Source of the DNA: Moorella sp. Hama-1
GTDB lineage: Bacteria > Bacillota > DSM-521 > Neomoorellales > Neomoorellaceae
Assembly: GCF_023734095.1 (NCBI RefSeq)
Contig: NZ_AP024620.1
Location: forward strand, 2,786,501-2,850,500
DNA length: 64,000 nucleotides
Reading direction: 5' to 3'
Both the position numbers and the translations under genes were made by a program. Positions 1-64,000 of the stretch are shown here, in pieces (position 1 is the stretch's first letter; each line of letters opens with the position of its first letter). The notes beneath the pieces were generated by a model. The model worked only from the letters and a program-made list of their open reading frames with translations. It had not been told where the DNA came from and did no database searches.

Positions 1-595
1 CTGAGTTGCACAAAGAAGTGACCAGCCGGGGAATTGTAGCTCAGGTAAGTGGCATGACCCTGTGGCGGTGGTTGAGCGAAGATGCCATTCGGCCCTGGCG
101 TTACCGCAGCTGGATTTTCCCCAGGGACCCTGCCTTTTCGGAAAAAGCCGCACGGGTACTGGGTCTTTATGAAGGGTTCTGGGATAATCAACCACTTGGC
201 CCTAGGGATTATGTTATATCTGCTGATGAAAAAACCAGTATTCAGGCTCGAAAACGCAAGTATTGTTCTCAAGGGCCTAAACCGCAGCAAGCCATGCGTA
301 TTGAGCACGAATATGAAAGAAAAGGGGCATGGGCCTATTTGGCTGCCTGGGATGTAAAAAGGGCGAAAATCTTTGGCCGTTGCGAAAGCAAAAGTGGGAT
401 AGCTCCATTTGAGAGGCTCGTTCGCCAGGTGATGAGTCAAGAACCTTATGCTTCGGCAAAAAGAGTTTTCTGGATTATGGATAATGGCTCTTCTCATCGA
501 GGAGAACGCTCAATTGAACGCCTTCAAGCGCAATGGCCTACGATTATACCGGTTCATTTGCCCATTCACGCCAGTTGGCTTAATCAAACTGTCAT
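1..595 (+). pseudogene. IS630-family transposase fragment
   Basis: The reading frame is open from the window edge, so the N-terminus lies outside. It reads as the middle of an IS630-type DDE transposase: a helix-turn-helix region with SGMTLWRWLSEDA, the first catalytic Asp in VISADEKTS and the second in WIMDNGSSHRG. The frame stays homologous up to ASWLNQ, just before the segment that normally carries the third catalytic acid, and then turns into unrelated sequence ending at 638. The gene is therefore 3' truncated at about position 590-600, where another transposase remnant begins. It should be inactive. The family call rests on motif recognition; the exact junction is uncertain by some tens of bases. 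Confidence 0.8.
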
Positions 596-1083
596 GCGAG
601 CAATTACGAAAGAAGGAACGGTTCGGGCAGCTTGTTAAAATACGTCACCGTAATTATGTTTTAAAGTACTTAGATAAAAACATCCTCTTCACCAACCAGG
701 ATGAATGGCCGGATAGCACCATTGTTGCCACCTACCGAGGTCAGGCCAGCATTGAGGAGGCTTTCAAGGTAATGAAAAACCCCCATTTCATTGGCTGGAG
801 CCCCATGTACCACTGGACCGATGCCAGGATCCGCGTCCATGCTTTCTACTGTGTCCTGGCTTTGACCCTGGCTTCCCTGCTCCGCCGGGAAATTTATCAA
901 AAAGGGCTCGACTTAAGCCTCACTTCCCTCCTGGAGGAACTGGCGGGAATTTATGAGGTCGCTCATATCTACCCGCCGGAAGCTAAACAGAAAGATGTAT
1001 TTACCCTTTCTGCGTGCAATGAAACGCAACAGAAGCTTATTGAGCTATTGGCATTGGATAAAATGCATCAGGCGGTTGCCTGA
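595..1083 (+). pseudogene. IS1634/IS4-like transposase C-terminal fragment
   Basis: In a different frame from the IS630 piece, about 160 codons match the C-terminal part of IS1634/IS4-like DDE transposases: a YR.Q..IE..FK.MK block holding the catalytic Glu (YRGQASIEEAFKVMK), then SPMYHWTDARIRVHAF and a hydrophobic helix CVLALTLASLL. The open frame reaches back to 448, but codons before about 595 are the shadow of the IS630 gene. The N-terminal catalytic Asp residues are missing, so this is a remnant. Its downstream end lies near 1164, where the interrupted xanthine dehydrogenase FAD-subunit frame resumes on the other strand. Confidence 0.75.
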
Positions 1084-1163
1084 GGGTTAACAACAGGTCG
1101 CTATTCCTTCTAAGCTAGTAGTATCAAGGTTTTTGTGCTATTGCAGTCTCGTAACTAGGAAAG

Positions 1164-1274
1164 TTACGCTAGAAGATCAGTTCCTCCTGCCAGGGCTACC
1201 GCGCCTTCCTGCTTTAAAGCAGCCGAAGCTTCGGCAATGGTCCCGGCACGGAAATAATCAAAGGACCCGGGCAT
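1164..1274 (-). pseudogene. Xanthine dehydrogenase FAD-binding subunit, N-terminal stub
   Basis: Minus strand; ATG at 1274 preceded by AGGAGGTG at good spacing. The 36-codon frame begins MPGSFDYFRAGTIAEA and continues to a VALAGGTDLL segment, the start and the glycine-rich FAD-binding motif of XdhB/CoxM-type subunits of molybdenum hydroxylases. It then runs into the end of the IS1634-like remnant and stops at 1164. The start overlaps the end of the Mo-subunit fragment (stop at 1258) by 17 bases, as expected for an intact xdhA-xdhB operon. The rest of the subunit is lost from this site. Confidence 0.75.
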
Positions 1275-1722
1275 ACTTTTCACCTCCTTTGTCGGTTGGC
1301 CTTATCCCCGTCTTTTTTAAAGCCCGGAGCACGGCATCCGGGGTCAGGGGTAATTCGTAAAAGTCAATCCCCAGGGCTACATAAAGGGCATTGGCGATGG
1401 CCGGCGGGATGGCTACTGCGCCGTGTTCCCCCAGGCCCCGGGTGCCAAAGGGGCCCGTCGCATCAGGAGTCTCGATGAAAATCGTTTTTAATTCCGCCGG
1501 CAGATCCCTAGCTGTCGGTATTTTGTAATCCGTCAGGGTGGGGTTACGCATGGCACCGTTGGAACTAAAAATGAGCTTTTCCGACAGCGCCGAGCCCATC
1601 GCCTGAACCATGGCTCCTGTCAACTGCCCCCTGGCAGTCAGGGGATTGAGCACCCGGCCGGGATTAATAGCTGTGACCAGCTTTAATACCTCAATCGCAC
1701 CCGTCCGCAGATCAACTTCTAT
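1258..1722 (-). pseudogene. Xanthine dehydrogenase molybdenum-binding subunit, C-terminal fragment
   Basis: Minus strand. About 154 codons match the C-terminal end of xanthine dehydrogenase/aldehyde oxidase large subunits: IEVDLRTGAIEVLKLVTA, then NPGRVLNPLTARGQ, GAMVQAMGSAL, NPTLTDYKIPTARDLP and the molybdopterin-pocket motif TGPFGTRGLGEHG. The 5' part is gone: homology stops at about 1722, exactly where an IS-type transposase gene ends, so an insertion or deletion removed the rest. The natural stop at 1258 and the overlapping FAD-subunit start remain. Xanthine hydroxylation would fit the purine-like catabolic genes 6 kb away, but this copy cannot be functional. Confidence 0.85.
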
Positions 1723-2579
1723 CCCGGTAGGAACTCTGCTACCGGAACTTCCCGCCAGGATTTATGTTTGCCATTCGGTTTTAGGGCTTTGATATTGGAC
1801 ATAATGGCCTGTCCATTACCCCGATAAACTTCAGCCGGGGTTAATCTCCCCAGGCTCTGGTGGGGGCGAACATGGTTGTGCTGGTAGGCTTCTTCCGCCA
1901 GCATAGTCAGTAGCTGAGGTAAAGTGGTAGTGGCCGTGAGCCGGCTGACGACGTGATCTTCAACATCCCGGAACACTCGTTCGATTTTGGCGTTGCAACG
2001 CGGGTAGTAAGGGATACTTTTCAGGTGATAGATAGCCTCTTTTTTCAGGTAAGCGGCAAACTGGTCTTTAAACTGGGCACCCCGGTCGGTCTTTAAGGCC
2101 ACTGGCTTACCGTATTGCTGGATAGCTATCTTGAGGGTAGCAATGGCTAAAGCGGTAGTCGCCTTTTTTCCCAAGAGCCAGCTTAAAGTTAGGCGGGACC
2201 GGTCATCAATCACCTCACATAAGTAATACTTGTCATAAGGGGTGATGATCTCTTTAAAATCCAGACACCAGCAGTCGTTGGGCCGGATAAACTCGTAACG
2301 CCTGGGCTTTTTTTCCCGCAGGCCGTGCCTGTCTATGTATTCCTTGGCCTGGCGGCGTAAAGCCACGGCTTCTTTGGGCGAGATATAACAGACCTTCTCC
2401 CGCAGCAGGTAGTCGCTGAGGCGCTGGCCGCCCCAGTCGGGATGCTCTAAAACTACAGCCAGGACGGCCAAGGCGCGAAAGTTGTCCCCGGTATTCTCCC
2501 GGTACAGGGGCGGCGGCTCCCAGGCTGCCGGCCGGGTTGCTTCTGGCTGTTGCCACTGGTATAGGGTCGCCGGGGCCAC
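1719..2579 (-). CDS. IS3/IS481-like transposase, catalytic (orfB) part
   Basis: Integrase-core transposase with a complete DDE triad: Asp in CWCLDFKE, Asp in KTDRGAQF and Glu in CNAKIERVFRD, plus the usual C-terminal NHVRPHQSLGRLTPAEVY. Homology extends upstream of the listed start in the same frame (TPGERKALLSGLASHQG, then a helix-turn-helix ending VAPATLYQW), so translation probably enters from the upstream orfA by frameshift. The stop (TAG, 1719-1721) lies at the junction with the truncated xanthine dehydrogenase gene. A family-level name is not secure; the fold is the rve-type RNase H domain. Confidence 0.75.
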   Translation of the reverse strand: MAPATLYQWQQPEATRPAAWEPPPLYRENTGDNFRALAVLAVVLEHPDWGGQRLSDYLLREKVCYISPKEAVALRRQAKEYIDRHGLREKKPRRYEFIRPNDCWCLDFKEIITPYDKYYLCEVIDDRSRLTLSWLLGKKATTALAIATLKIAIQQYGKPVALKTDRGAQFKDQFAAYLKKEAIYHLKSIPYYPRCNAKIERVFRDVEDHVVSRLTATTTLPQLLTMLAEEAYQHNHVRPHQSLGRLTPAEVYRGNGQAIMSNIKALKPNGKHKSWREVPVAEFLPG

Positions 2580-2580
2580 G

Positions 2581-3054
2581 TCAAAGCAGTGGACGCCTTC
2601 TTCGATGGTAACCTGGCCCTGGTGACTGGCCAGGCCGCTTAGAAGAGCTTTTCTTTCTCCAGGGGTATGCCAAGTTTTTTTTAAGTTCGTCCGGGACCCT
2701 ATTCAAGATTATCTTGCAGTTTAAGAGGCGCAGGTCCGTCAGGGCGAATTGCTTTTCCAGGGCCTTTTTCTCCGCCGCCAGGGCGGCGTTCTCGGCTTCC
2801 AGGGCCTTAATCCGCTCTGCGGCGGCATTTAAATCGTCCAGGTGTCCCTTCGGTTTACGGCCGGCGGGCTGTTCTTGCCAGAGGGCCTGGATGGCTGTCT
2901 GATGCTCTCGTTGCCAGGTGTAGTAGGTTTCCCGAGATATGCCGTATTTCCTAGCTACAGCAGCTACTGTTTCTTTGTTGCCCTGACCCTCAAGGATAAT
3001 GGCTACACGTTCCTCCGGGGTATAATCTTTTGTACGGGCTTTTTTCTGGACCAT
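2581..3054 (-). CDS. IS3/IS481-like transposase, N-terminal (orfA) part
   Basis: DNA-binding half of the same element: a helix-turn-helix (YTPEERVAIILEGQ, then YGISRETYYTW) followed by a coiled coil rich in AE and LE heptads (AAAERIKALEAENAALAAEK). The frame breaks at a run of eight A residues (minus strand; T8 at 2675-2682), after which codons lose transposase character. With seven A residues, orfA and orfB would form one continuous protein of about 445 residues (a DELKK-TWHTPGERK join). This is either programmed slippage or a one-base homopolymer mutation or sequencing error. The 92 bases between this start and the next element hold the two element ends. Confidence 0.7.
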   Translation of the reverse strand: MVQKKARTKDYTPEERVAIILEGQGNKETVAAVARKYGISRETYYTWQREHQTAIQALWQEQPAGRKPKGHLDDLNAAAERIKALEAENAALAAEKKALEKQFALTDLRLLNCKIILNRVPDELKKNLAYPWRKKSSSKRPGQSPGPGYHRRRRPLL

Positions 3055-3146
3055 GACGACCTCTCCCTGGTGTTATTTGCCTCTATTCTACCAGTCGGGT
3101 CTGCTCCTGACCAGGGGTAGCCGCCTCTTCCCCCAGGCAACTGAGC

Positions 3147-4256
3147 TTAAGCCAGGGCCAGGGACCAGTCTTTAGTGGAGGGCCAGCGTTTGAGCTCCTG
3201 GCCGCCTAAACTTAAGGCGATCCCCCCTGTTGGTAATTCTTCCACCCGCCAGACCCCGTCCTCGATCTTGCCCGTCAGGTACAGGGTGCGAGGACAGGGG
3301 TTGGGGTGGAGGGTGTATTTGTTCACTTCCTCTGCCAGGCCGAAGTAGCGGTCAGCCGGGGTCAGGCCGCCGATCCCCTGATGGGGCCGTTCATGGTTGT
3401 AGTAGCGGATATAGGCTGCGATCTCTTGTTGCGCTTCCTCGAGGGAAGTTAATTCTTTCCGCCGCAATAGCTCCCGTTGCAGATTGCGGTGCAGGGATTC
3501 GATCTTGCCGTTACAGCCGGGGTTATGGGGCCGGGTCATAGTGTGTTTAATCCCCCAGTTGGCCAATAAAACCTCGAACTCCGTCAGGCCATTCCAGGAG
3601 TGGAACTGGCGGCCCTGGTCGGTTAAAACCTCCTGGGGCAGGCCATAGAGGCGGACGGCTTGTCTCAATACCTGGACTACGTTCTGGGCCTCACCGGAGG
3701 CAAAGACACCGTGGGCCAGCACGAAGCGGCTGTAGTCGTCCAGCCAGGCAATGAAGTAGAGGCGCTGGCCGCCCTTCAAGCGGTAGACCATCAGGTCCGT
3801 GGCCCACAACTCGTTGGGCTGGGAGCGTTCAAACCGGGTGACCTCTTTAGGTTGCCTGGGGGCGTAGAAGTCGCTTAAGGGGAGGTGATGCTTTTCTAAA
3901 ACCCTGAGCACCTTGGTGGGGGTGATATGTACCCCGGCAAAGCGTCGCAAGTGCTGGCTGATCTTGACCAGGCCGTAGTAGGGATATTGCTGCTTCAAGG
4001 GACAGATGAGTTCTTCTATTTCTGTCGTAACCTGAACTTCAGGTTTGGACCGGGCTACCTTTGCTCCTCCTGCCGGGGCGGCGGCAAAATTGCCAGATTG
4101 ACTATAATCCTCCTTTCTTCCAGCCTGCTTCAGCCAGCGGTAATAGGTGGCCCGGGAGATGTGATGGGCCTAGCAGGCTTCCGTAATAGGGAGGCCGCTC
4201 TTCTGAATGCTATCGAGGATTATCTGTTTGATGTTGTTGTCGTGATGTTTGACCAT
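3147..4256 (-). pseudogene. IS481/IS3-like transposase with in-frame amber stop
   Basis: A second, different integrase-core transposase. From ATG at 4256 the frame gives MVKHHDNNIKQIILDSI, a TAG at codon 29 (4170-4172), and continues in the same frame with HHISRATYYRWLKQAG, the second half of the helix-turn-helix. The catalytic domain is intact: Asp in LWATDLMVY, Asp in LTDQGRQF, Glu in CNGKIESLHRN, then YNHERPHQGIGGLTPADR. A TTG at 3998 could start a protein of 283 residues lacking the DNA-binding domain. The gene is probably dead because of the nonsense codon. It is adjacent to the other transposase, same strand, but not a copy of it. Confidence 0.75.
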
Positions 4257-4317
4257 TCTTTTCTCAATTTTTATGATATGGCGGATATTTTTGGTAATTG
4301 CTGTCATGAAGGTGAGT

Positions 4318-4651
4318 AGAGTTTAAGAGTGGTAAAAAGCCCGAACGATTATTGGCTTTAATACTTGAACATTTTTCTAATCCGGGAGTCCTAGTGCTCG
4401 ACTCCTTTGGTGGAAGTGGGACAACAGCTGCTGTGGCTCATAAAATGGGGCGCAATTGGGCCATGGTAGAGATGGGTGACCATTGTTTCACTCACATCAT
4501 ACCAAGACTCAAATCGGTTATTGCCGGTACTGACCATACGGGTGTCACAAAGGAATATAAATGGCAGGGTGGAGGTGGATTTAGTTTCTGTGAGTTAGGA
4601 GATCCCCTTTTCGACGAGAAGGGTTGGATTAGAAATAATGGGGTTAGTTAA
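4318..4651 (+). pseudogene. Type III restriction-modification methyltransferase (Mod), C-terminal fragment
   Basis: About 110 codons, open from just beside the transposase element, beginning FKSGKKPERLLALIL and continuing with LVLDSFGGSGTTAAVAHKMG, the S-adenosylmethionine-binding FxGxG motif that lies near the C-terminus of beta-class adenine methyltransferases. The tail (WQGGGGFSFCELGDPLFDE) is the usual ending of type III Mod subunits. The catalytic DPPY motif and target-recognition part are absent, so this is a 5'-truncated relic; the partner restriction subunit is not present. Stop at 4649-4651. Confidence 0.75.
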
Positions 4652-5550
4652 TCAGGGGCTCGCCCTCTTATCAGGTTACCCTTTTTCCAATATTAACCAT
4701 CATGCAGGAAAAAATTACCTCCAAACCCTGTTTCCAATTTAACCCAAAACCATAATACCAAAAATGAACTAATGTCCACAATTTACCCGAGTGTATTGTC
4801 AACCTATCAGATAGGCAAGGTTAACATATCATACCGTTATTTACCATATATTGCTACCATAATTAAGCTGTACTAAACCAGGCTCAATTCCTTCAGGGTT
4901 AACAATTCTCTTTCTTTATCCTTATCAGCAGGCCAGGGGCCATAGCATACCCTACCAGCCAGCCATCATAACCCTACCAAGGCCATCTCCAACCATCCCC
5001 ATCCAGCATGGGCCAGGGTCATCCCTACCAACTATCCAGGCTACTAGGCCAGCCAGGGCCACCTACCAGCCAGGGCCATCACAGCCTAACAGCAGGCTAC
5101 CAAGCCAGGCCAGCAGGTTATAATATGGGCAAGCCCGAGGTTTATCGCTTTAGTTCTCCCAGGGATAATTGGTACTGGTACCTTGGAGTGGTGAGGGGAG
5201 GGAGAAGGTTATCGTGAACCTCCCAAAACGGTTTCAGGTTAAAGCCAAGGAAGCTAAGGAAATATCTGTCAAACCCCAAATACCTTTACAAGGGGTTAGT
5301 GTCCCTGTTTGATGGAAAAACCAGGAAAATGGGAGAGGATTACGGTTTTAGGATTGCACTAATGCGGCTATATCACCTATAAAATACTATTTTTGATATC
5401 AAAGAGCTATTACGTACCTGGCGTGAGTTAATTATTTTGGGGTTCTTGCACTGAAATCATCATCTTTTTTTATCCATCACTTTTTGGCATCATTGTCATC
5501 ACCATGTGTTATAGTTATTATCTGGCAGCTATCCAGTTTATGGTTGCGAA
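4652..5550. other. Long intergenic stretch, no convincing gene
   Basis: Nine hundred bases with no recognised gene. The first 270 are AT-rich. From about 4926 to 5117 there is a degenerate low-complexity tract (listed separately). A short frame at 5214-5312 (GTG start after a GGGAGGGAG-type site, 32 codons, MNLPKRFQVKAKEAKE if GTG is read as Met) has a plausible ribosome site but no recognised relatives. The remainder up to the aspartase gene is AT-rich and may hold its original promoter and lost 5' coding sequence. Confidence 0.5.
4926..5117. repeat. Degenerate CCAGCC/CCATC-rich tract
   Basis: About 190 bases built from variants of CCAGCCAGGGCCA, CCTACCA and CCATCC on the plus strand. The motif CCAGCCAGGGCCA occurs twice within 35 bases near 5051-5085. 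Unit length is irregular, so it is not a clean tandem repeat. The plus strand is C/A-rich and unlike the flanking AT-rich sequence. No function can be assigned. Confidence 0.5.
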
Positions 5551-6858
5551 ATGTGGGCTTCCAGTTTTGATGCCAGAGAACAGAGGTTGCACCCGGAACT
5601 GATAATTGCCCTGGCCATGGTAAAAAAGGCGGCAGCCCTGGCTAATATGAAGGTGGGAACCCTGGAGCGGGTCAAAGCCATGGCCATTGCCCGGGCAGCC
5701 GATGAGGTAATTGAAGGGAAATGGCATGATTATTTTATCGGCGAGGTCATACAAGGCGGCGCCGGCACGGCGATCAATATGAACGCCAACGAAGTGATTA
5801 CCAACCGGGCGCTGGTAATTTTGGGTTACCAGCCGGGAGCTTGTGATAAACTGAACCCCATTGATGATGTAAATAAAGGCCAATCCACCAACGATGTGTT
5901 GCCCACGGCCATGAGAATTGCCGCCATCAGGCTCTGGCAGCGTTATATCAAAGCCAATTTATTGCTCGCCGGAACTCTGAGGGAAAAAGCAGCCCAATAC
6001 ATGGATGCTATTAAACTGGGACGCACCCACTTACAGGATGCGGTGCCTTTAACAATAGGCGCTGAGCTGGAAGCCTGGGCCGCGGCCATCCAGCGCGACA
6101 TAGAACGTGGCCATCGGGCGCAAAAACTGCTGGCGAAAGTTAACCTAGGAGGGACGGCCATTGGCACCGGTATAAATGCTCATCCCCTTTACCGGGAAAT
6201 AGTGATTGAGGAATTGCGCTTGGCAAGCAGTATACCGAACTTATGGCTGGCCAAAAACCTTATTGATGCTACCCAAAACCTTGATATACTGGTTGAGGTA
6301 TCCGGGTTCTTGCGGACGGCGGCCGTCACCCTGACGAAAATAGCCAACGATTTGCGCTTAATGGCCTTCGGTCCAATGGCGGGCCAGGCGGAAGTAGAGT
6401 TGCCCTCCCTGGCTGCCGGTTCCAGCATTATGGCTGGTAAGGTTAACCCCATCATTCCCGAGGTAGTCAACCAGGTTTGCTTTAAAGTGTTCGGCAACGA
6501 CCTGACCATCAGCATGGCCGCCTCGGCAGGACAGTTGGAACTAAATGTTATGCAGCCGGTGCTGGCCTTTGCCCTCTTTGAGAGCTTGAGCATGCTAGCT
6601 GAAGCCGTAAATTCCCCGGCCTTGAGAGTTATCAAGGGAGTGAAGTTCCGGGTGGAGCGCTGCCGCCACTATGCTGAGGGCGCCTTGAGCCTGGTAACCC
6701 CCCTCGTACCCGTCATCGGCTATGCCGCAGCGGCTGATGTTGCCAAGAAAGCCCTGGCCAGCGGCAGGAATATTCTGGAAGTGGCAAGGGAGTTGAAACT
6801 GCTACCGGAAGAGCAGGCGCGGGAATTGTTGGACCCGCGTCATATGTTGCCAAATTAA
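5551..6858 (+). CDS. aspA: Aspartate ammonia-lyase, N-terminally short
   Basis: Aspartase/fumarase superfamily enzyme expected to deaminate L-aspartate to fumarate and ammonia. Visible family blocks in order: RLHPELIIALAMVKKAAALAN, GGAGTAINMNANEVITNRA, KGQSTNDVLPTAMRIAA, KLGRTHLQDAVPLTIG, and the superfamily signature loop GSSIMAGKVNP (most aspartases have MPAKVNP or MPGKVNP here). The protein is 435 residues, while the family is about 465-470: the usual first 30 residues are replaced by an unrelated MWASSFDAREQ stretch, no ribosome site precedes the ATG, and an in-frame stop lies just upstream. The 5' end may have been damaged in this IS-rich region, so activity is uncertain. Confidence 0.75.
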   Translation: MWASSFDAREQRLHPELIIALAMVKKAAALANMKVGTLERVKAMAIARAADEVIEGKWHDYFIGEVIQGGAGTAINMNANEVITNRALVILGYQPGACDKLNPIDDVNKGQSTNDVLPTAMRIAAIRLWQRYIKANLLLAGTLREKAAQYMDAIKLGRTHLQDAVPLTIGAELEAWAAAIQRDIERGHRAQKLLAKVNLGGTAIGTGINAHPLYREIVIEELRLASSIPNLWLAKNLIDATQNLDILVEVSGFLRTAAVTLTKIANDLRLMAFGPMAGQAEVELPSLAAGSSIMAGKVNPIIPEVVNQVCFKVFGNDLTISMAASAGQLELNVMQPVLAFALFESLSMLAEAVNSPALRVIKGVKFRVERCRHYAEGALSLVTPLVPVIGYAAAADVAKKALASGRNILEVARELKLLPEEQARELLDPRHMLPN

Positions 6859-6869
6859 TTGCTGTTTAC

Positions 6870-7028
6870 CGACCCCCCTCTTCTTCCTACCAGTGGCTGG
6901 CATCGGAGGCTATTTACCGTCTGGAAGTAGAAGATTTTCCGGTGATGGCGAGCATTGACTGCCAGGGAATGATTTATACGTCAGCGGCCGGGCCAGGCAT
7001 CGCCAGCTATAAGTATATATGGAATTAA
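6870..7028 (+). pseudogene. Unidentified open fragment after aspA
   Basis: A frame of about 50 codons, different from the aspartase frame, reads YQWLASEAIYRLEVEDF and PVMASIDCQGMIYTSA, ending at TAA 7026-7028. The composition looks like real protein, not chance translation, but I cannot name the family. No start or ribosome site is visible. It sits between aspA and an IS66 relic and is most likely a leftover of a deleted gene. Confidence 0.3.
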
Positions 7029-7138
7029 CTATGGTAATGGTATTTAATGCTGGTAATGCTGAGTAAACTCAACTATATTGTATATATTGAACATTAATGT
7101 TTTTTATTACCGCGAAAAGGCCTTCTATTCTCCTGATA

Positions 7139-7320
7139 CCCTGCGGCCATTCCCTTAGCAACGCCCATCACCTGCGGGAGTTGGCCGGGGTTATCGAGAA
7201 CGAGGAGCAGGCCTGGGCGTAGCAGATGCAAGATCTGTTTATTACAATCAAGGTAGCGGTGGCTAAACAAAAGGAGAGTGCCCAGACGCATCTTAGGCTG
7301 GAGCAACTGATGGATTTCGA
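7139..7320 (+). pseudogene. IS66-family transposase relic
   Basis: Plus-strand codons read NAHHLRELAGVIENEEQAWA, a TAG, then QMQDLFITIKVAVAKQK. This matches the conserved stretch after the second catalytic region of IS66 TnpC transposases (typically NAHHLREL...WA..M..LL..IK). It contains a stop and lacks both ends, so it is a decayed remnant. It lies against the 3' end of the convergent permease gene, marking the boundary between the IS-rich region and the catabolic island. Confidence 0.6.
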
Positions 7321-7334
7321 GTCACGCTACAGCC

Positions 7335-8630
7335 TCATTCATCTTCTTTTTTTGGCAGTATCCGGTTAAGTATGATGGCTGTTGAACCACCTACCGCAAC
7401 CCCAGACCCTAGTATAACTGCAAGAGAAGATGGCAGGTGATCAAGAGCGCCTGCCGGATGTAACCCAAAGCCCATACCCAAGGCGACAGAAGTTGCAAAA
7501 ATAAGCATCTCGCGCTGCCCGAAAACATTCGCATCGCGAAACTGTAAAATACCCGAACCGGCAATAGCACCAAACATAACCAGAGCTGCGCCCCCAAGTA
7601 CCGGCGCAGGCATACCGGCAACCATGGCTGCAAACTTTGGTACCAGGCCTAGAAGCAATAAAATTACACCGCTGGCGGCTACGGCAAAACGGCTAGCAAC
7701 CCCGGTAATACTTATGACACCAATATTTTGGCTGAAAGAAGTTATTGACAAACCGTTAAATACAACTGCGATTGAAGACAATAACCCATCGACGCCTATA
7801 GCTCCAGATAACTCCCTCGGACCTATTTTTTTTCTAGCAACCACACCGGTGGCATAGGTATCCCCGATAGTTTCCAGCATTGAAGCAAATTGCGCTACCA
7901 GTACTGCTAATATTGCAGGCCACGAAAACTTTGGCGGCCCAAAAGAAAATACCTTTGGCATAGCGATCCATGACGCTTCCTTTACTAATCCAAGATCCAA
8001 TATCCCCGTAATACCAGCTGCCAGATAACCAACGACAATGGCCAAAGCAATAGATATAGATGGAAAAAAACCTCTCGTAAACTGGTTTATTAGAATGAGA
8101 AGTACCAAAACTAGCCCGCCAATGGCAAAACTCACCGGCTGACCAAAAAGAGGGCCTTCACCGCCTGCTAACCATGTAAAGCCAAGGGGCATTAATCCCA
8201 TACCAATTAAGACAACAACAGTGCCGGTAACAACCGGGGGTACTAGTTTTTGAATACGCCAAACAAAAAAGCTCAAAATAAATTCAACTATACCCCCAAC
8301 AATCGCCGCTCCAAGGATAGCCTGGAGGCCCAGATTAGAACCGACGCTTATAAATGGTGAGATAAACACAAATGCTGTCCCCATACAGATAGGGAGCCTG
8401 GCGCCCAGCCCACCGATACCCAGACATTGAATGAGTGTGCCGATTCCACTAGTTAGAAGCGAACCTTGTACTAGAATGGTCATCTGGTCCCCAGGTAGTT
8501 TCAATGCAGTTCCTACCATCAAGGGCACAGCAACTATCCCGGCAAACATAGCCAGGACATGTTGAATACCATAAAGGATTAAAGATGGCGAGGCGGGTTT
8601 CTCATCCACACCAATAAAGCGTCTGCCCAT
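7335..8630 (-). CDS. NCS2-family xanthine/uric acid-type permease
   Basis: A 431-residue polytopic membrane protein of the nucleobase-cation symporter-2 (NAT) family, expected to import a purine or related cyclic ureide with H+ or Na+. Visible marks: the QH pair in TM1 (GIQHVLAMFAG, Q23-H24), the substrate-site ETIGD motif, and the NAT signature QNIGVISITGVASR, whose QN-x-G-x4-T-G form resembles xanthine/urate carriers more than the uracil type. ATG at 8630 is preceded by a G-rich ribosome site. It is the last gene of the minus-strand island, 81 bases after the small DMT permease, and probably brings in the substrate for the ring-opening hydrolase upstream. Confidence 0.85.
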   Translation of the reverse strand: MGRRFIGVDEKPASPSLILYGIQHVLAMFAGIVAVPLMVGTALKLPGDQMTILVQGSLLTSGIGTLIQCLGIGGLGARLPICMGTAFVFISPFISVGSNLGLQAILGAAIVGGIVEFILSFFVWRIQKLVPPVVTGTVVVLIGMGLMPLGFTWLAGGEGPLFGQPVSFAIGGLVLVLLILINQFTRGFFPSISIALAIVVGYLAAGITGILDLGLVKEASWIAMPKVFSFGPPKFSWPAILAVLVAQFASMLETIGDTYATGVVARKKIGPRELSGAIGVDGLLSSIAVVFNGLSITSFSQNIGVISITGVASRFAVAASGVILLLLGLVPKFAAMVAGMPAPVLGGAALVMFGAIAGSGILQFRDANVFGQREMLIFATSVALGMGFGLHPAGALDHLPSSLAVILGSGVAVGGSTAIILNRILPKKEDE

Positions 8631-8711
8631 TTTTTCCCCCCCCTTATTAGTTCTCGCTGCCCTTTATTCCTTAGCTATTTGCCATGGCAAGGGCAAGCTT
8701 TTTATGGAAAA

Positions 8712-9158
8712 TTATTTATGAATTACCAGGTTTACGCCGATCAATAGTAATACTATACCCACTATGCGAATTAAATTTAAAGTAACACGTGGAGCCCCAA
8801 ATAACCCATATTGATCAATTATTGCTGCCATAATCAACTGTCCTGTTATGGCAGACGAAAGCACCCCTCCCGCGCCAAGTATGGGAATAATCTTCGTCAT
8901 ACTAAGTACGACGGCAGCGCCGATTACCCCTCCGAAATAATAAATGGGTTTTATCTGGCCTAAGACCTCTAACCTGAAGGGTTCTTTCGTTAACAAATGG
9001 AATATGATGACTGAGAGGATGAGCACAAATGAACCAATTATAAAAGATATAGTCGAAGCAACCAGCGAACTAGTATATCTGGCAAGGCCTGCGTTGATTA
9101 CCGGTTGAATCGCCCATATAGCTCCGACACCAAAGGCTAAAAAGAAAAATACAAGCAT
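8712..9158 (-). CDS. Small DMT-superfamily permease (YdcZ/DUF606 type)
   Basis: A 148-residue hydrophobic protein with five probable membrane helices, the size of a single half of a normal EamA/DMT exporter. The order of helices and the LGAGGVLSSAITGQLIMAAI segment fit the DUF606/YdcZ family, members of which occur singly or as pairs; only one is present here, so it would have to act as a homodimer. It lies between the cyanuric acid hydrolase gene and the NCS2 permease, separated from the former by a strong hairpin. Substrate unknown; export of a pathway end product such as urea or an amide is only a guess. Confidence 0.7.
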   Translation of the reverse strand: MLVFFFLAFGVGAIWAIQPVINAGLARYTSSLVASTISFIIGSFVLILSVIIFHLLTKEPFRLEVLGQIKPIYYFGGVIGAAVVLSMTKIIPILGAGGVLSSAITGQLIMAAIIDQYGLFGAPRVTLNLIRIVGIVLLLIGVNLVIHK

Positions 9159-9190
9159 TAATTCACCTCAAGTCATCATTTTGGAAAATT

Positions 9191-9219
9191 GTGGGGAGGG
9201 CTACACCAGTAGCCCCCAC
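9191..9219 (-). terminator. GC-rich hairpin after the hydrolase gene
   Basis: Just downstream of the hydrolase stop on the minus strand, GTGGGGGCTAC pairs with GTAGCCCTCCCCAC across a TGGT loop, followed by AATTTTCC. It could be a partial terminator or an RNA-stabilising hairpin lowering expression of the two downstream permease genes relative to the enzymes. Confidence 0.6.
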
Positions 9220-9224
9220 ACGTC

Positions 9225-10328
9225 CTAGGCTCTGGCAATAACTGCAATTGGTCCACCGCCATCGGGCCCTTGATGCTCTGCGCCACCGGAAACATATACC
9301 ATGGGGTCCTTTACCACATTGGCAATTACTGCGTTTACTACCGCTCGCGCCATTCGGGTATGGTTGATATCGGAATCATCGAGCATTGTATTGCGACGAC
9401 CCCTTACCGTACCATAAGATGCAGCTTCAGCTTTGGCCAGTACATTGACAATCTTGCTGAGTTCATCAGCTGTCGGACAACAATCAAATTTTAACCCGGC
9501 ATCCTTAAGAGCAGCGCGTACCGCATCTGCGTCAATGGCGTCTTGCATAACTGAATGTCCTATGACTAAATCACTGGCACTATGAACAGAGTTACCGACC
9601 AGAATGATTTCATCTTTTAGGAGTTCAACGCCAGCCGAAGTGGAAGCCACACTGGAATATAAACTCCAATCATGGCAAATAACATCGTTGTTAATCTTGC
9701 TTGCAGATATTTCGCCTAGTGCAATAGCAACCCCTAATGCTGATGCTCCGCGTGAATAGGCCATTGACTTATAAGTGTCATTAACTACTACTTCATGCCC
9801 TCGTCGTTTTGCGTCTGCAATTCTTTCCGCCGTTAAAAGCGGACATTTTATTTGAACAAAGTGAACGTCCCGGGGATCGGTTATCATAGCATTAACCATG
9901 GCTTCCTTTACCGCCCGGGCTACCTCATTTACCTGTTCCATCCGCCCCAGTTCTTCTGGCAAGAAATCTCTCGTGAAAGCAACACCTACCGCTAACCGTT
10001 TTCCCTGTTTAGCAGGTTCTTGTACATCTTTCCGGACAAAAACAGTAAGGTGCGGTGTCATTACACCTTCAGTACCACCTGACATTACGAACGCAACTTT
10101 TCGAAGAACTTCATTAGAGCTTATTCCCATTTTTTCGGCCAGGTAAACTGCTAAAGACTGTGTGGAAAAACCACGGGTAAAATCATTAACGCAGCCATTA
10201 CCTTCTGTTTTTCCCAGAATAGCAACAATCTCGTGCGGGTTAATTGTTCCTGCATCAATCATAGCCGCCAAGCCACTGACATCATCCGGTGACGCCGTTG
10301 CGATACGGAAAACCTCTACCTTTTGCAT
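9225..10328 (-). CDS. atzD: Cyanuric acid hydrolase / barbiturase family ring-opening amidohydrolase
   Basis: Opens s-triazine or pyrimidine-trione rings by hydrolysis; known members convert cyanuric acid to carboxybiuret or barbiturate to ureidomalonate. The 367-residue length fits this small family, which is built of three repeated units each bringing a Ser-Lys pair to one active site. Candidate pairs from the motifs are K40 ([10 protein letters not shown]) with S83 (MSGGTEG), K161 (VQIKCPLL) with S231 (ASTSAGVE) and K299 (VLAKAEAAS) with S347 ([15 protein letters not shown], also the metal-binding loop). From memory the sequence is very close to the thermostable enzyme characterised from Moorella thermoacetica. 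No biuret hydrolase or allophanate hydrolase is nearby; instead the gene follows an AllFGH-like set, pointing to a different fate of the product. The stop is TAG at the usual family length. Confidence 0.9.
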
Positions 10329-10365
10329 TTTATATACAATCCTCCTCTTTTGATAAAATATCCAT

Positions 10366-11778
10366 TCAACATATAACCTCAGCGAGGCGCTTTAACGCTA
10401 CAATAAAGCATTCCATGGGAGCACGGACAAGGCCAGCCCCGATCTGCCCAATACCGGCTTTGCGGTGGGCAATACCTGTATTGATTATAGGGCATATACC
10501 TGTTTCAACAACCTTTAGGACGTCAATACCTGTCGGCGTAGGTCGAAAATCCAGATTGGGAATGTTATAATCGGGATTTGCCGTTAAAGTGATGTTATAC
10601 ATCTCCCGGGTATAGTTAAGGGCGTCCTCAGTAGTTCCACCCACAAATTGAACAATGGCCGGCGCTGCTGCCATGGCGAAACCACCAAGACCACACGTTT
10701 CAGTAATAGCGCTATCACCAAGGTCAGGGTTGGCTTCAGCATCGCCGTACCCGGGGAAATACAGACCTTTAACAAAAGGGGCTGGGGCTGTAAACCATTC
10801 GCCACTGAGGCCGCTTACACGGATACCAAATTCTACACCATTGCGCGCCATAACTGAAACAAGGGTGCTGCCGGGTACTCCATGGGCAGCGTCAAGACTT
10901 GCCTTGCATGCCGCCATGGATATATTCAGGTAAAAGTGATCATTTTTCGCCATGAAAAGGGCAATTTCCTCTAATTTATCGGGTGTGCATGTCTTTACCA
11001 AAGCAGGCATCAAGGTTCGCGTCAACAACGATGTAGCCGCCAGGTTACGGTTATGGCATTCATCTCCCATCTGTAAGGCCTTTGCAGTAAGAGTTTTAAG
11101 ATCTATACCACCTATTGAACGGATAGCTTCCCGTAGGGCTGGCGCCATGACATCACGAAGCCAATGTAACCGATCAATGACTTCAGGAGAATTGGCACCA
11201 AATCTTAGAACCTTGCCCAGGCCCTCATTGAAATTGGAGTAAGCCCGGTTCCCAAAGGTTTCATTTTCGATAACAAACACAGGCATCGACGCCGAAATAA
11301 CCCCGGCCATGGGCCCGACAGCACCATACTCATGACAGGGAGCAAACTTTATTTCACCACTGGCAGCTAGTGCTTCAGCTTCCCCTACATCATTGGCCAG
11401 GCCTTCATATATAAGAGCACCGATAACAGCCCCCCGCATAGGACCGCACATTTTGCTCCAAGTAATCGGTGGTCCAGAATGCAAAAGCATCTTGCGCTCA
11501 AAACCCGGGATCTCTTCACCAGCAAGCCCAATATCCACTAGCTTGGGACGGGACTCCAAGAGGCGGCTGATGGCTTGTTGGTTGGCATTATTTATAACAT
11601 CGGTATGTTCCTCTAATAATGACAATAATCTGATGAGATCCGGATCGCCGTTGGCAGGCGGCTTCCACTCTACATGAACATTGGCAACTCCAAGGGAAGA
11701 CAGATCACGGGCAAAAGAATCAAGTCCCAAGTTTATTACTTTGACGGGACTTTTAATTAAATCTTTACTTAAAGTCAC
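10366..11778 (-). CDS. allG: DUF1116 protein, AllG/YlbE-like transcarbamylase subunit
   Basis: Large DUF1116 protein. In E. coli the FdrA, YlbE and YlbF trio (AllF, AllG, AllH) was shown to form oxamate transcarbamylase, which makes carbamoyl phosphate from oxalurate; this gene is the YlbE counterpart. Conserved stretches include [55 protein letters not shown] and [20 protein letters not shown] place the start at GTG 11778 (470 residues), which has GGGGGTG five bases upstream and overlaps the FdrA stop by 14 bases, typical of translational coupling; an open frame extends 52 codons further up but only shadows fdrA. The gene ends 38 bases before the hydrolase start. Confidence 0.85.
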
Positions 11779-13345
11779 AGTTACACCCCCGATTCTCATG
11801 TAGCTTAATGACTTTCGCTGCCACCCTTGCTGCTTCGGCATTGGAAGGTAAGACAAAAATCTTTTCTTTTTCAAGGGTCCTGACTTGTTCACTAAGAGGT
11901 TGCGGGTCTGCTTCTGTACCGCAAACAAAGGCAATTATTGCCGGGTGGTTCTTTGGATAAGCGCTCCTTGCCCGGGCCACTGAGCTGGCTAATTCACCTG
12001 CCGGGTCGGAATGGCTCCCATAACCTGCTACCACGTCGCAAAGGATAACTCCTACTTCCGGGTCTGCATATTCCTGTAGCAAGCGTTCGTTGCGGGGCAA
12101 GGGATCGATCATCGGATGAGGACGTCCTCTTGTAAATTCGTCATCTCCTAAATCCACGATTGTATGCTTATGGCTTTCCCTGGCAACAGGTAACTTCAGT
12201 TCCGGTTTGAGCGGAATATTTGAAAATACATCCCCGATGATACCGTTAACTATTACCATGGCCTCATCAGCCAGGGTACCACCCGTAAACAGGCCCCGAA
12301 TATAGCGCTGGTCGGGCTCCAACTTGCTTTCTATTACTACTATCTGCTCCGTAAAGTCCCCCCAGAAGTTTTCCGGCATGTTAATTGCTTCCTCTCCATT
12401 GGCCAAGGCTACCGCTTTGTACGCTGCATCTTCGATAGTTGGGGCACCTATAACCCCAGCATATTTAAAACGGCTTAAATCACCCTTAAGCAAGCTCACA
12501 ACTACAGGTTTCTTGCATTTTTTAACCCTATCTATTATCTTAATTGTTGTTTTAGGTCCGGCTGGTTTCGATACCAGCAAAATAACCTCTGTTGAAGGAT
12601 CATCTTCAAGGAGATCTATACCTTGCAGCATCATCAACCCGCCGACAGCATCTGATAGATCTCTCCCTCCCGTGCCAATTGCATGGGAGATACCGCCTCC
12701 CAGGTGATCAATTAAAACCGTTGCCTCCTGAATACCAGTCCCCGAGGCACCGATAATTCCTATCTTACCGCGGGCGACAATGTTAGCAAAGGCTAGGGGT
12801 ACGCCGTTGATGATCGCTGTTCCGCAATCCGGCCCCATTACTAGCAATCCCTTTTTAGTTCCAATTTGTTTTAACCGAATTTCATCCTCCAGTGTAACAT
12901 TATCGCTAAATAAATGAACATTTAGCCCAAGGTTAAGTGCTTTAATCGCTTCTGCAGCGGCATATGTGCCTGGTACGGAAATAAGCGCCAGGTTGGCATC
13001 GGGTAAAGCCTCAACCGCGCTACGTAAAGTTTTGGGGAGAATTTGTTTGCCATTCGCTTGTTTCGCCGTAGAATTTGTGAGGAGATTTTCTGCCAATTCC
13101 ACAGCCTTGGTTGCCTGCTCTTCAGTAGCGGCAGCTACCACTATTGCCAAGTCGTTTGGGTTAGCATTGGCTACTTCCGGTACAAGCATACCTATATCTT
13201 GTAAAGTACCTTTATTCATCTCTGTTGCCATTACAACGGAAGCTTGTTGAACTCCATCTTGTTTACGAAGTTCAGCAGATAACTTCATTAGTTTAACAGA
13301 ATCCTGATATGTTTTTGGCTTAATTAGCCAACGAATAACCACCAA
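11765..13345 (-). CDS. fdrA: FdrA/AllF-like acyl-CoA synthetase-fold protein
   Basis: A 526-residue protein with the fold of succinyl-CoA synthetase alpha subunits, the FdrA/AllF member of the three-part transcarbamylase. Visible parts: a nucleotide-binding Rossmann region with SVPGTYAAAEAIKAL (about 123-137), MGPDCGTAIINGVPLAFAN (about 170-188), the glycine loop GIIGASGTGIQEATVL (196-210) and ISHAIGTGGRDLSDAVGG with H221 at the position of the phosphohistidine region of the alpha subunit. The C-terminal third is a second ligase-like domain (DVVAGYGSHSDPAGE). GTG start at 13345 follows AGGAG and overlaps the DUF2877 gene by 26 bases; the end overlaps the DUF1116 start. The three genes are clearly translated as a unit. 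Confidence 0.85.
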   Translation of the reverse strand: MVVIRWLIKPKTYQDSVKLMKLSAELRKQDGVQQASVVMATEMNKGTLQDIGMLVPEVANANPNDLAIVVAAATEEQATKAVELAENLLTNSTAKQANGKQILPKTLRSAVEALPDANLALISVPGTYAAAEAIKALNLGLNVHLFSDNVTLEDEIRLKQIGTKKGLLVMGPDCGTAIINGVPLAFANIVARGKIGIIGASGTGIQEATVLIDHLGGGISHAIGTGGRDLSDAVGGLMMLQGIDLLEDDPSTEVILLVSKPAGPKTTIKIIDRVKKCKKPVVVSLLKGDLSRFKYAGVIGAPTIEDAAYKAVALANGEEAINMPENFWGDFTEQIVVIESKLEPDQRYIRGLFTGGTLADEAMVIVNGIIGDVFSNIPLKPELKLPVARESHKHTIVDLGDDEFTRGRPHPMIDPLPRNERLLQEYADPEVGVILCDVVAGYGSHSDPAGELASSVARARSAYPKNHPAIIAFVCGTEADPQPLSEQVRTLEKEKIFVLPSNAEAARVAAKVIKLHENRGCNCDFK

Positions 13346-14231
13346 CCTGCATCTCCTTTCCGTTTTCCAAAGCCCACAATAAACCCATAGTAGTATCTGT
13401 ACCTGAGGAAGCTCCTCGTACTAAAAGCTTCTTTATTGTGGTATAAATATTTCCCTTCCTCCCTTCTGCTATTTCTGTCAATAGTATCGTAAGCGGTTCC
13501 ATGTAATACCCCGCACAAGCCCACTTAATATGTGCCTGGCTGATTTCGTTCGTCATTGCAAGGCAAGATAACATGACAGACTGCAGTATTTTCTTTATAT
13601 CCCGTGCGCGAGAGTTTTTAGTGGCTATCAATTCCAAACCGCTCATATAACCTACGAGTAAATCGTCCCCGGAGGGAGTTAGCCCCGGCCCCAAACCTAA
13701 AAGGGTTTTAACCGCTTCTGAAGCGCAAGATTGCCAATCCCCCTGACCCCAGCTGGCCCGCAATAGATCAAGGCCACGTTTTCCCCTTTGCGCAATAACC
13801 CTCTCTAAAGGGTCACAGGCTCCCGTAACATTAAAATTGGTGATGTATAGCATAGGCCCTTTACCAAAGGTAGACATAAACGACCACAGGGAAGCAAAAT
13901 CCATGCATTCGAGATCAATGTTTAGCGTGGGACTAATGCGTTCCGCATAAATCCGGTCCTCAAGGAGTAAAACCGATTTCTCATCGCAAATCCGGGCTTT
14001 ATTAAAATCAACGTAACCTCCCGACATCACCCGACGGCGTAAGGCACGCCAAGCCGAATCCTCTAGTAACACATTGATTGGCCCTTGACCTATGGACCGG
14101 TCTCCTACACAAATAAGTCCATCTTGAGCCTGGCAATAAAAGGAGCGCTTGGATACCGAGATCACTTCAGCCCTGAAAGCTAATCGGCCAAGATTCTCCC
14201 ACGCTCCAATGCCCACGGAAAGGGCTTCCAT
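13320..14231 (-). CDS. allH: DUF2877 protein, AllH/YlbF-like transcarbamylase subunit
   Basis: A 303-residue DUF2877 protein, the third component of AllFGH-type transcarbamylases. The family hallmark LLGLGPGLTPSGDDLLVGY lies near residue 190 and a C-terminal RGASSGTDTTMGLLWAL follows; both look like ligand-binding loops. It lies 24 bases downstream of the transporter gene and overlaps fdrA by 26 bases. A second, decayed DUF2877 N-terminal piece occurs 4.5 kb away (around 19.2 kb). The subunit assignment rests on the conserved trio; the actual carbamoyl donor in this organism is unknown and, given the neighbouring hydrolase, may not be oxalurate. Confidence 0.8.
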   Translation of the reverse strand: MEALSVGIGAWENLGRLAFRAEVISVSKRSFYCQAQDGLICVGDRSIGQGPINVLLEDSAWRALRRRVMSGGYVDFNKARICDEKSVLLLEDRIYAERISPTLNIDLECMDFASLWSFMSTFGKGPMLYITNFNVTGACDPLERVIAQRGKRGLDLLRASWGQGDWQSCASEAVKTLLGLGPGLTPSGDDLLVGYMSGLELIATKNSRARDIKKILQSVMLSCLAMTNEISQAHIKWACAGYYMEPLTILLTEIAEGRKGNIYTTIKKLLVRGASSGTDTTMGLLWALENGKEMQVGGYSLAN

Positions 14232-14255
14232 ATTGCTTACCCCTTTACACAGCCA

Positions 14256-15491
14256 TCACAAGAAGAGACCAAGTATTATAAGAACCCCAAGAACCCCAAG
14301 GACATACGGTGCGTTGTTACGGACAACGCTTTCAATTTCCATTTCAAACGTCTGCGAGAGAGCAGCAACGTTAATTTGAACAGGACTCATCTGGGTACCC
14401 ATACCAATCGCCAATGCCACAAGTCCCATTTGTAAAGGCGTTAACCCAATAGCAGACAAAACTGGAACGACCAGGCTGATAACACCCACACTATATGCGC
14501 CAGCGGGCACAGCTACAAGGAAGCCCGCTAGGAGCGCCGCCGGTATGAAGATAAAAGCTGGCGCACTCGCGGCAATTTGGGCTATATATTTAAAAGTGCC
14601 AATTTCCGCAAGGATATTAATGAACCCCAGAAAAACACCGATGGCAAATAAGCGAGTGAGGATAAAGGAAGAGCCCTGGATTAAATTCTCAGCCACCTTA
14701 TCCATAGAGGATTTTGTCAAAATGATGGCTAGTACAAGTGTGCTGACCATATTAAAAGGCGGAGTGAAAACGTGGTAACCGCCAAACAGCTTGTTTAAAT
14801 ATGTCCCCGCCACAACTACAATGATAAAATAAAGGGGTGGAATGGCTGTTCTTACCATCTGTCCCGTAGGCATCGTTTCCTTCTTTTCTTCTTTTAAGAG
14901 ACTGCCTCGCCGCCAGACACCGTAAGCAGCCAGGGCAACACCTATAAGCCAAAATAGGACAGTCAGGGGGAACATCTGGGAAACATATGAACTGACATCA
15001 ATCCCGGCGATTTTAGAAAGAGTGGCGCTTTCTGCAGAAGCAGGGGATGTTTCAAAACTCGCGGCCGTTGCAATTGCCATCCCTGCGATTAGCTCAGGCA
15101 CCGCCCCTACAGCGGCAAAAGCCAGGGGCCCGGTTACCATAGTATTGCCTGCGCCGAGACCGGCAGCATAAGTTGCTAGCGCCTGGATGATTACGATAGC
15201 TGCCGCGACAAGGTATACCTTATTGCCTACTACCTTTCGGCTCAATCTAAGCAAGGCGTCAAACCCGCCGGTTTTGGCCACGGCAAGGGCTGTCGCGGAA
15301 TACATAATTGGCACCGTCATGGACATCATACCCGGGATGGCGTCCATAATTATCTTTGTCGCCGACGCCAAGCCCACACGCCCGATAATCATCGCTACGA
15401 TAGCGCCACTGATACCGGCAATCATCATGTGCTTTTTCATAATAAGAGCAGCGATAATAATTAAAAGCGGTAGAATTACGATTACACTCAT
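14256..15491 (-). CDS. Polytopic ion-transporter superfamily permease
   Basis: About 411 residues with roughly ten to twelve hydrophobic helices and paired re-entrant-like segments (LGAGNTMVTGPLAFAAVGAV and a later GMGTQMSPVQINVAAL), typical of the ion transporter superfamily (anion symporters, DctM-like and gluconate-like carriers). ATG at 15491 is chosen because GGAGGA lies seven bases upstream; a longer frame starts inside that ribosome site. It is the first gene of the island operon, directly before the DUF2877 gene, so it probably carries an organic anion that enters or leaves the pathway. Precise family and substrate cannot be read from sequence. Confidence 0.7.
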   Translation of the reverse strand: MSVIVILPLLIIIAALIMKKHMMIAGISGAIVAMIIGRVGLASATKIIMDAIPGMMSMTVPIMYSATALAVAKTGGFDALLRLSRKVVGNKVYLVAAAIVIIQALATYAAGLGAGNTMVTGPLAFAAVGAVPELIAGMAIATAASFETSPASAESATLSKIAGIDVSSYVSQMFPLTVLFWLIGVALAAYGVWRRGSLLKEEKKETMPTGQMVRTAIPPLYFIIVVVAGTYLNKLFGGYHVFTPPFNMVSTLVLAIILTKSSMDKVAENLIQGSSFILTRLFAIGVFLGFINILAEIGTFKYIAQIAASAPAFIFIPAALLAGFLVAVPAGAYSVGVISLVVPVLSAIGLTPLQMGLVALAIGMGTQMSPVQINVAALSQTFEMEIESVVRNNAPYVLGVLGVLIILGLFL

Positions 15492-15537
15492 AAATTTATC
15501 CTCCTCCATATAAATAATTACTATAAATAATCAAAAG

Positions 15538-15615
15538 CGGGGAATAAGAAATAGTCTACAGTTTAGTATTAAATTAGTTCAGGTAGTTTCAATCCACCTA
15601 CCTTCCTCACCCCGC
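15538..15615 (-). promoter_or_regulatory. Structured 5' leader of the catabolic operon
   Basis: On the minus-strand transcript GCGGG at 15615-15611 can pair with CCCGC at 15542-15538, extended after a small internal loop by UGAGGAA with UUUCUUA. Inside is a second hairpin GGUAG...CUACC (loop about 11 nt). The closing stem is followed by CUUUUGAUUAUU, like a weak intrinsic terminator, about 45 bases before the first ribosome site. This could be an attenuator or ligand-sensing leader. It does not show the conserved core of the purine riboswitch. Confidence 0.4.
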
Positions 15616-15816
15616 AATTGTAGTTTATCATTTGCTAAGATATCGTTTCTATATCAATAGTTGACGAAACACACCCGGATATCTGGTCAAAGATCTACAA
15701 TAACAGGTGCGGTGTTCTCCCTTTAGCCCTGGTAAGGCCTAGGAAAAATTGAACATTGGCTTTCTCGGGCCTTGGAACTATTTTACCGTAGTATCTTGTA
15801 TCTTCCTGAATGCGGC

Positions 15817-15882
15817 TATCCTGAAAAAACGCCCCTTACCATTTTCATCCACTGCTGGTGCCGCCTGGGCGGCATGGGCGTC
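15817..15882. repeat. Palindromic DENGK-type repeat, copy 1
   Basis: One unit of a dispersed repeat, nearly identical to the first unit at 18742. It starts TATCCTGAAAAAACGCCCC and ends with the palindromic core GCCGCCTGGGCGGC followed by ATGGGCGTC. Read on the minus strand it is open and encodes AAQAAPAVDENGKGRFF. It lies in the pucR upstream region. Confidence 0.7.
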
Positions 15883-16074
15883 TAACCTGTAAAAGGTAAG
15901 TTAAATACCTGTTAATACCATTTATAATTTACCCCAAACAAGAGGAGATGCTTTTCTGTTGGCGAATATAAAAAGAAAGTCGGCTGTAAAAACAGCTTAA
16001 TGTACCATAGAATTATTAAATCATTGTTATGTGTACGCACACAAAACGTGCTTGTTTTTTGGAGGTATATACTT

Positions 16075-17724
16075 ATGTTGGGAATATCCGTAAAAGAAGC
16101 GCTTGATTTACCCCAGATGGAAGGAGCAGTACTGCTTGGAGGCGACCAGGGGCTTAATCATATAATTCATTCCGTAAACATTATGGAAGTGCCAGACATA
16201 GAAAATTATATTAAACCCGCAGAGCTTTTACTGACAACCACATATCCTATCAAAGATGATAGGAATGCTCTTGAAAACTTAATACCACAGTTATATAAAC
16301 ATGGGTTAGCGGCTTTGGCTATAAAGCCAGAACGTTACATCCGCGAGATCCCGGAAATAATGATTACGCAGGCTAACCATTATGGGCTTCCCCTAATTAA
16401 GTTACCGAATACTGCTTCGTTTAATGAAATTATAAACCCTATCTTAACGGAAATTCTCAATCGCCAGGCGGCCATCCTTAGTAAAAACGAACAAATTAGT
16501 AAAGCCTTAACCGAAATAATGTTACATGGCGGAGGATTGGCTGAAATCTCGAGAACACTTGCAGGACTGCTGGGTTTACCAGTCTCTATTCATGATCCTT
16601 CTTTCCGGAAGATAGCTTCCTGGTTATCTCCCCGTGATTTTGGTAGTGATAAAAATCGGGCTCTCTCCGAATTTGTAAATGACAATAAACTACTAGCAGA
16701 AACCTTTAATGGTAATAAAGATCAGATGATATTTAACCATACCCACGGGTTTTGTGCTATATGTCGTCCAGTCACTGTTGCCGGCGAAATTTATGCGTAC
16801 TTGTTTATCTGGGACCCAGAAAGCCCTTTTCCCGAACGTCAATTAGTAGGCATTGAGCAGGCAATTACTGCCATCGCACTTGAAATAAGTAAGAGTCGCG
16901 CTATTTTCGATGTAGAGGCTAGATTTAAAAGCAGCTTCATAGATTATCTCATGGACGGTGAGATTACTTCGAGGGAAGACGCCATTGTTTTGGCTGAAAG
17001 ATTTGGTTGGGTAATAGCCGATGGCTTTACAGTAATATTATTTGAATGTGATGACCTCAAGTCTCTTTATAACCTTGATCCAGTAATTACACGTAAAAAA
17101 AGAATAAATATGGTGGAAACGATTAATTCCACTGTTACTTCATTATCCCCGGGTTCGGCCGTTGTCGAGAGAGGAAGCCGGTTAATGGTTTTGCACCGCA
17201 GCCGGCAATGCAAGGACATTAAGGAGTCAAGGCACAATTCCGAAATGTTGGCCCATTATTGCTGTCAAGAGTTAGCAAGACGGTTAGAAACTAGAGTAGT
17301 TGCGGGAATTAGCCGCTTTATTCCTGACCCCATGGAGATTGTTAAAGGCATTACCCAGGCACAACAAGCCCTTGAAATTGGAAGATGCGCTTTTGAGCAA
17401 GGGCAAGTTTTTCACTTTGACGATCTAGGGGTTTACCGCATCTTGTTTACTTCAGACACAGCGGAAATGCGCCGGTTCTACGATGATGTCCTGGGACGTT
17501 TGGTCGTTTATGATCAAGAAAATGATGCCGGGCTAATAGTAACGCTTGAGGCTCTATTCACTAATGAAATGAACCTGCAAAAAACAGCCAAGGCCTTATT
17601 TATTCATTACAATACCATAAGGTACAGGGTAAACCGTATACAACAAATTACTGGACTGGATTTGAAATCTCCTGATGATTGTTTAAACCTGCAGCTTGCT
17701 CTCAAAATTCTTCACATGAAATAG
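16075..17724 (+). CDS. pucR: PucR-family transcriptional regulator
   Basis: Regulator of the PucR/CdaR type, divergent from the catabolic operon it probably controls. The N-terminal PucR domain (about residues 1-125: ISVKEALDLPQMEGAVLLGG, VPDIENYIKPAELLLTTTYP) is followed by a GAF/GGDEF-like middle region and a C-terminal PucR helix-turn-helix (about 485-545: FTNEMNLQKTAKALFIHYN, TIRYRVNRIQQITGLDL). In Bacillus PucR governs purine catabolism, which fits the neighbouring genes. I choose ATG 16075 (549 residues) because GGAGGT lies nine bases upstream; the frame reaches 75 bases further back without a ribosome site. Confidence 0.85.
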   Translation: MLGISVKEALDLPQMEGAVLLGGDQGLNHIIHSVNIMEVPDIENYIKPAELLLTTTYPIKDDRNALENLIPQLYKHGLAALAIKPERYIREIPEIMITQANHYGLPLIKLPNTASFNEIINPILTEILNRQAAILSKNEQISKALTEIMLHGGGLAEISRTLAGLLGLPVSIHDPSFRKIASWLSPRDFGSDKNRALSEFVNDNKLLAETFNGNKDQMIFNHTHGFCAICRPVTVAGEIYAYLFIWDPESPFPERQLVGIEQAITAIALEISKSRAIFDVEARFKSSFIDYLMDGEITSREDAIVLAERFGWVIADGFTVILFECDDLKSLYNLDPVITRKKRINMVETINSTVTSLSPGSAVVERGSRLMVLHRSRQCKDIKESRHNSEMLAHYCCQELARRLETRVVAGISRFIPDPMEIVKGITQAQQALEIGRCAFEQGQVFHFDDLGVYRILFTSDTAEMRRFYDDVLGRLVVYDQENDAGLIVTLEALFTNEMNLQKTAKALFIHYNTIRYRVNRIQQITGLDLKSPDDCLNLQLALKILHMK

Positions 17725-17753
17725 CTTTAAGTTTTAGCATCACCTTTCTAGTT

Positions 17754-17936
17754 TTATATTTGGGTTTTGTAATTAGCCCCACAATGTGCAATCATCCGTA
17801 GGCCGCACTCAATGATGGCGCCAGCGTTGCCGCCTTTACCGGGGGTAACGCCAGCTACCACCCTGGTGCCGTATGCAAGCATTTGTCGGGTGTTGAAGAA
17901 GCACTGTTTCCCGGTAATCCCCTGATTAACACTTTA
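17754..17936 (-). pseudogene. Succinyl-CoA synthetase alpha subunit (sucD) remnant
   Basis: Minus-strand codons [18 protein letters not shown] and [16 protein letters not shown] match the N-terminal CoA-binding part of succinyl-CoA ligase alpha subunits (usually [24 protein letters not shown]). Homology stops after GKGG and the frame ends at 17754. A stop directly precedes the fragment and no start is visible. It is a relic between pucR and other decayed genes. Confidence 0.6.
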
Positions 17937-18137
17937 GCGGTTCTCCAGCCCGCCCGAGGACTTCCCCATATTGATACCCAAATCAATGGCATCTAAATTC
18001 AACTTCTCACTACCCTTAGGCTCTTAAGTCCAGGTGTCTTCGAAAAATGGAAAGAAACTAAACAAACCCATGAAAACCATCATGAAACCAAAGGCTGCCA
18101 ATGACAGCCATTCTTTAAAGAGGTATCCGAGGGCCAA

Positions 18138-18509
18138 TCAGTTTGTGGTTATTTCTGCCTGACCAAACTGTGGGACGAAGAAGAGTTCTTTCGTTTTGAG
18201 CCCCAGTGCGATAACAGCTTTACCCAGCTTGGTCAGGTAATATTTCCGGGTACCGGATACCTTCTTGATGATCTTATGAACACATAGACGCTTGAGTATG
18301 CGGGAGACGGAAGCCGAACTCAGTTCCAGTAGCAATCGGCGGACCGATTTGTTGTGCAAGCCGTTGATGTTTAATATATAACCAGGGGGCACTGAGGGCT
18401 GGTATCGCTTAACGCCAAGGGCCGCCGGGAGACTCCACCGGCGACCCTTTATATTTATCCCACATTCCGCACCTTTGGATCTCACATTTCGCACCCTGTG
18501 AGCAACCAA
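18138..18509 (-). pseudogene. Winged-helix-like fragment
   Basis: A 123-codon frame whose C-terminal 75 residues look like a winged helix: SVRRLLLELSSASVSRIL, KRLCVHKIIKKVSGT and RKYYLTKLGKAVIALGLKTK (recognition helix and wing). The N-terminal 45 residues are not protein-like and include a GC-rich inverted repeat. I do not recognise a specific family; such domains occur at the ends of some mobile-element proteins. It is likely a 5'-truncated remnant. Confidence 0.4.
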
Positions 18510-18667
18510 AAATAATTTTTAGAGGGTGCAGAAGAAAATAAAAGAGGAGAGAATATTCTATCCTGAAAACCCCTCCCTCGCGAGAAGGCAATAGTAACCA
18601 CACCCTAACGCCAGGAGCTTTAATCAGGGAAGGGCTAATAGGTTAAAATTTAGGATAGTTATAAGAC

Positions 18668-19468
18668 TTAAGCGCTAATGGCTTCGAGATTAACTTTAAA
18701 ACCTAGCGTTTCGAGCTTCTTTATGGTCTGCTTAACTATCCTATCCTGAAAATAACGCCCCTTACCATTTTCATCCACTGCTGGTGCCGCCTGGCGGCAT
18801 GGATATCCGTCCTGAAAATAACGCACTTTCCCATTCTCATCTTCTACTGGTGTCGCCTGATGGCATAGGTGTCTTCCTAAAAGCCTTGCCCGTAGTCGCC
18901 CCAGGGATCCTGCCACCGGCGAGTGCGGATTATGGGGGCCGGCGGGATCCCCCACCCCGCCCTTTACTCCCCAGCGGTCGATGGCCCGCCCCAGGGCCGC
19001 CACATTCACCCATGCTAACCCTCCCCTTTCCCAGCGCAACTCCTCCGGGCCGCGCCCCGGCCAGGGAATGCTCCACCGACAGTCAATCGCTAGAGCATCA
19101 CCTACCCGCAGCCACCCGTCAGCCAGGTTCACGGGCAGGTCCGGCTTTATACCCAGGGCGAAAAAATCGATATTTTCCGGGAGGTCCAGGATGACGAAGG
19201 CGGCAGCATTGCCCTTTTCTGGTCCTGCCAGGGCGAAAAAATCCGGACCGAGATAGAAGTTGACAAAACGATGGAAGACGCTGTGGACATAACCCCCTGC
19301 CTGGCCGGTTTTAGCTGTCACCTGCGGAAATCTAGGACTGCCGGAAGTAAAATTCAACAACGCCGTGACCTGCTCCCCGGAGCAGAACAACTCCCCTACC
19401 AGTTTTGTTGGCGCCGTGATACTTACAGTTGAAGCCGCCAGCACCGCCGGTAAAAATGTCTCCCGCAC
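18668..19468 (-). pseudogene. Second DUF2877 N-terminal fragment fused to DENGK repeats
   Basis: The first 150 or so residues (GTG start at 19468, weak ribosome site) resemble the N-terminal half of DUF2877 proteins: YVHSVFHRFVNFYLGPDFFA, LAGPEKGNAAAFVILDLP and LRVGDALAIDCRWSIPW. The LGPGLTPSGDDLL core expected further on is missing. From about 18880 to 18735 the frame passes through two units of the palindromic repeat, giving HQATPVEDENGKVRYFQD and RQAAPAVDENGKGRYFQD, and ends in an unrelated tail QTIKKLETLGFKVNLEAIS. It is probably a chimera from deletion or repeat insertion and not a working transcarbamylase subunit. Confidence 0.55.
18742..18873. repeat. Palindromic DENGK-type repeat, two tandem units
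   Basis: Two adjacent units of about 66 bases. Each has ATAACGC...CCATT-TCATC...CTGGT followed by a palindromic core (GCCGCCTGGCGGC in the first, GTCGCCTGATGGC in the second) and a GTC-type end. The first unit matches the copy at 15817 almost base for base. On the minus strand both units keep the host frame open. Confidence 0.75.
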
Positions 19469-19690
19469 CGCGTAGCCCGGTAGCGATAGGGCTTTCCCGG
19501 CATCATACCTTCACCATCTAACAACTTTTTCTACTTTATAGTTTTTCTTTTTTCAGGCAATCACCTTTGTTAAATCTCTACAAATAATCGGGGCGGTTAG
19601 TTATAAGATGTTTTAGGCCAAACCACCTGACAGGGTAACCTTCGCTTTCCAGTTTGGGTGCCCATTCTTATCGCATATTAGCTGGGGGGA

Positions 19691-19730
19691 AAATAAAGCC
19701 ACCTATCATGATGATAGATGGCTGCTTTAC
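19691..19730 (-). terminator. Terminator after pyrE
   Basis: On the minus strand AGCCATCTATCAT pairs with ATGATAGGTGGCT, followed by TTATTTT. It lies 110 bases beyond the pyrE stop and probably ends the pyrKDE transcript. The 19469-19839 gap holds nothing else recognisable. Confidence 0.7.
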
Positions 19731-19839
19731 TCCCGGAGCTTCTTTGCCCGTCCGTATGCCTTTTTGCTTCCATTTATTGTATATATTTCCTGGGCTGTAA
19801 TGTCAATGGTAGATTGAGCCTGGTATCACTGCCTTCTTC

Positions 19840-20421
19840 CTAAGGTTTGCTCTGCCGGCTACCGGGCTTTACTACCGGAATTCCCTGGCGGCAAAGGGGG
19901 CAGTCGTCCGGCTGGTAGGTCTCGATAGCAAAGGTGAACAAAGGCTGGATAGGTAGGCCGACATCAGCCCGGCCGCCGCTGCGATCCACCAGGACGCCGG
20001 CCGCCACCGGGATGGCCCCGTGTTCTTTTACTACCTTAACCACCTCCCGTACCGACCCGCCGGTAGTAATTACATCTTCCACCACCAGGACCCTTTCCCC
20101 GGGTTCGAGGGTGAAGCTCCGACGCAGGGTCATGGCACCGTTTTCCCGCTCGGTAAAGAGGGACCTGGCCCCCAGCTGGCGGGCCACCTCATAGGCCATA
20201 ATAATCGCCCCGATGGCCGGGCCGATGACCGTTGTGATACCCTGGTCCTTAAACCTGGCCGCTAGCTCGCGGCAGAGAATGGTGTTCTCTTCTGGAAACT
20301 GCTGCACCCGGGCACACTGGAGATAACGGCCGCTATGCAGGCCGGAGGTCAGGATAAAGTGTCCCTCCCATAGGACACCGGTGCGACGGAAAATATTCAT
20401 GATCTCGTCGTGACTGAGCAT
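19840..20421 (-). CDS. pyrE: Orotate phosphoribosyltransferase
   Basis: Fifth step of de novo pyrimidine synthesis: orotate + PRPP to orotidine 5'-monophosphate. The 193-residue length is normal. The PRPP-binding loop VLVVEDVITTGGS lies near residue 110, preceded by TERENGAMTLRR with the catalytic Lys/Arg region, and the N-terminus has HFILTSGLHSGRYLQCA, typical of the family. The start at 20421 is followed by MLSHDEIM. It is the last gene of pyrKDE; a 228-base gap with nothing recognisable separates it from pyrD. Confidence 0.95.
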   Translation of the reverse strand: MLSHDEIMNIFRRTGVLWEGHFILTSGLHSGRYLQCARVQQFPEENTILCRELAARFKDQGITTVIGPAIGAIIMAYEVARQLGARSLFTERENGAMTLRRSFTLEPGERVLVVEDVITTGGSVREVVKVVKEHGAIPVAAGVLVDRSGGRADVGLPIQPLFTFAIETYQPDDCPLCRQGIPVVKPGSRQSKP

Positions 20422-20649
20422 CTGTTTTCACCTCATGCAGATTTATAGCAAACACCGTAACTGCTCAAGCCGCCTCCGCTCTTAACCGCTAAGACACGTT
20501 ATGCCGCAAGTCCTACACATTTAGGGCGCCTTTGGCTTCCGTAAAAAAAGAATGGTCCAGGCTGGCTGAGTTATTACCAAACACCTTTACCGCTAACGCA
20601 GGCACCCGTTAAATACTGCCCGGTATACGTTACGTTTTGCTCCCCACTT

Positions 20650-21753
20650 CTATCCGCGGCAGGCGCCGATCAAATCCTGTACTCCGGTTAGACCCATTGC
20701 AATCAGATAACTCTCCAGCCCTTCGATAACCTCGATTAAAGCCCGCGGGTTGACCAGACTGGCCGTGCCCACGGCGACGGCGCTAGCCCCGGCCAGGAAG
20801 AACTCGATGGCGTCCCGGGCGGTGGTAATGCCACCCATACCAATTAGCGGCACCTGTACCGCCCGGGCCACCCGCCAGACGGCGTAGAGGGCCACCGGTT
20901 TTACGGCCGGGCCGCTCAATCCTCCGACCATATTGGCCAGGGCCGGCCGGCGGGTGTCAATGTCGATGGCCATGCCCTGCAGGGTATTAATGAGGGAGAG
21001 GGCATCGGCACCGGCATCTACCACCGCCCTTGCTATAGCCGTGATGTCCGTTACGTTGGGTGTCAGCTTGACGATTACCGGCAGGCTGGTCTCTTTACGC
21101 ACGGCTGCCGTCACCCGGGCGGCCATGGCCGGTTCGGTGCCAAAGACGATGCCGCCTTCCTTGACATTGGGGCAGGAGATATTGACTTCCAGGGCGGCGA
21201 TGCCTGCCGCGGCGCTCAAACGGGCGGCCAGTTCCCCGTACTCGGCTACGGTTCGCCCGGCGATGTTGACGATGAGCGGGGGCGCGAACTGGCGCAGGCG
21301 GGGCAGTTTCTCGCGCAAGAAAACCTCCAGGCCCGGGTTCTGCAGGCCGATGGAGTTGAGCAAGCCACAGGGGGTCTCCATTAAGCGCGGGGGCGGGTTG
21401 CCGGGGGTGGGGTGGAGGGTAATGGTCTTGACCACAATGGCCCCCAAGCGGTTCAAATCGATAAAGGGGGTGAATTCTTCGCCGAAACCAAAGGTACCGG
21501 AGGCCGGCAGGACCGGATTCGCCAGCCTCAGGCCGGCGATCTCGACTCCCAGGTCAACCCCGGCACCAACTCCGGTACCGGGGCTAAGGCTGGCACCAAC
21601 CCCTTTCCCGGCGGTTGCTGCCTGATCGACTCTAACCCCGGTTTCCGGCTCTCGCGCGGCCGGTAACCCTGCCCCGGCTTGACACTCGTGCAGCTGCCTA
21701 CTACTGTTGTCACCCGGGCAACCAGGTGACACCATTTTCTCTAGCTGCTCCAT
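20650..21753 (-). CDS. pyrD: Dihydroorotate dehydrogenase B, catalytic subunit
   Basis: FMN enzyme oxidising dihydroorotate to orotate, working with PyrK, which passes electrons to NAD+. Family segments: [35 protein letters not shown], the catalytic cysteine loop [11 protein letters not shown] and the phosphate-binding [14 protein letters not shown]. Start ATG 21753 overlaps the pyrK stop region (GGGAGGAG then TAATATG). This gives 367 residues, about 60 more than usual: residues 1-62 are a Gly/Ala/Pro-rich segment of low complexity before [13 protein letters not shown]. Either the extension is real or translation begins at an internal GTG near residue 60. Confidence 0.93.
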
Positions 21754-21754
21754 A

Positions 21755-22549
21755 TTACTCCTCCCAGCAAACGGCAGCAGCGTCAAAGACGGGACCGCCG
21801 GTACAGACATTCTCGTAATACTTTTCACCCCGGGCGTCGTGCAGGGCGGTTACACAGCCCCGGCAGGCGCCAAAACCGCAGGCCATCCGCTCCTCCAGGG
21901 AGACTTCCGCCAGTATACCCGCCGCTGCCGCCAGGCGGGCAAAGGTAGCCAGGGCCGGCCGGGGGCCGCAGGCATAAGCGCGGTCGTAGGATGTACCCTT
22001 TAAGTGCTGTTCCCAGAGACCCGTCACCGGGCCGTGAAAGCCGGTGCTACCGTCGTCGGTGGCGAGAAACAGCCGGACCCCCAGACCCTCCAGATCCTCC
22101 AGGCGGTACAGTCCCTGCCGGTCCCGGGCGCCGTAAAAGAAATCGATCTCATTACCCATTCCCCGGGCCACCCGGGCCAGGAAAAACAGGGGCGCCATCC
22201 CCAGGCCCCCGGCCACCAGGGCCAGCCTCCCGCCGGATATCAGGGTAAACCCCCGGCCCAGGGGACCCAGGAGATCCACCCGGCTGCCGGGAACCCGCCG
22301 GCGCAACCAGGACGTACCCCGCCCCTTAATCTGGTAAAAAAGGGTCACTTCCCCCGCGCCGGCGTCATGAATGCTCAGGGGCCGCCGCAGGAAGGGATCC
22401 AGGCCTTCCCCACAACGCAGGTGGACAAACTGGCCCGGCCGGGCGGCGCGGGCCAAATCCGGGGCCTTGAGCCGGAGCAGGCAGATATCCATCCCCACCG
22501 GTTGGGAGGTTAGAACTTCTACTTGCAGGTGCTGTGGCATGCACTTCAT
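21755..22549 (-). CDS. pyrK: Dihydroorotate dehydrogenase B, electron-transfer subunit
   Basis: Ferredoxin-reductase-like subunit carrying FAD and a [2Fe-2S] cluster that links PyrD to NAD+. Visible: the FAD-binding [10 protein letters not shown] motif, the NAD-binding [13 protein letters not shown] region, and near the C-terminus the cluster cysteines in [11 protein letters not shown] with a later ENVC. Length 264 is usual. It is the first gene of a short pyrKDE operon; the remaining pyrimidine genes are not in this window. Confidence 0.93.
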
Positions 22550-22597
22550 CCTTTACTTTATTTCCTCTCTATCTTCCCCTGCGCCACCACTGCGGTT

Positions 22598-22616
22598 AAA
22601 ACCCCCGCCGGGGGCT
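22598..22616 (-). terminator. Possible attenuator hairpin in the pyrK leader
   Basis: About 50 bases upstream of the pyrK start, minus strand AAGCCCCC pairs with GGGGGTTTT across a GGC loop and is followed by AACC. The short T run makes it a weak terminator candidate. A 38-codon frame (MIFGKGYMAQTVLPG) spans this leader but has no convincing ribosome site. Confidence 0.3.
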
Positions 22617-22712
22617 TGCCGCCAGCGCATCCAGGAAGAACCGTTTGCGCCATGTAACCTTTACCAAAAATCATTGTTGTATTCGCCACGGCGGCCCCGT
22701 TTCCTGCTAAAA

Positions 22713-22739
22713 GGCCCCGGCGTTTAAAACGCCGGGGCC
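22713..22739 (-). terminator. Terminator after groEL
   Basis: Near-perfect palindrome: GGCCCCGGCG and CGCCGGGGCC arms around TTTAAAA, followed on the minus strand by TTTTAG. It lies about 90 bases beyond the groEL stop and separates groESL from pyrKDE. Confidence 0.8.
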
Positions 22740-22824
22740 CGGGAAGTGACGCCGAGCAGCATTACAGTGGCAGCCAGCAAAGTCCATATGGCCAGCCGGA
22801 TGCGGTATGCTTACGGCAGGCAGC

Positions 22825-24462
22825 CTACATCATGGGCATACCGCCGGGCATCCCACCACCGGGCATACCGCCGCCGGGGATAGACGGTTCTTCTTCCGGA
22901 ATGTCGGCTACCACGCTTTCCGTGGTCAGGACCAGGGAAGCAATGCTGGCGGCATTCTCCAGGGCGGAACGGGTCACTTTGACCGGATCAACGATACCGG
23001 CCTCAATAAGGTTGACATACTCCAGGGTAGCGGCGTTAAAGCCCAGGCCGTCGCTACTCTGGCGCACCTTCTCCACAACCACCGAACCCTCGACGCCGGC
23101 ATTGGCCGCGATCTGGCGCAGGGGTTCCTCCAGGGCGCGGTAGACCAGGCGCACCCCCGTCAATTCGTCGCCCAAGGCCTGGACATCCTTTAAGACCGCC
23201 TGGGCGCGTACCAGGGCCGTGCCGCCGCCGGCAACGATACCTTCTTCCACTGCCGCTCGGGTGGCCGACAGGGCGTCCTCAATGCGCATCTTCTTTTCCT
23301 TCATTTCCGTTTCGGTGGCCGCCCCGACCTTAATGACCGCCACGCCGCCGGCCAGCTTGGCCAGGCGTTCCTGAAGTTTCTCCCGATCGTAATCAGAGGT
23401 GGAGTCTTCATACTCCCGGCGAATCTGGGCTACCCGGGCCTCAATGGCCTCATCCTTGCCGCGGCCTTCGACGATGGTGGTCTCTTCTTTACCCACCCGG
23501 ACCTGGCGCGCCTGGCCCAGCATATCCAGGGTGGCGTTCTCCAGCTTCAGGCCGGTTTCTTCGGTAATCACCTGGCCGCCTGTCAGGATAGCGATATCTT
23601 GCAGCATGGCCTTACGCCGGTCACCGAAGGCCGGCGCCTTTACGGCCACGCAGGTAAAGGTGCCCCGGAGCTTATTGACCACCAGGGTAGCCAGGGCTTC
23701 GCCCTCCATATCTTCGCAAATGATGAGCAAGGGCCTGCCCGTCCGCACCACCTTCTCCAGGACAGGTATCAGGTCAGCCACTGCGGTAATCTTTTTATCG
23801 GTAATCAGGAGGTAGGGTTCTTCCAGGACGGCTTCCATGCGCTCGTTATCGGTGACCATATAGGGGGAGATATAGCCGCGGTCGAATTGCATGCCCTCGA
23901 CGACGTCTACGGCGGTTTCCATCCCCTTGGATTCCTCTACGGTGATGACCCCGTCCTTGCCGACCTTCTCCATGGCCTCGGCCACCAGGGAGCCGATTTG
24001 GGGATCATTGGCGGAAATGGCGGCTACCTGGCTGATGGAGTCCTTGCTTTCCACCGGCCGGGCCTGGGACTTCAGGTTCACCACCACGGCTTCCACCGCC
24101 CTCTGGATCCCCTTCTTCATGAACATGGGGTTGGCCCCGGCGGCTACGTTCTTCATACCCTCCCGGACAATGGCCTGGGCCAGGACGCAGGCGGTGGTGG
24201 TACCGTCGCCGGCGACATCGTTGGTTTTGGAGGCCACCTCCCGGACCAGCAGGGCGCCCACATTCTCCAGGGGATCTTTTAACTCGACCTCTTTGGCAAT
24301 GGTCACCCCGTCATTGGTAATGGTCGGCGCGCCGAATTTCTTCTCCAGGACCACGTTCCGGCCCCGGGGTCCTAGGGTCACCCGGACGGCCTCGGTGAGT
24401 TTGGTAATGCCGTTTTCCAGGGCCTCCCTGGCTTCGCGGTCAAAGACTATTTGTTTAGCCAT
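22825..24462 (-). CDS. groL: Chaperonin GroEL
   Basis: 60-kDa chaperonin that folds proteins with GroES in the cytoplasm. Full length at 545 residues. Visible family stretches: [19 protein letters not shown], the ATP-binding [18 protein letters not shown] near residue 85, and the flexible C-terminal tail of GGM-type repeats ending PMM. It follows groES by 30 bases and is controlled by the CIRCE operator upstream of groES. No anomaly seen. Confidence 0.98.
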
Positions 24463-24491
24463 TATGTAGCTCCTCCCAGCTTATTCAGTCT

Positions 24492-24779
24492 TTATTCAAC
24501 TATCGCGAGAATATCTCGTTCGCTGAGGACCAGGTATTTGGTGTCACCCTGTTTCAACTCGGTACCGGCATACTTAGCATAGAGCACCCGGTCTCCGGCT
24601 TTAACCTCCATTTTGCCCCGCTCACCATTTTCCAGCAAACGGCCGGGGCCAACGGCTACCACCTCTCCCTGCTGGGGTTTCTCCTTGGCGGTGTCCGGCA
24701 GGACAATACCGGCCGCTGTTTTTTCTTCGGCTTCCAGGGGCTTAATGAGGACACGGTCCCCTAAGGGCTGAAAACTCAT
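24492..24779 (-). CDS. groS: Co-chaperonin GroES
   Basis: 10-kDa lid of the GroEL chamber. I place the start at ATG 24779 (95 residues, [20 protein letters not shown]), with GGGAGG upstream; the longer frame adds 11 residues not found in the family. The mobile loop [21 protein letters not shown] is present, and the C-terminal [15 protein letters not shown]-like ending is normal. First gene of groESL. Confidence 0.97.
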
Positions 24780-24805
24780 CGATGGGCCTCCCTTATCAGT
24801 AGTTG

Positions 24806-24832
24806 TTAGCACTCCTTTTTAAGGAGTGCTAA
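24806..24832. promoter_or_regulatory. CIRCE operator for HrcA
   Basis: Exact CIRCE inverted repeat: TTAGCACTC, nine spacer bases, GAGTGCTAA. It lies between the groES start and the promoter, so the HrcA repressor should control groESL in response to heat. HrcA itself is not in the window. Confidence 0.97.
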
Positions 24833-24843
24833 GTACAGGTATT

Positions 24844-24872
24844 ATCATATATTCTTTACGCTAAAAATGCAA
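24844..24872 (-). promoter_or_regulatory. Sigma-A-type promoter of groESL
   Basis: Minus strand TTGCAT, 17 bases, TATGAT, directly upstream of CIRCE. The -35 box touches the arm of the deoC terminator, so the two units are tightly packed. Confidence 0.75.
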
Positions 24873-24915
24873 GCCCCCTGCCAAAATAGTCTTTATAAGC
24901 TTTGGCAGGGGGCTT
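24862..24915 (-). terminator. Strong terminator after deoC
   Basis: Perfect 15-base arms (AAGCCCCCTGCCAAA and its complement) with a 15-base loop, followed by a T run on the minus strand (GCATTTTT); the plus strand also has a T-rich tail, so it may work both ways. Confidence 0.85.
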
Positions 24916-24930
24916 GTTCTTTTGCTTTCA

Positions 24931-25602
24931 CTAACCCTTAACGGCCTCCATTATTACTACTCCGGAGCTTGTGCCAAGTCTATTGGCACCCGCTGCCAAC
25001 ATAGATAAGGCAGCCTGGTAGTCCCTTATTCCTCCCGAAGCTTTAACGCCTACGTTTTCGCCAACTGTTTTCCGCATTAAAGCAACATCGTTAATCTGTG
25101 CCCCTGGTCCATTAAAACCTGTACTCGTCTTTACAAAGGTAGCTCCGTTGTCGACTGCTAATTTACAAGCAATTATTTTCTCATCATGTTCTAACAGGCA
25201 TGTTTCAATAATTACCTTCACAATACCATTACCCATAGTAGCGACATTGACAATTTCCTTTATCTCCTTACCTACATATGCGAGCTCTCTACTTTTAAGC
25301 ATACCTATATTAATTACCATATCAATTTCTTGAGCGCCCTGTTCTATAGCCCTTTGAGATTCTTTTACTTTTATGCTAGTATCATTAGCACCCAAAGGAA
25401 AACCTATGACCGTACATGTTTTTACATTGGTACCTGTAAGCATTTTCGCAGCCAGCGATACATAACACGGATTAACACAAACACTAGCGAAGCTATAATT
25501 GATAGCTTCTTCGCATAAACGTTGAATATCTTCTGGCTTAGCTTGCGGTTTTAATAACGTATGGTCAATAACAGCGGCTAGAGTTTCTTTATTCCAATCC
25601 AT
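24931..25602 (-). CDS. deoC: Deoxyribose-phosphate aldolase
   Basis: Class I aldolase splitting 2-deoxyribose 5-phosphate into acetaldehyde and glyceraldehyde 3-phosphate, with a Schiff-base lysine. Start at ATG 25602 (223 residues, MDWNKETLAAVIDHTLLKP) with GAGGTG upstream; the longer frame lacks support. Motifs: EIDMVINIGMLKS, the Schiff-base region ATFVKTSTGF and the second lysine region VGVKASGGIRD. It is the last gene of the sugar operon, 90 bases after the binding-protein gene, which suggests that the sugar taken up is processed to a deoxypentose phosphate or a related substrate. Confidence 0.95.
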   Translation of the reverse strand: MDWNKETLAAVIDHTLLKPQAKPEDIQRLCEEAINYSFASVCVNPCYVSLAAKMLTGTNVKTCTVIGFPLGANDTSIKVKESQRAIEQGAQEIDMVINIGMLKSRELAYVGKEIKEIVNVATMGNGIVKVIIETCLLEHDEKIIACKLAVDNGATFVKTSTGFNGPGAQINDVALMRKTVGENVGVKASGGIRDYQAALSMLAAGANRLGTSSGVVIMEAVKG

Positions 25603-25630
25603 CTTAATAAATATCACCTCAAATTCTATT

Positions 25631-25665
25631 TTAGGCGGGCTCTGAATTAATCTTCGCCCGCCTAA
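25631..25665 (-). terminator. Hairpin between binding-protein gene and deoC
   Basis: TTAGGCGGGC and GCCCGCCTAA form a perfect ten-base stem, with little T run after it. Such hairpins often protect the abundant binding-protein message and reduce read-through to the next gene. Confidence 0.6.
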
Positions 25666-25691
25666 CAACTGATGTTTTAGATTAAAAAACT

Positions 25692-26690
25692 TTATTTCTT
25701 GCTAGACGCGAAGGTTAAACTGGTATCTACATATTGATCAACATTACTTTTGTCAACCAAACCTGTTCCGGCATCCACATAATCGGGATATTTTTCGCCT
25801 TTTAGCACCCCTAACGCTGTATCTACAGCTAACTTACCAAGATATTGGGGATCATTAAGGACGGTGGCATCATACTTCCCACCTTTAATAGCCACAATAG
25901 CTTCCATCAAACCATCAATCCCTACAATTTTAACCCCCTTTATCTTGTTCTGATCTAATACTTGTACGGCACCTAGCGCCATATCATCATTATGAGCATA
26001 TACTAAATCAATCTTGGGATTGGCCTGAAGTATATCCTGGAAAGCCTTAACCGCCTTAGAACGGGTATAATCACAATACGGACTCTGAATAACTTTAATG
26101 CCGGGCTCCTTATCAACTATTTCATGAAACCCGTCCCGCCGGGCCATCATCACCTTGTCACCAGCAGCACCTTGAATTTCTACTATGGTACCTTTAGCTT
26201 GTCCAGAGCCACCTAACAACTCTACTGCTTTTTTACCGGCTATCCTTCCCATTTCTTTATTGTCCCGCCCTACAAAAGTAGCCACTTTGGAAGTAGTAGG
26301 CCGATCAACTGTGACCACTGGAATGTTAGCCTTTTGGGCTGCCGCCAGGGCCGGGGTAACACCATCCGGGTTTACAGGATTTAGTAGCAAGACATTAATC
26401 CCTTTTGTAATTAAATCCTGAACATCGTTGTTCTGTTTTTGAATATTCTCCTGCGCATCAACATAAACTAATTGGGCTCCTTTGGCTTTGGCTTCATTCT
26501 CAGCCGCTTGCATTAAGGCTACATAAAAAGGAGATTGCAGGGTGACTTGGGAAAATCCAATTACAACCTTTTTCTGATCACCAGATGAAGATGCTGTATT
26601 CTTTTGCTGACCTTGACCACAACCAGCAACAAGCAAAAACATTAAACCCATTGTTAAAACCAAAGAAACCTTTTTCAAAATCTTATTCAT
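25692..26690 (-). CDS. Ribose-type ABC transporter substrate-binding lipoprotein
   Basis: A 332-residue periplasmic-binding-protein-like lipoprotein. The signal peptide ends in LVAGC (lipid-modified Cys24), followed by a polar linker and a RbsB-type domain: VVIGFSQVTLQSPFYVALMQ, GINVLLLNPVNPDGVTPA, PVVTVDRPTTSKVATFVGRD, DLVYAHNDDMALGAVQVLD. Bound sugar cannot be read from sequence; pentose or polyol binders share this form. It follows the permease gene and precedes deoC. Confidence 0.88.
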   Translation of the reverse strand: MNKILKKVSLVLTMGLMFLLVAGCGQGQQKNTASSSGDQKKVVIGFSQVTLQSPFYVALMQAAENEAKAKGAQLVYVDAQENIQKQNNDVQDLITKGINVLLLNPVNPDGVTPALAAAQKANIPVVTVDRPTTSKVATFVGRDNKEMGRIAGKKAVELLGGSGQAKGTIVEIQGAAGDKVMMARRDGFHEIVDKEPGIKVIQSPYCDYTRSKAVKAFQDILQANPKIDLVYAHNDDMALGAVQVLDQNKIKGVKIVGIDGLMEAIVAIKGGKYDATVLNDPQYLGKLAVDTALGVLKGEKYPDYVDAGTGLVDKSNVDQYVDTSLTFASSKK

Positions 26691-26750
26691 TTACCTTTTG
26701 CCCCCTATTTAAATTAATTCATCCTACCAACCAGCATTAATCCTGTTTTA

Positions 26751-27719
26751 CTAACTCTCCCCTCCTCCAATTACAAATTCGTTTAAGATCAAAGCTAGAA
26801 CTATGATCACCCCCATAAAGATAGACTGATAATAAGAAGATAGTCCTATCAAGTTAAATATATTGGTAATAATACTCATCAGCAAAACACCAATAAAAGT
26901 ACCCATCACTCCGCCTGTACCACCAAAAAGGCTAGCTCCGCCCAGCACTACCGCTGCAATTGCATTTAATTCAAACCCACTACCGGCTGTCGGCTGAGAA
27001 ACTGTAAGCCATGACGCCAGTACCACACCAGCAAAAGCTGATAAGACACCCGAAATGATATACGTGGTTGCGATAATTGTATCTACTTTTACCCCTGATA
27101 AATAAGCCGCTTCCGGGTTACCCCCAACTGCATAAAGGCGGCGACCAAAGGCCGAGTATTTTAATATGAAAGCTGCTACGATTGTAATAAAGATCCACAC
27201 TATTCCACTTACCGGTATACCCAAAAAGAACCCGGCTCCTAAAACATTAAACGCTGGTGGTAATCCAAATACAGGCTGTCCATCGGTAGTTAATAACGCC
27301 ATACCTCTGGCCGCAACCATCATTGCTAAAGTAGCGAGGAAAGCCGGAACCCTGGCTTTAGTAGTTATAAAACCGCTTATTCCCCCCAATACCGCCCCAG
27401 CAATTAGAGTAATAAAAACCGCAAAGGGAATTGCCATGCCATTCCTTAATAATATGCCTACAACCATCCCGGCTAACGCCAAAATTGAACCCACGGAAAG
27501 ATCAATTCCCCCGGTAATGATCACAAAGGTCATTCCAACGGATACTATACCTATGACAGCGGACTGCTGCAGCAGGTTTAAGAAATTACCCACTGTCAAA
27601 AATCGAGATGATAACATAGTCGCTATTAAAACTAAGACCAATAGCAACGCTAAAATACTATAACGCCTTAAATTCGTAAAAATAATCTTGCCGCAATCTA
27701 ACTTTTTAGTAGCTTCCAT
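26751..27719 (-). CDS. Ribose-type ABC transporter permease
   Basis: RbsC-like membrane protein with eight to ten helices and the family stretch GMTFVIITGGIDLSVGSILA (near residue 65), which starts the conserved cytoplasmic contact region, and NPEAAYLSGVKVD. The start at ATG 27719 (322 residues, MEATKKLD) has GGGGATGG upstream and overlaps the end of the ATPase gene by 14 bases; an open frame further upstream lies inside that gene. Second membrane gene absent, so it should act as a homodimer. Confidence 0.88.
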   Translation of the reverse strand: MEATKKLDCGKIIFTNLRRYSILALLLVLVLIATMLSSRFLTVGNFLNLLQQSAVIGIVSVGMTFVIITGGIDLSVGSILALAGMVVGILLRNGMAIPFAVFITLIAGAVLGGISGFITTKARVPAFLATLAMMVAARGMALLTTDGQPVFGLPPAFNVLGAGFFLGIPVSGIVWIFITIVAAFILKYSAFGRRLYAVGGNPEAAYLSGVKVDTIIATTYIISGVLSAFAGVVLASWLTVSQPTAGSGFELNAIAAVVLGGASLFGGTGGVMGTFIGVLLMSIITNIFNLIGLSSYYQSIFMGVIIVLALILNEFVIGGGES

Positions 27720-29232
27720 TACCAGCCATCCCCTTTCTTCCCGATATTGCACATTGTAAAATTTGTTCTTGCGGTGTTGATTCAGTATGAAATTCCTGTA
27801 ACAGACAGCCGTCATACATAACAAAAATTCTATTGCACAATCTCATCAGTTCGCCTAGTTCCGAAGAGGCGACAATAATGCTCTTCCCCAAAGATGCCAG
27901 ATTGCCGATTATACCATAAATCTCTTCTTTAGCGCCAACATCAATTCCCTGCGTGGGTTCGTCAAAGAGAAATAACTGCGCTCCACTTAAAAGCCATTTG
28001 GCAATAACAATTTTTTGTTGATTGCCACCGCTAAGTTTCGCTACGAAAGCGTGCTGCGAAGGCGTCTTAACACGCAAACTTTTTATCTGCGCTGCCACCG
28101 AAGTGTTAATCTGCCCGTATTTAATCAACCCATATTGGGTGAAGCGATTTAGTGCTGGGAGGATCAAATTCTCCTATACAGTTAAACCCAGCACAAGCCC
28201 CTCTCTCTTACGATTTTCGGGAACCAGAGCACATCCCATCTGGCATGCCCTGGAAGGTGAATAGGATTTCGGATTAATTGATTGTCCGAAAAGCTCGATA
28301 CGGCCACTGTTTATTTTATCGGCACCAAAAATAACCCTTAATACTTCTGTCCTTCCCGAACCCACCAGACCGAAAAGGCCGATAACTTCCCCTGACCTAA
28401 CGCTTAAATTAACGTCTTTGAGTTTATGGTTAGAGACATTTTTTAAAGACAGGATTACTTCTTTGTCATCGTTTACGGACTGATTAGGTTCGCCAGCAGT
28501 TAACCGGTGGCCAATGATAAGCTCAACCAGCCCATCGTGATCCAGATCCTTTAGATTATATGTCCCCACCAGGGAACCGTCGCGCAAAACTGTTACCCGA
28601 TCGCCTAATTCCAGCAACTCCTCTAACCGGTGCGAAATATAAATAATGGTAATACCTTTCTTTTTTAGATCCCTTATAACATCCTGGAGGACTTTGAATT
28701 CTTCTGCGGATAATGTTGCCGAAGGCTCGTCCATAATTATAATCTTTGCTTTTCGGGCGAGTACCTTTACCAATTCAACTAATTGTTGATGTCCTATAGT
28801 TAGGGCCTCGACGGGCCTATCAACATCTATATTTTTTATGCCTATGGCGGCAAACATTTCTCGGGACAATTGTGATATTTTTCTCCAATCAACAATCAGA
28901 CCCTTTTGCGGATAATTGTTCAAAAAAATATTTTCAGCCGCTGTAAGCTTCGGGACTATGGACAACTCTTGGTAGATGATACCTATGCCTGCTTGTAAAG
29001 CGTCGATGGGATTCCTTAAATATACCCTTTTGCCCTCAATCCAGATCTCGCCACTATCTGCTTGATAAGCACCACTTAATATTTTCATGAGGGTGGATTT
29101 TCCTGCTCCATTCGCTCCAGCTAAACAGTGTACCTCTCCCTTGCTCACACAAAAATCAATTCCCTGCAAGGCTTTTACTCCCGGAAAGGATTTGGTTATG
29201 CTTTTCATTGCCAGGATATTATCAGATCTCAT
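27706..29232 (-). pseudogene. Ribose-type ABC ATPase (RbsA-like) with in-frame TAG
   Basis: A double ATPase of the RbsA/MglA kind. First domain: Walker A GANGAGKST, Walker B IIIMDEPSATLS. Second domain: degenerate Walker A GLVGSGRTE, signature LSGGNQQK, Walker B LFLFDEPTQGID. The frame is continuous except for TAG at 28174-28176, between LVLGLTV and ENLILPALNRF, where relatives usually have Lys, Arg or Ala. Sequence AGGAG lies in TAGGAGAATTTG, so ribosomes could in principle restart at TTG 28167 and make the second domain as two pieces. More likely the transporter is inactivated, or the TAG is an assembly error. All other features are intact, so the event is recent. Confidence 0.85.
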
Positions 29233-30779
29233 GGAGAAAACCTCCCCGAGCTCGCACGATAGTTATAAACCCGGTGCAGAACAGGCTTAACAGACTTATA
29301 AAGTTCCAAATAACACTGATAGTAAAAGCTGTATTCCCCGGCAACATCCTTATTGGGGGAGACTATTTGCCCTGTTTCAACAAAATGTTTAGCACTTTCT
29401 TCAACGGAATCAAACCATCCCAAGCCGACACTGGCTAATATAACCCCGCCAAGGATACCAGCTTCAGTATATTTATTTACTATTATTGGGGTTTGAAGCA
29501 CATCGGCCATAATCTGTAACCATAAGCTATTCCTAGTCGGCCCCCCGCTGGCTACTAGCCCCTGAATTTGATAGCCATTTCTTTTAAATATATCTAAAAT
29601 GGATTTTGTACCATAGGCGACACTCTCCATTAAAGATCTATATATGGCCGCACGGTTGCTATTGAGGGTTAAACCAGCAATAACACCGGTAATCAAAGGA
29701 TCGCGAAAGGGTGTCCGGTTTCCTTGCCACATATCCAGGGAAATGAGACCGTTAGAACCAGGACCCAGTCTGGCAGCTTCTTCGATCAACTCCTGGTGGG
29801 CCTTGAGGCTGTCCCCACCATACTCCCGCGCCATTTCATCCGCTACCCAATTAATGATTGAAGCACATGAGGTTTGTCCACCTTCCAGAACCCATAGATC
29901 GCTGAAAATCGCGTCAGGGTAAGGCCCCCACATGCCTTCCTGGAAATAAGGCTTATGGGATAATGCTAAATGAACAAAACTCGTACCCATAATCACGGCC
30001 ATCTGACCTTCATTAACAACCCCCATGCCAATCATGGCCGCATAAGCGTCAATTCCACCCTGAAATATTGGCATACCCTCATCAAGATTTAATTCTTCAC
30101 TGGCTTGTTTGGTTAAAGAGCCTATTTGTTTCCCCATGGGTATTACTTCAAGGGGCCACTTTTCGTTAAAATCAGCGAAGCCAGCAGCAACATAAAAATC
30201 CCTTTTCCAACCACCATCTTTATTGGAATAACCCCACTTACAGGTGGCGTTACACTGGGAGGCTACCCATCTGCCTGTTAAGCGGAAGTTCAGCCAATCT
30301 AACTGCTCTACAATTTTATGGCTTCTTGTATATAGCTCTGGCTCATTCCTCTTAATCCATAGGGTTTTGGGTAACATCCATTCAGCTGATACGGCCCCGC
30401 CGCTGTAACGGAGGATTGGATCATCAAGGGCTGATACCTCTTGGGCTTCTTGTGAAGCACGCATATCCATCCACATTATAGCCGGTGCCAGCGGCGTCCC
30501 CTCGCGGTCAACACAAAGTACAGTTGACGAGGTAGCACTTACACATAGACCGCCGATAACCGTACTTGGCGCAGCTATTACGCACTCCCTTACAGCCTCT
30601 TTGAGCGCCTGCCACCAATCTTCGGCATGTTGCTCGGCCCAGCCGGGATGGGGGAAATAAGTGGTATATTTCTTGCTTACAAGTTTATAATCCCCCCTTA
30701 AGGTAAAGAGACCTACTTTCACTCCTTGGGTACCGACGTCAATTCCCAGTACCGCAGGTGTCCTTCTCATTTTTTTCAC
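29229..30779 (-). CDS. FGGY-family carbohydrate kinase
   Basis: A 516-residue sugar kinase with the two actin-like domains of the FGGY family. N-terminal GIDVGTQGVKVGLFTL binds phosphate; IMWMDMRASQEAQEVS and GGIDAYAAMIGMGVV (catalytic Asp region) follow, then MGTSFVHLALSHKP and the C-terminal ATP-binding LVASGGPTRNSLWLQIMAD. The pattern is closer to ribulokinase/D-ribulokinase groups than to glycerol kinase, but the substrate is not certain. It overlaps the ABC ATPase gene by four bases and lies 8 bases after the dehydrogenase. Expected role: phosphorylate the ketose made by one of the neighbouring dehydrogenases. Confidence 0.85.
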   Translation of the reverse strand: MKKMRRTPAVLGIDVGTQGVKVGLFTLRGDYKLVSKKYTTYFPHPGWAEQHAEDWWQALKEAVRECVIAAPSTVIGGLCVSATSSTVLCVDREGTPLAPAIMWMDMRASQEAQEVSALDDPILRYSGGAVSAEWMLPKTLWIKRNEPELYTRSHKIVEQLDWLNFRLTGRWVASQCNATCKWGYSNKDGGWKRDFYVAAGFADFNEKWPLEVIPMGKQIGSLTKQASEELNLDEGMPIFQGGIDAYAAMIGMGVVNEGQMAVIMGTSFVHLALSHKPYFQEGMWGPYPDAIFSDLWVLEGGQTSCASIINWVADEMAREYGGDSLKAHQELIEEAARLGPGSNGLISLDMWQGNRTPFRDPLITGVIAGLTLNSNRAAIYRSLMESVAYGTKSILDIFKRNGYQIQGLVASGGPTRNSLWLQIMADVLQTPIIVNKYTEAGILGGVILASVGLGWFDSVEESAKHFVETGQIVSPNKDVAGEYSFYYQCYLELYKSVKPVLHRVYNYRASSGRFSP

Positions 30780-30787
30780 CTTCTGTT

Positions 30788-31825
30788 TTAAGGCAAAAAC
30801 ATTATTTTGTTGTGTTCAATAGAACCTTCTTTTATTCTCCTGAATACTTCCGGTGCCTCGTCAAGGCAGAAGCGGTGGGTAATGATAGGCTCAGCTATTA
30901 GTTTTCCAGCTGCGAAAAGCTCTATTGATTTGATCCATTCCCTCCCGGGAAATGGTTGCGAAAAGGAATTCCACGACCCGGTGATGGTTAACTCGTAGCG
31001 CAAAATCTTATCTACTTGCTCTTCTAAGAGGTTCAAACCTTTATGGCTAATCCCTAAGAAAACAACCCGGCCATGACGGCCAACGGTCGCAATAGCTTCT
31101 GCCTGGACGGATGGCACCCCTGTAAAGTCAATTGCAACTTCAGGCTCTTTTCCTAGTATTTCCATAGTTGTTTCGACAACACTCGTCTTGGCCGTATTAA
31201 TTACATGGTCAACGCCCAACTGTTTAGCAGTTTGCAACTTGCCGGCCACGATATCAACGGCAATAACATTCCTAGCTCCTTCTAGTTTCGCCGCCTGGAG
31301 GGCGAACATCCCTATCGGCCCTACACCAAAAACTACCATATCCTCGCCCGGCTCTAATTTCGAACGCCATAGCGCATGCCAGGCATTAGCTGCCGGGTCG
31401 GTCATTGCCCCTACTTCATAACTAACGTTCTCTGGTAACCGCAGTAAATTTGCCTCCGGTACCGTTACATATTCGGCCATGGCCCCGTCACGCCGCGAGC
31501 CAAAATAATCATAATCGCTACATAAAGAGTATTCTCCTCTTAAGCAGGAATTACATTGATAACATGGGATCAATGGTGGTACTACCACCCTATCGCCAAC
31601 ACGCCAATCTTTAATATCTTTTCCCACAGAAACAATTTCCCCGGCAAATTCGTGGCCAACTGTAATCCGCTCTTTATGAGCACCTATATATAAAATCCTA
31701 GGTATATCAGACCCGCATACACCCACTGCCTTAACCCTTACTAACACCTCGTTATTTAAGGGCTCAGGTATCGGAACATCCTCTACCCGTAAATCCCCGG
31801 CCTTATAAAGTTTGACTGCCTTCAT
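30788..31825 (-). CDS. Zinc-dependent polyol/alcohol dehydrogenase (GatD-like)
   Basis: A 345-residue medium-chain dehydrogenase. Catalytic zinc residues in VGVCGSDIPR and TVGHEFAGE, four structural-zinc cysteines in PCYQCNSCLRGEYSLC, and the NAD(P) Rossmann motif VFGVGPIGMFALQAAK. The sequence resembles galactitol-1-phosphate and sorbitol dehydrogenase types. It likely oxidises a polyol or polyol phosphate to a ketose for the adjacent kinase. It follows the SorC regulator by 22 bases, in the same operon. Confidence 0.87.
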   Translation of the reverse strand: MKAVKLYKAGDLRVEDVPIPEPLNNEVLVRVKAVGVCGSDIPRILYIGAHKERITVGHEFAGEIVSVGKDIKDWRVGDRVVVPPLIPCYQCNSCLRGEYSLCSDYDYFGSRRDGAMAEYVTVPEANLLRLPENVSYEVGAMTDPAANAWHALWRSKLEPGEDMVVFGVGPIGMFALQAAKLEGARNVIAVDIVAGKLQTAKQLGVDHVINTAKTSVVETTMEILGKEPEVAIDFTGVPSVQAEAIATVGRHGRVVFLGISHKGLNLLEEQVDKILRYELTITGSWNSFSQPFPGREWIKSIELFAAGKLIAEPIITHRFCLDEAPEVFRRIKEGSIEHNKIMFLP

Positions 31826-31847
31826 GATGAAATCCTCCTTTTAATAG

Positions 31848-32798
31848 TTAATAGCTGAGTATAGCATTTGCTGTGTTCTCATCAGTAAATAAGTAATTTA
31901 AAAATTTGCCTTCCAAAGCGCCTAAGATCGATTCTACCTTGTCTTCGCCTACAGCGACAGCAATGGCATATTCCTTTTCCTTTAACATATCCAGGGAAAT
32001 CCCTATCGTCCGAGAGTCTAAATAGGTATCACATATTTTACCTCTGATGTTAAAGTACCTAGAACATATATCACCAACTGCTCCCCTATGAAGCAGTTGG
32101 TCATATTCTTCCGGCGTAAAGTAACCTGATTTGTAGAGTATCGAATTTGTTGAAGCCTTACCTATACCATATACTGCAATCCTGCTGTCTCGCGCCAGTT
32201 CGAGAGTGTCTTTTATTCTCGAATCACTGGCAATCGCTTCTACTATCTCCGGCGAATCAACAATGGTCGGAACCGGTAATGAATAGGGAACGGCGGCAAA
32301 AGCATTGGCAAAAGCCTCTAGTATTGAACTGGCATTGGTAGCAAAGCAGCTCTTACCAATCCCACCATTAAGCTGGACTACTTTGACGCCAACTTTATCA
32401 ACTTTTTCTAACTGCTCTGCTACAGCAGCCATAGTCATACCCCAGGAGATCCCGATAATATCATTTTCTCTCACTATCTGTGACAGGAAGCGGAAAAGAG
32501 CCTGGCCCACATCTTTTTTAATAATTTCAGGGTAAGGTACAATGACAGGTACCACAAATACTTTTTTAAGAGCATATTTCTTGGCTATTTTTTCTTCAAG
32601 GTATTCAACTGAGTCTAATGGGTATCTTATCCTTATTTCCACAATACCTTGTTTAACCGCAGCATCTAAAGCCCTGCTAATAGTCGCCCGCGATACATTT
32701 TCTTGTTGGGCTATCTGTTCCTGGGTTAAGCCTACTTCATAATAAAGGCGTGCTATCTTTAATAAGCTTTTAATATCCATTGTTGTAATTTCTTTCAC
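31848..32798 (-). CDS. SorC/DeoR-type sugar-binding transcriptional regulator
   Basis: SorC-family regulator: N-terminal helix-turn-helix (VGLTQEQIAQQENVSRATISR) and a sugar-phosphate isomerase-like effector domain (VAEQLEKVDKVGVKVVQLNGG, IAVYGIGKASTNSIL). Bacillus DeoR, which controls deoC, belongs to this family, and deoC ends this operon. The effector is probably a phosphorylated intermediate. GTG 32798 is used here; ATG 18 bases later (MDIKSLLKIARLYY) is equally possible because neither has a strong ribosome site. Three GTTCAT direct repeats just upstream suggest autoregulation. Confidence 0.87.
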   Translation of the reverse strand: MKEITTMDIKSLLKIARLYYEVGLTQEQIAQQENVSRATISRALDAAVKQGIVEIRIRYPLDSVEYLEEKIAKKYALKKVFVVPVIVPYPEIIKKDVGQALFRFLSQIVRENDIIGISWGMTMAAVAEQLEKVDKVGVKVVQLNGGIGKSCFATNASSILEAFANAFAAVPYSLPVPTIVDSPEIVEAIASDSRIKDTLELARDSRIAVYGIGKASTNSILYKSGYFTPEEYDQLLHRGAVGDICSRYFNIRGKICDTYLDSRTIGISLDMLKEKEYAIAVAVGEDKVESILGALEGKFLNYLFTDENTANAILSY

Positions 32799-32805
32799 CC
32801 TGTCT

Positions 32806-32840
32806 GTTCATTTGTTCATGCCTATATATTCGCCGTTCAT
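32806..32840. promoter_or_regulatory. Putative SorC-type operator repeats
   Basis: GTTCAT (ATGAAC on the transcribed strand) occurs at 32806, 32814 and 32835, spaced 8 and 21 bases, immediately upstream of the regulator gene. Bacillus DeoR sites contain a similar TGAAC core. Function is inferred. Confidence 0.45.
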
Positions 32841-32863
32841 ATTTAAATTCCTGCCATGATCAT

Positions 32864-32892
32864 AAAAAAATTTCCCCTTATATATTGGGGAA
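32864..32892 (-). terminator. Terminator overlapping the second dehydrogenase stop
   Basis: Minus strand TTCCCC and GGGGAA arms around an AT loop, followed by seven T residues. It would end the dehydrogenase transcript before the regulator, making the dehydrogenase a separate unit. Confidence 0.75.
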
Positions 32893-33924
32893 TACTACTA
32901 CACGTCCAGGCCTATGGTCCAATAAATTCGGCCGCTTAAATATTTCAACCGCTTCTTCTAAACTAACCTCCTCTTTTATCAAGTCTTTTAGATTTAATCT
33001 ACCATCCGCAACGATCTCGAGTGCCTCCTTATATTGTTCAGGAGTTGAACCATGCGTTCCTACTATAAATAATTCATTGTAATGGATCTGGTTACTGCTC
33101 AGGATCAGCTGATCTTCTTCTGCCGGTAAACCAGCAAATAAAACAATTTTACCCCGTTTTGCCACATACTTGAAGGCTTGTTCAATAGCGCTTTTAGTGC
33201 CGGCAGCTACAATAACTAGATCCGCACCCCTTGCATTAAGCTTATATTGTAATTCATTATTTATATAGGCATTCTCTACACCGAGCGCCCTAGCATTAAT
33301 GATTCTTGCTGGTATCTGATCACACATATATATCTTTCCTGCGCCATACAAGCTGGCTAATTTGCAATGCAATAATCCCATAACCCCAGCGCCGATAATT
33401 AAAACCGTATCCCCTGGAGTTACCCCTGCAGAATGCTGGGCATTCACAACACATGCAAGGGGCTCAATTAAAGTTGCCTCGACATCTGACAGTATTTCAG
33501 GAATCGGTATTACACATCCATTCTCGATTGCAGTATAAGGAATCCGTACATACTGAGCAAACCCGCCCCAGTATTCATAGCCAATGATCTTTAGATTGTC
33601 ACATACAGTCCGCAACTCGTTTTTACACCAGTAACACCTGCCGCAGGGGATAGCCGGCGATAGCCCTACCCTTTGGCCCTCCGCATAAAGGCCTTGATAT
33701 TTGCTTCTAAGGTCGTCACCGATAAACTCAATCGTACCTACTATTTCATGACCTAAAACCGTAGGTTTTTGGATTCGATGGCTACCATGATAAAAAATCC
33801 GGAAATCACTACCACAAATAGAGCAGGCCTCAACTTTTATAAGCATTTCATCGCTTTTAGCACTTGGCACCGGTACATCAGCTAACTCAAGCTCTTTAAC
33901 CCCGTTAAACATTAGTGCTTTCAT
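32878..33924 (-). CDS. Zinc-dependent alcohol dehydrogenase
   Basis: A second 348-residue medium-chain dehydrogenase, not a close copy of the one at 30.8 kb. Zinc ligands in CSICGSDFRIF and VLGHEIVGTIE, structural cysteines in IPCGRCYWCKNELRTVC, coenzyme loop IIGAGVMGLLHCKLA. The substrate is probably a polyol or secondary alcohol. It is separated from the regulator operon by a terminator but shares orientation and theme. Having two dehydrogenases suggests either two oxidation steps or two related polyols. Confidence 0.85.
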   Translation of the reverse strand: MKALMFNGVKELELADVPVPSAKSDEMLIKVEACSICGSDFRIFYHGSHRIQKPTVLGHEIVGTIEFIGDDLRSKYQGLYAEGQRVGLSPAIPCGRCYWCKNELRTVCDNLKIIGYEYWGGFAQYVRIPYTAIENGCVIPIPEILSDVEATLIEPLACVVNAQHSAGVTPGDTVLIIGAGVMGLLHCKLASLYGAGKIYMCDQIPARIINARALGVENAYINNELQYKLNARGADLVIVAAGTKSAIEQAFKYVAKRGKIVLFAGLPAEEDQLILSSNQIHYNELFIVGTHGSTPEQYKEALEIVADGRLNLKDLIKEEVSLEEAVEIFKRPNLLDHRPGRVVVFPNI

Positions 33925-34032
33925 TACTTAAATCCTCGCTTTCTGGATCTATTTGCCCTATTTGCAGTCTCCGGATCTACTTTAATAATTCTAACCCAAA
34001 TATCCAGACAAAAAAAGGTTCCACTCAGGTAA

Positions 34033-34060
34033 ATAAAAAACCCTAATAGGCATATTAGGG
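34033..34060 (-). terminator. Terminator after the moa/mog genes
   Basis: CCCTAATA and TATTAGGG arms with a TGCC loop, followed by TTTTTTATTT on the minus strand. It marks the end of the molybdopterin cluster. Confidence 0.85.
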
Positions 34061-34087
34061 CTGCTGTAATATCTAGCAACTTTTTGT

Positions 34088-34576
34088 CTACGGCCGACCG
34101 CACTCGCCGGCTTCGCCCTTCAGGATGGCCAGGCCGTGGGGCAGGGCCGGTAGTATTGCCGCCAGGTTTTCCCGTACCCCTTTGGGACTGCCGGGCAGGT
34201 TGACTATCAGAGTCCGGCCGCGGATGCCGGCTATAGCCCGGGAGAGCATGGCCTGGGGCGTAGCCTGCAGGCCGGCGGCACGCATGGCCTCCGGCAGTCC
34301 CGGCACTTCCCTTTCGATGACCTCCCGGGTGGCCTCGGGGGTCACATCCCGGGAGCTGAAACCGGTGCCGCCGGTTGTCAGGATAAGATCGACCCCGTCT
34401 TCATCGGCGAACTCCCGCATTTTAGCGGCCAGGAGGGGCTGCTCATCGGCTACCACAGCGTAGGCCACCACCTCGCCCATCCCGGCCACCATCTCCCGGA
34501 TGACCGCCGCGCTCTGATCCTCCCGCTCGCCCCGGGAACCCTTGTCGCTGGCGGTAAGGATAGCTACCCGGATCAT
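34088..34576 (-). CDS. mog: Molybdopterin adenylyltransferase-like protein (MogA/MoaB family)
   Basis: Adenylates molybdopterin before metal insertion, or a MoaB variant of unknown exact role. Start ATG 34576 (162 residues, [18 protein letters not shown]) overlaps the MOSC gene stop (ATGA); the longer frame lies in that gene. Motifs: LILTTGGTGFSSRDVTPEAT, the substrate-binding TTGGTG loop, and LIVNLPGSPKGVRENL. It completes a minus-strand run of cofactor genes. Confidence 0.9.
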   Translation of the reverse strand: MIRVAILTASDKGSRGEREDQSAAVIREMVAGMGEVVAYAVVADEQPLLAAKMREFADEDGVDLILTTGGTGFSSRDVTPEATREVIEREVPGLPEAMRAAGLQATPQAMLSRAIAGIRGRTLIVNLPGSPKGVRENLAAILPALPHGLAILKGEAGECGRP

Positions 34577-35076
34577 GAGGCCACCACTCCCCCGCCACTG
34601 ACCTGGTGCTGATCCGAGCTGTAGCTCGCTTTTCCACTTCCCATGGCCACTACCTCGATGGTATCTCCAACCTTTACCGGGCCACCCTGGTGGATGGCCA
34701 CAAAGATGCCCTCCCGGGGCATGACGCAATCGCCGGCTTGCTGGTAAATGGCGCAGTGGCTGTGACATTGTTTACCGATCTGGGTAACCTCGGCCAGGGC
34801 CTGCTCCCCGATTTTTAATTTCGTGCCGACAGGCAGGGACACCAGGTCTATGCCTTCCGTGGTCAAGTTCTCGGCAAAATCGCCCGGACCGACCTGCAGG
34901 CCCTTGGCCTGCATTTTGGCGATGCTCTCCCGGGCCAGCAGGCTTACCTGCCGGTGCCAGGGGCCGGCATGGGCGTCCCCCTCCAGGCCGTGGTTGGCGA
35001 TGAGCATCCCCCGGTCGATGTTCTTTTTCCGTTCCCCCTTGTTGGCTGAGGTGCAGACAGCTATAATTCGTCCCAT
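34573..35076 (-). CDS. MOSC-domain protein
   Basis: A 167-residue MOSC domain protein (a fold found at the C-terminus of molybdenum cofactor sulfurases), with [32 protein letters not shown] and the conserved cysteine in [12 protein letters not shown]. Small stand-alone MOSC proteins next to mog and moaC are common in Firmicutes and may carry sulfur or bind the cofactor. It overlaps moaC by 16 bases and mog by 4. Confidence 0.85.
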
Positions 35077-35564
35077 GGTTCCTCACCTTCCCGTACAAAG
35101 TGACCGCTGCGGCCACCCGTCTTTTCGATTAATCTGATGCTATCGATAACCATACCCCGCTCAACAGCTTTACACATATCATAAATGGTCAGGGCGGCCA
35201 CACTCACCGCCGTCAGGGCTTCCATCTCCACCCCCGTCTGGCTGACGGTCTTCACCCGGGCTTCAATTTCAACGGCTCCGGCCTCCGGGTCAGGGCGGAA
35301 ATCAACACTGACGGCGCTCACCGGCAGGGGGTGGCAGAGGGGGATCAGGGAGCCCGTCTCCTTGGCGGCCATGATGCCGGCTACCCGGGCCACGGCCAGG
35401 ACGTCGCCCTTGGGCATCTGCCCCTCCATAATCAGGCCGAGGGTCTCCTGGCTCATCAGGACTCGCCCCCGGGCGACGGCCACCCTTTCGGTGACTGCCT
35501 TGGCGCCGACGTCCACCATCCAGGCGGCTCCTTTAGCGTCAAGATGGGTTAAGGTTTTATTCAT
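35061..35564 (-). CDS. moaC: Cyclic pyranopterin monophosphate synthase
   Basis: Second enzyme of the first molybdopterin step, turning the MoaA product into cyclic pyranopterin monophosphate. Length 167 is normal. Family parts: [33 protein letters not shown] and the ending [21 protein letters not shown]. Start at 35564 follows GGAGGAAATCTCATA. Confidence 0.96.
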
Positions 35565-35607
35565 TATGAGATTTCCTCCGCGAAAAGTAACACATCACAG
35601 CTGATTG

Positions 35608-35665
35608 GTCGGCTTGCCTCGGGGGCGGAGGTACATGCCTCCGGGCTCCGATGGTTCTCGGCTAG
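35608..35665 (-). other. Hairpin-rich moaA-moaC intergenic segment
   Basis: Two neighbouring hairpins: CGGAGG with CCTCCG (six-base loop) and CCGA with TCGG (six-base loop), within a GC-rich stretch between moaA and moaC. A molybdenum-cofactor riboswitch is conceivable from position but I cannot match its consensus by eye. Confidence 0.3.
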
Positions 35666-35677
35666 CAAACTTGGCGC

Positions 35678-36649
35678 TTAGCCCCCAATCTGGGACATGG
35701 CCCGGGGTTGGCGCCAGCCGTCTTCCATGCGGTGTTCAGCCGGCTTCAGGTTAACGGCCCGGGCAAAGAGGGCCGCCAGTTCGGCCTCCGTGGCCCCGGC
35801 CCGCAGGGGGCCTTTGATGTCTATCTCCCCGTCCCAGTAAAGGCAGGGCCGGAGCTTGCCGTCGGCTGTCAGGCGCAGGCGGTTGCAGCGGGAGCAGAAG
35901 TGATTGGACATGGCGCTGATAAAGCCCACACTGCCCCGGCCGCCAGCCACCCGGAAGTTGACGGCTGGCCCGTTGGTTACCAGGTCCGCCAGGGGCTCAA
36001 GGGGATACTCCTGGCCGATCTGATTCTGAATCTCCGCTGCCGGCATATAACCAGTAGCGGAATCCGCCGCCGTACCAATGGGCATCAGCTCAATAAAACG
36101 GATGTGCAGGGGTTCGGCCACGGCCAGCCGGGCGAAATCCAGGATTTCATCGTCGTTAAAGCCGCGGGTAATAACGACATTGAGTTTAACCGGGGCCAGG
36201 CCCACCGCCAGGGCCGCCCGGATCCCTTGCCAGACGCTGGCCAGGTTGCCACAACGGGTGATATAGCGGTAACGGTCTTTCTTTAAAGTATCCAGGCTGA
36301 TATTGACCCGCTTCAGCCCCCCTTCCTTGAGGGCCAGGGCCAGCCCCCCCAGGAAAATACCATTGGTGGTCAGGCTTACTTCTTCAATCCCCGGAACGGC
36401 GGCTATTTCCCGCACCAGGGTCACCACGTTTTTCCTTACCAGGGGCTCGCCTCCGGTGAGGCGTATCCTGCTGATCCCCGTGCCGGCGGCCACCCGGGCC
36501 AGGGTGACGATCTCCTCCAGGCGCAGGATGTCTTGGTGCCCCTTCAGGGGCACCCCGGCGGCCGGCATGCAGTACCGGCAGCGCAGGTTGCAGCGGTCGG
36601 TAATGGCAATACGTAAATAGTTTATTTGCCGTTGAAAGCTATCCTGCAC
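35678..36649 (-). CDS. moaA: GTP 3',8-cyclase (radical SAM)
   Basis: First enzyme of molybdopterin synthesis. Radical SAM cysteines C20, C24 and C27 (DRCNLRCRYCMP), the SAM-binding RLTGGEPLVRKN, and the second [4Fe-4S] cluster cysteines in HFCSRCNRLRLTADGKLRPC. The protein ends in the conserved Gly-Gly tail (MSQIGG) needed for function. Length 323 is usual. Confidence 0.97.
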   Translation of the reverse strand: MQDSFQRQINYLRIAITDRCNLRCRYCMPAAGVPLKGHQDILRLEEIVTLARVAAGTGISRIRLTGGEPLVRKNVVTLVREIAAVPGIEEVSLTTNGIFLGGLALALKEGGLKRVNISLDTLKKDRYRYITRCGNLASVWQGIRAALAVGLAPVKLNVVITRGFNDDEILDFARLAVAEPLHIRFIELMPIGTAADSATGYMPAAEIQNQIGQEYPLEPLADLVTNGPAVNFRVAGGRGSVGFISAMSNHFCSRCNRLRLTADGKLRPCLYWDGEIDIKGPLRAGATEAELAALFARAVNLKPAEHRMEDGWRQPRAMSQIGG

Positions 36650-36687
36650 CGGTTATCCCTCTTTTCTCTAAAGATGACCCCCCGGGC

Positions 36688-37935
36688 CTAAAGGGATCCT
36701 TTTACCCGGCCCGGTTGCCAGCGATCTCCCAACGGCCGGAGGAGATAAACCGTTACCTCCTGCCCGGCGGGGAAGCCCTCGGATAAACGGGGTACCACGA
36801 CGATGCCGTCGGCCCGGGCTAAAGCCATGATGGTTGCCGCCCCGCGTGAAGTAGGCGTGGCTATCAGCCGGTCGCCTTCCCGTTCCAGCCGGACGCGGAC
36901 AAACTCCTCCCGGCCCAGGGGGGAATGGATCTTCCGGCCCAGGATGGCCCGCAACTGTTCCCGCGCCGGCGGTTTACTCCCCTGACGGTAGTAAAGGACC
37001 GGTTTAACAAAGAGCTCGGCGCAGAGGGCGGCCGACACCGGATAACCGGGTACACCGATGACCGGCTTATCCCTGACGATCCCCAGGATTACCGGTTTAC
37101 CCGGCTTGGTGGCCACGCCGTGGGTCAGGAGACGCCCCATTTCTTCTACCAGGCGGGCGGTGTAATCCTCGCGGCCGGCCGAGGAACCGGCGTTGATCAG
37201 GACCAGGTCCTTTTCCCCCAGGGCCCGATCCAGGCGTTCCTTTAAAAGCCGGTAATCATCAGGCGTGATCGGGTAAACCTCCGGCGTACCGCCCCACCGG
37301 CTGACCAGGGCCGCCAGCATAGTGCCGTTAGATTCCAGGATCTCCCCGGGCTCCGGGTTGGGGTTCGGCGGCACAAGCTCGGTCCCCGTGGGCAGGATGG
37401 CCACCCCGGGCCGGGGCCGGACCTTGACCCTGGTCACCCCGGCTGCCAGCAGCCCCCCCAGGTCATAGGGCGAAAGGATATGATGGGCCGGTACCAGCAT
37501 CTCCCCGGCGGTAATATCCTCCCCTACCGGCCGGACATTCTGGCCGGGAACGGCCGGCCGCCTGATGATGGCCGTAGTTTTATCCTGGAAAGTAACCTCC
37601 TCAATCATAATGACGGCATCGGTACCTTCCGGCAGGGGGTCACCGGTATCCACCACCACGGCTTCCCGGCCCAGGGCCAGTTCCCGTGGTTGACGTTCCC
37701 CGGCGCCAAAGGTCGCTTCCGCCCGGACGGCGAGGCCATCCATGGCCGCCGCCGGGTAATGAGGTGAGGAGATGGCCGCATAAACCGGGGCGGCCGTCAC
37801 CCGGCCCAGAGCTGTGGTGACCTCTATTTCCTCCTCCGGCAACTGAGTCAGGTAGCCACTGGACCTTAAAGCTCCCAGAAATTCCTCCAAGGCCTCCTGC
37901 CAGGGCCGGCTGGGGACAAAGACCTTGCTTGCCAA
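36688..37935 (-). CDS. moeA: Molybdopterin molybdenumtransferase, first copy
   Basis: MoeA/gephyrin-type enzyme inserting molybdate (or tungstate) into adenylated molybdopterin. Motifs: PHYPAAAMDGLAVRAE, PLPEGTDAVIMIEEV, PVGEDITAGEMLVP, LPTGTELVPP and VPGYPVSAALCAELF. The loop NAGSSAGREDYT replaces the more usual GGSS. I suggest TTG 37935 (about 415 residues) because GAAGAAGGG precedes it; the open frame reaches 38070 without a better site. It is followed by moaA. Confidence 0.9.
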   Translation of the reverse strand: MASKVFVPSRPWQEALEEFLGALRSSGYLTQLPEEEIEVTTALGRVTAAPVYAAISSPHYPAAAMDGLAVRAEATFGAGERQPRELALGREAVVVDTGDPLPEGTDAVIMIEEVTFQDKTTAIIRRPAVPGQNVRPVGEDITAGEMLVPAHHILSPYDLGGLLAAGVTRVKVRPRPGVAILPTGTELVPPNPNPEPGEILESNGTMLAALVSRWGGTPEVYPITPDDYRLLKERLDRALGEKDLVLINAGSSAGREDYTARLVEEMGRLLTHGVATKPGKPVILGIVRDKPVIGVPGYPVSAALCAELFVKPVLYYRQGSKPPAREQLRAILGRKIHSPLGREEFVRVRLEREGDRLIATPTSRGAATIMALARADGIVVVPRLSEGFPAGQEVTVYLLRPLGDRWQPGRVKGSL

Positions 37936-38074
37936 TAACAACCCTTCTTCCAGGAGTTTAATACAACTTAATTGGACTTCCCGGACCCTCTCCGATTTCG
38001 CTCCGCTTTCTCTCCGTTTTATGGACCATTGTCTCATAAAGTGAAATTTAACAACTTGTAATGGCAGCAAGTAC

Positions 38075-39313
38075 CTATAGCAATTCCACCTCTACCCTCG
38101 TACCGGCTTCCAGGCCCTCTTCCTCCAGGGGAATGGTAACCAGGCCGTCGGCCTGGACCATGGATGAGATCACACTCGATCCTCCCGGTACCGGTACGCC
38201 CAGGAATCCACCATGGCCTGCTTCCAGGCGGACGCGGATATAGTCCTCCCGGCCGGGGGTAGAAGGAATTGGACTGCCCAGGGTAGCCGTCACCGTCCCC
38301 TTGCCGGCCGGCCCATCATAATTGCCGTAACGCAGCAGGGGTTCGATGAGGACCTTAAAGCTCACCATGGCGGAAACCGGGTGGCCGGGCAGGCCGAAGA
38401 CCATCCTTGTGCCGGCCAGGGCCGCCAGGGTCGGTTTACCCGGGCGGATGGCTAAGCCGTGGAAGAGGATACCCGGTTGTCCCAGGCCAGCCAGAACCTG
38501 GACGGTTAAATCCCGGGTACCGACGGAACTCCCTCCGGAGAGGAGCACCAGGTGGTTTTCTGCCAGGGCTTCCTGGACCCTGGCTGTCAGGCTTTCCAGG
38601 TCGTCGGGGACGATACCGTATAGGGCGGCTTCAGCACCGCAATCCCGTACCAGGCCGTAAAGGGTATAGGAATTAATATCCCGCACCTGGCCGGGACCGG
38701 GCCTGGCCTCCGGGGGGATAATCTCGTTCCCCGTGGCCAGGATACCCACCCGCCAGGGTTCGTAAACTGGCACTCGGGTTACCCCCAGGCTGGCCAGGAC
38801 GCCCAGGTCCTGGGGCCGTAGGCTATGGCCGGCCTCGAGGACGGTGGCCCCGGCCCGGACGTCGGATCCCTGCCGTACCAGGTCCTGGCCGGGGGCTACC
38901 GGCTTATAGACGGCGACCCGGTCGTCCTCCAGGACCTCGGTGTTCTCGAGCATAACTACCGCGTCTGCTCCGGGCGGCAGCATACTGCCTGTGGCCACGG
39001 TTACGGCTTCGCCGGGGCCAACGGTAACTGTAGCCGGTTGCCCCATGGGCACCTCCCCGGCCAGGCGCAACAGGACGGGTGCACTTTCACGGGCGCTAAA
39101 GGTATCAACCGCCCGGACGGCATAGCCGTCCATGGTGGCGCGGTCGAAGACGGGGACATCCTCCCCGGCCACCACCGGTCGTACCAGTTCCCGTCCCAGG
39201 GCCTCCGTCAGGGGGACAACCATTTCCCGCCGCCCCGGCAGGGGCCAGTAACGGGCCAGCTCCCTGCGGGCTTCCGCTAGGGTTATTACCTGAAAAAGTT
39301 CCACGCCTTTCAT
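38075..39313 (-). CDS. moeA: Molybdopterin molybdenumtransferase, second copy
   Basis: Second MoeA paralogue, 412 residues, with canonical motifs: PVFDRATMDGYAVRAVD, LPPGADAVVMLEN, ATGNEIIPPE, LSGGSSVGTRDLTV and GLPGHPVSAMVSFK. The two copies differ throughout, so this is not a recent duplication. In organisms using both molybdenum and tungsten, paired MoeA proteins are often thought to separate the metals; that is inference here. It lies 4 bases upstream of the longest open frame of the first copy, in one operon. Confidence 0.95.
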   Translation of the reverse strand: MKGVELFQVITLAEARRELARYWPLPGRREMVVPLTEALGRELVRPVVAGEDVPVFDRATMDGYAVRAVDTFSARESAPVLLRLAGEVPMGQPATVTVGPGEAVTVATGSMLPPGADAVVMLENTEVLEDDRVAVYKPVAPGQDLVRQGSDVRAGATVLEAGHSLRPQDLGVLASLGVTRVPVYEPWRVGILATGNEIIPPEARPGPGQVRDINSYTLYGLVRDCGAEAALYGIVPDDLESLTARVQEALAENHLVLLSGGSSVGTRDLTVQVLAGLGQPGILFHGLAIRPGKPTLAALAGTRMVFGLPGHPVSAMVSFKVLIEPLLRYGNYDGPAGKGTVTATLGSPIPSTPGREDYIRVRLEAGHGGFLGVPVPGGSSVISSMVQADGLVTIPLEEEGLEAGTRVEVELL

Positions 39314-39406
39314 CCTACCAATCCAGCCGGCCCGGGGTTAAAGAAGCCTTTGGGGCCGGCACCCTTATTCTTCCAAGCGTCTCCCTGCCATTTACTCCCA
39401 GGTAAG

Positions 39407-39475
39407 GCGCCGCCTGATGGCAGGGGCGTTGTTTTCAGCCAATTATACTGCCGTCTGGCGGCATGGTCGTCTAAT
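39407..39475. repeat. Palindromic repeat cores, two diverged units
   Basis: Two cores, GCCGCCTGATGGC and GCCGTCTGGCGGC, about 45 bases apart, each followed by a CGT-type end and separated by TTTTCAG. They resemble the repeats at 15817 and 18742 but the DENGK-coding spacer is not conserved. The tract lies between moeA and the small Cys protein gene. Confidence 0.5.
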
Positions 39476-39481
39476 CCCTGG

Positions 39482-39667
39482 CTACTCAAAACACCCCAGC
39501 TGGCACTGGATAATCTTGATCTGCAAGTCGTCGGCAGCCTGTCCCACCTCACGCATGGGCACCTGCAAACGGCGGGCCACTTCCTGGGCCACAGCACAGG
39601 GCAGCTTGCCGCCGTGGCCGGCTGCCGCTTCTTTTACTGCTGTACGAATGGCGTCCTGGTTGACCAT
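39482..39667 (-). CDS. Small conserved Cys-containing protein
   Basis: A 61-residue protein from ATG 39667, with GGAGG nine bases upstream. It reads MVNQDAIRTAVKEAAAG, then LPCAVAQEVARRLQVP and ends KIIQCQLGCFE. The LPCAVA and CQLGCF cysteine motifs and a helix-turn-helix-like middle match a short family I associate with molybdoenzyme neighbourhoods in Firmicutes, function unknown. The frame upstream of this start is not supported. It probably starts the cofactor operon. Confidence 0.6.
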   Translation of the reverse strand: MVNQDAIRTAVKEAAAGHGGKLPCAVAQEVARRLQVPMREVGQAADDLQIKIIQCQLGCFE

Positions 39668-39860
39668 TTGGTAAAGCCTCCTTCTCCAAACATTGGACTT
39701 CTGACAAAACTGGATGCACTTTATACTATCTGCTACAGGGCTGGCAGGCATAGACTAAGGGATCCGGTGGTTATAGGTTGGTGGTGCTCTGTCCCTCGCT
39801 GCTCAGAAGTTACGCGGGGGCAGCCTATATCTGCAGCCGGTGTCCATTTCAGGGGCCGGA

Positions 39861-39889
39861 AAAATTAAAGACACCCCGGAAAGGGTGCC
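39861..39889 (-). terminator. Terminator after the small gene at 40.1 kb
   Basis: Minus strand GGCACCC pairs with GGGTGTC (one G-T pair), followed by TTTAATTTTTC. It separates the upstream genes from the cofactor cluster. Confidence 0.7.
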
Positions 39890-40042
39890 TGAAGCTAATC
39901 GCCCTGTCAAATAACCAGGGCCAATACTCCTTTCCCAATCCGGGAGGCAGGCCGGTTTCCCCACCCACCCCGTCGCTGCCTGTTTAACAGGCAGGAGGCC
40001 AGCAGCCATAGCCTGGAACCTTAGGCCCACTGGCTCGGAGGT

Positions 40043-40267
40043 TTATTGGGTTTTAACAGCTATGTTTATTGTAGCATAACCATCAATAGCAGACAAGCCA
40101 AAACGTTGCCAGCCACCGTTCCTACCTGCGCCCCTTTTAGAACGATTTTGGGCCTGTTCCCGTAAGTGCCGCGCATAAACCTTACTATCGCCAATATCTT
40201 TCCGGTCTTTCCGCATACCCACTAATCCTGATTCTAAAAGTTTCCGCGCTGTAAGTGGTGGTTTCAT
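40043..40267 (-). CDS. Small basic protein, possible antitoxin-like
   Basis: A 74-residue protein from ATG 40267, directly after the upstream stop (TAAAATG), with GGGGAAAA as a weak ribosome site. It reads MKPPLTARKLLESGLVGMRK, DRKDIGDSKVYARHLREQAQ and ends in a short basic tail. The SGLVGMRKDRKDI.DS..YAR.LR block resembles short proteins seen before PIN-type toxins, but no toxin gene follows, so this may be an orphan antitoxin. Confidence 0.45.
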   Translation of the reverse strand: MKPPLTARKLLESGLVGMRKDRKDIGDSKVYARHLREQAQNRSKRGAGRNGGWQRFGLSAIDGYATINIAVKTQ

Positions 40268-40268
40268 T

Positions 40269-42128
40269 TTATTTTTTCCCCAAGAGGCCACAGAGACGTT
40301 CCGTAGCGTAGTAAGCCTCGGCGCCGGTGACTGCCCCGGCCGGGTCGCTGCCGGTGTGGTCCAGGGGCAGGAGGCCCTGCTCCCCGGCCATGGTCACGGC
40401 AGCCCCGGGGTCCAGGGTGCTGGTATCCACTCCCAGATAGGTCAGGAGCAGTTTGGCTGCATCGCCCCGGTTAAGGTTGCCGGAGTCCAGGTAGGGTTTC
40501 AACAAGTCCGCCTTGGCTGCCACCAGATCCCCCCGGCCGGCCGCCCGTTTTAAGGCATTAGCCGTCATATAGTAAAAGCTGATGCGGCTGATGGGGGTAT
40601 CCAGCTTCCAGTTGTTATCGTAACCGGCGACAATCAGGCCCCAGTGGTTGACAAATTTTAAACCGGTAAAGGCCCAGTGCTTCTCCAGGGGGTTCTTGAT
40701 TTGATAATCCTTCAGATAAGCCCCCATCTGCACTAGTTTTTCCTGGACGGCTTTGATATCCCCGCTGCTGGCCGCCAGTTCCCGGAAATTTTTATTAGCC
40801 TTCAAGGAATAAACGGCTGCCACCCCGGCGGCGTCACCGGTAGCCATGCCGATGGGCACCACCCGGGCGCTGCCGGCGGCCAGGTGAGTATATCCGGCTG
40901 AACGCCCTACCACCAGGAGGTTGTCAATCTTCTCCGGTACCAGGGAACGGAAGGGAATGCTATAGACCTCCGGCCGGCCATAAACATAGCCGGTGTCCTG
41001 GGGCGAAGTAGCCTGGACATCCACCGGGTAGGAACCCAGGGCAATGGCATCGGGGAAGTAACGGTTAAAAAGGACGTCGTTAAGGTCTAGCTGGTAAAGG
41101 GCCTTAATATGCCGGGTTTCCCGGACATAGAGTTCCGGCGCCGTACCCAGGAGCTGCGCCCCGGCAAAACCGGGCAGGTGGTTTCGTAAAAAGTCGGTAA
41201 TAGCCGGCAGCTCCTTGCGGCCCAGTTCCATGGCCTCCTGCCGGGAGGTGGGGCTCAAGCCGTCAACACCGAAGATCTGCAGGGCGTTGATAAAGACGCT
41301 CCCGTCGTCCTGGCGGGCAATATTAAAACCACGCAGGCGCAAACGGGGGTTGGAGGGTTGATAGCCTTTAGCAATGCTGCCAAACCCCCAGGCGGCCCGG
41401 TCGGAAATCTTGGCATCCTTGATCTGGCCCCCTACGGCCCCCGCCAGGGCCTGCCAGTCCACCCCGCCCAGGCGAAAGACCAGGGTTACCGCCTGGCGCC
41501 GGTCTTTCTCACCGATATCCTCGGCGCCTACGGTATATGGCACGCCGGCGGCGGCGGCGACGCTGGCGTCCTGGGTGGCATCGATGACCCGGCCGGCGTA
41601 AAAGGCCATCTCCTGCCCGTCTTTAATAGCCCTGATACCCACCAGTTTATTGCCCTCGAGGATGGGTTCTTTGAAGGAGGTGTTGAGGCTCACGGCTAGG
41701 TTCGGGTAGCGACCCACCATGGCCGCCAGGACCTTTTTGGCCTCGCCGACATCAAAAACACTACCATGGACCTGGCGGTAAAACTCCTGAAAGGTCCCCC
41801 GGGTCAAAAGCTCATAATGGGGGCCGTAGTTCATGTCAATAAAGTTCAGCCAGCCGTAGGTAAAAAGCCCACCCAGGCCGTCACGTCTTTCTACCAGGAG
41901 CACTCTGGCACCTTGCCCGGCGGCGGCGACGGCCGCGGCCACGCCTTCCGGTTGCCCCCCTACCACCAGGACGTCGTAGCTGGCTCCAGCTGCCGGTGCC
42001 GGCGCCGGGGGGAAAGTCGACGGGTCCGGCCCGGAGATAGTTGCCGCCCGCCAGAAGCGCCAGCCCACCAGGGCGGCTAGAAACAGGACCAGGCTCGCCA
42101 CAATAAGCCATCGCTTTTTACCATGCAA
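40269..42128 (-). CDS. Membrane-anchored FAD-dependent oxidoreductase
   Basis: N-terminal anchor helix (KKRWLIVASLVLFLAALVGW), a Pro/Ala linker, then an FAD_oxidored-type domain with the dinucleotide motif DVLVVGGQPEGVAAAVAAAG and GGLFTYGWLNFIDMN, and a later FAD contact NLLVVGRSAGYTHLAAGSAR. The last 100 residues (ALKRAAGRGDLVAAKADLLK, NRGDAAKLLLTYLGV) look like a surface-layer-homology-type module. It should sit outside the membrane; the substrate is unknown. TTG 42128 is chosen because GAGGAG, contributed by the edge of the adjacent 143-bp repeat, lies nine bases upstream. The longer frame reads through that repeat. Confidence 0.7.
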   Translation of the reverse strand: MHGKKRWLIVASLVLFLAALVGWRFWRAATISGPDPSTFPPAPAPAAGASYDVLVVGGQPEGVAAAVAAAGQGARVLLVERRDGLGGLFTYGWLNFIDMNYGPHYELLTRGTFQEFYRQVHGSVFDVGEAKKVLAAMVGRYPNLAVSLNTSFKEPILEGNKLVGIRAIKDGQEMAFYAGRVIDATQDASVAAAAGVPYTVGAEDIGEKDRRQAVTLVFRLGGVDWQALAGAVGGQIKDAKISDRAAWGFGSIAKGYQPSNPRLRLRGFNIARQDDGSVFINALQIFGVDGLSPTSRQEAMELGRKELPAITDFLRNHLPGFAGAQLLGTAPELYVRETRHIKALYQLDLNDVLFNRYFPDAIALGSYPVDVQATSPQDTGYVYGRPEVYSIPFRSLVPEKIDNLLVVGRSAGYTHLAAGSARVVPIGMATGDAAGVAAVYSLKANKNFRELAASSGDIKAVQEKLVQMGAYLKDYQIKNPLEKHWAFTGLKFVNHWGLIVAGYDNNWKLDTPISRISFYYMTANALKRAAGRGDLVAAKADLLKPYLDSGNLNRGDAAKLLLTYLGVDTSTLDPGAAVTMAGEQGLLPLDHTGSDPAGAVTGAEAYYATERLCGLLGKK

Positions 42129-42137
42129 CAGGTGCCA

Positions 42138-42280
42138 CTCCTCCGAAATGAGATGTGTGAGGTTGGAGGTGAGAGGTGGGAGGCTTGTCGAAACTGGCTG
42201 CGCCAGTTTCAGATTAAAACTTGCCCGCCTCTCATTTCTTTCCTTCATTGGTGGTGATCTGCCACCATGGTCGGCTCCTC
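42138..42280. repeat. 143-bp palindromic dispersed repeat, copy A
   Basis: Near-identical in length and about 90% in sequence to 62667-62809. It is bounded by CTCCTC at both ends, has outer inverted arms GAAATGAGA (42145) and TCTCATTTC (42230), and a central hairpin AAACTGGC-tgc-GCCAGTTT (42191-42209). It lies between the GH26-like and FAD-oxidoreductase genes and supplies the ribosome site of the latter. Confidence 0.9.
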
Positions 42281-42293
42281 ACCCTCCTCGCCC

Positions 42294-43868
42294 TTACCGG
42301 GGGGAAACGGCCTGGAACTGGTAGTGGGGATCCTTCAGGCCTTCCTTAAAGGCGGCAAAGCTCCGGGGTGAGGAATCCAGGTTATATAACCACTTGCCGT
42401 CTACCTGGTTAAACCATACGGCGATTTTAATGTTCGGGTACCGGGTGGCCAGGTGCTGGAAGCACTGGCGAATCCAGGCCGCCTTATCGCCACCCTCCTC
42501 GTTACTGGAGAACTCCGTGATCATAAAGGGCTTGTCCGGGAAGTAGTGCAGGTACTCCCGGTACAGGGGTTCGTATATGGCGTCAAAGTACCGCCAGACG
42601 TCAGCAGTATGGCTGGTGCCGTTGTTATAGCCCGTCAAGCCGATCCAATCGACGGTTTTATCTCCCGGGTAGTACAGGAGGTAGTTATTCCATTTAAAGT
42701 TAGGAAAGGAACGGTCATGGGGGTTGAAGACAAAAATTACATTATCAGCGCCTTCGGCCTTAAAGAGGTTATAGACATGCTCCCAGGCCATTTTATAGAT
42801 ATCGGTATCCTTACCGGTATACCAGGCCGACCAGGTGGACCAGTCGCCGTTCATCTCATTGCCAAAACGAACGAAGACCGGGTCCCCCAGGCCTTTAAAC
42901 TGCCGGGCCCATTCCCGCAGGGTGGAATCGTAGTCGCCCTGGATCAGGCCAATTAGAGAAGTATCGTTCTTTTTCCCGTACCACCAGGGCTGCAGGGCTA
43001 CCATCAGGACGCGGTTGTCATTATAGATCTTCTGCAATTCTTTCTGGTTAAATTTAGTGTCAAAGGCGGCATAGGTTATTAAAAACTGGAACTTAAAGTC
43101 CAGCTGTTTCTCCAGGGGCAACAACTTATCAAAGTACTGCATCTGGCCCAGCTTGTGGGGATTAAGGATTCCCCACAGGGTCTTGTCTGCCGGGATATTC
43201 AGGCGGTGGTGTTGCCCTTCAATATTAATCTGCCGCTGCGCCGGCGGCGCCGGGGGCAGGGTAGGAGCCCCCAGGGCGGGCAGGGTTTTAAAGGTCAAGA
43301 TAATTCGGCTCAAATCCTTCGTCGCGGCTGCGAAATTAGCCTGGTTGCTCTTCAACATAAAGGTATAAACAGTTTTCCCGGCTACCAGGTCGTACTCGCG
43401 GTAGTAATTCAAATCACCGGGAGCCAGTTGCGGCCGGGTCCAGTCAAACTGCCAGGCACTGAAGCCCCTCAGGTTCAGTTTTTTCTGGGCCTGCAACTTG
43501 ATCCCGCCCCATCCCTCCTGGAGGCTGCGGTTGCTATAGAGAACGTATTCTTCGGCGCTCACCTTGTCCAGGGATTGAGCGAAAATGGTCAATTTGGCGT
43601 AGCCGTCCTTCTCCAGGATGGTGGCCACCCCGGGGATAACCTGCTGCTGCCATCTATCAGGATAAGAAAGGCTGAAGCCATCATAACTATTCTGGTACTC
43701 TTTCCAGTTCTCGGTATTGTCTCCAGCAACAATATTGCCCGGAGTTCCAGGTATCAGAGTGACAGGTTGTTCCGGCTGGATATGCCGGCGCCCGGCACCA
43801 AATATAAGCCCGGCACCCAGCACTAAAAGAAATATACAGGCTAATATAACCCAGGTCCATCTGCGCAA
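42294..43868 (-). CDS. Exported GH26-like glycoside hydrolase with PsbP-like N-domain
   Basis: A 524-residue protein with an N-terminal signal anchor (WVILACIFLLVLGAGLIFGA), a PsbP/Mog1-like region (DGFSLSYPDRWQQQ; about 60-195), a Pro-rich linker and a C-terminal TIM-barrel domain resembling family 26 beta-mannanases. Candidate acid/base Glu lies in VFVRFGNEMNGDW and candidate nucleophile in KPFMITEFSSNE, with aromatic residues on the substrate side (LQPWWYGKK). It acts outside the cell if active; substrate not known. The stop is 14 bases before the palindromic repeat. Confidence 0.7.
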   Translation of the reverse strand: MRRWTWVILACIFLLVLGAGLIFGAGRRHIQPEQPVTLIPGTPGNIVAGDNTENWKEYQNSYDGFSLSYPDRWQQQVIPGVATILEKDGYAKLTIFAQSLDKVSAEEYVLYSNRSLQEGWGGIKLQAQKKLNLRGFSAWQFDWTRPQLAPGDLNYYREYDLVAGKTVYTFMLKSNQANFAAATKDLSRIILTFKTLPALGAPTLPPAPPAQRQINIEGQHHRLNIPADKTLWGILNPHKLGQMQYFDKLLPLEKQLDFKFQFLITYAAFDTKFNQKELQKIYNDNRVLMVALQPWWYGKKNDTSLIGLIQGDYDSTLREWARQFKGLGDPVFVRFGNEMNGDWSTWSAWYTGKDTDIYKMAWEHVYNLFKAEGADNVIFVFNPHDRSFPNFKWNNYLLYYPGDKTVDWIGLTGYNNGTSHTADVWRYFDAIYEPLYREYLHYFPDKPFMITEFSSNEEGGDKAAWIRQCFQHLATRYPNIKIAVWFNQVDGKWLYNLDSSPRSFAAFKEGLKDPHYQFQAVSPR

Positions 43869-44449
43869 ATACCTTCATCCTTCCCAGGTTCGATAATTTC
43901 CTGATCGGTAATCACCATATCCACAGGCCGGTCATGGGCCTGGGGATAAACGTCCGTGACAATCTGCTCCGTAAAAGCCAGGGCGATGGTCCTGGCCCCG
44001 GGCCGCAGGGTGGCCAGGAAGCGATCATAATAGCCAGCGCCATAGCCCAGGCGGTTACCGGAGCGGTCAAAAGCCACACCGGGGACCAGGACCAGGTCGA
44101 GGAGCTCTGGAGCAACGGGCCGCAGGGCTTCCGGCCGCGGTTCCAGGATACCCCAGGTGCCAGGGCACAGGTCACCGGGGAAGTCCAAAATCTCCGCAGC
44201 CAGGAGGCTCTGGCCCTCCGGTTGGCACAAAGGTACGGCCAGCCTTTTGCTCTGCTCCAGGGCCGCCTGGATAAGGGGGAAGGTATTGACCTCGCTACCG
44301 AAGGATACATAGCACATAATTATCCTGGCCTGTCTCCAAACCGGCAAGGCCAGAACGCGCCGGGTGATAAGGGCGCTTTTTTCTTCCCTGTCGGCGGCTG
44401 TTAGGGAGTTACGCCTGGCTATAATTTCTTTACGTAGTTGCTTTTTCAA
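43841..44449 (-). CDS. 5-formyltetrahydrofolate cyclo-ligase
   Basis: Converts 5-formyl-THF to methenyl-THF at the cost of ATP, returning folate to the one-carbon pathway that acetogens use heavily. Length 202. Motifs: KKQLRKEIIARRNSLT, PGVAFDRSGNRLGYGAGYYD (nucleotide-binding, GYGxGYYDR). It overlaps the glycoside hydrolase gene by 28 bases. Upstream lies the DnaA-box cluster. Confidence 0.93.
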   Translation of the reverse strand: MKKQLRKEIIARRNSLTAADREEKSALITRRVLALPVWRQARIIMCYVSFGSEVNTFPLIQAALEQSKRLAVPLCQPEGQSLLAAEILDFPGDLCPGTWGILEPRPEALRPVAPELLDLVLVPGVAFDRSGNRLGYGAGYYDRFLATLRPGARTIALAFTEQIVTDVYPQAHDRPVDMVITDQEIIEPGKDEGICADGPGLY

Positions 44450-44651
44450 TCCTACCGCCCCATAGGCCTATCCTTATAGGCCAGATCTATCCCTAAAGAT
44501 TAGACATCAACCGCCAGAATCCTTCCCTGAAGCGCAGATTCATTATGGAAAAAAGGACTAGCGCCCGGATCCCCCCTCTTTTTCAGGTCCATAGGGCAGG
44601 ATTTACCGGGCGGTAGGCAAAACTATATTTGATTAGGTAACGAATCCGGCC

Positions 44652-44829
44652 TTATCAACAGGCTTTTCCACAGTTCCAATACAGTTAAATCAAGGCCCCG
44701 GGTCATTTATCCACCGCAGGTACTAAAATTTAAACCAGAATCCCTGGAAAACTATCCACAGCAGGGGAGGCTATAATTCTCAGTTAATCACAGGTTTATC
44801 CACATTATCCACAGGAAGCGTCGTCCACA
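44652..44829 (+). promoter_or_regulatory. Orphan DnaA-box cluster
   Basis: Two perfect DnaA boxes TTATCCACA in tandem (44796-44804, 44805-44813), plus one-base variants in the same orientation: TTATCAACA 44652, TTTTCCACA 44664, TTATCCACC 44707, CTATCCACA 44752, and a weaker TCGTCCACA 44821. The region is non-coding (44450-44868). No dnaA, rpmH or dnaN is nearby and no clear AT-rich unwinding element is visible, so a DnaA-titrating or regulatory cluster is more likely than the origin. Confidence 0.75.
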
Positions 44830-44833
44830 AAAA

Positions 44834-44868
44834 CAGCAGTTCAGGTCCCAGGACGGTCCCGGGACCTG
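44834..44868 (-). terminator. Terminator after tsaD
   Basis: CAGGTCCC and GGGACCTG arms, then CTGCTGTTTTTG on the minus strand, directly beyond the tsaD stop. It ends the tsaEB-rimI-tsaD transcript. Confidence 0.75.
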
Positions 44869-45885
44869 TTAATTAAGAGGCAAATCGGGGATAGCGTTGA
44901 GGCTTAAAGGGGCAAAATCCCGGCGCAGGTACTGATAGTAGGCGGCACAGCCGATCATGGCTGCATTATCAGTGCAGAGCTCCCGCGGGGGAAAGTAGAC
45001 CGGCAGGCCCGCCTCCTCCCCGGCAGCCTGTAATTCCCGGCGCAGGACGGAATTGGCCGCCACGCCACCGGCGAGAAGGATCGACCTGGCCTGGTGAGTG
45101 GTAGACGCCAGAACGGTTTTACCCACCAGGACCTCGACTACCGCTGCCTGGAAACCGGCAGCTACGTCGGCCCGGTTAACCTTCTGGCCTATCTGTTGAG
45201 CATGGTGCAGGTAGTTAATCACCGCCGACTTCAGGCCGCTAAAACTGAAGTCCAGGCTATCTTCTTCCAGCCAGGCCCGGGGAAAGTTTACAGCCCGGGG
45301 ATCGCCCTCCCGGGCGAGTTTCTCCAGTTCCGGCCCGCCGGGATAGGGCAGGCCCAGGACCCGGGCCACCTTATCGAAGGCTTCGCCGGCAGCATCATCC
45401 CGGGTCGAGCCCAGGATACGGCGGGTGGTATGATCCTCCAGGTAGATCAAGTTGGTATGCCCGCCCGAGACCACCAGGCAGACTGCCGGCAGTGGTAGGT
45501 GGGGATAAGCTAGAAAACCGGCGTAAATATGCCCAAGAATGTGGTGGACGCCGATGAGGGGCTTACCCAGGGCGTAGGCCAGGCTTTTGGCGTAGGAAAG
45601 GCCTACCAATAGGGCTCCTACCAGGCCAGGACCGTAAGTTACCGCCACGGCGTCCAGGTCGTTAAAGTTAAGGCCAGCCGTGGCCAGGGCTTCCGTTACC
45701 ACAGGGACGATATTCTCCAGGTGGCGACGGGAGGCAATCTCCGGCACCACGCCGCCAAAACGGCGGTGGATGGCGATCTGGGAGGCGACGATATTGGCCC
45801 GTACCCTGGTACCGTCGCTCACAATGGCCGCTGCCGTCTCGTCGCAGGAACTCTCAATGGCCAGGATATTCGTTGCCGTTGTCAC
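44869..45885 (-). CDS. tsaD: tRNA threonylcarbamoyladenosine transferase subunit
   Basis: Transfers the threonylcarbamoyl group to A37 of ANN-decoding tRNAs, with TsaB and TsaE. GTG 45885 (338 residues, VTTATNILAIESSCDET) is chosen because GGAGA precedes it; the longer frame reads into rimI. Motifs: GVHHILGHIYAGFL (metal-binding His-x3-His), VVSGGHTNLIYL, the LPYPGGPELEKLA segment and LAGGVAANSVLR. It overlaps rimI. Confidence 0.95.
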   Translation of the reverse strand: MTTATNILAIESSCDETAAAIVSDGTRVRANIVASQIAIHRRFGGVVPEIASRRHLENIVPVVTEALATAGLNFNDLDAVAVTYGPGLVGALLVGLSYAKSLAYALGKPLIGVHHILGHIYAGFLAYPHLPLPAVCLVVSGGHTNLIYLEDHTTRRILGSTRDDAAGEAFDKVARVLGLPYPGGPELEKLAREGDPRAVNFPRAWLEEDSLDFSFSGLKSAVINYLHHAQQIGQKVNRADVAAGFQAAVVEVLVGKTVLASTTHQARSILLAGGVAANSVLRRELQAAGEEAGLPVYFPPRELCTDNAAMIGCAAYYQYLRRDFAPLSLNAIPDLPLN

Positions 45886-46348
45886 TACCGGTATTCGTCT
45901 CCTCAAAAAGGTGTTTCCACATGATAATGGCGTCTTCGCGGTTATCGTTATAATAACCCCGGCGTATCCCGGCGCTGACGAAACCCAGGCGTTCATACAG
46001 GCGCCGGGCCGAGTGGTTGGAGACCCGTACCTCCAGGGTCATCCGGTCGGCGCCCAGGTAGACTGCCTCCTGCATCAGAACCCGCAACAGAATCTCGCCC
46101 AGGCGCCGGCCGCGGTAGTCCTGATGGACGGCGACGTTGGTAATGTGGGCTTCATCCAGGATAATCCACATACCGGCATAGCCGATAACCTGCTGGCCGT
46201 TCAGGGCTACATAATAATAGGCGAAGTCGTTATTATAAATCTCATTCTGGAAGGAGTGGCGCGTCCAGGGAGTAGGAAAGGAAACCCGCTCAATGGCCAG
46301 CACCCCGGTAAGATACTCGTTAATCATGGGCAGGACCCGTACAGTCAA
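45854..46348 (-). CDS. rimI: Ribosomal-protein-alanine N-acetyltransferase
   Basis: GNAT acetyltransferase of the RimI type (acetylates the N-terminus of S18 in E. coli). TTG 46348 gives 164 residues and overlaps the tsaB stop (TTGA); the longer open frame lies inside tsaB. Motifs: ERVSFPTPWTRHSFQNEI, acetyl-CoA loop HQDYRGRRLGEILLRVL and RLYERLGFVSAGIRRGYY. The tsaB-rimI-tsaD order is common in Firmicutes. Confidence 0.92.
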   Translation of the reverse strand: MTVRVLPMINEYLTGVLAIERVSFPTPWTRHSFQNEIYNNDFAYYYVALNGQQVIGYAGMWIILDEAHITNVAVHQDYRGRRLGEILLRVLMQEAVYLGADRMTLEVRVSNHSARRLYERLGFVSAGIRRGYYNDNREDAIIMWKHLFEETNTGSDNGNEYPGH

Positions 46349-47031
46349 CGGCTCTGCCTCTCCGCCGGCGACGGCCGGAGGTAGAGTGGCTTTAATTGGG
46401 AAAGGTCGTCGGGGGGGCCGGTCTGGAGACGCTTCCTTCCCAGGATGGCGATGGGTGCCGCTCGTGACAAGTTGGCCGGCGGCGGCAGAAAGCGGGCCTG
46501 GGGCCCCATTTGCTGCCATACCTCCCAGTAAGGCGCTACTCCATCGCCGCAGAAGTAAACCGGTGTATTGTAGGATTTTAACGAGGGCACCAGTGAAACC
46601 GGGTCGATAGCCTGGTACGGGGTTAAACGGCATAACTCTCCCTCCTGCCAGCGAAAAAGGGCGGTATATACTTCCTGGCGCCGGGCCTGCAAAACCGGGC
46701 AAATCAAACCCGGTACACCCCAGGAATTAAAGGCCAGGGCATCCAGGGTCGGAATACCGACCAGGGGCTTCCCTGTCGCCTGGGCCAGACCCTTAACAGT
46801 TGCCAGGCCGATCCGCAGACCGGTAAAAGAGCCCGGCCCCAGGCTCACGGCCAGGCCATCCAGGTCGGCCGGCTCCAGGCCGGTTTCGGCCAGGAGGGCC
46901 GCAATCATAGGCAACAGGCGCTGGGAATGGTTTTTCCGGGTATTAAAAAAAAGTTCAGCCACCAGTTGCTTATCCTGAACAATGGCGGCAGCAGCAACTT
47001 GGGTGGCACTCTCAACCCCCAGGACCAACAA
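46345..47031 (-). CDS. tsaB: tRNA threonylcarbamoyladenosine biosynthesis protein TsaB
   Basis: Partner and regulator of TsaD with the same ASKHA fold. Length 228. N-terminal [16 protein letters not shown] and the interaction region AVSLGPGSFTGLRIGLATVK are clear. It overlaps tsaE by 20 bases and rimI by 4. Confidence 0.93.
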   Translation of the reverse strand: MLVLGVESATQVAAAAIVQDKQLVAELFFNTRKNHSQRLLPMIAALLAETGLEPADLDGLAVSLGPGSFTGLRIGLATVKGLAQATGKPLVGIPTLDALAFNSWGVPGLICPVLQARRQEVYTALFRWQEGELCRLTPYQAIDPVSLVPSLKSYNTPVYFCGDGVAPYWEVWQQMGPQARFLPPPANLSRAAPIAILGRKRLQTGPPDDLSQLKPLYLRPSPAERQSR

Positions 47032-47488
47032 TCTTCTTCAACTCCTCCAGCAGGCGCTCATAGGCCGGCCCCCGGGCTACGAGCAGCGCCCGGCGCCCCC
47101 CGGGGGCATACTCCAGGGTAATACCCAGAAAAGCCGGGGGCAGGTAGACCTCCAGGCGCTCCCCCCACTCCACCACGGTTATCCCTTCGCCGGCAAAGTA
47201 CTCCTCCAGGCCCAGGTCCAGCATGGCCTCCGGGTCTTCCAGGCGATAGAGATCAATATGGTAAAGGGGATAACGGCCCTGATATTCCTGGATCAGGGTA
47301 AAGGTAGGGCTGGTAACCGGGACAGTAACCCCCAGCCCCCGGGCCAGGCCCTGGGTCAGGGTGGTCTTGCCGGCTCCCAGTTCCCCGCTTAAGATGAGAA
47401 TAGCGCCCGGCTCCAGGATGGCCGCCAGTTCCTCTCCCAGTTTCCTGGTCGCCCCGGCATCCTTTAACCATACTTCCATTTTTGTCAC
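47012..47488 (-). CDS. tsaE: tRNA threonylcarbamoyladenosine biosynthesis ATPase
   Basis: P-loop ATPase needed for the TsaBD complex cycle. Length 158. Walker [19 protein letters not shown], then [11 protein letters not shown] and [12 protein letters not shown] with EWGERL near the end, all family hallmarks. First gene of the tsaE-tsaB-rimI-tsaD operon. Confidence 0.94.
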
Positions 47489-47553
47489 CTAGTACCTTAT
47501 TATTACACCGGCCTGGCCACGATAAACCAGCTGCTCCGGGAGGGCTAGCTCAC

Positions 47554-48138
47554 CTAAAAAGTCAAGGTTAGTTGTTCTGTCTGCAGTTCCAGGTAGGCAT
47601 CCCTGAGCCGGCGAAAATCTTCTTCTACCAGGGGTATTTTGGCTGCATCCCGGAGGAGGGCCGCCGGGTGAAAGGTCGGCAGGTAGCGAATGCCGTCCTT
47701 TTCAATCCACCGGCCCCGCAGGCGGGTAATCCGCGCTCCTGGTGCAATTAAAGTACCGGTAGCCAGGGCCCCCAGGCAGACAACAATCCGGGGTTGAATG
47801 AGTTTGATCTCGGCAGCCAGAATCGGGCGGCAGGCCGCCACCTCGGCCGGTGCCGGCAGCCTGTTGCCCGGCGGCCGGCACTTGACGACATTAGTGATAT
47901 AAATCTGGTCCCGTCGGAAACCGGCAGCTGCCAGGAGCTGCCCTAGGAGCCGGCCGGCGGCACCGACAAAGGGCTGCCCCAGCCGGTCCTCCCGGGCGCC
48001 CGGTCCTTCGCCCACCAGCATCAAGTCGGCGCCGGGATTACCACTGCCGAAGACGACCTGCCTGGCTCCGGACCTTAGAGCACACCGCCGGCAGGCCAGG
48101 CTTTTTTCTTTCAAACCCTGCAGGTTCATTATAACCAC
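47554..48138 (-). CDS. Family 4/5-type uracil-DNA glycosylase
   Basis: Removes uracil from DNA, an important repair at high temperature. A 194-residue enzyme with the Fe-S cluster cysteines in ACRRCALRSGA and NVVKCRPPGNR plus AACRPIL, the uracil-site GEGPGAREDRLGQPF (family 4 GE-x-P-G form) and the C-terminal catalytic loop FHPAALLRD. It is transcribed toward tsaE but separated by 65 bases. Confidence 0.93.
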   Translation of the reverse strand: MVIMNLQGLKEKSLACRRCALRSGARQVVFGSGNPGADLMLVGEGPGAREDRLGQPFVGAAGRLLGQLLAAAGFRRDQIYITNVVKCRPPGNRLPAPAEVAACRPILAAEIKLIQPRIVVCLGALATGTLIAPGARITRLRGRWIEKDGIRYLPTFHPAALLRDAAKIPLVEEDFRRLRDAYLELQTEQLTLTF

Positions 48139-48182
48139 CGGTTAATTCTTCGCCTCGGTGGCACGATAATCCTCCCGGGAAT

Positions 48183-48830
48183 TTAATTTCCCCGGGCCCG
48201 GGTTACCACTTCCCGTAACCGGCGGGCAGCGGCGGCTACATCCGGGGCGCCGATAACCGTCGAGATGACCGCCACCCCGGCAGCCCCGGCGGCTATGACT
48301 GCAGCGGCATTGCCGGCATTGATACCGCCGATACCGACTACCGGGATGTTGACGGCCTCCTTGATGGCCCGCAACCCTTCCGGGCCAATGGGTTCACCGG
48401 CATCGCCCTTGCTGCCGGTGGCATAGATGCTGCCCACACCCAGGTAGTCGGCGCCGTCAGCCTCGGCCTGGCGGGCTTCAGCTATGGTCCCGGTGGAGAC
48501 CCCTAAAATTTTGTCCGGCCCGAGGAGCTGCCGGGCTATTGGGGCGGGCAGGTCTTCCTGGCCGATATGCAGGCCGTCGGCCTCGACGGCCTGGACGACA
48601 TCCAGGCGGTCGTTGACAATAAAGGTAGCCCCCGCCGCCCGGGTCAGTTCCCGGATGGCCCGGCCCAGTTCGACCTGTTCCCGGGCCGGTAAATCCTTCT
48701 CCCGCAGCTGGATGGCCGTAGCGCCACCGGCCAGGGCGGCCCGCACCAGCTCCAGGGTTGGCCGGCCGCCCCCCAGTTTGGTGGTGACAATGACGTAGAG
48801 GTCCCATTGGGGATTTAGCTTGGACAACAT
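48183..48830 (-). CDS. thiE: Thiamine-phosphate synthase
   Basis: Joins HMP-pyrophosphate with thiazole phosphate to make thiamine phosphate. Start ATG 48830 (215 residues) with GGAGGCG upstream. Motifs: AIQLREKDLPAREQVEL, FIVNDRLDVVQAVEADGLH and HIGQEDLP, and VVGIGGINAGNAAAVIAAGA. No other thiamine gene is nearby. Confidence 0.94.
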   Translation of the reverse strand: MLSKLNPQWDLYVIVTTKLGGGRPTLELVRAALAGGATAIQLREKDLPAREQVELGRAIRELTRAAGATFIVNDRLDVVQAVEADGLHIGQEDLPAPIARQLLGPDKILGVSTGTIAEARQAEADGADYLGVGSIYATGSKGDAGEPIGPEGLRAIKEAVNIPVVGIGGINAGNAAAVIAAGAAGVAVISTVIGAPDVAAAARRLREVVTRARGN

Positions 48831-48842
48831 AATCGCCTCCAA

Positions 48843-48879
48843 TTTAAAAGCCACCTGCCTTTTTACGGGCAGGCGGCTG
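48843..48879 (-). terminator. Terminator after the response regulator
   Basis: AGCCGCCTGCC and GGCAGGTGGCT arms (one mismatch), then TTTAAATT on the minus strand, between the response regulator stop and thiE. Confidence 0.75.
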
Positions 48880-48891
48880 TTTTCTTCGCCC

Positions 48892-49281
48892 TCAAGGGGC
48901 CAGTTTCCTGCAGGCCGGTCTGGAATCCGGCAGGGCTTCCCGCACCAGGGCCTTTAATTCATCCAGATCAAAGGGCTTGTAAATAAAGTTATCTGCTCCC
49001 AGCCGCCAGACCTCCTCCAGGGAGGTCTCTCCGGCATAGGCGGTCATAATTATGACCGCCGTTTCCGGAGATATGGCCTTTATCCGGGGCAGAGCCTCCA
49101 GGCCGCCCATGACCGGCATTTTAATGTCCATGACCACCACATCAGGATGCCACTGTTCCACCTGGCGCAGGGCCTGACGACCATTAACTGCCGTCGCGAC
49201 CTGATAACCCTCTTCCCGGAAAAGAAATTGCAGCAGGGCACGGACCCCGTGCTGATCATCGACTACCAGCACCCGTGGCAA
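48892..49281 (-). CDS. Single-domain response regulator (Spo0F-like)
   Basis: A stand-alone receiver domain: RVLVVDDQHGVRALLQFLF with the acidic pocket, phospho-Asp in VVVMDIKMPVMGG, Thr in IIMTAYAGE and Lys in FIYKPFDLDELK. No output domain. It may be a Spo0F-type phosphorelay protein, but neighbours do not tell. TTG 49281 (129 residues) follows AAGGGAAGGGC; the longer frame has no ribosome site. Confidence 0.85.
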   Translation of the reverse strand: MPRVLVVDDQHGVRALLQFLFREEGYQVATAVNGRQALRQVEQWHPDVVVMDIKMPVMGGLEALPRIKAISPETAVIIMTAYAGETSLEEVWRLGADNFIYKPFDLDELKALVREALPDSRPACRKLAP

Positions 49282-49428
49282 GTTTGATACGCCCTTCCCT
49301 TGTAGAAATAAAATAACGTTTTCAGCCCACAACTGCGGTGAGTTGTCCTAACTCGCCTTCCTAATATATGGTTCGACAGGCAGTGACTAATTTCCTGCAA
49401 ACTTATGGAAAAAAATATCCTAGTAACG

Positions 49429-50130
49429 TTATCCACCGATCGCTTCGACAAAATATTCAAATAAAGCCTTTTGACGGCCATCCCCAGGATACAGGTCCTC
49501 GGGGTGCCACTGGACACCCAGGACCACATTTGGCCCCTGGCCTTCTAGCCCCTCAATCACACCATCGGGGGCCGTGGCAGCGATCCGCAGGCCTTCCCCC
49601 AAACGCCGCACTGCCTGGTGGTGCAGGCTATTGACCTGGGCCTCCGGTCCCAAAAGGCCTGCCAGGCGGGTGCCTGGTATTGTGGCCAGCCGGTGGGACG
49701 GCTGGTGCCGGGGCTGTTCCTGGTCGTGGTTGAGGGCTCCCGGTATTTCGGCCGGGATATCCTGATACAGGTCGCCGCCGGCGGCTACATTTAAGACCTG
49801 GATACCCCGGCAAATGGCCAGGATGGGTTTCCCTGCCGCCAGGGCGGCCCGGGTCAGGGCCAGCTCAAAGGCGTCGCGCTGGGGCAGGACCTTATGCAGG
49901 ATAGCTGTCGTCCCGGCGCCAAAAAAGGACGGTTGAATATCGCCGCCCCCCGTCAAAACGAGTCCCTCGATTAGCCCCAGGTACCCCGGCACCGCCTCCG
50001 GAGCAACCACCGGCAGGAGCACCGGCAGCCCCCCGGCCGCCAGAATGGCCTGGCAGTATGCCTCCCGCATGATAATCCGGCCCCAGTCAGGATCCAGGTC
50101 GCAGGTCAGCCCGATCCTTGGTATCCCCAT
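49429..50130 (-). CDS. Class I glutamine amidotransferase-like hydrolase (PuuD family)
   Basis: A 233-residue protein of the gamma-glutamyl-gamma-aminobutyrate hydrolase type. Nucleophile Cys in ILAICRGIQVLNVAAGG, catalytic His-Pro-Glu in GVQWHPEDLY, N-terminal IPRIGLTCDLDPDWGR. In known members it frees GABA or similar amines from gamma-glutamyl groups. Start ATG 50130 is preceded by GAGGGAGGG. It follows mazF by 15 bases; no polyamine genes are near, so the substrate is open. Confidence 0.88.
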   Translation of the reverse strand: MGIPRIGLTCDLDPDWGRIIMREAYCQAILAAGGLPVLLPVVAPEAVPGYLGLIEGLVLTGGGDIQPSFFGAGTTAILHKVLPQRDAFELALTRAALAAGKPILAICRGIQVLNVAAGGDLYQDIPAEIPGALNHDQEQPRHQPSHRLATIPGTRLAGLLGPEAQVNSLHHQAVRRLGEGLRIAATAPDGVIEGLEGQGPNVVLGVQWHPEDLYPGDGRQKALFEYFVEAIGG

Positions 50131-50144
50131 AATGCCCTCCCTCA

Positions 50145-50495
50145 TCACACTTCTACCAGGCCCAGGCTGATCTCCAGGGCCCGGTTGACCCTCTCCAGGA
50201 TTTCATCATCCAGGACGGCCACCTTTTGTTTGAGGCGGCTTTTGTCGATGGTACGGATCTGTTCCAGCAGGATAACAGAATCCCGCTCCAGGCCGCTTTT
50301 GCTGGCCGCAATTTCTACGTGGGTGGGCAACTTGGCCTTGGCAATCTGGGAGGTAATGGCAGCCACAATGGTGGTAGGGCTATACTGGTTGCCAATGTCA
50401 TTTTGAATGATAAGTACCGGGCGGGTTCCGCCTTGCTCGGAACCAACCACCGGGTTGAGATGGGCATAAAAGACATCCCCGCGCCGTACCAGCAT
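50145..50495 (-). CDS. mazF: MazF-family mRNA interferase (EndoA/NdoA type)
   Basis: 116-residue toxin that cuts mRNA, counteracted by the upstream antitoxin. ATG 50495 gives [20 protein letters not shown], then [40 protein letters not shown] and [13 protein letters not shown], the usual EndoA features. It begins directly after the antitoxin stop. Position behind alr is the standard Firmicute arrangement. Confidence 0.94.
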
Positions 50496-50496
50496 C

Positions 50497-50772
50497 TTAT
50501 TTACACTCCGCCAGGCTTTTATCGTAGTACCGTTGCACTTCATTCTCTATATCATAGTTTTCCACTGCAAGGGCTAAATTGATAGGTGCCATTTCCTGGT
50601 ATCCCCGTTTCATCTGTTCACGGATATTACGCCGTTTACGTTCGGTGATATATAACTTCATAGCTTCCCGGATAAATTCGCTGCGATTGCGCTTTTCCAA
50701 GGTCGCCAGGCCGTCAACCTCGGCCAGGAGGCTCTCCGGCAAGCTGATCATGATCCGCTTGACACCTGGCAA
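50497..50772 (-). CDS. mazE: MazE/EndoAI-type ribbon-helix-helix antitoxin
   Basis: Antitoxin of about 91 residues with a ribbon-helix-helix N-terminus ([39 protein letters not shown]) and a C-terminal toxin-binding tail ([15 protein letters not shown]-like segment). I choose TTG 50772, seven bases after AGGTG; ATG at 50751 is the next candidate. The start affects only a few residues. Confidence 0.88.
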
Positions 50773-50882
50773 AAAAAGGCACCTCCCCACAAAGGTATAG
50801 TTATGACCGGCACGATATAACTAATTATAGCGGTAAAAGGTTACCAGTGCAAGGTTACCACAGGGATTTGGGTCTATATTTT

Positions 50883-52004
50883 TTAACCATGAAGGTATAG
50901 CCGCGGTACCCGCCTGGAGATGAGGCAAAGAATCTCGTAGTTAATGGTCCCCATCCAGGATGCTACTTCTTCGACGGTCAGGCTTGCCTCACCCTGGCGG
51001 CCGAAGAGGACTGCTTCATCACCGACCCGGACCCCCGGTATAGATGTGACATCTATCATACACTGGTCCATACACACCCGCCCGACCACCGGCACCCGGC
51101 GGCCGTGGAGTAAAACCTGGGCCCGGTTGGACAAGAGCCTAGAATAACCGTCGGCATAGCCCACCGGCAGGGTGGCAATCCTGGCCGGGCCGGGGGTACA
51201 GTAGGTGCAGCCATAGCTGATATAGGAGCCGGCCGGCACCTCTTTGACCAGGACCACCCGGGTTTTGAGGGTCATCACCGGGGACAGGGCCAGCCTTTCC
51301 CGCCGGACTTCTGTTGAAGGATAGTGCCCATAAAGGATAATCCCGGCCCGGACCAGGTTAAAGTGGGTTTCGGGTAAATCAATGATGGCCCCGCTGTTGG
51401 CTGCGTGCCGCCAGGGAAAGGTGATACCATGTTGCTCCAGCCTGGTAATCACCTGCTGAAATAAGTCCAGCTGCCTCCGGGTATAAGTCTTATCGGCGGC
51501 GTCGGCCGCGGCAAAATGGGTAAAAATACCTTCCAGGGTGACATGGGGCAAAGCCGCCATGGCCCGGGCCGCGTCTACCGCTTCCCCGGGTAAAAAGCCC
51601 AGCCGGCCCATGCCGGTGTCAATTTTTAGATGCAGGCGGGCTCTGGTGCCGACAGCAACAGCGGCGGCGTTCAGAGCCCGGGCCTGGTCAATGCTAAAGA
51701 CCGTCTGGGAAATGTCGGCTGCCACCACCCGACCGGCATCCTCCGGCGGCGTATAGCCCAGGATTAACAAGGGAGACGTTATCCCCTCCCGGCGCAGGGC
51801 CAGGGCTTCATCCAGGGTGGCCACCCCCAACCAGCTAACACCGTTGGCCAGGGCCTTCCTGGCTACCGGCCCGGCCCCGTGGCCGTAGGCATTGGCTTTA
51901 ACAATGGCCATAATCTCCGTTTGCGGCGCTAGTATGCTTTTAATGGCCCGGACATTGCGGGCCAGCGCTTCCAGGTCGATCTCGGCCCAAACCGGCCGTG
52001 ACAA
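50883..52004 (-). CDS. alr: Alanine racemase
   Basis: PLP enzyme that makes D-alanine for peptidoglycan. Length 373. PLP lysine K36 in AIVKANAYGHGAG; the second catalytic base Tyr in ISYGCTYCTP; other blocks: HLKIDTGMGRLGF and GRVCMDQCMIDVT. It follows the nnr gene by 22 bases. Confidence 0.96.
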   Translation of the reverse strand: MSRPVWAEIDLEALARNVRAIKSILAPQTEIMAIVKANAYGHGAGPVARKALANGVSWLGVATLDEALALRREGITSPLLILGYTPPEDAGRVVAADISQTVFSIDQARALNAAAVAVGTRARLHLKIDTGMGRLGFLPGEAVDAARAMAALPHVTLEGIFTHFAAADAADKTYTRRQLDLFQQVITRLEQHGITFPWRHAANSGAIIDLPETHFNLVRAGIILYGHYPSTEVRRERLALSPVMTLKTRVVLVKEVPAGSYISYGCTYCTPGPARIATLPVGYADGYSRLLSNRAQVLLHGRRVPVVGRVCMDQCMIDVTSIPGVRVGDEAVLFGRQGEASLTVEEVASWMGTINYEILCLISRRVPRLYLHG

Positions 52005-52025
52005 TAGTTGCCACCTCCAGTTACT

Positions 52026-53576
52026 TTATTGCAGTTCAAGCAGGGCCCGGGGTAAAAACTCCAGCAGGTCCCCGGCCATCAGGGAATACTGGCCCCGCTC
52101 TGCGGCTGCCAGATCCCCGGCGGCCCCATGGAGGTAAGCCCCCAGGGCGGCGGCCACCCCGGGCTCCAGGCCCTGGCCCATCAGGCCGGCAATAATCCCC
52201 GTCAGGACGTCTCCGCTCCCGGCGGTAGCCATACCGGGGTTCCCGGTGGGGTTGATATATACCTGGCCGTCCGGCCGGGCGATAACAGTCCGGGCCCCCT
52301 TTAGCAGGAGGACCACTTGCCACTTCCGGGCGTACTGGGCGGCCGTTTCCAGGCGGTCCTCCTGGATCTTGGCAGTCGTGGTTCCTAGCAGGCGGGCCAT
52401 CTCCCCCGGGTGGGGGGTCAGGACCAGGGGGCCGTGTTTGCCCTCCAGGACACTGGTATCGATGGCCAGGGCGTTAAGGGCGTCGGCATCCACTACCGCC
52501 GGTATCTCCAGCCGGGGAAGCAATTCCTTAACCAGGTCTACCGTGGCCGGATCCCGGGAAAGGCCCGGCCCCAGGGCCAGGACATCGCTGGCGGCCACCC
52601 GTTCCAGGAGGGGGGCCAGGGCGTCGCGGCTCAAGGTGCCGCCGGGTGTTTCCGGCAGGGCGAGGGTCATGACCTCGGTAGTTTTCATGGCCAGGATACC
52701 CTGAACCCCACGGGGGACGGCAGCCGTTACCAGACCGGCCCCGGCCTTTAAAGCGGCCGTAGCCGCCAGGGTAATGGCACCGGTAAGGCCCGGCGAACCG
52801 CCTACGGCCAGGACCCGGCCGTATAGGCCCTTGTGGCCGCTGGCGTCGCGCCGGGGCAGGCGGGCCCGGCACCAGGCCGGTGTTAGGAGGAGACGGTTGA
52901 GATGCTGGCTGGCGACCAACTTCTGGGGTATGCCGATGTCCGCGACCTCCAGGCGCCCGGTCAGGCTGGCTCCCGGTTCGACGACCAGGCCCCATTTGGG
53001 CAGGGCGAAGGTAACGGTCCAGGTGGCCTGGATACAAGGGCCAAAGCAGCGCCCGGTATCCGCCTCCAGGCCGGAGGGCAGGTCTACAGCCACCGTTTCC
53101 CGGTGGGCTTTATTGATCATGTTAATGACGGCTGCCGGCAGGCCCAGGGCCGCCCCTTTAAAGCCCGTACCAAAGATGGCATCCACCACCAGGTCGGCAT
53201 AAAGCAAGGCAATATCGGCCCGTTGCAGGTGGCTTTCCCCTAGGAGGAGCAGCAATTTACCGCCCATCTTCTGGTAGATCTCCAGGTTGGTCCGGGCGTC
53301 GCCTCGCAGGTCCTCCGGCCGGGCCAGGAGAAAGACCTTAACCTCGGCGCCCTGGTTCAGAAGATGGCGGGCGACTACCAGGCCGTCGCCGCCGTTGTTG
53401 CCCTTGCCGCAAAAGATTAAGACCCGGCGGCCGGCCACCTGGTCCTGGAAGTGGCGCCGGATGGATTCTACTACCCGTAAACCGGCGTTTTCCATCAGGA
53501 CGATACTGGGGATCATATATTCGCTGGCGGCCAGGCGATCCAGCTGGCCCATCTCTGCTGCCGTTACCAGGTACAT
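52026..53576 (-). CDS. nnr: Bifunctional NAD(P)HX epimerase/dehydratase
   Basis: Repairs damaged (hydrated) NADH and NADPH, which form quickly at high temperature. N-terminal epimerase (YjeF_N; ENAGLRVVESIRRHFQD, FCGKGNNGGDGLVVARHLL) and C-terminal ADP-dependent dehydratase (KGLYGRVLAVGGSPGLTGAI, HPGEMARLLG, GNPGMATAGSGDVLTGIIAG). ATG 53576 (516 residues) has GGAGGGGGG upstream. Confidence 0.95.
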   Translation of the reverse strand: MYLVTAAEMGQLDRLAASEYMIPSIVLMENAGLRVVESIRRHFQDQVAGRRVLIFCGKGNNGGDGLVVARHLLNQGAEVKVFLLARPEDLRGDARTNLEIYQKMGGKLLLLLGESHLQRADIALLYADLVVDAIFGTGFKGAALGLPAAVINMINKAHRETVAVDLPSGLEADTGRCFGPCIQATWTVTFALPKWGLVVEPGASLTGRLEVADIGIPQKLVASQHLNRLLLTPAWCRARLPRRDASGHKGLYGRVLAVGGSPGLTGAITLAATAALKAGAGLVTAAVPRGVQGILAMKTTEVMTLALPETPGGTLSRDALAPLLERVAASDVLALGPGLSRDPATVDLVKELLPRLEIPAVVDADALNALAIDTSVLEGKHGPLVLTPHPGEMARLLGTTTAKIQEDRLETAAQYARKWQVVLLLKGARTVIARPDGQVYINPTGNPGMATAGSGDVLTGIIAGLMGQGLEPGVAAALGAYLHGAAGDLAAAERGQYSLMAGDLLEFLPRALLELQ

Positions 53577-53642
53577 AATGAACCCCCCCTCCGAAAATAG
53601 GGTCCTACAGAAGTTGATATTAGTGGTAAGCACTTGGCTACG

Positions 53643-53721
53643 GGCTGGCGGTACAGGCTGCAGCTTCGCTGAGTTTGCTGATACCTCGAACCAAGTCGCC
53701 TTCCGCCTGTATCCGCCAGCC
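53643..53721. repeat. Long inverted repeat between acpS and nnr
   Basis: Arms GGCTGGCGGTACAGGC (53643) and GCCTGTATCCGCCAGCC (53705) are complementary apart from one extra T, with a 46-base centre. No T run follows, so it is not a simple terminator. No second copy was found in the window. Confidence 0.6.
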
Positions 53722-53726
53722 TCTAC

Positions 53727-54161
53727 TCAGCCGTCATTTTGATGCATCGTGGCGAGGGCGTTAGACCCCTCTAAGGGGAAGGCTCCCGGAAATGAACTTT
53801 CTACCAGGGCTACTGCCGCAGCGTAAGCGTGGCAGTGGGAGAGGCTGACGGTTATCGCCCCTGCCCCCTGTTCCCGGGCCAGCTGCCGGGCGCGACCGCG
53901 GAGGATGACCTGCGGCCGTCCACCCTGTTCCCGGAGGATCTCTATATCCTGCCAGGAACAGGGGCCCGGCCCTGTTCCCAGGGCCTTCATGACCGCCTCT
54001 TTGGCGGCAAAGCGGGCTGCCAGGGAGGCCCCGGGCCGGCGCCGGGCCAGGCAGTAGGCCTGTTCGGCCGGGGTAAACACCCGGTTGAGGAAACGGGGGT
54101 GGCGGGCGAGGGCCCTTTCCAGTCGCTCGATCTCGATAATGTCTATCCCGGACTTTAGCAT
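53727..54161 (-). CDS. acpS: Holo-[acyl-carrier-protein] synthase
   Basis: Attaches the phosphopantetheine arm of CoA to acyl carrier protein. Length 144. Mg-binding Asp in SGIDIIEIERLERAL, the ARFAAKEAVMKALG helix with the catalytic Glu, and the C-terminal ITVSLSHCHAYAAAVAL. About 20 C-terminal residues extend past the usual end. Confidence 0.94.
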   Translation of the reverse strand: MLKSGIDIIEIERLERALARHPRFLNRVFTPAEQAYCLARRRPGASLAARFAAKEAVMKALGTGPGPCSWQDIEILREQGGRPQVILRGRARQLAREQGAGAITVSLSHCHAYAAAVALVESSFPGAFPLEGSNALATMHQNDG

Positions 54162-54373
54162 AATCCCATCCTAACCATTTGCCTGCTCCTTAATTCCCTT
54201 TAAGCTTATTCGGCAACAATGTTGAAAAACCTCCCCTTTTGTAGAAATTACCTGGTTCCCGCTGGGCTGTCCCTGTTGACCTTTAAGGCCGGCCGGGCGA
54301 CCTTTGACGGCCAAAGCCTTTTCTTTTTTTCGGCCACCGCTTAAGATAGAACCACAGGAAGGGAGTGACATTC

Positions 54374-56320
54374 ATGGGTCAAGACACCCGGACCATTGAC
54401 GCTTTATTGAAGGAAAATCGTTCCTTCCCGCCCCCGCCGGCCTTTACGGCGGCAGCCAACGCCAGGGATGGCGAGCTCTACCGGGAAGGTGAAAACAGCG
54501 AGGAGTTCTGGGCCCGGGAGGCCGCTCGGCTCCACTGGTTCCGCCGCTGGGACCGGGTGCTGGAGTGGGATTACCCCCTGGCCTGGTGGTTTAACGGCGG
54601 TACCCTCAATGCTTCATATAATTGCCTGGACCGCCACGTTGAAACATGGCGCCGCAATAAGGCGGCCATTATCTGGGAGGGGGAACCGGGGGATTCCGTC
54701 GTCCTGACCTATCGCGACCTCTACCGGGAGGTCAACAAGTTTGCGGCCGTCCTGCGTTCCCTGGGGGTTAAGCGGGACGACCGGGTGACTATTTATCTGC
54801 CCATGATCCCGGAACTGCCCATCGCCATGCTGGCTTGCGCCCGGATCGGTGCCGTCCATAATGTGGTCTTCGGCGGCTTCAGCGCTGCCGCCCTGCGGGA
54901 CCGGATTAACGACATCGGCGCCAAAGTCCTCATAACCGCCGATGGGGGTTACCGTAAAGGCCGGGTCGTAGCTTTAAAAGAGAGTGCCGATACCGCCCTG
55001 GCCGGCACGCCCAGCATCGAGCGGGTCGTCGTCGCCAAGCGTACCGGTGAGAGGGTCAATTTGCAGCCCGGTCGCGACCTCTGGTGGCACGAGCTCATGG
55101 CCGCAGCCCCCCTGTATACGCCCCCGGAACACATGGAGGCCGAGGACCCCCTCTTTATTCTCCATACCAGCGGCACCACCGGCAAACCCAAGGGCGTGGT
55201 CCATACCACCGGCGGTTACCTGGTGGGTACGACTGCGACTTCCCATTATATTTTTGATCTGAAAGATGAGGATGTCTACTGGTGTACCGCCGATATCGGC
55301 TGGATCACCGGCCATAGCTACGTCGTTTATGGTCCCCTGGCCAACGGGGCGACGGTGCTGATGTATGAAGGCAGCCCCGACTATCCCCGGCCGGACCGCT
55401 ACTGGCAGATCATTGAAAAATACGGCGTCACCGTCTTTTATACCGCTCCCACGGCCATCCGCTCCTTTATGCGCTCCGGGCCTGCCTATCCGGCCCGGCA
55501 CGACCTCTCCTCCCTGCGGCTCCTGGGAAGCGTCGGTGAGCCTATCAACCCGGAGGCCTGGATGTGGTACTATAACTACATCGGCCACCACCGCTGCCCC
55601 ATTGTCGACACCTGGTGGCAGACGGAGACGGGGATGATCCTCATCAGCCCCCTGCCGGGATTGACCCCTTTAAAACCCGGCTCGGCCTGCCGGCCCTTCC
55701 CGGGGATTGATGCCGCCATTGTTGACGAGAAGGGCGAACCCGTTCCCCCGGGCCAGGGCGGTTACCTGGTGATTAAAAAACCCTGGCCGGCCATGATGCG
55801 CACCATCTTCGGCGACCCCGACCGTTATGTCAACCAGTACTGGAACCGCATCCCCGGTTACTACTTCACCGGTGACGGCGCCCGCCAGGATGAAGACGGC
55901 TATTTCTGGCTCCTGGGCCGGGTGGACGATGTCATCAACGTTTCCGGCCACCGCATCGGCACCATGGAGGTCGAAAGCGCCCTGGTAGACCACCAGCAGG
56001 TGGCCGAGGCCGCCGTAATCAGCCGGGAACACGAGATCAAGGGGCAGGCCATCGTCGCCTTTGTCACCCTGAAGGACGACGTCCCGGCCACCCCGGAACT
56101 GGCCCGGGAGCTCCGGGAACATGTGGCGCAAAAAATCGGCGCCCTGGCCCGGCCGGAAGAGATCTTCTTCACCGCCGAACTGCCCAAGACCCGCAGTGGC
56201 AAGATTATGCGTCGTCTCCTGCGGGACATCGCCGAGGGCCGTGCCTTAGGCGATATCTCCACCCTGGCCGACCCGGCTACAGTTGCCAAACTGAAAACCG
56301 CCTACGCTGAAGAGGCCTGA
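54374..56320 (+). CDS. acs: Acetyl-CoA synthetase (AMP-forming)
   Basis: Activates acetate to acetyl-CoA using ATP. ATG 54374 (648 residues) has GGGAG eight bases upstream; a GTG nine bases before would overlap that site. Motifs: AMP-binding [19 protein letters not shown] (about 262-280), [30 protein letters not shown] and the acetylatable lysine K610 in [11 protein letters not shown]. The 195-base gap upstream should contain its promoter; none is clear. It is followed by a terminator and a LytS/LytT pair. Confidence 0.96.
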
Positions 56321-56377
56321 GAACTTGCTGGCTAGTCCGCACCTCTTCCTGTAAATTCTTGTAAGAGAGTATCAAAC

Positions 56378-56411
56378 AACCTCCCGGTGAAAACCTGGGG
56401 GGTTTTATTTT
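56378..56411 (+). terminator. Terminator after acs
   Basis: AACCTCCCGG pairs with CCTGGGGGGTT (one bulge), followed by TTATTTT. The remaining 250 bases before lytS contain no recognisable gene or clear promoter. Confidence 0.8.
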
Positions 56412-56668
56412 GCCTCTCCAAAAAACGCCAATTAAACTGCCGTCGCACACTTCATGGTCCTCGCTGCCAACAAATGCCTACCTGGTATTTCCATGTTCGC
56501 ATCGGAGGTAACTCGCCGTTGTTAATAGCTCCAACGGGTTCTCCCCAGCCGCTAGCTGGTATGATCTCTCTGATTGACAAGAAAGCCGCTTCGGTGTAGC
56601 ATGGAATTAACTACAAAGGATGGGATCCGCTTTCTTAATTTTCTTATCACCAGAACGGGGGACCGGTT

Positions 56669-58024
56669 ATGCACCGTAAAAACTACTTGCTTTTTGCTGC
56701 CCTGGCTGCAGGCGAAATCCTGACTGCCGCCCTTTTATTCCAGGTACCGCCCTTCCTGGCCATCCTTGCTTTTGGGATTTTCAACGCCCTGGGGGCGGGA
56801 CTGGTAAAGTCCTTCCAGGGACCACCCTGTTCTTTATCCCAGCCCCCGGAGGAGGAAGATACCAGCTTTAGCAACGACAGTATCTTTGCCTCTACCATGC
56901 AAATAGCCAACCAGACCCTGCCGGTCCTGCGCGGCGGTTTGAATGAAACTACCGCCGCCAAGACGGCCGAGATAATCCAGGACCTCACCCAGGTGCCGGC
57001 CATAGCCATTACCGACCGGGAGCGGGTCCTGACCTTTCTGGGTGTGGGTTGTGACCAGCACCAGGCCGGCGACCGGATACTCACCGAAGCCACCAAAGAG
57101 GTTATTGCCACCGGCCGGATGAAGGTGGTCAACACCCCCCAGGGCCTGTGCTGCCCCCGGTATGGTATGGGCTGCAACTGCCCCTTGAAATCGGCGGTCA
57201 TCGTTCCATTAAAATGCCGGGAGGAGATTGTCGGCGCCCTGAAGCTCTACCAAACGAAAGAGGGTCTCTTCCAGCCGGAGATCGTTCGCCTGGCCGCCGG
57301 CCTGGCCAATCTGTTGAGCCTGCAAATCGAGCTCTCAGAGCTGGACCGCCAGCGCCAGCTCCTCACCGAAGCCCGGCTGGAGGCCCTCAACGCCCAGATC
57401 AACCCCCATTTCTTCTTTAATACCCTGAACACTATCATCAGCTTCAGCCGCACAGACCCGGACCGGGCCCGGCGCCTGCTCATTCGCCTGGCCAACCTCT
57501 TCCGGCAAACCCTGAACCGCCATGGCAGTTTGACCACCCTGCGAGAGGAGTTAGAGTGCGTCCGTACCTACCTGGTCCTGGAAAAAGCCCGTTTTGGCAA
57601 CAAGTTCCGCTACCTGCAGGACGTACCGCCGGAACTCATGGATTACCATATCCCCGTCCTCAGCCTGCAGCCCCTGGTGGAGAATGCTGTTAATCACGGC
57701 CTGTTGCCCAAGGAAGGACCGGGTACGGTCAAGGTCTCCGGGCGCCTGAGGGACGGTGAACTCCACCTGGCCGTCAAGGATGACGGTACCGGCATTCCGA
57801 CCGAAAAGGTAAGCCTGGTCATGCAACCGGGTTACGGATCAGGTAACGGGGTGGGCCTCAGCAATGTCAACCTGCGTTTCCAGAGCCTGTATGGCCAGGA
57901 TTACGGCCTGCGCCTGACCAGCCAGGCCGGCCAGGGAACCACCGTCTTCTTGAGGGTACCGGTCCTGAAGGCAGCCACGGTCGAAGAAACCCCGGCAAAG
58001 GAGCTGCTGGCCAATGACGTTTAA
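56669..58024 (+). CDS. LytS-type sensor histidine kinase with Cys-rich GAF domain
   Basis: Two N-terminal membrane helices (YLLFAALAAGEILTAALLFQ, FLAILAFGIFNALGAGLV), a cytoplasmic GAF-like domain (about 75-220) and a LytS/His_kinase domain with H247 in AQINPHFFFNTLNTI and ATP site GTGIPTEKV, GVGLSNVNLRF. The GAF domain has six Cys (C128, C161, C162, C169, C171, C183) in GVGCDQ, LCCPRYGMGCNCPLK and KCREE, a pattern that could hold an Fe-S cluster, haem or zinc; this is inference. It overlaps the response regulator by 11 bases. Target is unknown; acs lies just upstream. Confidence 0.87.
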   Translation: MHRKNYLLFAALAAGEILTAALLFQVPPFLAILAFGIFNALGAGLVKSFQGPPCSLSQPPEEEDTSFSNDSIFASTMQIANQTLPVLRGGLNETTAAKTAEIIQDLTQVPAIAITDRERVLTFLGVGCDQHQAGDRILTEATKEVIATGRMKVVNTPQGLCCPRYGMGCNCPLKSAVIVPLKCREEIVGALKLYQTKEGLFQPEIVRLAAGLANLLSLQIELSELDRQRQLLTEARLEALNAQINPHFFFNTLNTIISFSRTDPDRARRLLIRLANLFRQTLNRHGSLTTLREELECVRTYLVLEKARFGNKFRYLQDVPPELMDYHIPVLSLQPLVENAVNHGLLPKEGPGTVKVSGRLRDGELHLAVKDDGTGIPTEKVSLVMQPGYGSGNGVGLSNVNLRFQSLYGQDYGLRLTSQAGQGTTVFLRVPVLKAATVEETPAKELLANDV

Positions 58025-58784
58025 AGCCTTAATAGTCGATGATGAATACCCGGCGCGCCAGGAACTGCGTTTCATGCTCCAGGAGTTTAAAGACATCGAA
58101 GTCGTCGGCGAGGCCACCAATGCCCGGGAAACCCTGAACCTGGTCAGTGCCCTGGACTATACCATCCTTTTCCTGGATATCAACATGCCCGGGATAAACG
58201 GCCTGGAGCTCTCCCGGGCTATTCAGAAGCGGCCCAACCCGCCCTTTATTATCTTTGTCACCGCCTATGGGGAGTACGCCCTGCAGGCCTTTGAAGTCAA
58301 CGCCGTTGACTACCTCTTAAAACCCTTTGATGAGAAACGCCTGCGCCAGGCCATTGAAAAGGTCCGCCGCCTGGTGGAGCAGCGCCAGCAACAGCCGGCT
58401 GCTGCCGGAGCCGAAGCCGGCCATAGTAATAATGGTAACCGGGGGCGCCTCAACCGCCTGCCGGTAGAGAAGGATGGCAAAACCATCCTCCTGGACCAGA
58501 ACGACCTGATCTACGCCTGTACCCAGGGGGACAGCGTCTACTTGAAAACCTCCGGCGACCAATACCTGACCCGTTTCACTTTAAAGGAACTGGAGAGCCG
58601 CCTGGATCCCCGCAGTTTCTTTCGCTGCCACCGTTGCTATATCGTTAACCTGAACCGGGTACGCGAGCTGGTCCCCTTCTTTAACGGTACCTATACCCTC
58701 ATTATGGCCGACAAGCAGCAGAGCGAGGTGCCGGTCAGCCGCAACCAGGCCCGGAAATTAAAAAACCTACTGGGTATTAATTAG
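58014..58784 (+). CDS. LytTR-family response regulator
   Basis: Receiver domain with phospho-Asp D55 (ILFLDINMPGINGLE) and Lys in YLLKPFDEKRL, linker with a short Gln/Ala-rich stretch (EQRQQQPAAAGAEAG), then a LytTR DNA-binding domain (LNRLPVEKDGKTILLDQND, FFRCHRCYIVNLNRVRELV). 256 residues. Partner of the upstream kinase; LytTR sites are not identified in the window. Confidence 0.9.
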   Translation: MTFKALIVDDEYPARQELRFMLQEFKDIEVVGEATNARETLNLVSALDYTILFLDINMPGINGLELSRAIQKRPNPPFIIFVTAYGEYALQAFEVNAVDYLLKPFDEKRLRQAIEKVRRLVEQRQQQPAAAGAEAGHSNNGNRGRLNRLPVEKDGKTILLDQNDLIYACTQGDSVYLKTSGDQYLTRFTLKELESRLDPRSFFRCHRCYIVNLNRVRELVPFFNGTYTLIMADKQQSEVPVSRNQARKLKNLLGIN

Positions 58785-58797
58785 GAGCCGGCCCTTT

Positions 58798-60927
58798 TTA
58801 CCAGTGGGGATCTTTATAGCGTAAAGTCCTGGTGGCGTTGAAGATAGCTGCCAGGGCTACGCCCACGTCGGCAAAGACGGCTTCCCAGATAGTCGCCACG
58901 CCGAAGGCCCCCAGGACCAGGAAGAAGGCCTTGATGCTCAGGGCCAGGACCACGTTCTGCCGGACGATGAGGCCGGTGTGCCGGGCAATGCGCACGGCCG
59001 TGGCCAGCCGGGAGGGAGCGTCCTCCATGAGGACCACGTCGGCGGCCTCGATGGCAGCGTCGCTCCCCAGGCCGCCCATGGCCACCCCGATGTCGGCCCT
59101 GGTGATAACCGGGGCATCGTTGATGCCGTCACCGACAAAGGCCAGCTTCTGCCGGCGGCGGTCGGGCAGGGCGGCCTGCAATGCTTCCACCCGGGCCACC
59201 TTGTCTTCCGGCAACAACTCCGCAAAGTAGGTGTCCAGTCCCAGGTCGGCAGCCACCCGGCGGGCTACAGCCTCCTCATCGCCGGTAAGGAGCACTACCT
59301 GCTTCACCCCCAGCTCCCGCAGCCCGGCAATGGCCGCCCGGGCGTCGGGTTTCACCTCATCGGCGATGACAATATAGCCGGCAAAGACGCCGTCAATGAC
59401 CACATGGACGCCGGTTCCGGCCACATTACAGATCTCATGGGGGATATCCTCCCGGTGCAGCAGGCGGTCGTTTCCGGCCAGGACCCGTCTTCCCCCCACT
59501 ACGGCCTGAATACCGTGCCCGGGGATCTCCTGGTAATCCTGTACCTGGTCCGGGGCGATCTCACCGCCGTAGGCCTCCCGGATGGATTGGGCAATGGGGT
59601 GGTTGGAGTAAACCTCGGCAGCGGCGGCCGTGGCCAGGAGCTCTTCCTGGCTAAAGCCATTGTAGGGAACAACCTGGCTGACCCGGAACACACCCCGGGT
59701 CAGGGTGCCCGTCTTATCAAAGACGACGGTATGCAGGGCGGACAGGGCATCCAGGAAGCTGGCGCCCTTGACCAGGACGCCCTGACGGGAAGCGGCCCCG
59801 ATGCCGCCGAAGTACCCCAGGGGTATGGAGACCACCAGGGCGCAGGGGCAGGAGATGACCAGCAGGACCAGGGCGCGGTAAATCCAGGTGGCGAAGGTGG
59901 CCCCGGGCAGGACCAGGGGCGGGATGAGGGCCAGGGCCAGGGCTCCCAGGACTACTGCCGGGGTGTAGTAACGGGAAAAGGCGGTGATGAACTGCTCCGT
60001 CGGCGCCTTGCGGGCGGCGGCATGCTCCACCAGGTCTAGGATGCGGGCCACCGAGGATTCTGCGAAGGGCCGGGTTACCTTTACCGTCAGGAGCCCCTGG
60101 CCGTTAACCATCCCGGCCAGGATCCCTTCCCCTTTTTCCACCTTGCGGGGGACGGATTCCCCGGTCAGGGCCGCAGTATCAACGAAGGAGACACCCTCCA
60201 AAACCTCGCCGTCCAGGGGTACCTTCTCCCCGGGTTTGATAACTATTGTTTGGCCTACCGCCACCTCCTCCGGCCGTACCTGCTTCGTTTCACCATTAAG
60301 CTTCAAATTGGCGTACTGGGGCCGGATATCCAGCAGGGCGGCAATGGAGCGGCGGGAACGGTTGACGGCCCGCCCCTGGAAATACTCGCCGACGGCGTAA
60401 AAAAGCATTACCCCCACCGCTTCGGGCAACTGGTGAATGGCAATGGCCCCGGTGGTAGCTATAGTCATCAAAAATGTCTCATCAAAAAATCGGCCGCGGA
60501 TCAGGTTACGACCGGCGGCCCGGATTACCGGCCAGCCCACCAGGAGGTAGGCGGTAAGCAAGATGCCATATTCGGCCCAGGAGTAAGGGGTGCGGTGCAG
60601 CCATTCATTAAAGATAAGTCCCGGTACCAGGAGCAGGGCGGCGATTACAATTAGGTAAAGGTTTCTCCCGTCTTCCTCCCCTTCCCTTTCTCCTTCTTCC
60701 CTTGTACCTTCCCCGGCAACGGCATCGCCGGTGGGTTCGAGGAGCCGCACCCCCGGCTCCACCCGGGCAATAACCTCCCGGGCTGCAGCCAGCATCTCCG
60801 GGGGCGCCTCCAGGCTCCCGGCGGCAAAATTAATGACCGCCTGCTCCAGACCTTTCACCCGCCGCAGTTCCTGTTCCAATTTGGCGGCGCAAGCAGCACA
60901 ATCCAGGCCGTCGAGCTGGTAACGCAT
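58798..60927 (-). CDS. cadA: Heavy-metal P1B-type ATPase (Cd/Zn/Pb type)
   Basis: Pumps divalent soft metals out of the cell. N-terminal metal-binding GLDCAAC (residues 7-13 from ATG 60927), an acidic linker, transmembrane CPC motif (about 360-362), phosphorylation loop DKTGT and TGES actuator loop, followed by GDGINDAPVI. The CPC form with a DKTGTLT and GLDCAAC head fits CadA/ZntA rather than copper pumps. ATG 60927 has GGAG at eight bases. It is transcribed after the ArsR-type sensor. Confidence 0.92.
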   Translation of the reverse strand: MRYQLDGLDCAACAAKLEQELRRVKGLEQAVINFAAGSLEAPPEMLAAAREVIARVEPGVRLLEPTGDAVAGEGTREEGEREGEEDGRNLYLIVIAALLLVPGLIFNEWLHRTPYSWAEYGILLTAYLLVGWPVIRAAGRNLIRGRFFDETFLMTIATTGAIAIHQLPEAVGVMLFYAVGEYFQGRAVNRSRRSIAALLDIRPQYANLKLNGETKQVRPEEVAVGQTIVIKPGEKVPLDGEVLEGVSFVDTAALTGESVPRKVEKGEGILAGMVNGQGLLTVKVTRPFAESSVARILDLVEHAAARKAPTEQFITAFSRYYTPAVVLGALALALIPPLVLPGATFATWIYRALVLLVISCPCALVVSIPLGYFGGIGAASRQGVLVKGASFLDALSALHTVVFDKTGTLTRGVFRVSQVVPYNGFSQEELLATAAAAEVYSNHPIAQSIREAYGGEIAPDQVQDYQEIPGHGIQAVVGGRRVLAGNDRLLHREDIPHEICNVAGTGVHVVIDGVFAGYIVIADEVKPDARAAIAGLRELGVKQVVLLTGDEEAVARRVAADLGLDTYFAELLPEDKVARVEALQAALPDRRRQKLAFVGDGINDAPVITRADIGVAMGGLGSDAAIEAADVVLMEDAPSRLATAVRIARHTGLIVRQNVVLALSIKAFFLVLGAFGVATIWEAVFADVGVALAAIFNATRTLRYKDPHW

Positions 60928-60977
60928 ATTTTCCACTCCAGTCCCGTTTATACTCTCTCCTGTTTATCCTTTCTCCC

Positions 60978-60998
60978 GGCCGGATAGGGTATCCGGCC
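60978..60998 (-). other. Hairpin in front of the metal ATPase
   Basis: Perfect nine-base arms GGCCGGATA and TATCCGGCC with a three-base loop, between the sensor stop and the ATPase start; a second small hairpin (ACCGGG-CCCGGT) lies close to the sensor stop. No T run, so an RNA-processing or translation-control role is possible. Confidence 0.4.
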
Positions 60999-61126
60999 AA
61001 CCCCCTTCATAACAAACGCCAGGTCACGGAAGTAAACTGCCTGCACCGGGCGCACCCATTGAACCTGATTAAAATCGCCAGCTACCGGGAAAGCCCGGTT
61101 TTAAGAGCGACCCGGAATCAGTCTCC

Positions 61127-61480
61127 TCACCTGTACTCGGCAAAGTGCTCCTGAGCCTCGCGGATGAGGTGGACGATATGCTCGTCGTCCAGGGAGTAAT
61201 AAACCATCTTGCCGTCCTGGCGGTACTTGACCAGGCGCAGAGCCTTGAGAAGTCGCAAGTGGTGGGAAATGGCCGGCAGGCTCATATCCAGAATCGCGGC
61301 TATATCACAGACACAGAGTTCCTGAAAGGAAAGCAAGTAGAGGATCTTAGTCCGGGTTTCATCCCCCAGCACCTTGAAGAGTTCTGATAGCCCGGCAACC
61401 TCTACTACCTTCTCCCGCAGGCCTTCCGCCCGGCCTGTGGGACAAAAGGTGTCGCACAAATCATTATTGGCTCCTGTCAT
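61127..61480 (-). CDS. ArsR/SmtB-family metal-responsive repressor (CadC-like)
   Basis: 117-residue winged-helix repressor. Metal-site residues can be seen at two places: an N-terminal/alpha-3 site of C9, C13, C56 and C58 (NDLCDTFC, ELCVCDIA), as in CadC, and an alpha-5 site of D99, H101, H112 and E115 (DDEHIVHL...EHFAEY), as in SmtB. DNA recognition: MSLPAISHHLRLLKALRLV. It is the first gene of the metal-efflux operon and should be released by Cd, Pb or Zn. Confidence 0.92.
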   Translation of the reverse strand: MTGANNDLCDTFCPTGRAEGLREKVVEVAGLSELFKVLGDETRTKILYLLSFQELCVCDIAAILDMSLPAISHHLRLLKALRLVKYRQDGKMVYYSLDDEHIVHLIREAQEHFAEYR

Positions 61481-61527
61481 GTTTATGCCCCCTGTCGCGG
61501 AGAACGATTAAGCAACTGTTTAAGTGT

Positions 61528-61556
61528 ATTATATGACTCGTTCTTCCCCCAGTCAA
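61528..61556 (-). promoter_or_regulatory. Promoter of the metal-efflux operon
   Basis: TTGACT, 17 bases, TATAAT on the minus strand, 48 bases upstream of the repressor start. The flanking AACTGTTTAAGTG and ATATGACTCG may form the operator. The rest of 61557-61782 contains nothing recognisable. Confidence 0.8.
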
Positions 61557-61782
61557 GAAAAAACACCATCCGGCCGTACTGACGTAGCAAAAAATCGTCC
61601 TAATCCGCGCCTGCCAGGAACCTCAGCCTGCCTGATAACGGTACTCATACTATTTACCTCTACCTCAACTCCTTGATCCCATTCAAACGTTTGCCCGATC
61701 ACTAAAAACCACCCTTATGGCCCTGTACAGACATTGTCCATACTTAGAAAAAAAATATCAAGAATAATCTTACCGGGTCACC

Positions 61783-62613
61783 CTACACGTAGCTGTGGAG
61801 CCCCGACAGGAAGAGGTTGACGCCAAAGTAGGTAAAGAGGACTGCCAGAAAGCCGATAACCGCCATCCAGGCCGCCCGGTGGCCTTTCCAGCCGTAGGTC
61901 AAGCGGGCGTGGAGGTAGACGGCGTAAATAAGCCAGGTAATCAGGGCCCAGGTCTCCTTGGGGTCCCAGCTCCAGTAAGCGCCCCAGGCTCGTTCCGCCC
62001 AGATAGCCCCGGTAATGAGGACCAGGGTCATAAAGGGAAAGGCAAAGGCTATGGCGCTGTAATTCAGTTCGTCCAGGGTCTTTAAATCCGGTAATAGCCG
62101 ATAGAGGCCGCTGGCAAGATTCCCGGCCAGCTCCTGCCACTCCTTAATCAGGTACATAATGGCCACGCCAAAGGAGATTCCGAAACCGCCGTAGGCCAGG
62201 ATGGCCGTAAAGACGTGCAGCTGCAGCCAGTAGCTCTGCAGGGCCGGCACCAGGGGCCGGATCTCCCGGGGGAGAACGGCGGCGTAACCGAGCAAAGCAA
62301 AGATCAGGGGCAGCACGAAGGCCCCCAGGGCTCTAATGGCGTAACGCCGTGCGACCACCAGGAAGACCAGGGCGATCCCCCAGGCGAAGAGGGAGGTAAA
62401 CTCATACATATTGCTGAAGGGCAACCTGCCGGCGGCCAGGGTCCGGGCCCCCAGGGCCAGGGTTTGAAGGATAAAGGCCGCGCCCGTCACGAAAAAGGCC
62501 AGGCGGCCGGTTTTCTCCCGGCGCCGGGTCAGGGCGATAAAATAAAGGACCATGGCCAGCAGGTAGAGAACTACCGCCGGGCTGAAAAAGATATTTTCCC
62601 AGGTGCTAATCAT
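61783..62613 (-). CDS. ccsB: Cytochrome c biogenesis protein CcsB (CcsA/ResC type)
   Basis: Polytopic protein of system II cytochrome c maturation, presenting haem outside the membrane. 276 residues with about eight helices and the haem-binding tryptophan-rich motif WGAYWSWDPKETWALITWL; conserved histidines lie in LHVFTAILAY and YLHARLTYG. Works with the ResB/Ccs1 protein whose gene precedes it. The two genes are separated by the second copy of the 143-bp repeat. Confidence 0.92.
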   Translation of the reverse strand: MISTWENIFFSPAVVLYLLAMVLYFIALTRRREKTGRLAFFVTGAAFILQTLALGARTLAAGRLPFSNMYEFTSLFAWGIALVFLVVARRYAIRALGAFVLPLIFALLGYAAVLPREIRPLVPALQSYWLQLHVFTAILAYGGFGISFGVAIMYLIKEWQELAGNLASGLYRLLPDLKTLDELNYSAIAFAFPFMTLVLITGAIWAERAWGAYWSWDPKETWALITWLIYAVYLHARLTYGWKGHRAAWMAVIGFLAVLFTYFGVNLFLSGLHSYV

Positions 62614-62666
62614 TCTGGTCCTCCCCTGTTCTGCTTTTCCTGCTTCGTTGAAACACCCATGAGGGG

Positions 62667-62809
62667 CTCCTCCGAAATGAGATGTGTGAGGTTGGAGGTG
62701 AGAGGTGGAAGGCTCGTCGAAACTGGCTGCGTCAGTTTCAGATTAAAGCTTGCTCGCCTCTCATTTCTTCCCTTCGTTGGTGGCGGCCCGTCGCCATGAG
62801 GGGCTCCTC
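62667..62809. repeat. 143-bp palindromic dispersed repeat, copy B
   Basis: Same length and organisation as 42138-42280: CTCCTC ends, GAAATGAGA and TCTCATTTC outer arms, central AAACTG...CAGTTT hairpin with one change. It is flanked by a direct repeat CATGAGGGGCTCCTC at 62659 and 62796. Like copy A it lies between two same-strand genes. Confidence 0.9.
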
Positions 62810-62826
62810 AAAAATAAGTGGCTCGG

Positions 62827-64000
62827 TTAGCGTTCAGCAATCTCCCCCAGTAGTTCTTCCAGTTCCCCGGCCAGGCCGGCCGGCTGGCGCGGGGCAACCC
62901 CGGCCAGCAGAACGCGGCAGCCGCCTTCTGCTGGAATAATCATGCCCCATATCTGCCGCCGCCGGACATAGAAACTCAGGCAAAGGCCGAGGAATAACAG
63001 GGCGGCCCCGGTATAAACCACAGGGATACCCGGATCGTGGGCGACCTTCAAACCCGTATACCGGCGGTACCCGGTAAAGGTAAGGCCCAGGCCGTTCCCA
63101 GCCCCCAGAGGTTCGTTCAGTCCAGCTATACTGTAACTAATCACCCTATCACCCTGCATCAGGAAATAACCCACCCGGGGGTTATCGGGCCGAGAACTCC
63201 GGCTGCCGGGATGCCCGGCGGGATCAGTAACGTAATCGGGGTAAAATACGGCCTTCAGGCGCAGGTCGTCTGTCAGGGGAATAGTCTCCCGATCCGGGGC
63301 GGTAAACTGGAGCTCCCGGCCCCGGATTTTAAGCACCCCATCAACGGCCCAGCCGTAGCTAGCCTGGTAGAGGGTAACCCCTTTATAAGTCAGGGGAGAA
63401 TTAACGGCAATAACCCGCTGTTCGACCTCCCGACCGGCATCAACGACGGTCAGGGTGCTATAATATTGCTTGGGGGTTCCATCGCTGTAGTAATCGATGC
63501 GAAAAGCATCCAGGCGGGCGGCAAAACCGGCCCGGGGGATAGCCACGGTAGCGCCGGCGGGGATGTTGACATAACCCCTGAACCCTGCCAGGCCACTGTA
63601 GAGGGCGCCGGCAACGATCAAAACTACGCTTAAGTGGGTCAGGAGGGAGCCCAGGATACCATAACGACCCCGGTCGGCGTACAGGTAAAGCCGGCCCTCC
63701 CTGGTGATGGTAAAAGCCCGGTAATGCCGCCGCCGGCAGGCCCCTGCCAGGGCGGCGAGGATCTCCCGGGGGTTTGCCGCGGCCAGGCTTTTGCTGGCGG
63801 TAGTATCGGTATAATCCTCTTCCTGATAGCGGTAATGAACGGTAGTAACCTGGCGCCAGGCCGGCCGCCAGCGGTTCACGACGCAGGCCAGCAGGCTGAT
63901 AGTCAAAAGAAAAGTCGGGATTAAAAACACCCAGGAGCGAAAGATACTATTTAACTGGAAGAAACGGATCATACCGGCCCGCCAGGGACCGTAGGCATAC
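62827..64000 (-). CDS. resB: Cytochrome c biogenesis protein ResB/Ccs1 (partial)
   Basis: System II partner that binds haem and apocytochrome. The frame is open to the window edge (AYGPWRAG before MIRFFQLNSIFRSW), so the true N-terminus, with at least one more helix, lies outside. Visible: helices SWVFLIPTFLLTISLLACVV and SLLTHLSVVLIVAGALYSGL, the large extracytoplasmic domain (FRGYVNIPAGATVAIPRAGF, LYQASYGWAVDGVLKI) and a final helix (VVYTGAALLFLGLCLSFYVR) followed by a cytoplasmic tail. Confidence 0.88.
   Translation of the reverse strand, partial: YAYGPWRAGMIRFFQLNSIFRSWVFLIPTFLLTISLLACVVNRWRPAWRQVTTVHYRYQEEDYTDTTASKSLAAANPREILAALAGACRRRHYRAFTITREGRLYLYADRGRYGILGSLLTHLSVVLIVAGALYSGLAGFRGYVNIPAGATVAIPRAGFAARLDAFRIDYYSDGTPKQYYSTLTVVDAGREVEQRVIAVNSPLTYKGVTLYQASYGWAVDGVLKIRGRELQFTAPDRETIPLTDDLRLKAVFYPDYVTDPAGHPGSRSSRPDNPRVGYFLMQGDRVISYSIAGLNEPLGAGNGLGLTFTGYRRYTGLKVAHDPGIPVVYTGAALLFLGLCLSFYVRRRQIWGMIIPAEGGCRVLLAGVAPRQPAGLAGELEELLGEIAER

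What the first reader, a model, noticed from the sequence alone, without database searches (positions are those of the whole stretch)
7335..17724. Cyanuric acid hydrolase/barbiturase encoded with an AllFGH-like transcarbamylase, two importers and PucR: a possible fermentative cyclic-ureide pathway
Seen: seven minus-strand genes in close order (anion-type transporter, DUF2877, FdrA, DUF1116, ring-opening amidohydrolase, small DMT permease, NCS2 permease) and a divergent PucR, with overlapping transcarbamylase genes. Known: AtzD/TrzD-type enzymes open cyanuric acid or barbiturate; E. coli FdrA/YlbE/YlbF form oxamate transcarbamylase that yields carbamoyl phosphate. Inferred: the ring-opened product (carboxybiuret/biuret or ureidomalonate), or a later derivative, is cleaved phosphorolytically to carbamoyl phosphate, which a carbamate kinase elsewhere could turn into ATP. 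This differs from the aerobic route via biuret and allophanate hydrolases, none of which is present. It would give a natural reason for cyanuric acid hydrolase in anaerobic acetogens.
Basis: partly seen in the sequence, partly recalled or inferred. Interest (0 to 1): 0.8.

Follow-up and report, generated by a model that had tools for sequence, protein, structure and literature searches.

The report
Cyanuric-acid ring-opener paired with transcarbamylase
An acetogen-like bacterium carries, and many unrelated bacteria and hospital-type plasmids share, a gene set that probably opens the ring of cyanuric acid and then splits the product with phosphate, so that the cell gains ATP and nitrogen by a route not described in the papers I could search; the step that joins the two enzymes still has to be shown by assay.

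Summary
A Moorella-type genome (3.32 Mb, one contig) encodes, at 7335-17724, an NCS2 permease, a YdcZ protein, a cyanuric acid hydrolase (CAH; 87% identical to the crystallised M. thermoacetica enzyme, all nine catalytic residues kept), AllG, AllF, AllH, a DcuC/DASS-like anion carrier and a PucR regulator. The neighbourhood is not unique. CAH lies with AllFG(H), usually with carbamate kinase, in six phyla and with shuffled gene order, and as one cassette on 48 enterobacterial-type plasmid records. In 398 genomes of the phylum, 10 of 12 with CAH also have AllG, against 49 of 386 without (p = 1e-7); in Chloroflexota the link is mostly absent. This genome has no biuret hydrolase, carboxybiuret hydrolase, allophanate hydrolase or urease, but a carbamate kinase lies 8.7 kb beyond the permease, next to it in sister species. 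CAH alone frees no nitrogen, so AllFGH is the only candidate downstream enzyme in the cluster. Best reading: cyanuric acid -> carboxybiuret/biuret -> carbamoyl phosphate -> ATP + NH3 + CO2. Barbiturate is unlikely. Which acyl-urea AllFGH splits (carboxybiuret, biuret or allophanate) is unresolved, and no assay exists. In relatives without CAH, a PF04199 hydrolase often takes its place.

The parts
7335..8630 (-). NCS2 (PbuX-type) nucleobase permease, probable uptake of a cyclic ureide
   Evidence: PF00860 307 bits; TIGR03173 pbuX 445 bits over cut-off 414; beside CAH also in L002, L004, L024, L165, L167, L168 and the plasmids
8712..9158 (-). YdcZ/DMT-family small membrane protein
   Evidence: PF04657 110 bits; conserved only in Moorella-type clusters
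9225..10328 (-). Cyanuric acid hydrolase (AtzD/TrzD family), ring opener
   Evidence: 6bum 2.8e-199; 87% identity over 361 residues and Ser83/231/347, Lys40/161/299, Arg52/193/328 at the same numbers as in PMC6557486; NF052395 568 bits
10366..11784 (-). AllG (DUF1116), transcarbamylase subunit; ORF open to a TTG at 11934, start near 11784 more likely
   Evidence: PF06545 323 bits; only AllG in the genome; homologues about 470 aa
11623..11748 (-). about 42-aa segment at the AllG N-terminus, homologous to the C-terminus of E. coli AllF (510-552)
   Evidence: NF004760 second hit, AllG residues 59-107 to FdrA 506-554; profile search
11765..13345 (-). AllF (FdrA), transcarbamylase subunit
   Evidence: NF004760 520 bits, cut-off 433; PDB 3dmy 1.4e-88
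13320..14231 (-). AllH (DUF2877), transcarbamylase subunit
   Evidence: PF11392 84.5 bits; only AllH in the genome
14256..15509 (-). Ion-transporter-superfamily (DcuC/DASS-like) anion carrier; the transporter most constantly found with CAH, likely cyanurate importer
16000..17724 (+). PucR-type regulator, divergent here; on the same strand as the operon in M. mulderi, G025 and G124
   Evidence: PF07905 112 bits, PF13556 81 bits; orientation in relatives

Best explanation
The cluster encodes a cyanuric-acid catabolic route that conserves energy. Cyanurate is imported (anion carrier and/or NCS2 permease). CAH opens the ring to 1-carboxybiuret, which loses CO2 spontaneously to give biuret. The AllF-AllG-AllH complex, a relative of the E. 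coli oxamate transcarbamylase, transfers the terminal carbamoyl group of the acyl-urea (carboxybiuret, biuret or allophanate) to phosphate, giving carbamoyl phosphate plus allophanate or urea. Carbamate kinase makes ATP, NH3 and CO2. PucR switches the cluster on. SHOWN: gene identities, catalytic residues of CAH, co-conservation, presence of carbamate kinase, absence of the known hydrolytic alternatives. INFERRED: cyanurate as the transported substrate, phosphorolysis of the ring-opened product by AllFGH, the ATP yield, the regulator's ligand. Predicted end product in this genome, which lacks urease and allophanate hydrolase: urea, unless AllFGH also splits allophanate.
For: (1) CAH is 87% identical to the crystallised M. 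thermoacetica enzyme and keeps all catalytic residues. (2) CAH with AllF and AllG in Moorella, Enterococcus, Huaxiibacter and Klebsiella, Melaminivora, Acholeplasmataceae, Chloroflexota, Actinomycetota and Nitrospinota-type MAGs, with gene order shuffled. (3) Carbamate kinase in or beside those clusters: L002, L003 (two), L004, L005, L007, L016, L022, L024, L028, L165, L167, L168; in G000 it lies 8.65 kb beyond NCS2 behind IS elements and xanthine-dehydrogenase remnants. (4) Bacillota sample: AllG in 10 of 12 CAH genomes vs 49 of 386, p = 1.3e-7, and within 3 kb of CAH in 8. (5) CAH releases no nitrogen by itself; G000's only amidase is GatA (no AtzE/AtzF), and it has no BiuH-like protein (best 52 bits), no allophanate hydrolase and no urease. 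(6) Plasmid cassette [carrier]-CAH-NCS2-AllH-AllF-AllG-arcC-LysR, with no other ureide enzyme in the three records read, in 48 (CAH) and 49 (AllG) records with nearly the same genus tally. (7) AtzC/cytosine-deaminase-like deaminases, candidates for making cyanuric acid from ammelide, sit beside CAH and AllFG in L005-L007, L010, L168-L171, L173. (8) Chemistry: oxalurate (the E. coli substrate, PMC11326118), carboxybiuret and biuret are all acyl-ureas of the form R-CO-NH-CO-NH2; the Pseudomonas ADP route uses carboxybiuret enzymatically (PMC6219798).
Against: No enzyme assay, growth test or expression data. In Chloroflexota only 6 of 19 CAH genomes have AllG (p = 0.10) and only one has them adjacent; Paenibacillus CAHs go with a BiuH homologue instead. 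Some AllFGH clusters also hold a BiuH-like isochorismatase (L003, L006, L173; without CAH L180, L192), so the AllFGH substrate there could be allophanate rather than biuret or carboxybiuret. CAH-linked AllGs do not form one clade, and I found no AllG or AllF residue set that marks them off from PF04199-linked ones. The K. michiganensis plasmid carries an allophanate hydrolase gene outside the cassette.
Confidence: 0.7

Rival explanations
1. Two separate ureide salvage routes under one PucR regulon: CAH degrades cyanuric acid to biuret as waste, while AllFGH plus carbamate kinase use oxalurate (or another purine-derived ureide) as in E. coli. Clustering reflects shared regulation only.
For: AllFGH in E. 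coli is an oxamate transcarbamylase (PMC11326118); most AllG-bearing Bacillota lack CAH and have a PF04199 hydrolase and sometimes xanthine dehydrogenase next to AllG; no CAH-specific residues found in AllG or AllF.
Against: No allantoin, ureidoglycolate or PF04199 gene beside AllG in the close CAH clusters; plasmid cassettes carry only CAH, AllFGH, carbamate kinase, transporters and a regulator, where CAH would give no nitrogen if uncoupled; CAH-AllG pairing persists through rearranged gene order in six phyla.
Confidence: 0.18
2. AllFGH phosphorolyses allophanate, not biuret or carboxybiuret: biuret is first hydrolysed by a BiuH-like enzyme and AllFGH replaces allophanate hydrolase, giving carbamoyl phosphate and carbamate. 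(A sub-variant of the best explanation, so the two confidences overlap.)
For: BiuH-like isochorismatases (best PDB matches biuret hydrolases) in clusters L003, L006, L173 and beside AllFGH without CAH in L180, L192.
Against: Moorella-type, Enterobacterial, Melaminivora, Naasia and G221 clusters contain no BiuH homologue, and G000 has none in the whole genome; all BiuH-like scores lie below the NCBIfam equivalog cut-off.
Confidence: 0.2
3. The ring opener acts on barbiturate; the product ureidomalonate is cleaved by AllFGH to carbamoyl phosphate and malonamate.
For: Barbiturases belong to the same family (PDB 5hwe, 318 bits); ureidomalonate is the one-carbon homologue of oxalurate (chemical reasoning); nucleobase-type permease present.
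Against: Closest characterised enzyme (87% identity) is inhibited by barbiturate and opens cyanuric acid (PMC6557486); NF052395 cyanuric-acid equivalog 568 bits vs cut-off 360; triazine-type deaminases (AtzC-like) accompany several clusters; one cluster is in a genus named for melamine degradation (L005).
Confidence: 0.05

Closest known systems
E. coli allFGHK (oxamate transcarbamylase plus carbamate kinase; PMC11326118, PMC9843812)
   Same: Three homologous subunits and carbamate kinase; predicted phosphorolysis of an acyl-urea to carbamoyl phosphate, then ATP
   Different: Associated ring or substrate generator is CAH rather than AllB/AllC/AllE/AllD; AllG carries at its N-terminus the segment that E. 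coli has at the AllF C-terminus
Moorella thermoacetica cyanuric acid hydrolase (PDB 6bum; PMC6557486)
   Same: 87% identical, same catalytic residues; G025 and M. mulderi CAHs, about 96% identical to it, sit in the same gene order
   Different: The papers I could read treat the enzyme alone; they do not mention AllFGH or carbamate kinase
Hydrolytic cyanuric acid pathways: AtzD-AtzEG-AtzH-AtzF (Pseudomonas ADP) and CAH-BiuH-allophanate hydrolase (Rhizobium) (PMC6219798)
   Same: Same first step and same intermediate, carboxybiuret
   Different: No AtzE, AtzF, BiuH or urease in this genome; a transcarbamylase and kinase instead, so energy would be conserved
Comammox and archaeal allFGHK beside triuret/biuret genes (PMC12625717)
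   Same: allFGHK next to biuret-family genes
   Different: No CAH in those genomes; the authors read allFGHK as oxalurate degradation

Membership tests
AtzD/TrzD cyanuric acid hydrolase | Family profile over the curated cut-off | tested here: met
   PF09663 539 bits; NF052395 568 bits, cut-off 360
AtzD/TrzD cyanuric acid hydrolase | Three Ser-Lys dyads, three Arg, [13 protein letters not shown] calcium loop | tested here: met
   Ser83/231/347, Lys40/161/299, Arg52/193/328 identical; loop identical in the alignment
AtzD/TrzD cyanuric acid hydrolase | Hydrolyses cyanuric acid, not barbiturate | not testable with these tools
   Inferred from 87% identity to a characterised enzyme
AllFGH transcarbamylase | All three subunits AllF, AllG, AllH encoded together | tested here: met
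AllFGH transcarbamylase | Carbamate kinase partner | tested here: met
   G000:C1:2784262-2785182, 380 bits, cut-off 358; adjacent to NCS2 in L002 and L165
AllFGH transcarbamylase | Oxalurate/oxamate as substrate | not testable with these tools
   No assay; genome context points to another acyl-urea
E. coli-type allantoin pathway | AllB, AllC, AllE, AllD genes beside AllFGH | tested here: not met
   None among the genes at 5551-17724 or in the stretch further left; the whole genome was not searched for them
Hydrolytic (AtzEF / BiuH) cyanuric acid pathway | AtzE, AtzF or BiuH, or urease, in the genome | tested here: not met
   Only amidase is GatA; best BiuH-profile hit 52 bits, cut-off 370; no TIGR02713 over cut-off; no urease

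The most novel reading that the evidence does not exclude
AllFGH-carbamate kinase is a general energy-conserving module for acyl-ureas that is combined with different ring openers: CAH for s-triazines, a PF04199 (isatin hydrolase/formamidase-like) enzyme for another cyclic ureide in anaerobes, and a BiuH-like enzyme for linear ureides. With CAH it forms a complete fermentative cyanuric-acid pathway that yields ATP and is spreading on multiresistance plasmids.
Probability: 0.5. Interest if true: 0.85.

Novelty: new variant of a known kind. Interest (0 to 1): 0.72.

Why it matters
It would give the anaerobic and Moorella-type cyanuric acid hydrolases, including one studied for pool-water treatment, a physiological role; add a substrate-level phosphorylation route fed by an s-triazine; extend the recently identified oxamate transcarbamylase to new substrates; and name the function of a cassette now annotated as 'ring-opening amidohydrolase, FdrA, DUF1116, DUF2877' on many enterobacterial plasmids, some from drains and showers. 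One possible selective force there, chlorinated isocyanurate disinfectants, is speculation.

Tried and rejected
Barbiturate as substrate: rejected on homology to a barbiturate-inhibited enzyme. A CAH-specific signature in AllG/AllF: none found. One origin of the CAH-AllG pairing: the AllG tree puts CAH-linked rows in several places (6 changes, at least 2 forced by starred branches; quick tree, long branches), so one origin is unlikely but the number is not fixed. The careful CAH tree did not finish; only the quick tree is used. A third Melaminivora cluster (L188: carbamate kinase, AtzC-like and an allophanate-hydrolase C-terminal-domain protein) was set aside because its GC (44%) differs from the other contigs (61-65%), so contamination is possible. 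Three papers on this enzyme family (PMC6952224; 10.1128/AEM.03594-15; 10.1128/JB.00791-12) are not held, so earlier notice of this context cannot be excluded. Searches for 'cyanuric acid' with fdrA, carbamate kinase or carbamoyl phosphate found only the nitrifier paper.
Full report
WHAT IS THERE. The window lies in a single-contig 3.32 Mb genome of the Moorella group. Every gene in the finding is confirmed with coordinates and family assignments. The ring opener is 87% identical to the crystallised Moorella thermoacetica cyanuric acid hydrolase and keeps its three Ser-Lys dyads, three Arg and the calcium loop at identical numbers. AllG and AllH are single-copy in the genome. The unnamed transporter is an ion-transporter-superfamily anion carrier by fold. 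The cluster's GC is 45.6% against 53.9% for the window.

THE CARBAMATE KINASE. It is 8.65 kb beyond the permease on the same strand, just outside the window. Between them lie IS transposases and pieces of a xanthine-dehydrogenase-type enzyme. In M. mulderi and G025 the kinase directly follows the permease, so in this genome the operon was interrupted.

IS THE NEIGHBOURHOOD CONSERVED? The scan of 84,980 species genomes returned 80 CAH loci. AllF and/or AllG lie with CAH in M. mulderi, Enterococcus aquimarinus, Huaxiibacter, Klebsiella michiganensis, Melaminivora (two loci), a Bacillota MAG, an Acholeplasmataceae MAG, two Chloroflexota MAGs, a Naasia MAG and two Nitrospinota-type MAGs. Most also have carbamate kinase and the same anion carrier; several have an AtzC/cytosine-deaminase-like enzyme. 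Gene order differs between lineages. In an even sample of 398 genomes of the window's phylum, 12 have CAH, 59 AllG and 10 both (Fisher p = 1.3e-7; 2.3e-5 without the three same-genus genomes). In 8 of the 10 they are within 3 kb; in a ninth (G175) AllF and AllH lie beside CAH and the contig breaks before AllG. Three of these have a divergent CAH (about 45% identity) with two tandem AllG genes.

WHERE IT FAILS. In 400 Chloroflexota genomes 19 have CAH, but only 6 of them have AllG (p = 0.10) and one has them adjacent; most CAHs there belong to a more distant subtype. Paenibacillus CAHs go with a BiuH homologue and no AllFGH. The link therefore belongs to part of the family. On the CAH tree the AllFGH-linked and BiuH-linked rows separate with 2 changes against 16 in shuffles (quick tree). 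On the AllG tree CAH-linked rows fall in several places.

WHY COUPLED. CAH yields carboxybiuret, which becomes biuret and CO2, so no ammonia is freed until a second enzyme acts (PMC6219798). The genome has no AtzE or AtzF (its only amidase is GatA), no BiuH, no allophanate hydrolase and no urease. Plasmid cassettes in Citrobacter, Klebsiella, Enterobacter, Leclercia, Raoultella, Serratia, E. coli, Aeromonas and Shewanella hold CAH in 48 records and AllG in 49 with nearly the same tally; three records whose regions were read show CAH-NCS2-AllH-AllF-AllG-carbamate kinase-LysR and no other ureide gene. In such a cassette AllFGH is the only candidate for the missing step.

MECHANISM AND LIMITS. 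E. coli AllFGH interconverts oxalurate and phosphate with oxamate and carbamoyl phosphate (PMC11326118). Carboxybiuret and biuret share the R-CO-NH-CO-NH2 end. The predicted reaction is carboxybiuret (or biuret) + Pi -> carbamoyl phosphate + allophanate (or urea). BiuH-like genes in some AllFGH clusters (L003, L006, L173, L180, L192) keep allophanate open as the substrate there. No residue signature distinguishes CAH-linked AllG/AllF, which is the main weakness.

WIDER PATTERN. AllG loci without CAH in anaerobic Bacillota usually carry a PF04199 hydrolase directly after AllG (16 of 27 short loci with only about 1.5 kb of flank, plus two more in longer stretches), which is lacking beside AllG in CAH clusters except for remote 34-37 bit hits in L016 and L022. 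This looks like an alternative ring opener feeding the same transcarbamylase and kinase. A roughly 42-aa segment is the C-terminus of AllF in E. coli, the N-terminus of AllG here, and a separate small ORF in six other loci.

NOVELTY. Parts are known; the combination was not found in the searchable papers, but key subscription papers were not held. I call it a new variant of a known kind, with the joining reaction unproven.

Noticed in passing
AllG 11623-11748 in the window; L169-L171, L183, L184, L187; L176 (E. coli): A segment of about 42 aa moves between the AllF C-terminus (E. coli), the AllG N-terminus (Moorella and most others) and a stand-alone ORF of about 60 aa between allF and allG.
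   Followed up: partly
L181-L187, L135-L161: AllFGH clusters without CAH in anaerobic Bacillota usually carry a PF04199 hydrolase right after AllG, some with xanthine dehydrogenase, PucR and carbamate kinase; candidate for another ring-opening partner.
   Followed up: partly
plasmids NZ_OQ821180.1 (L178), CP026716.1 (L177), NZ_MG252895.1 (L179): The CAH-AllFGH-carbamate kinase cassette is carried by about 48 enterobacterial-type plasmid records, one of which also carries KPC-2, several from showers, drains and patients.
   Followed up: partly
L169, L170, L171: Tandem double AllG genes with a divergent CAH (about 45% identity) and an AtzC-like deaminase.
   Followed up: no
L180 (G043) and L192 (G562): AllFGH and carbamate kinase with a BiuH/TrtA-like isochorismatase but no CAH beside them; L180 holds the nearest CAH-less relative of the window's AllG.
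   Followed up: partly
L122 6185-12499 (left of the window and into its first bases): IS elements and remnants of a xanthine-dehydrogenase/aldehyde-oxidase enzyme separate NCS2 from the carbamate kinase in this genome.
   Followed up: partly
window 16000-17724: PucR is divergent here but on the same strand as the operon in M. mulderi, G025 and G124, so it was inverted in one lineage.
   Followed up: no
L028 10483-10860: Homologue of the allophanate hydrolase C-terminal domain on its own, likely part of the Naasia CAH cluster; possible decarboxylase of an N-carboxy intermediate.
   Followed up: no
L016, L018, L022: In Nitrospinota-type contigs carbamate kinase lies directly upstream of CAH; in L016 and L022 AllFG is about 7 kb away.
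   Followed up: no
window 5551-6858: Aspartase/fumarase-family protein between NCS2 and the IS elements; absent from the cluster in relatives.
   Followed up: no
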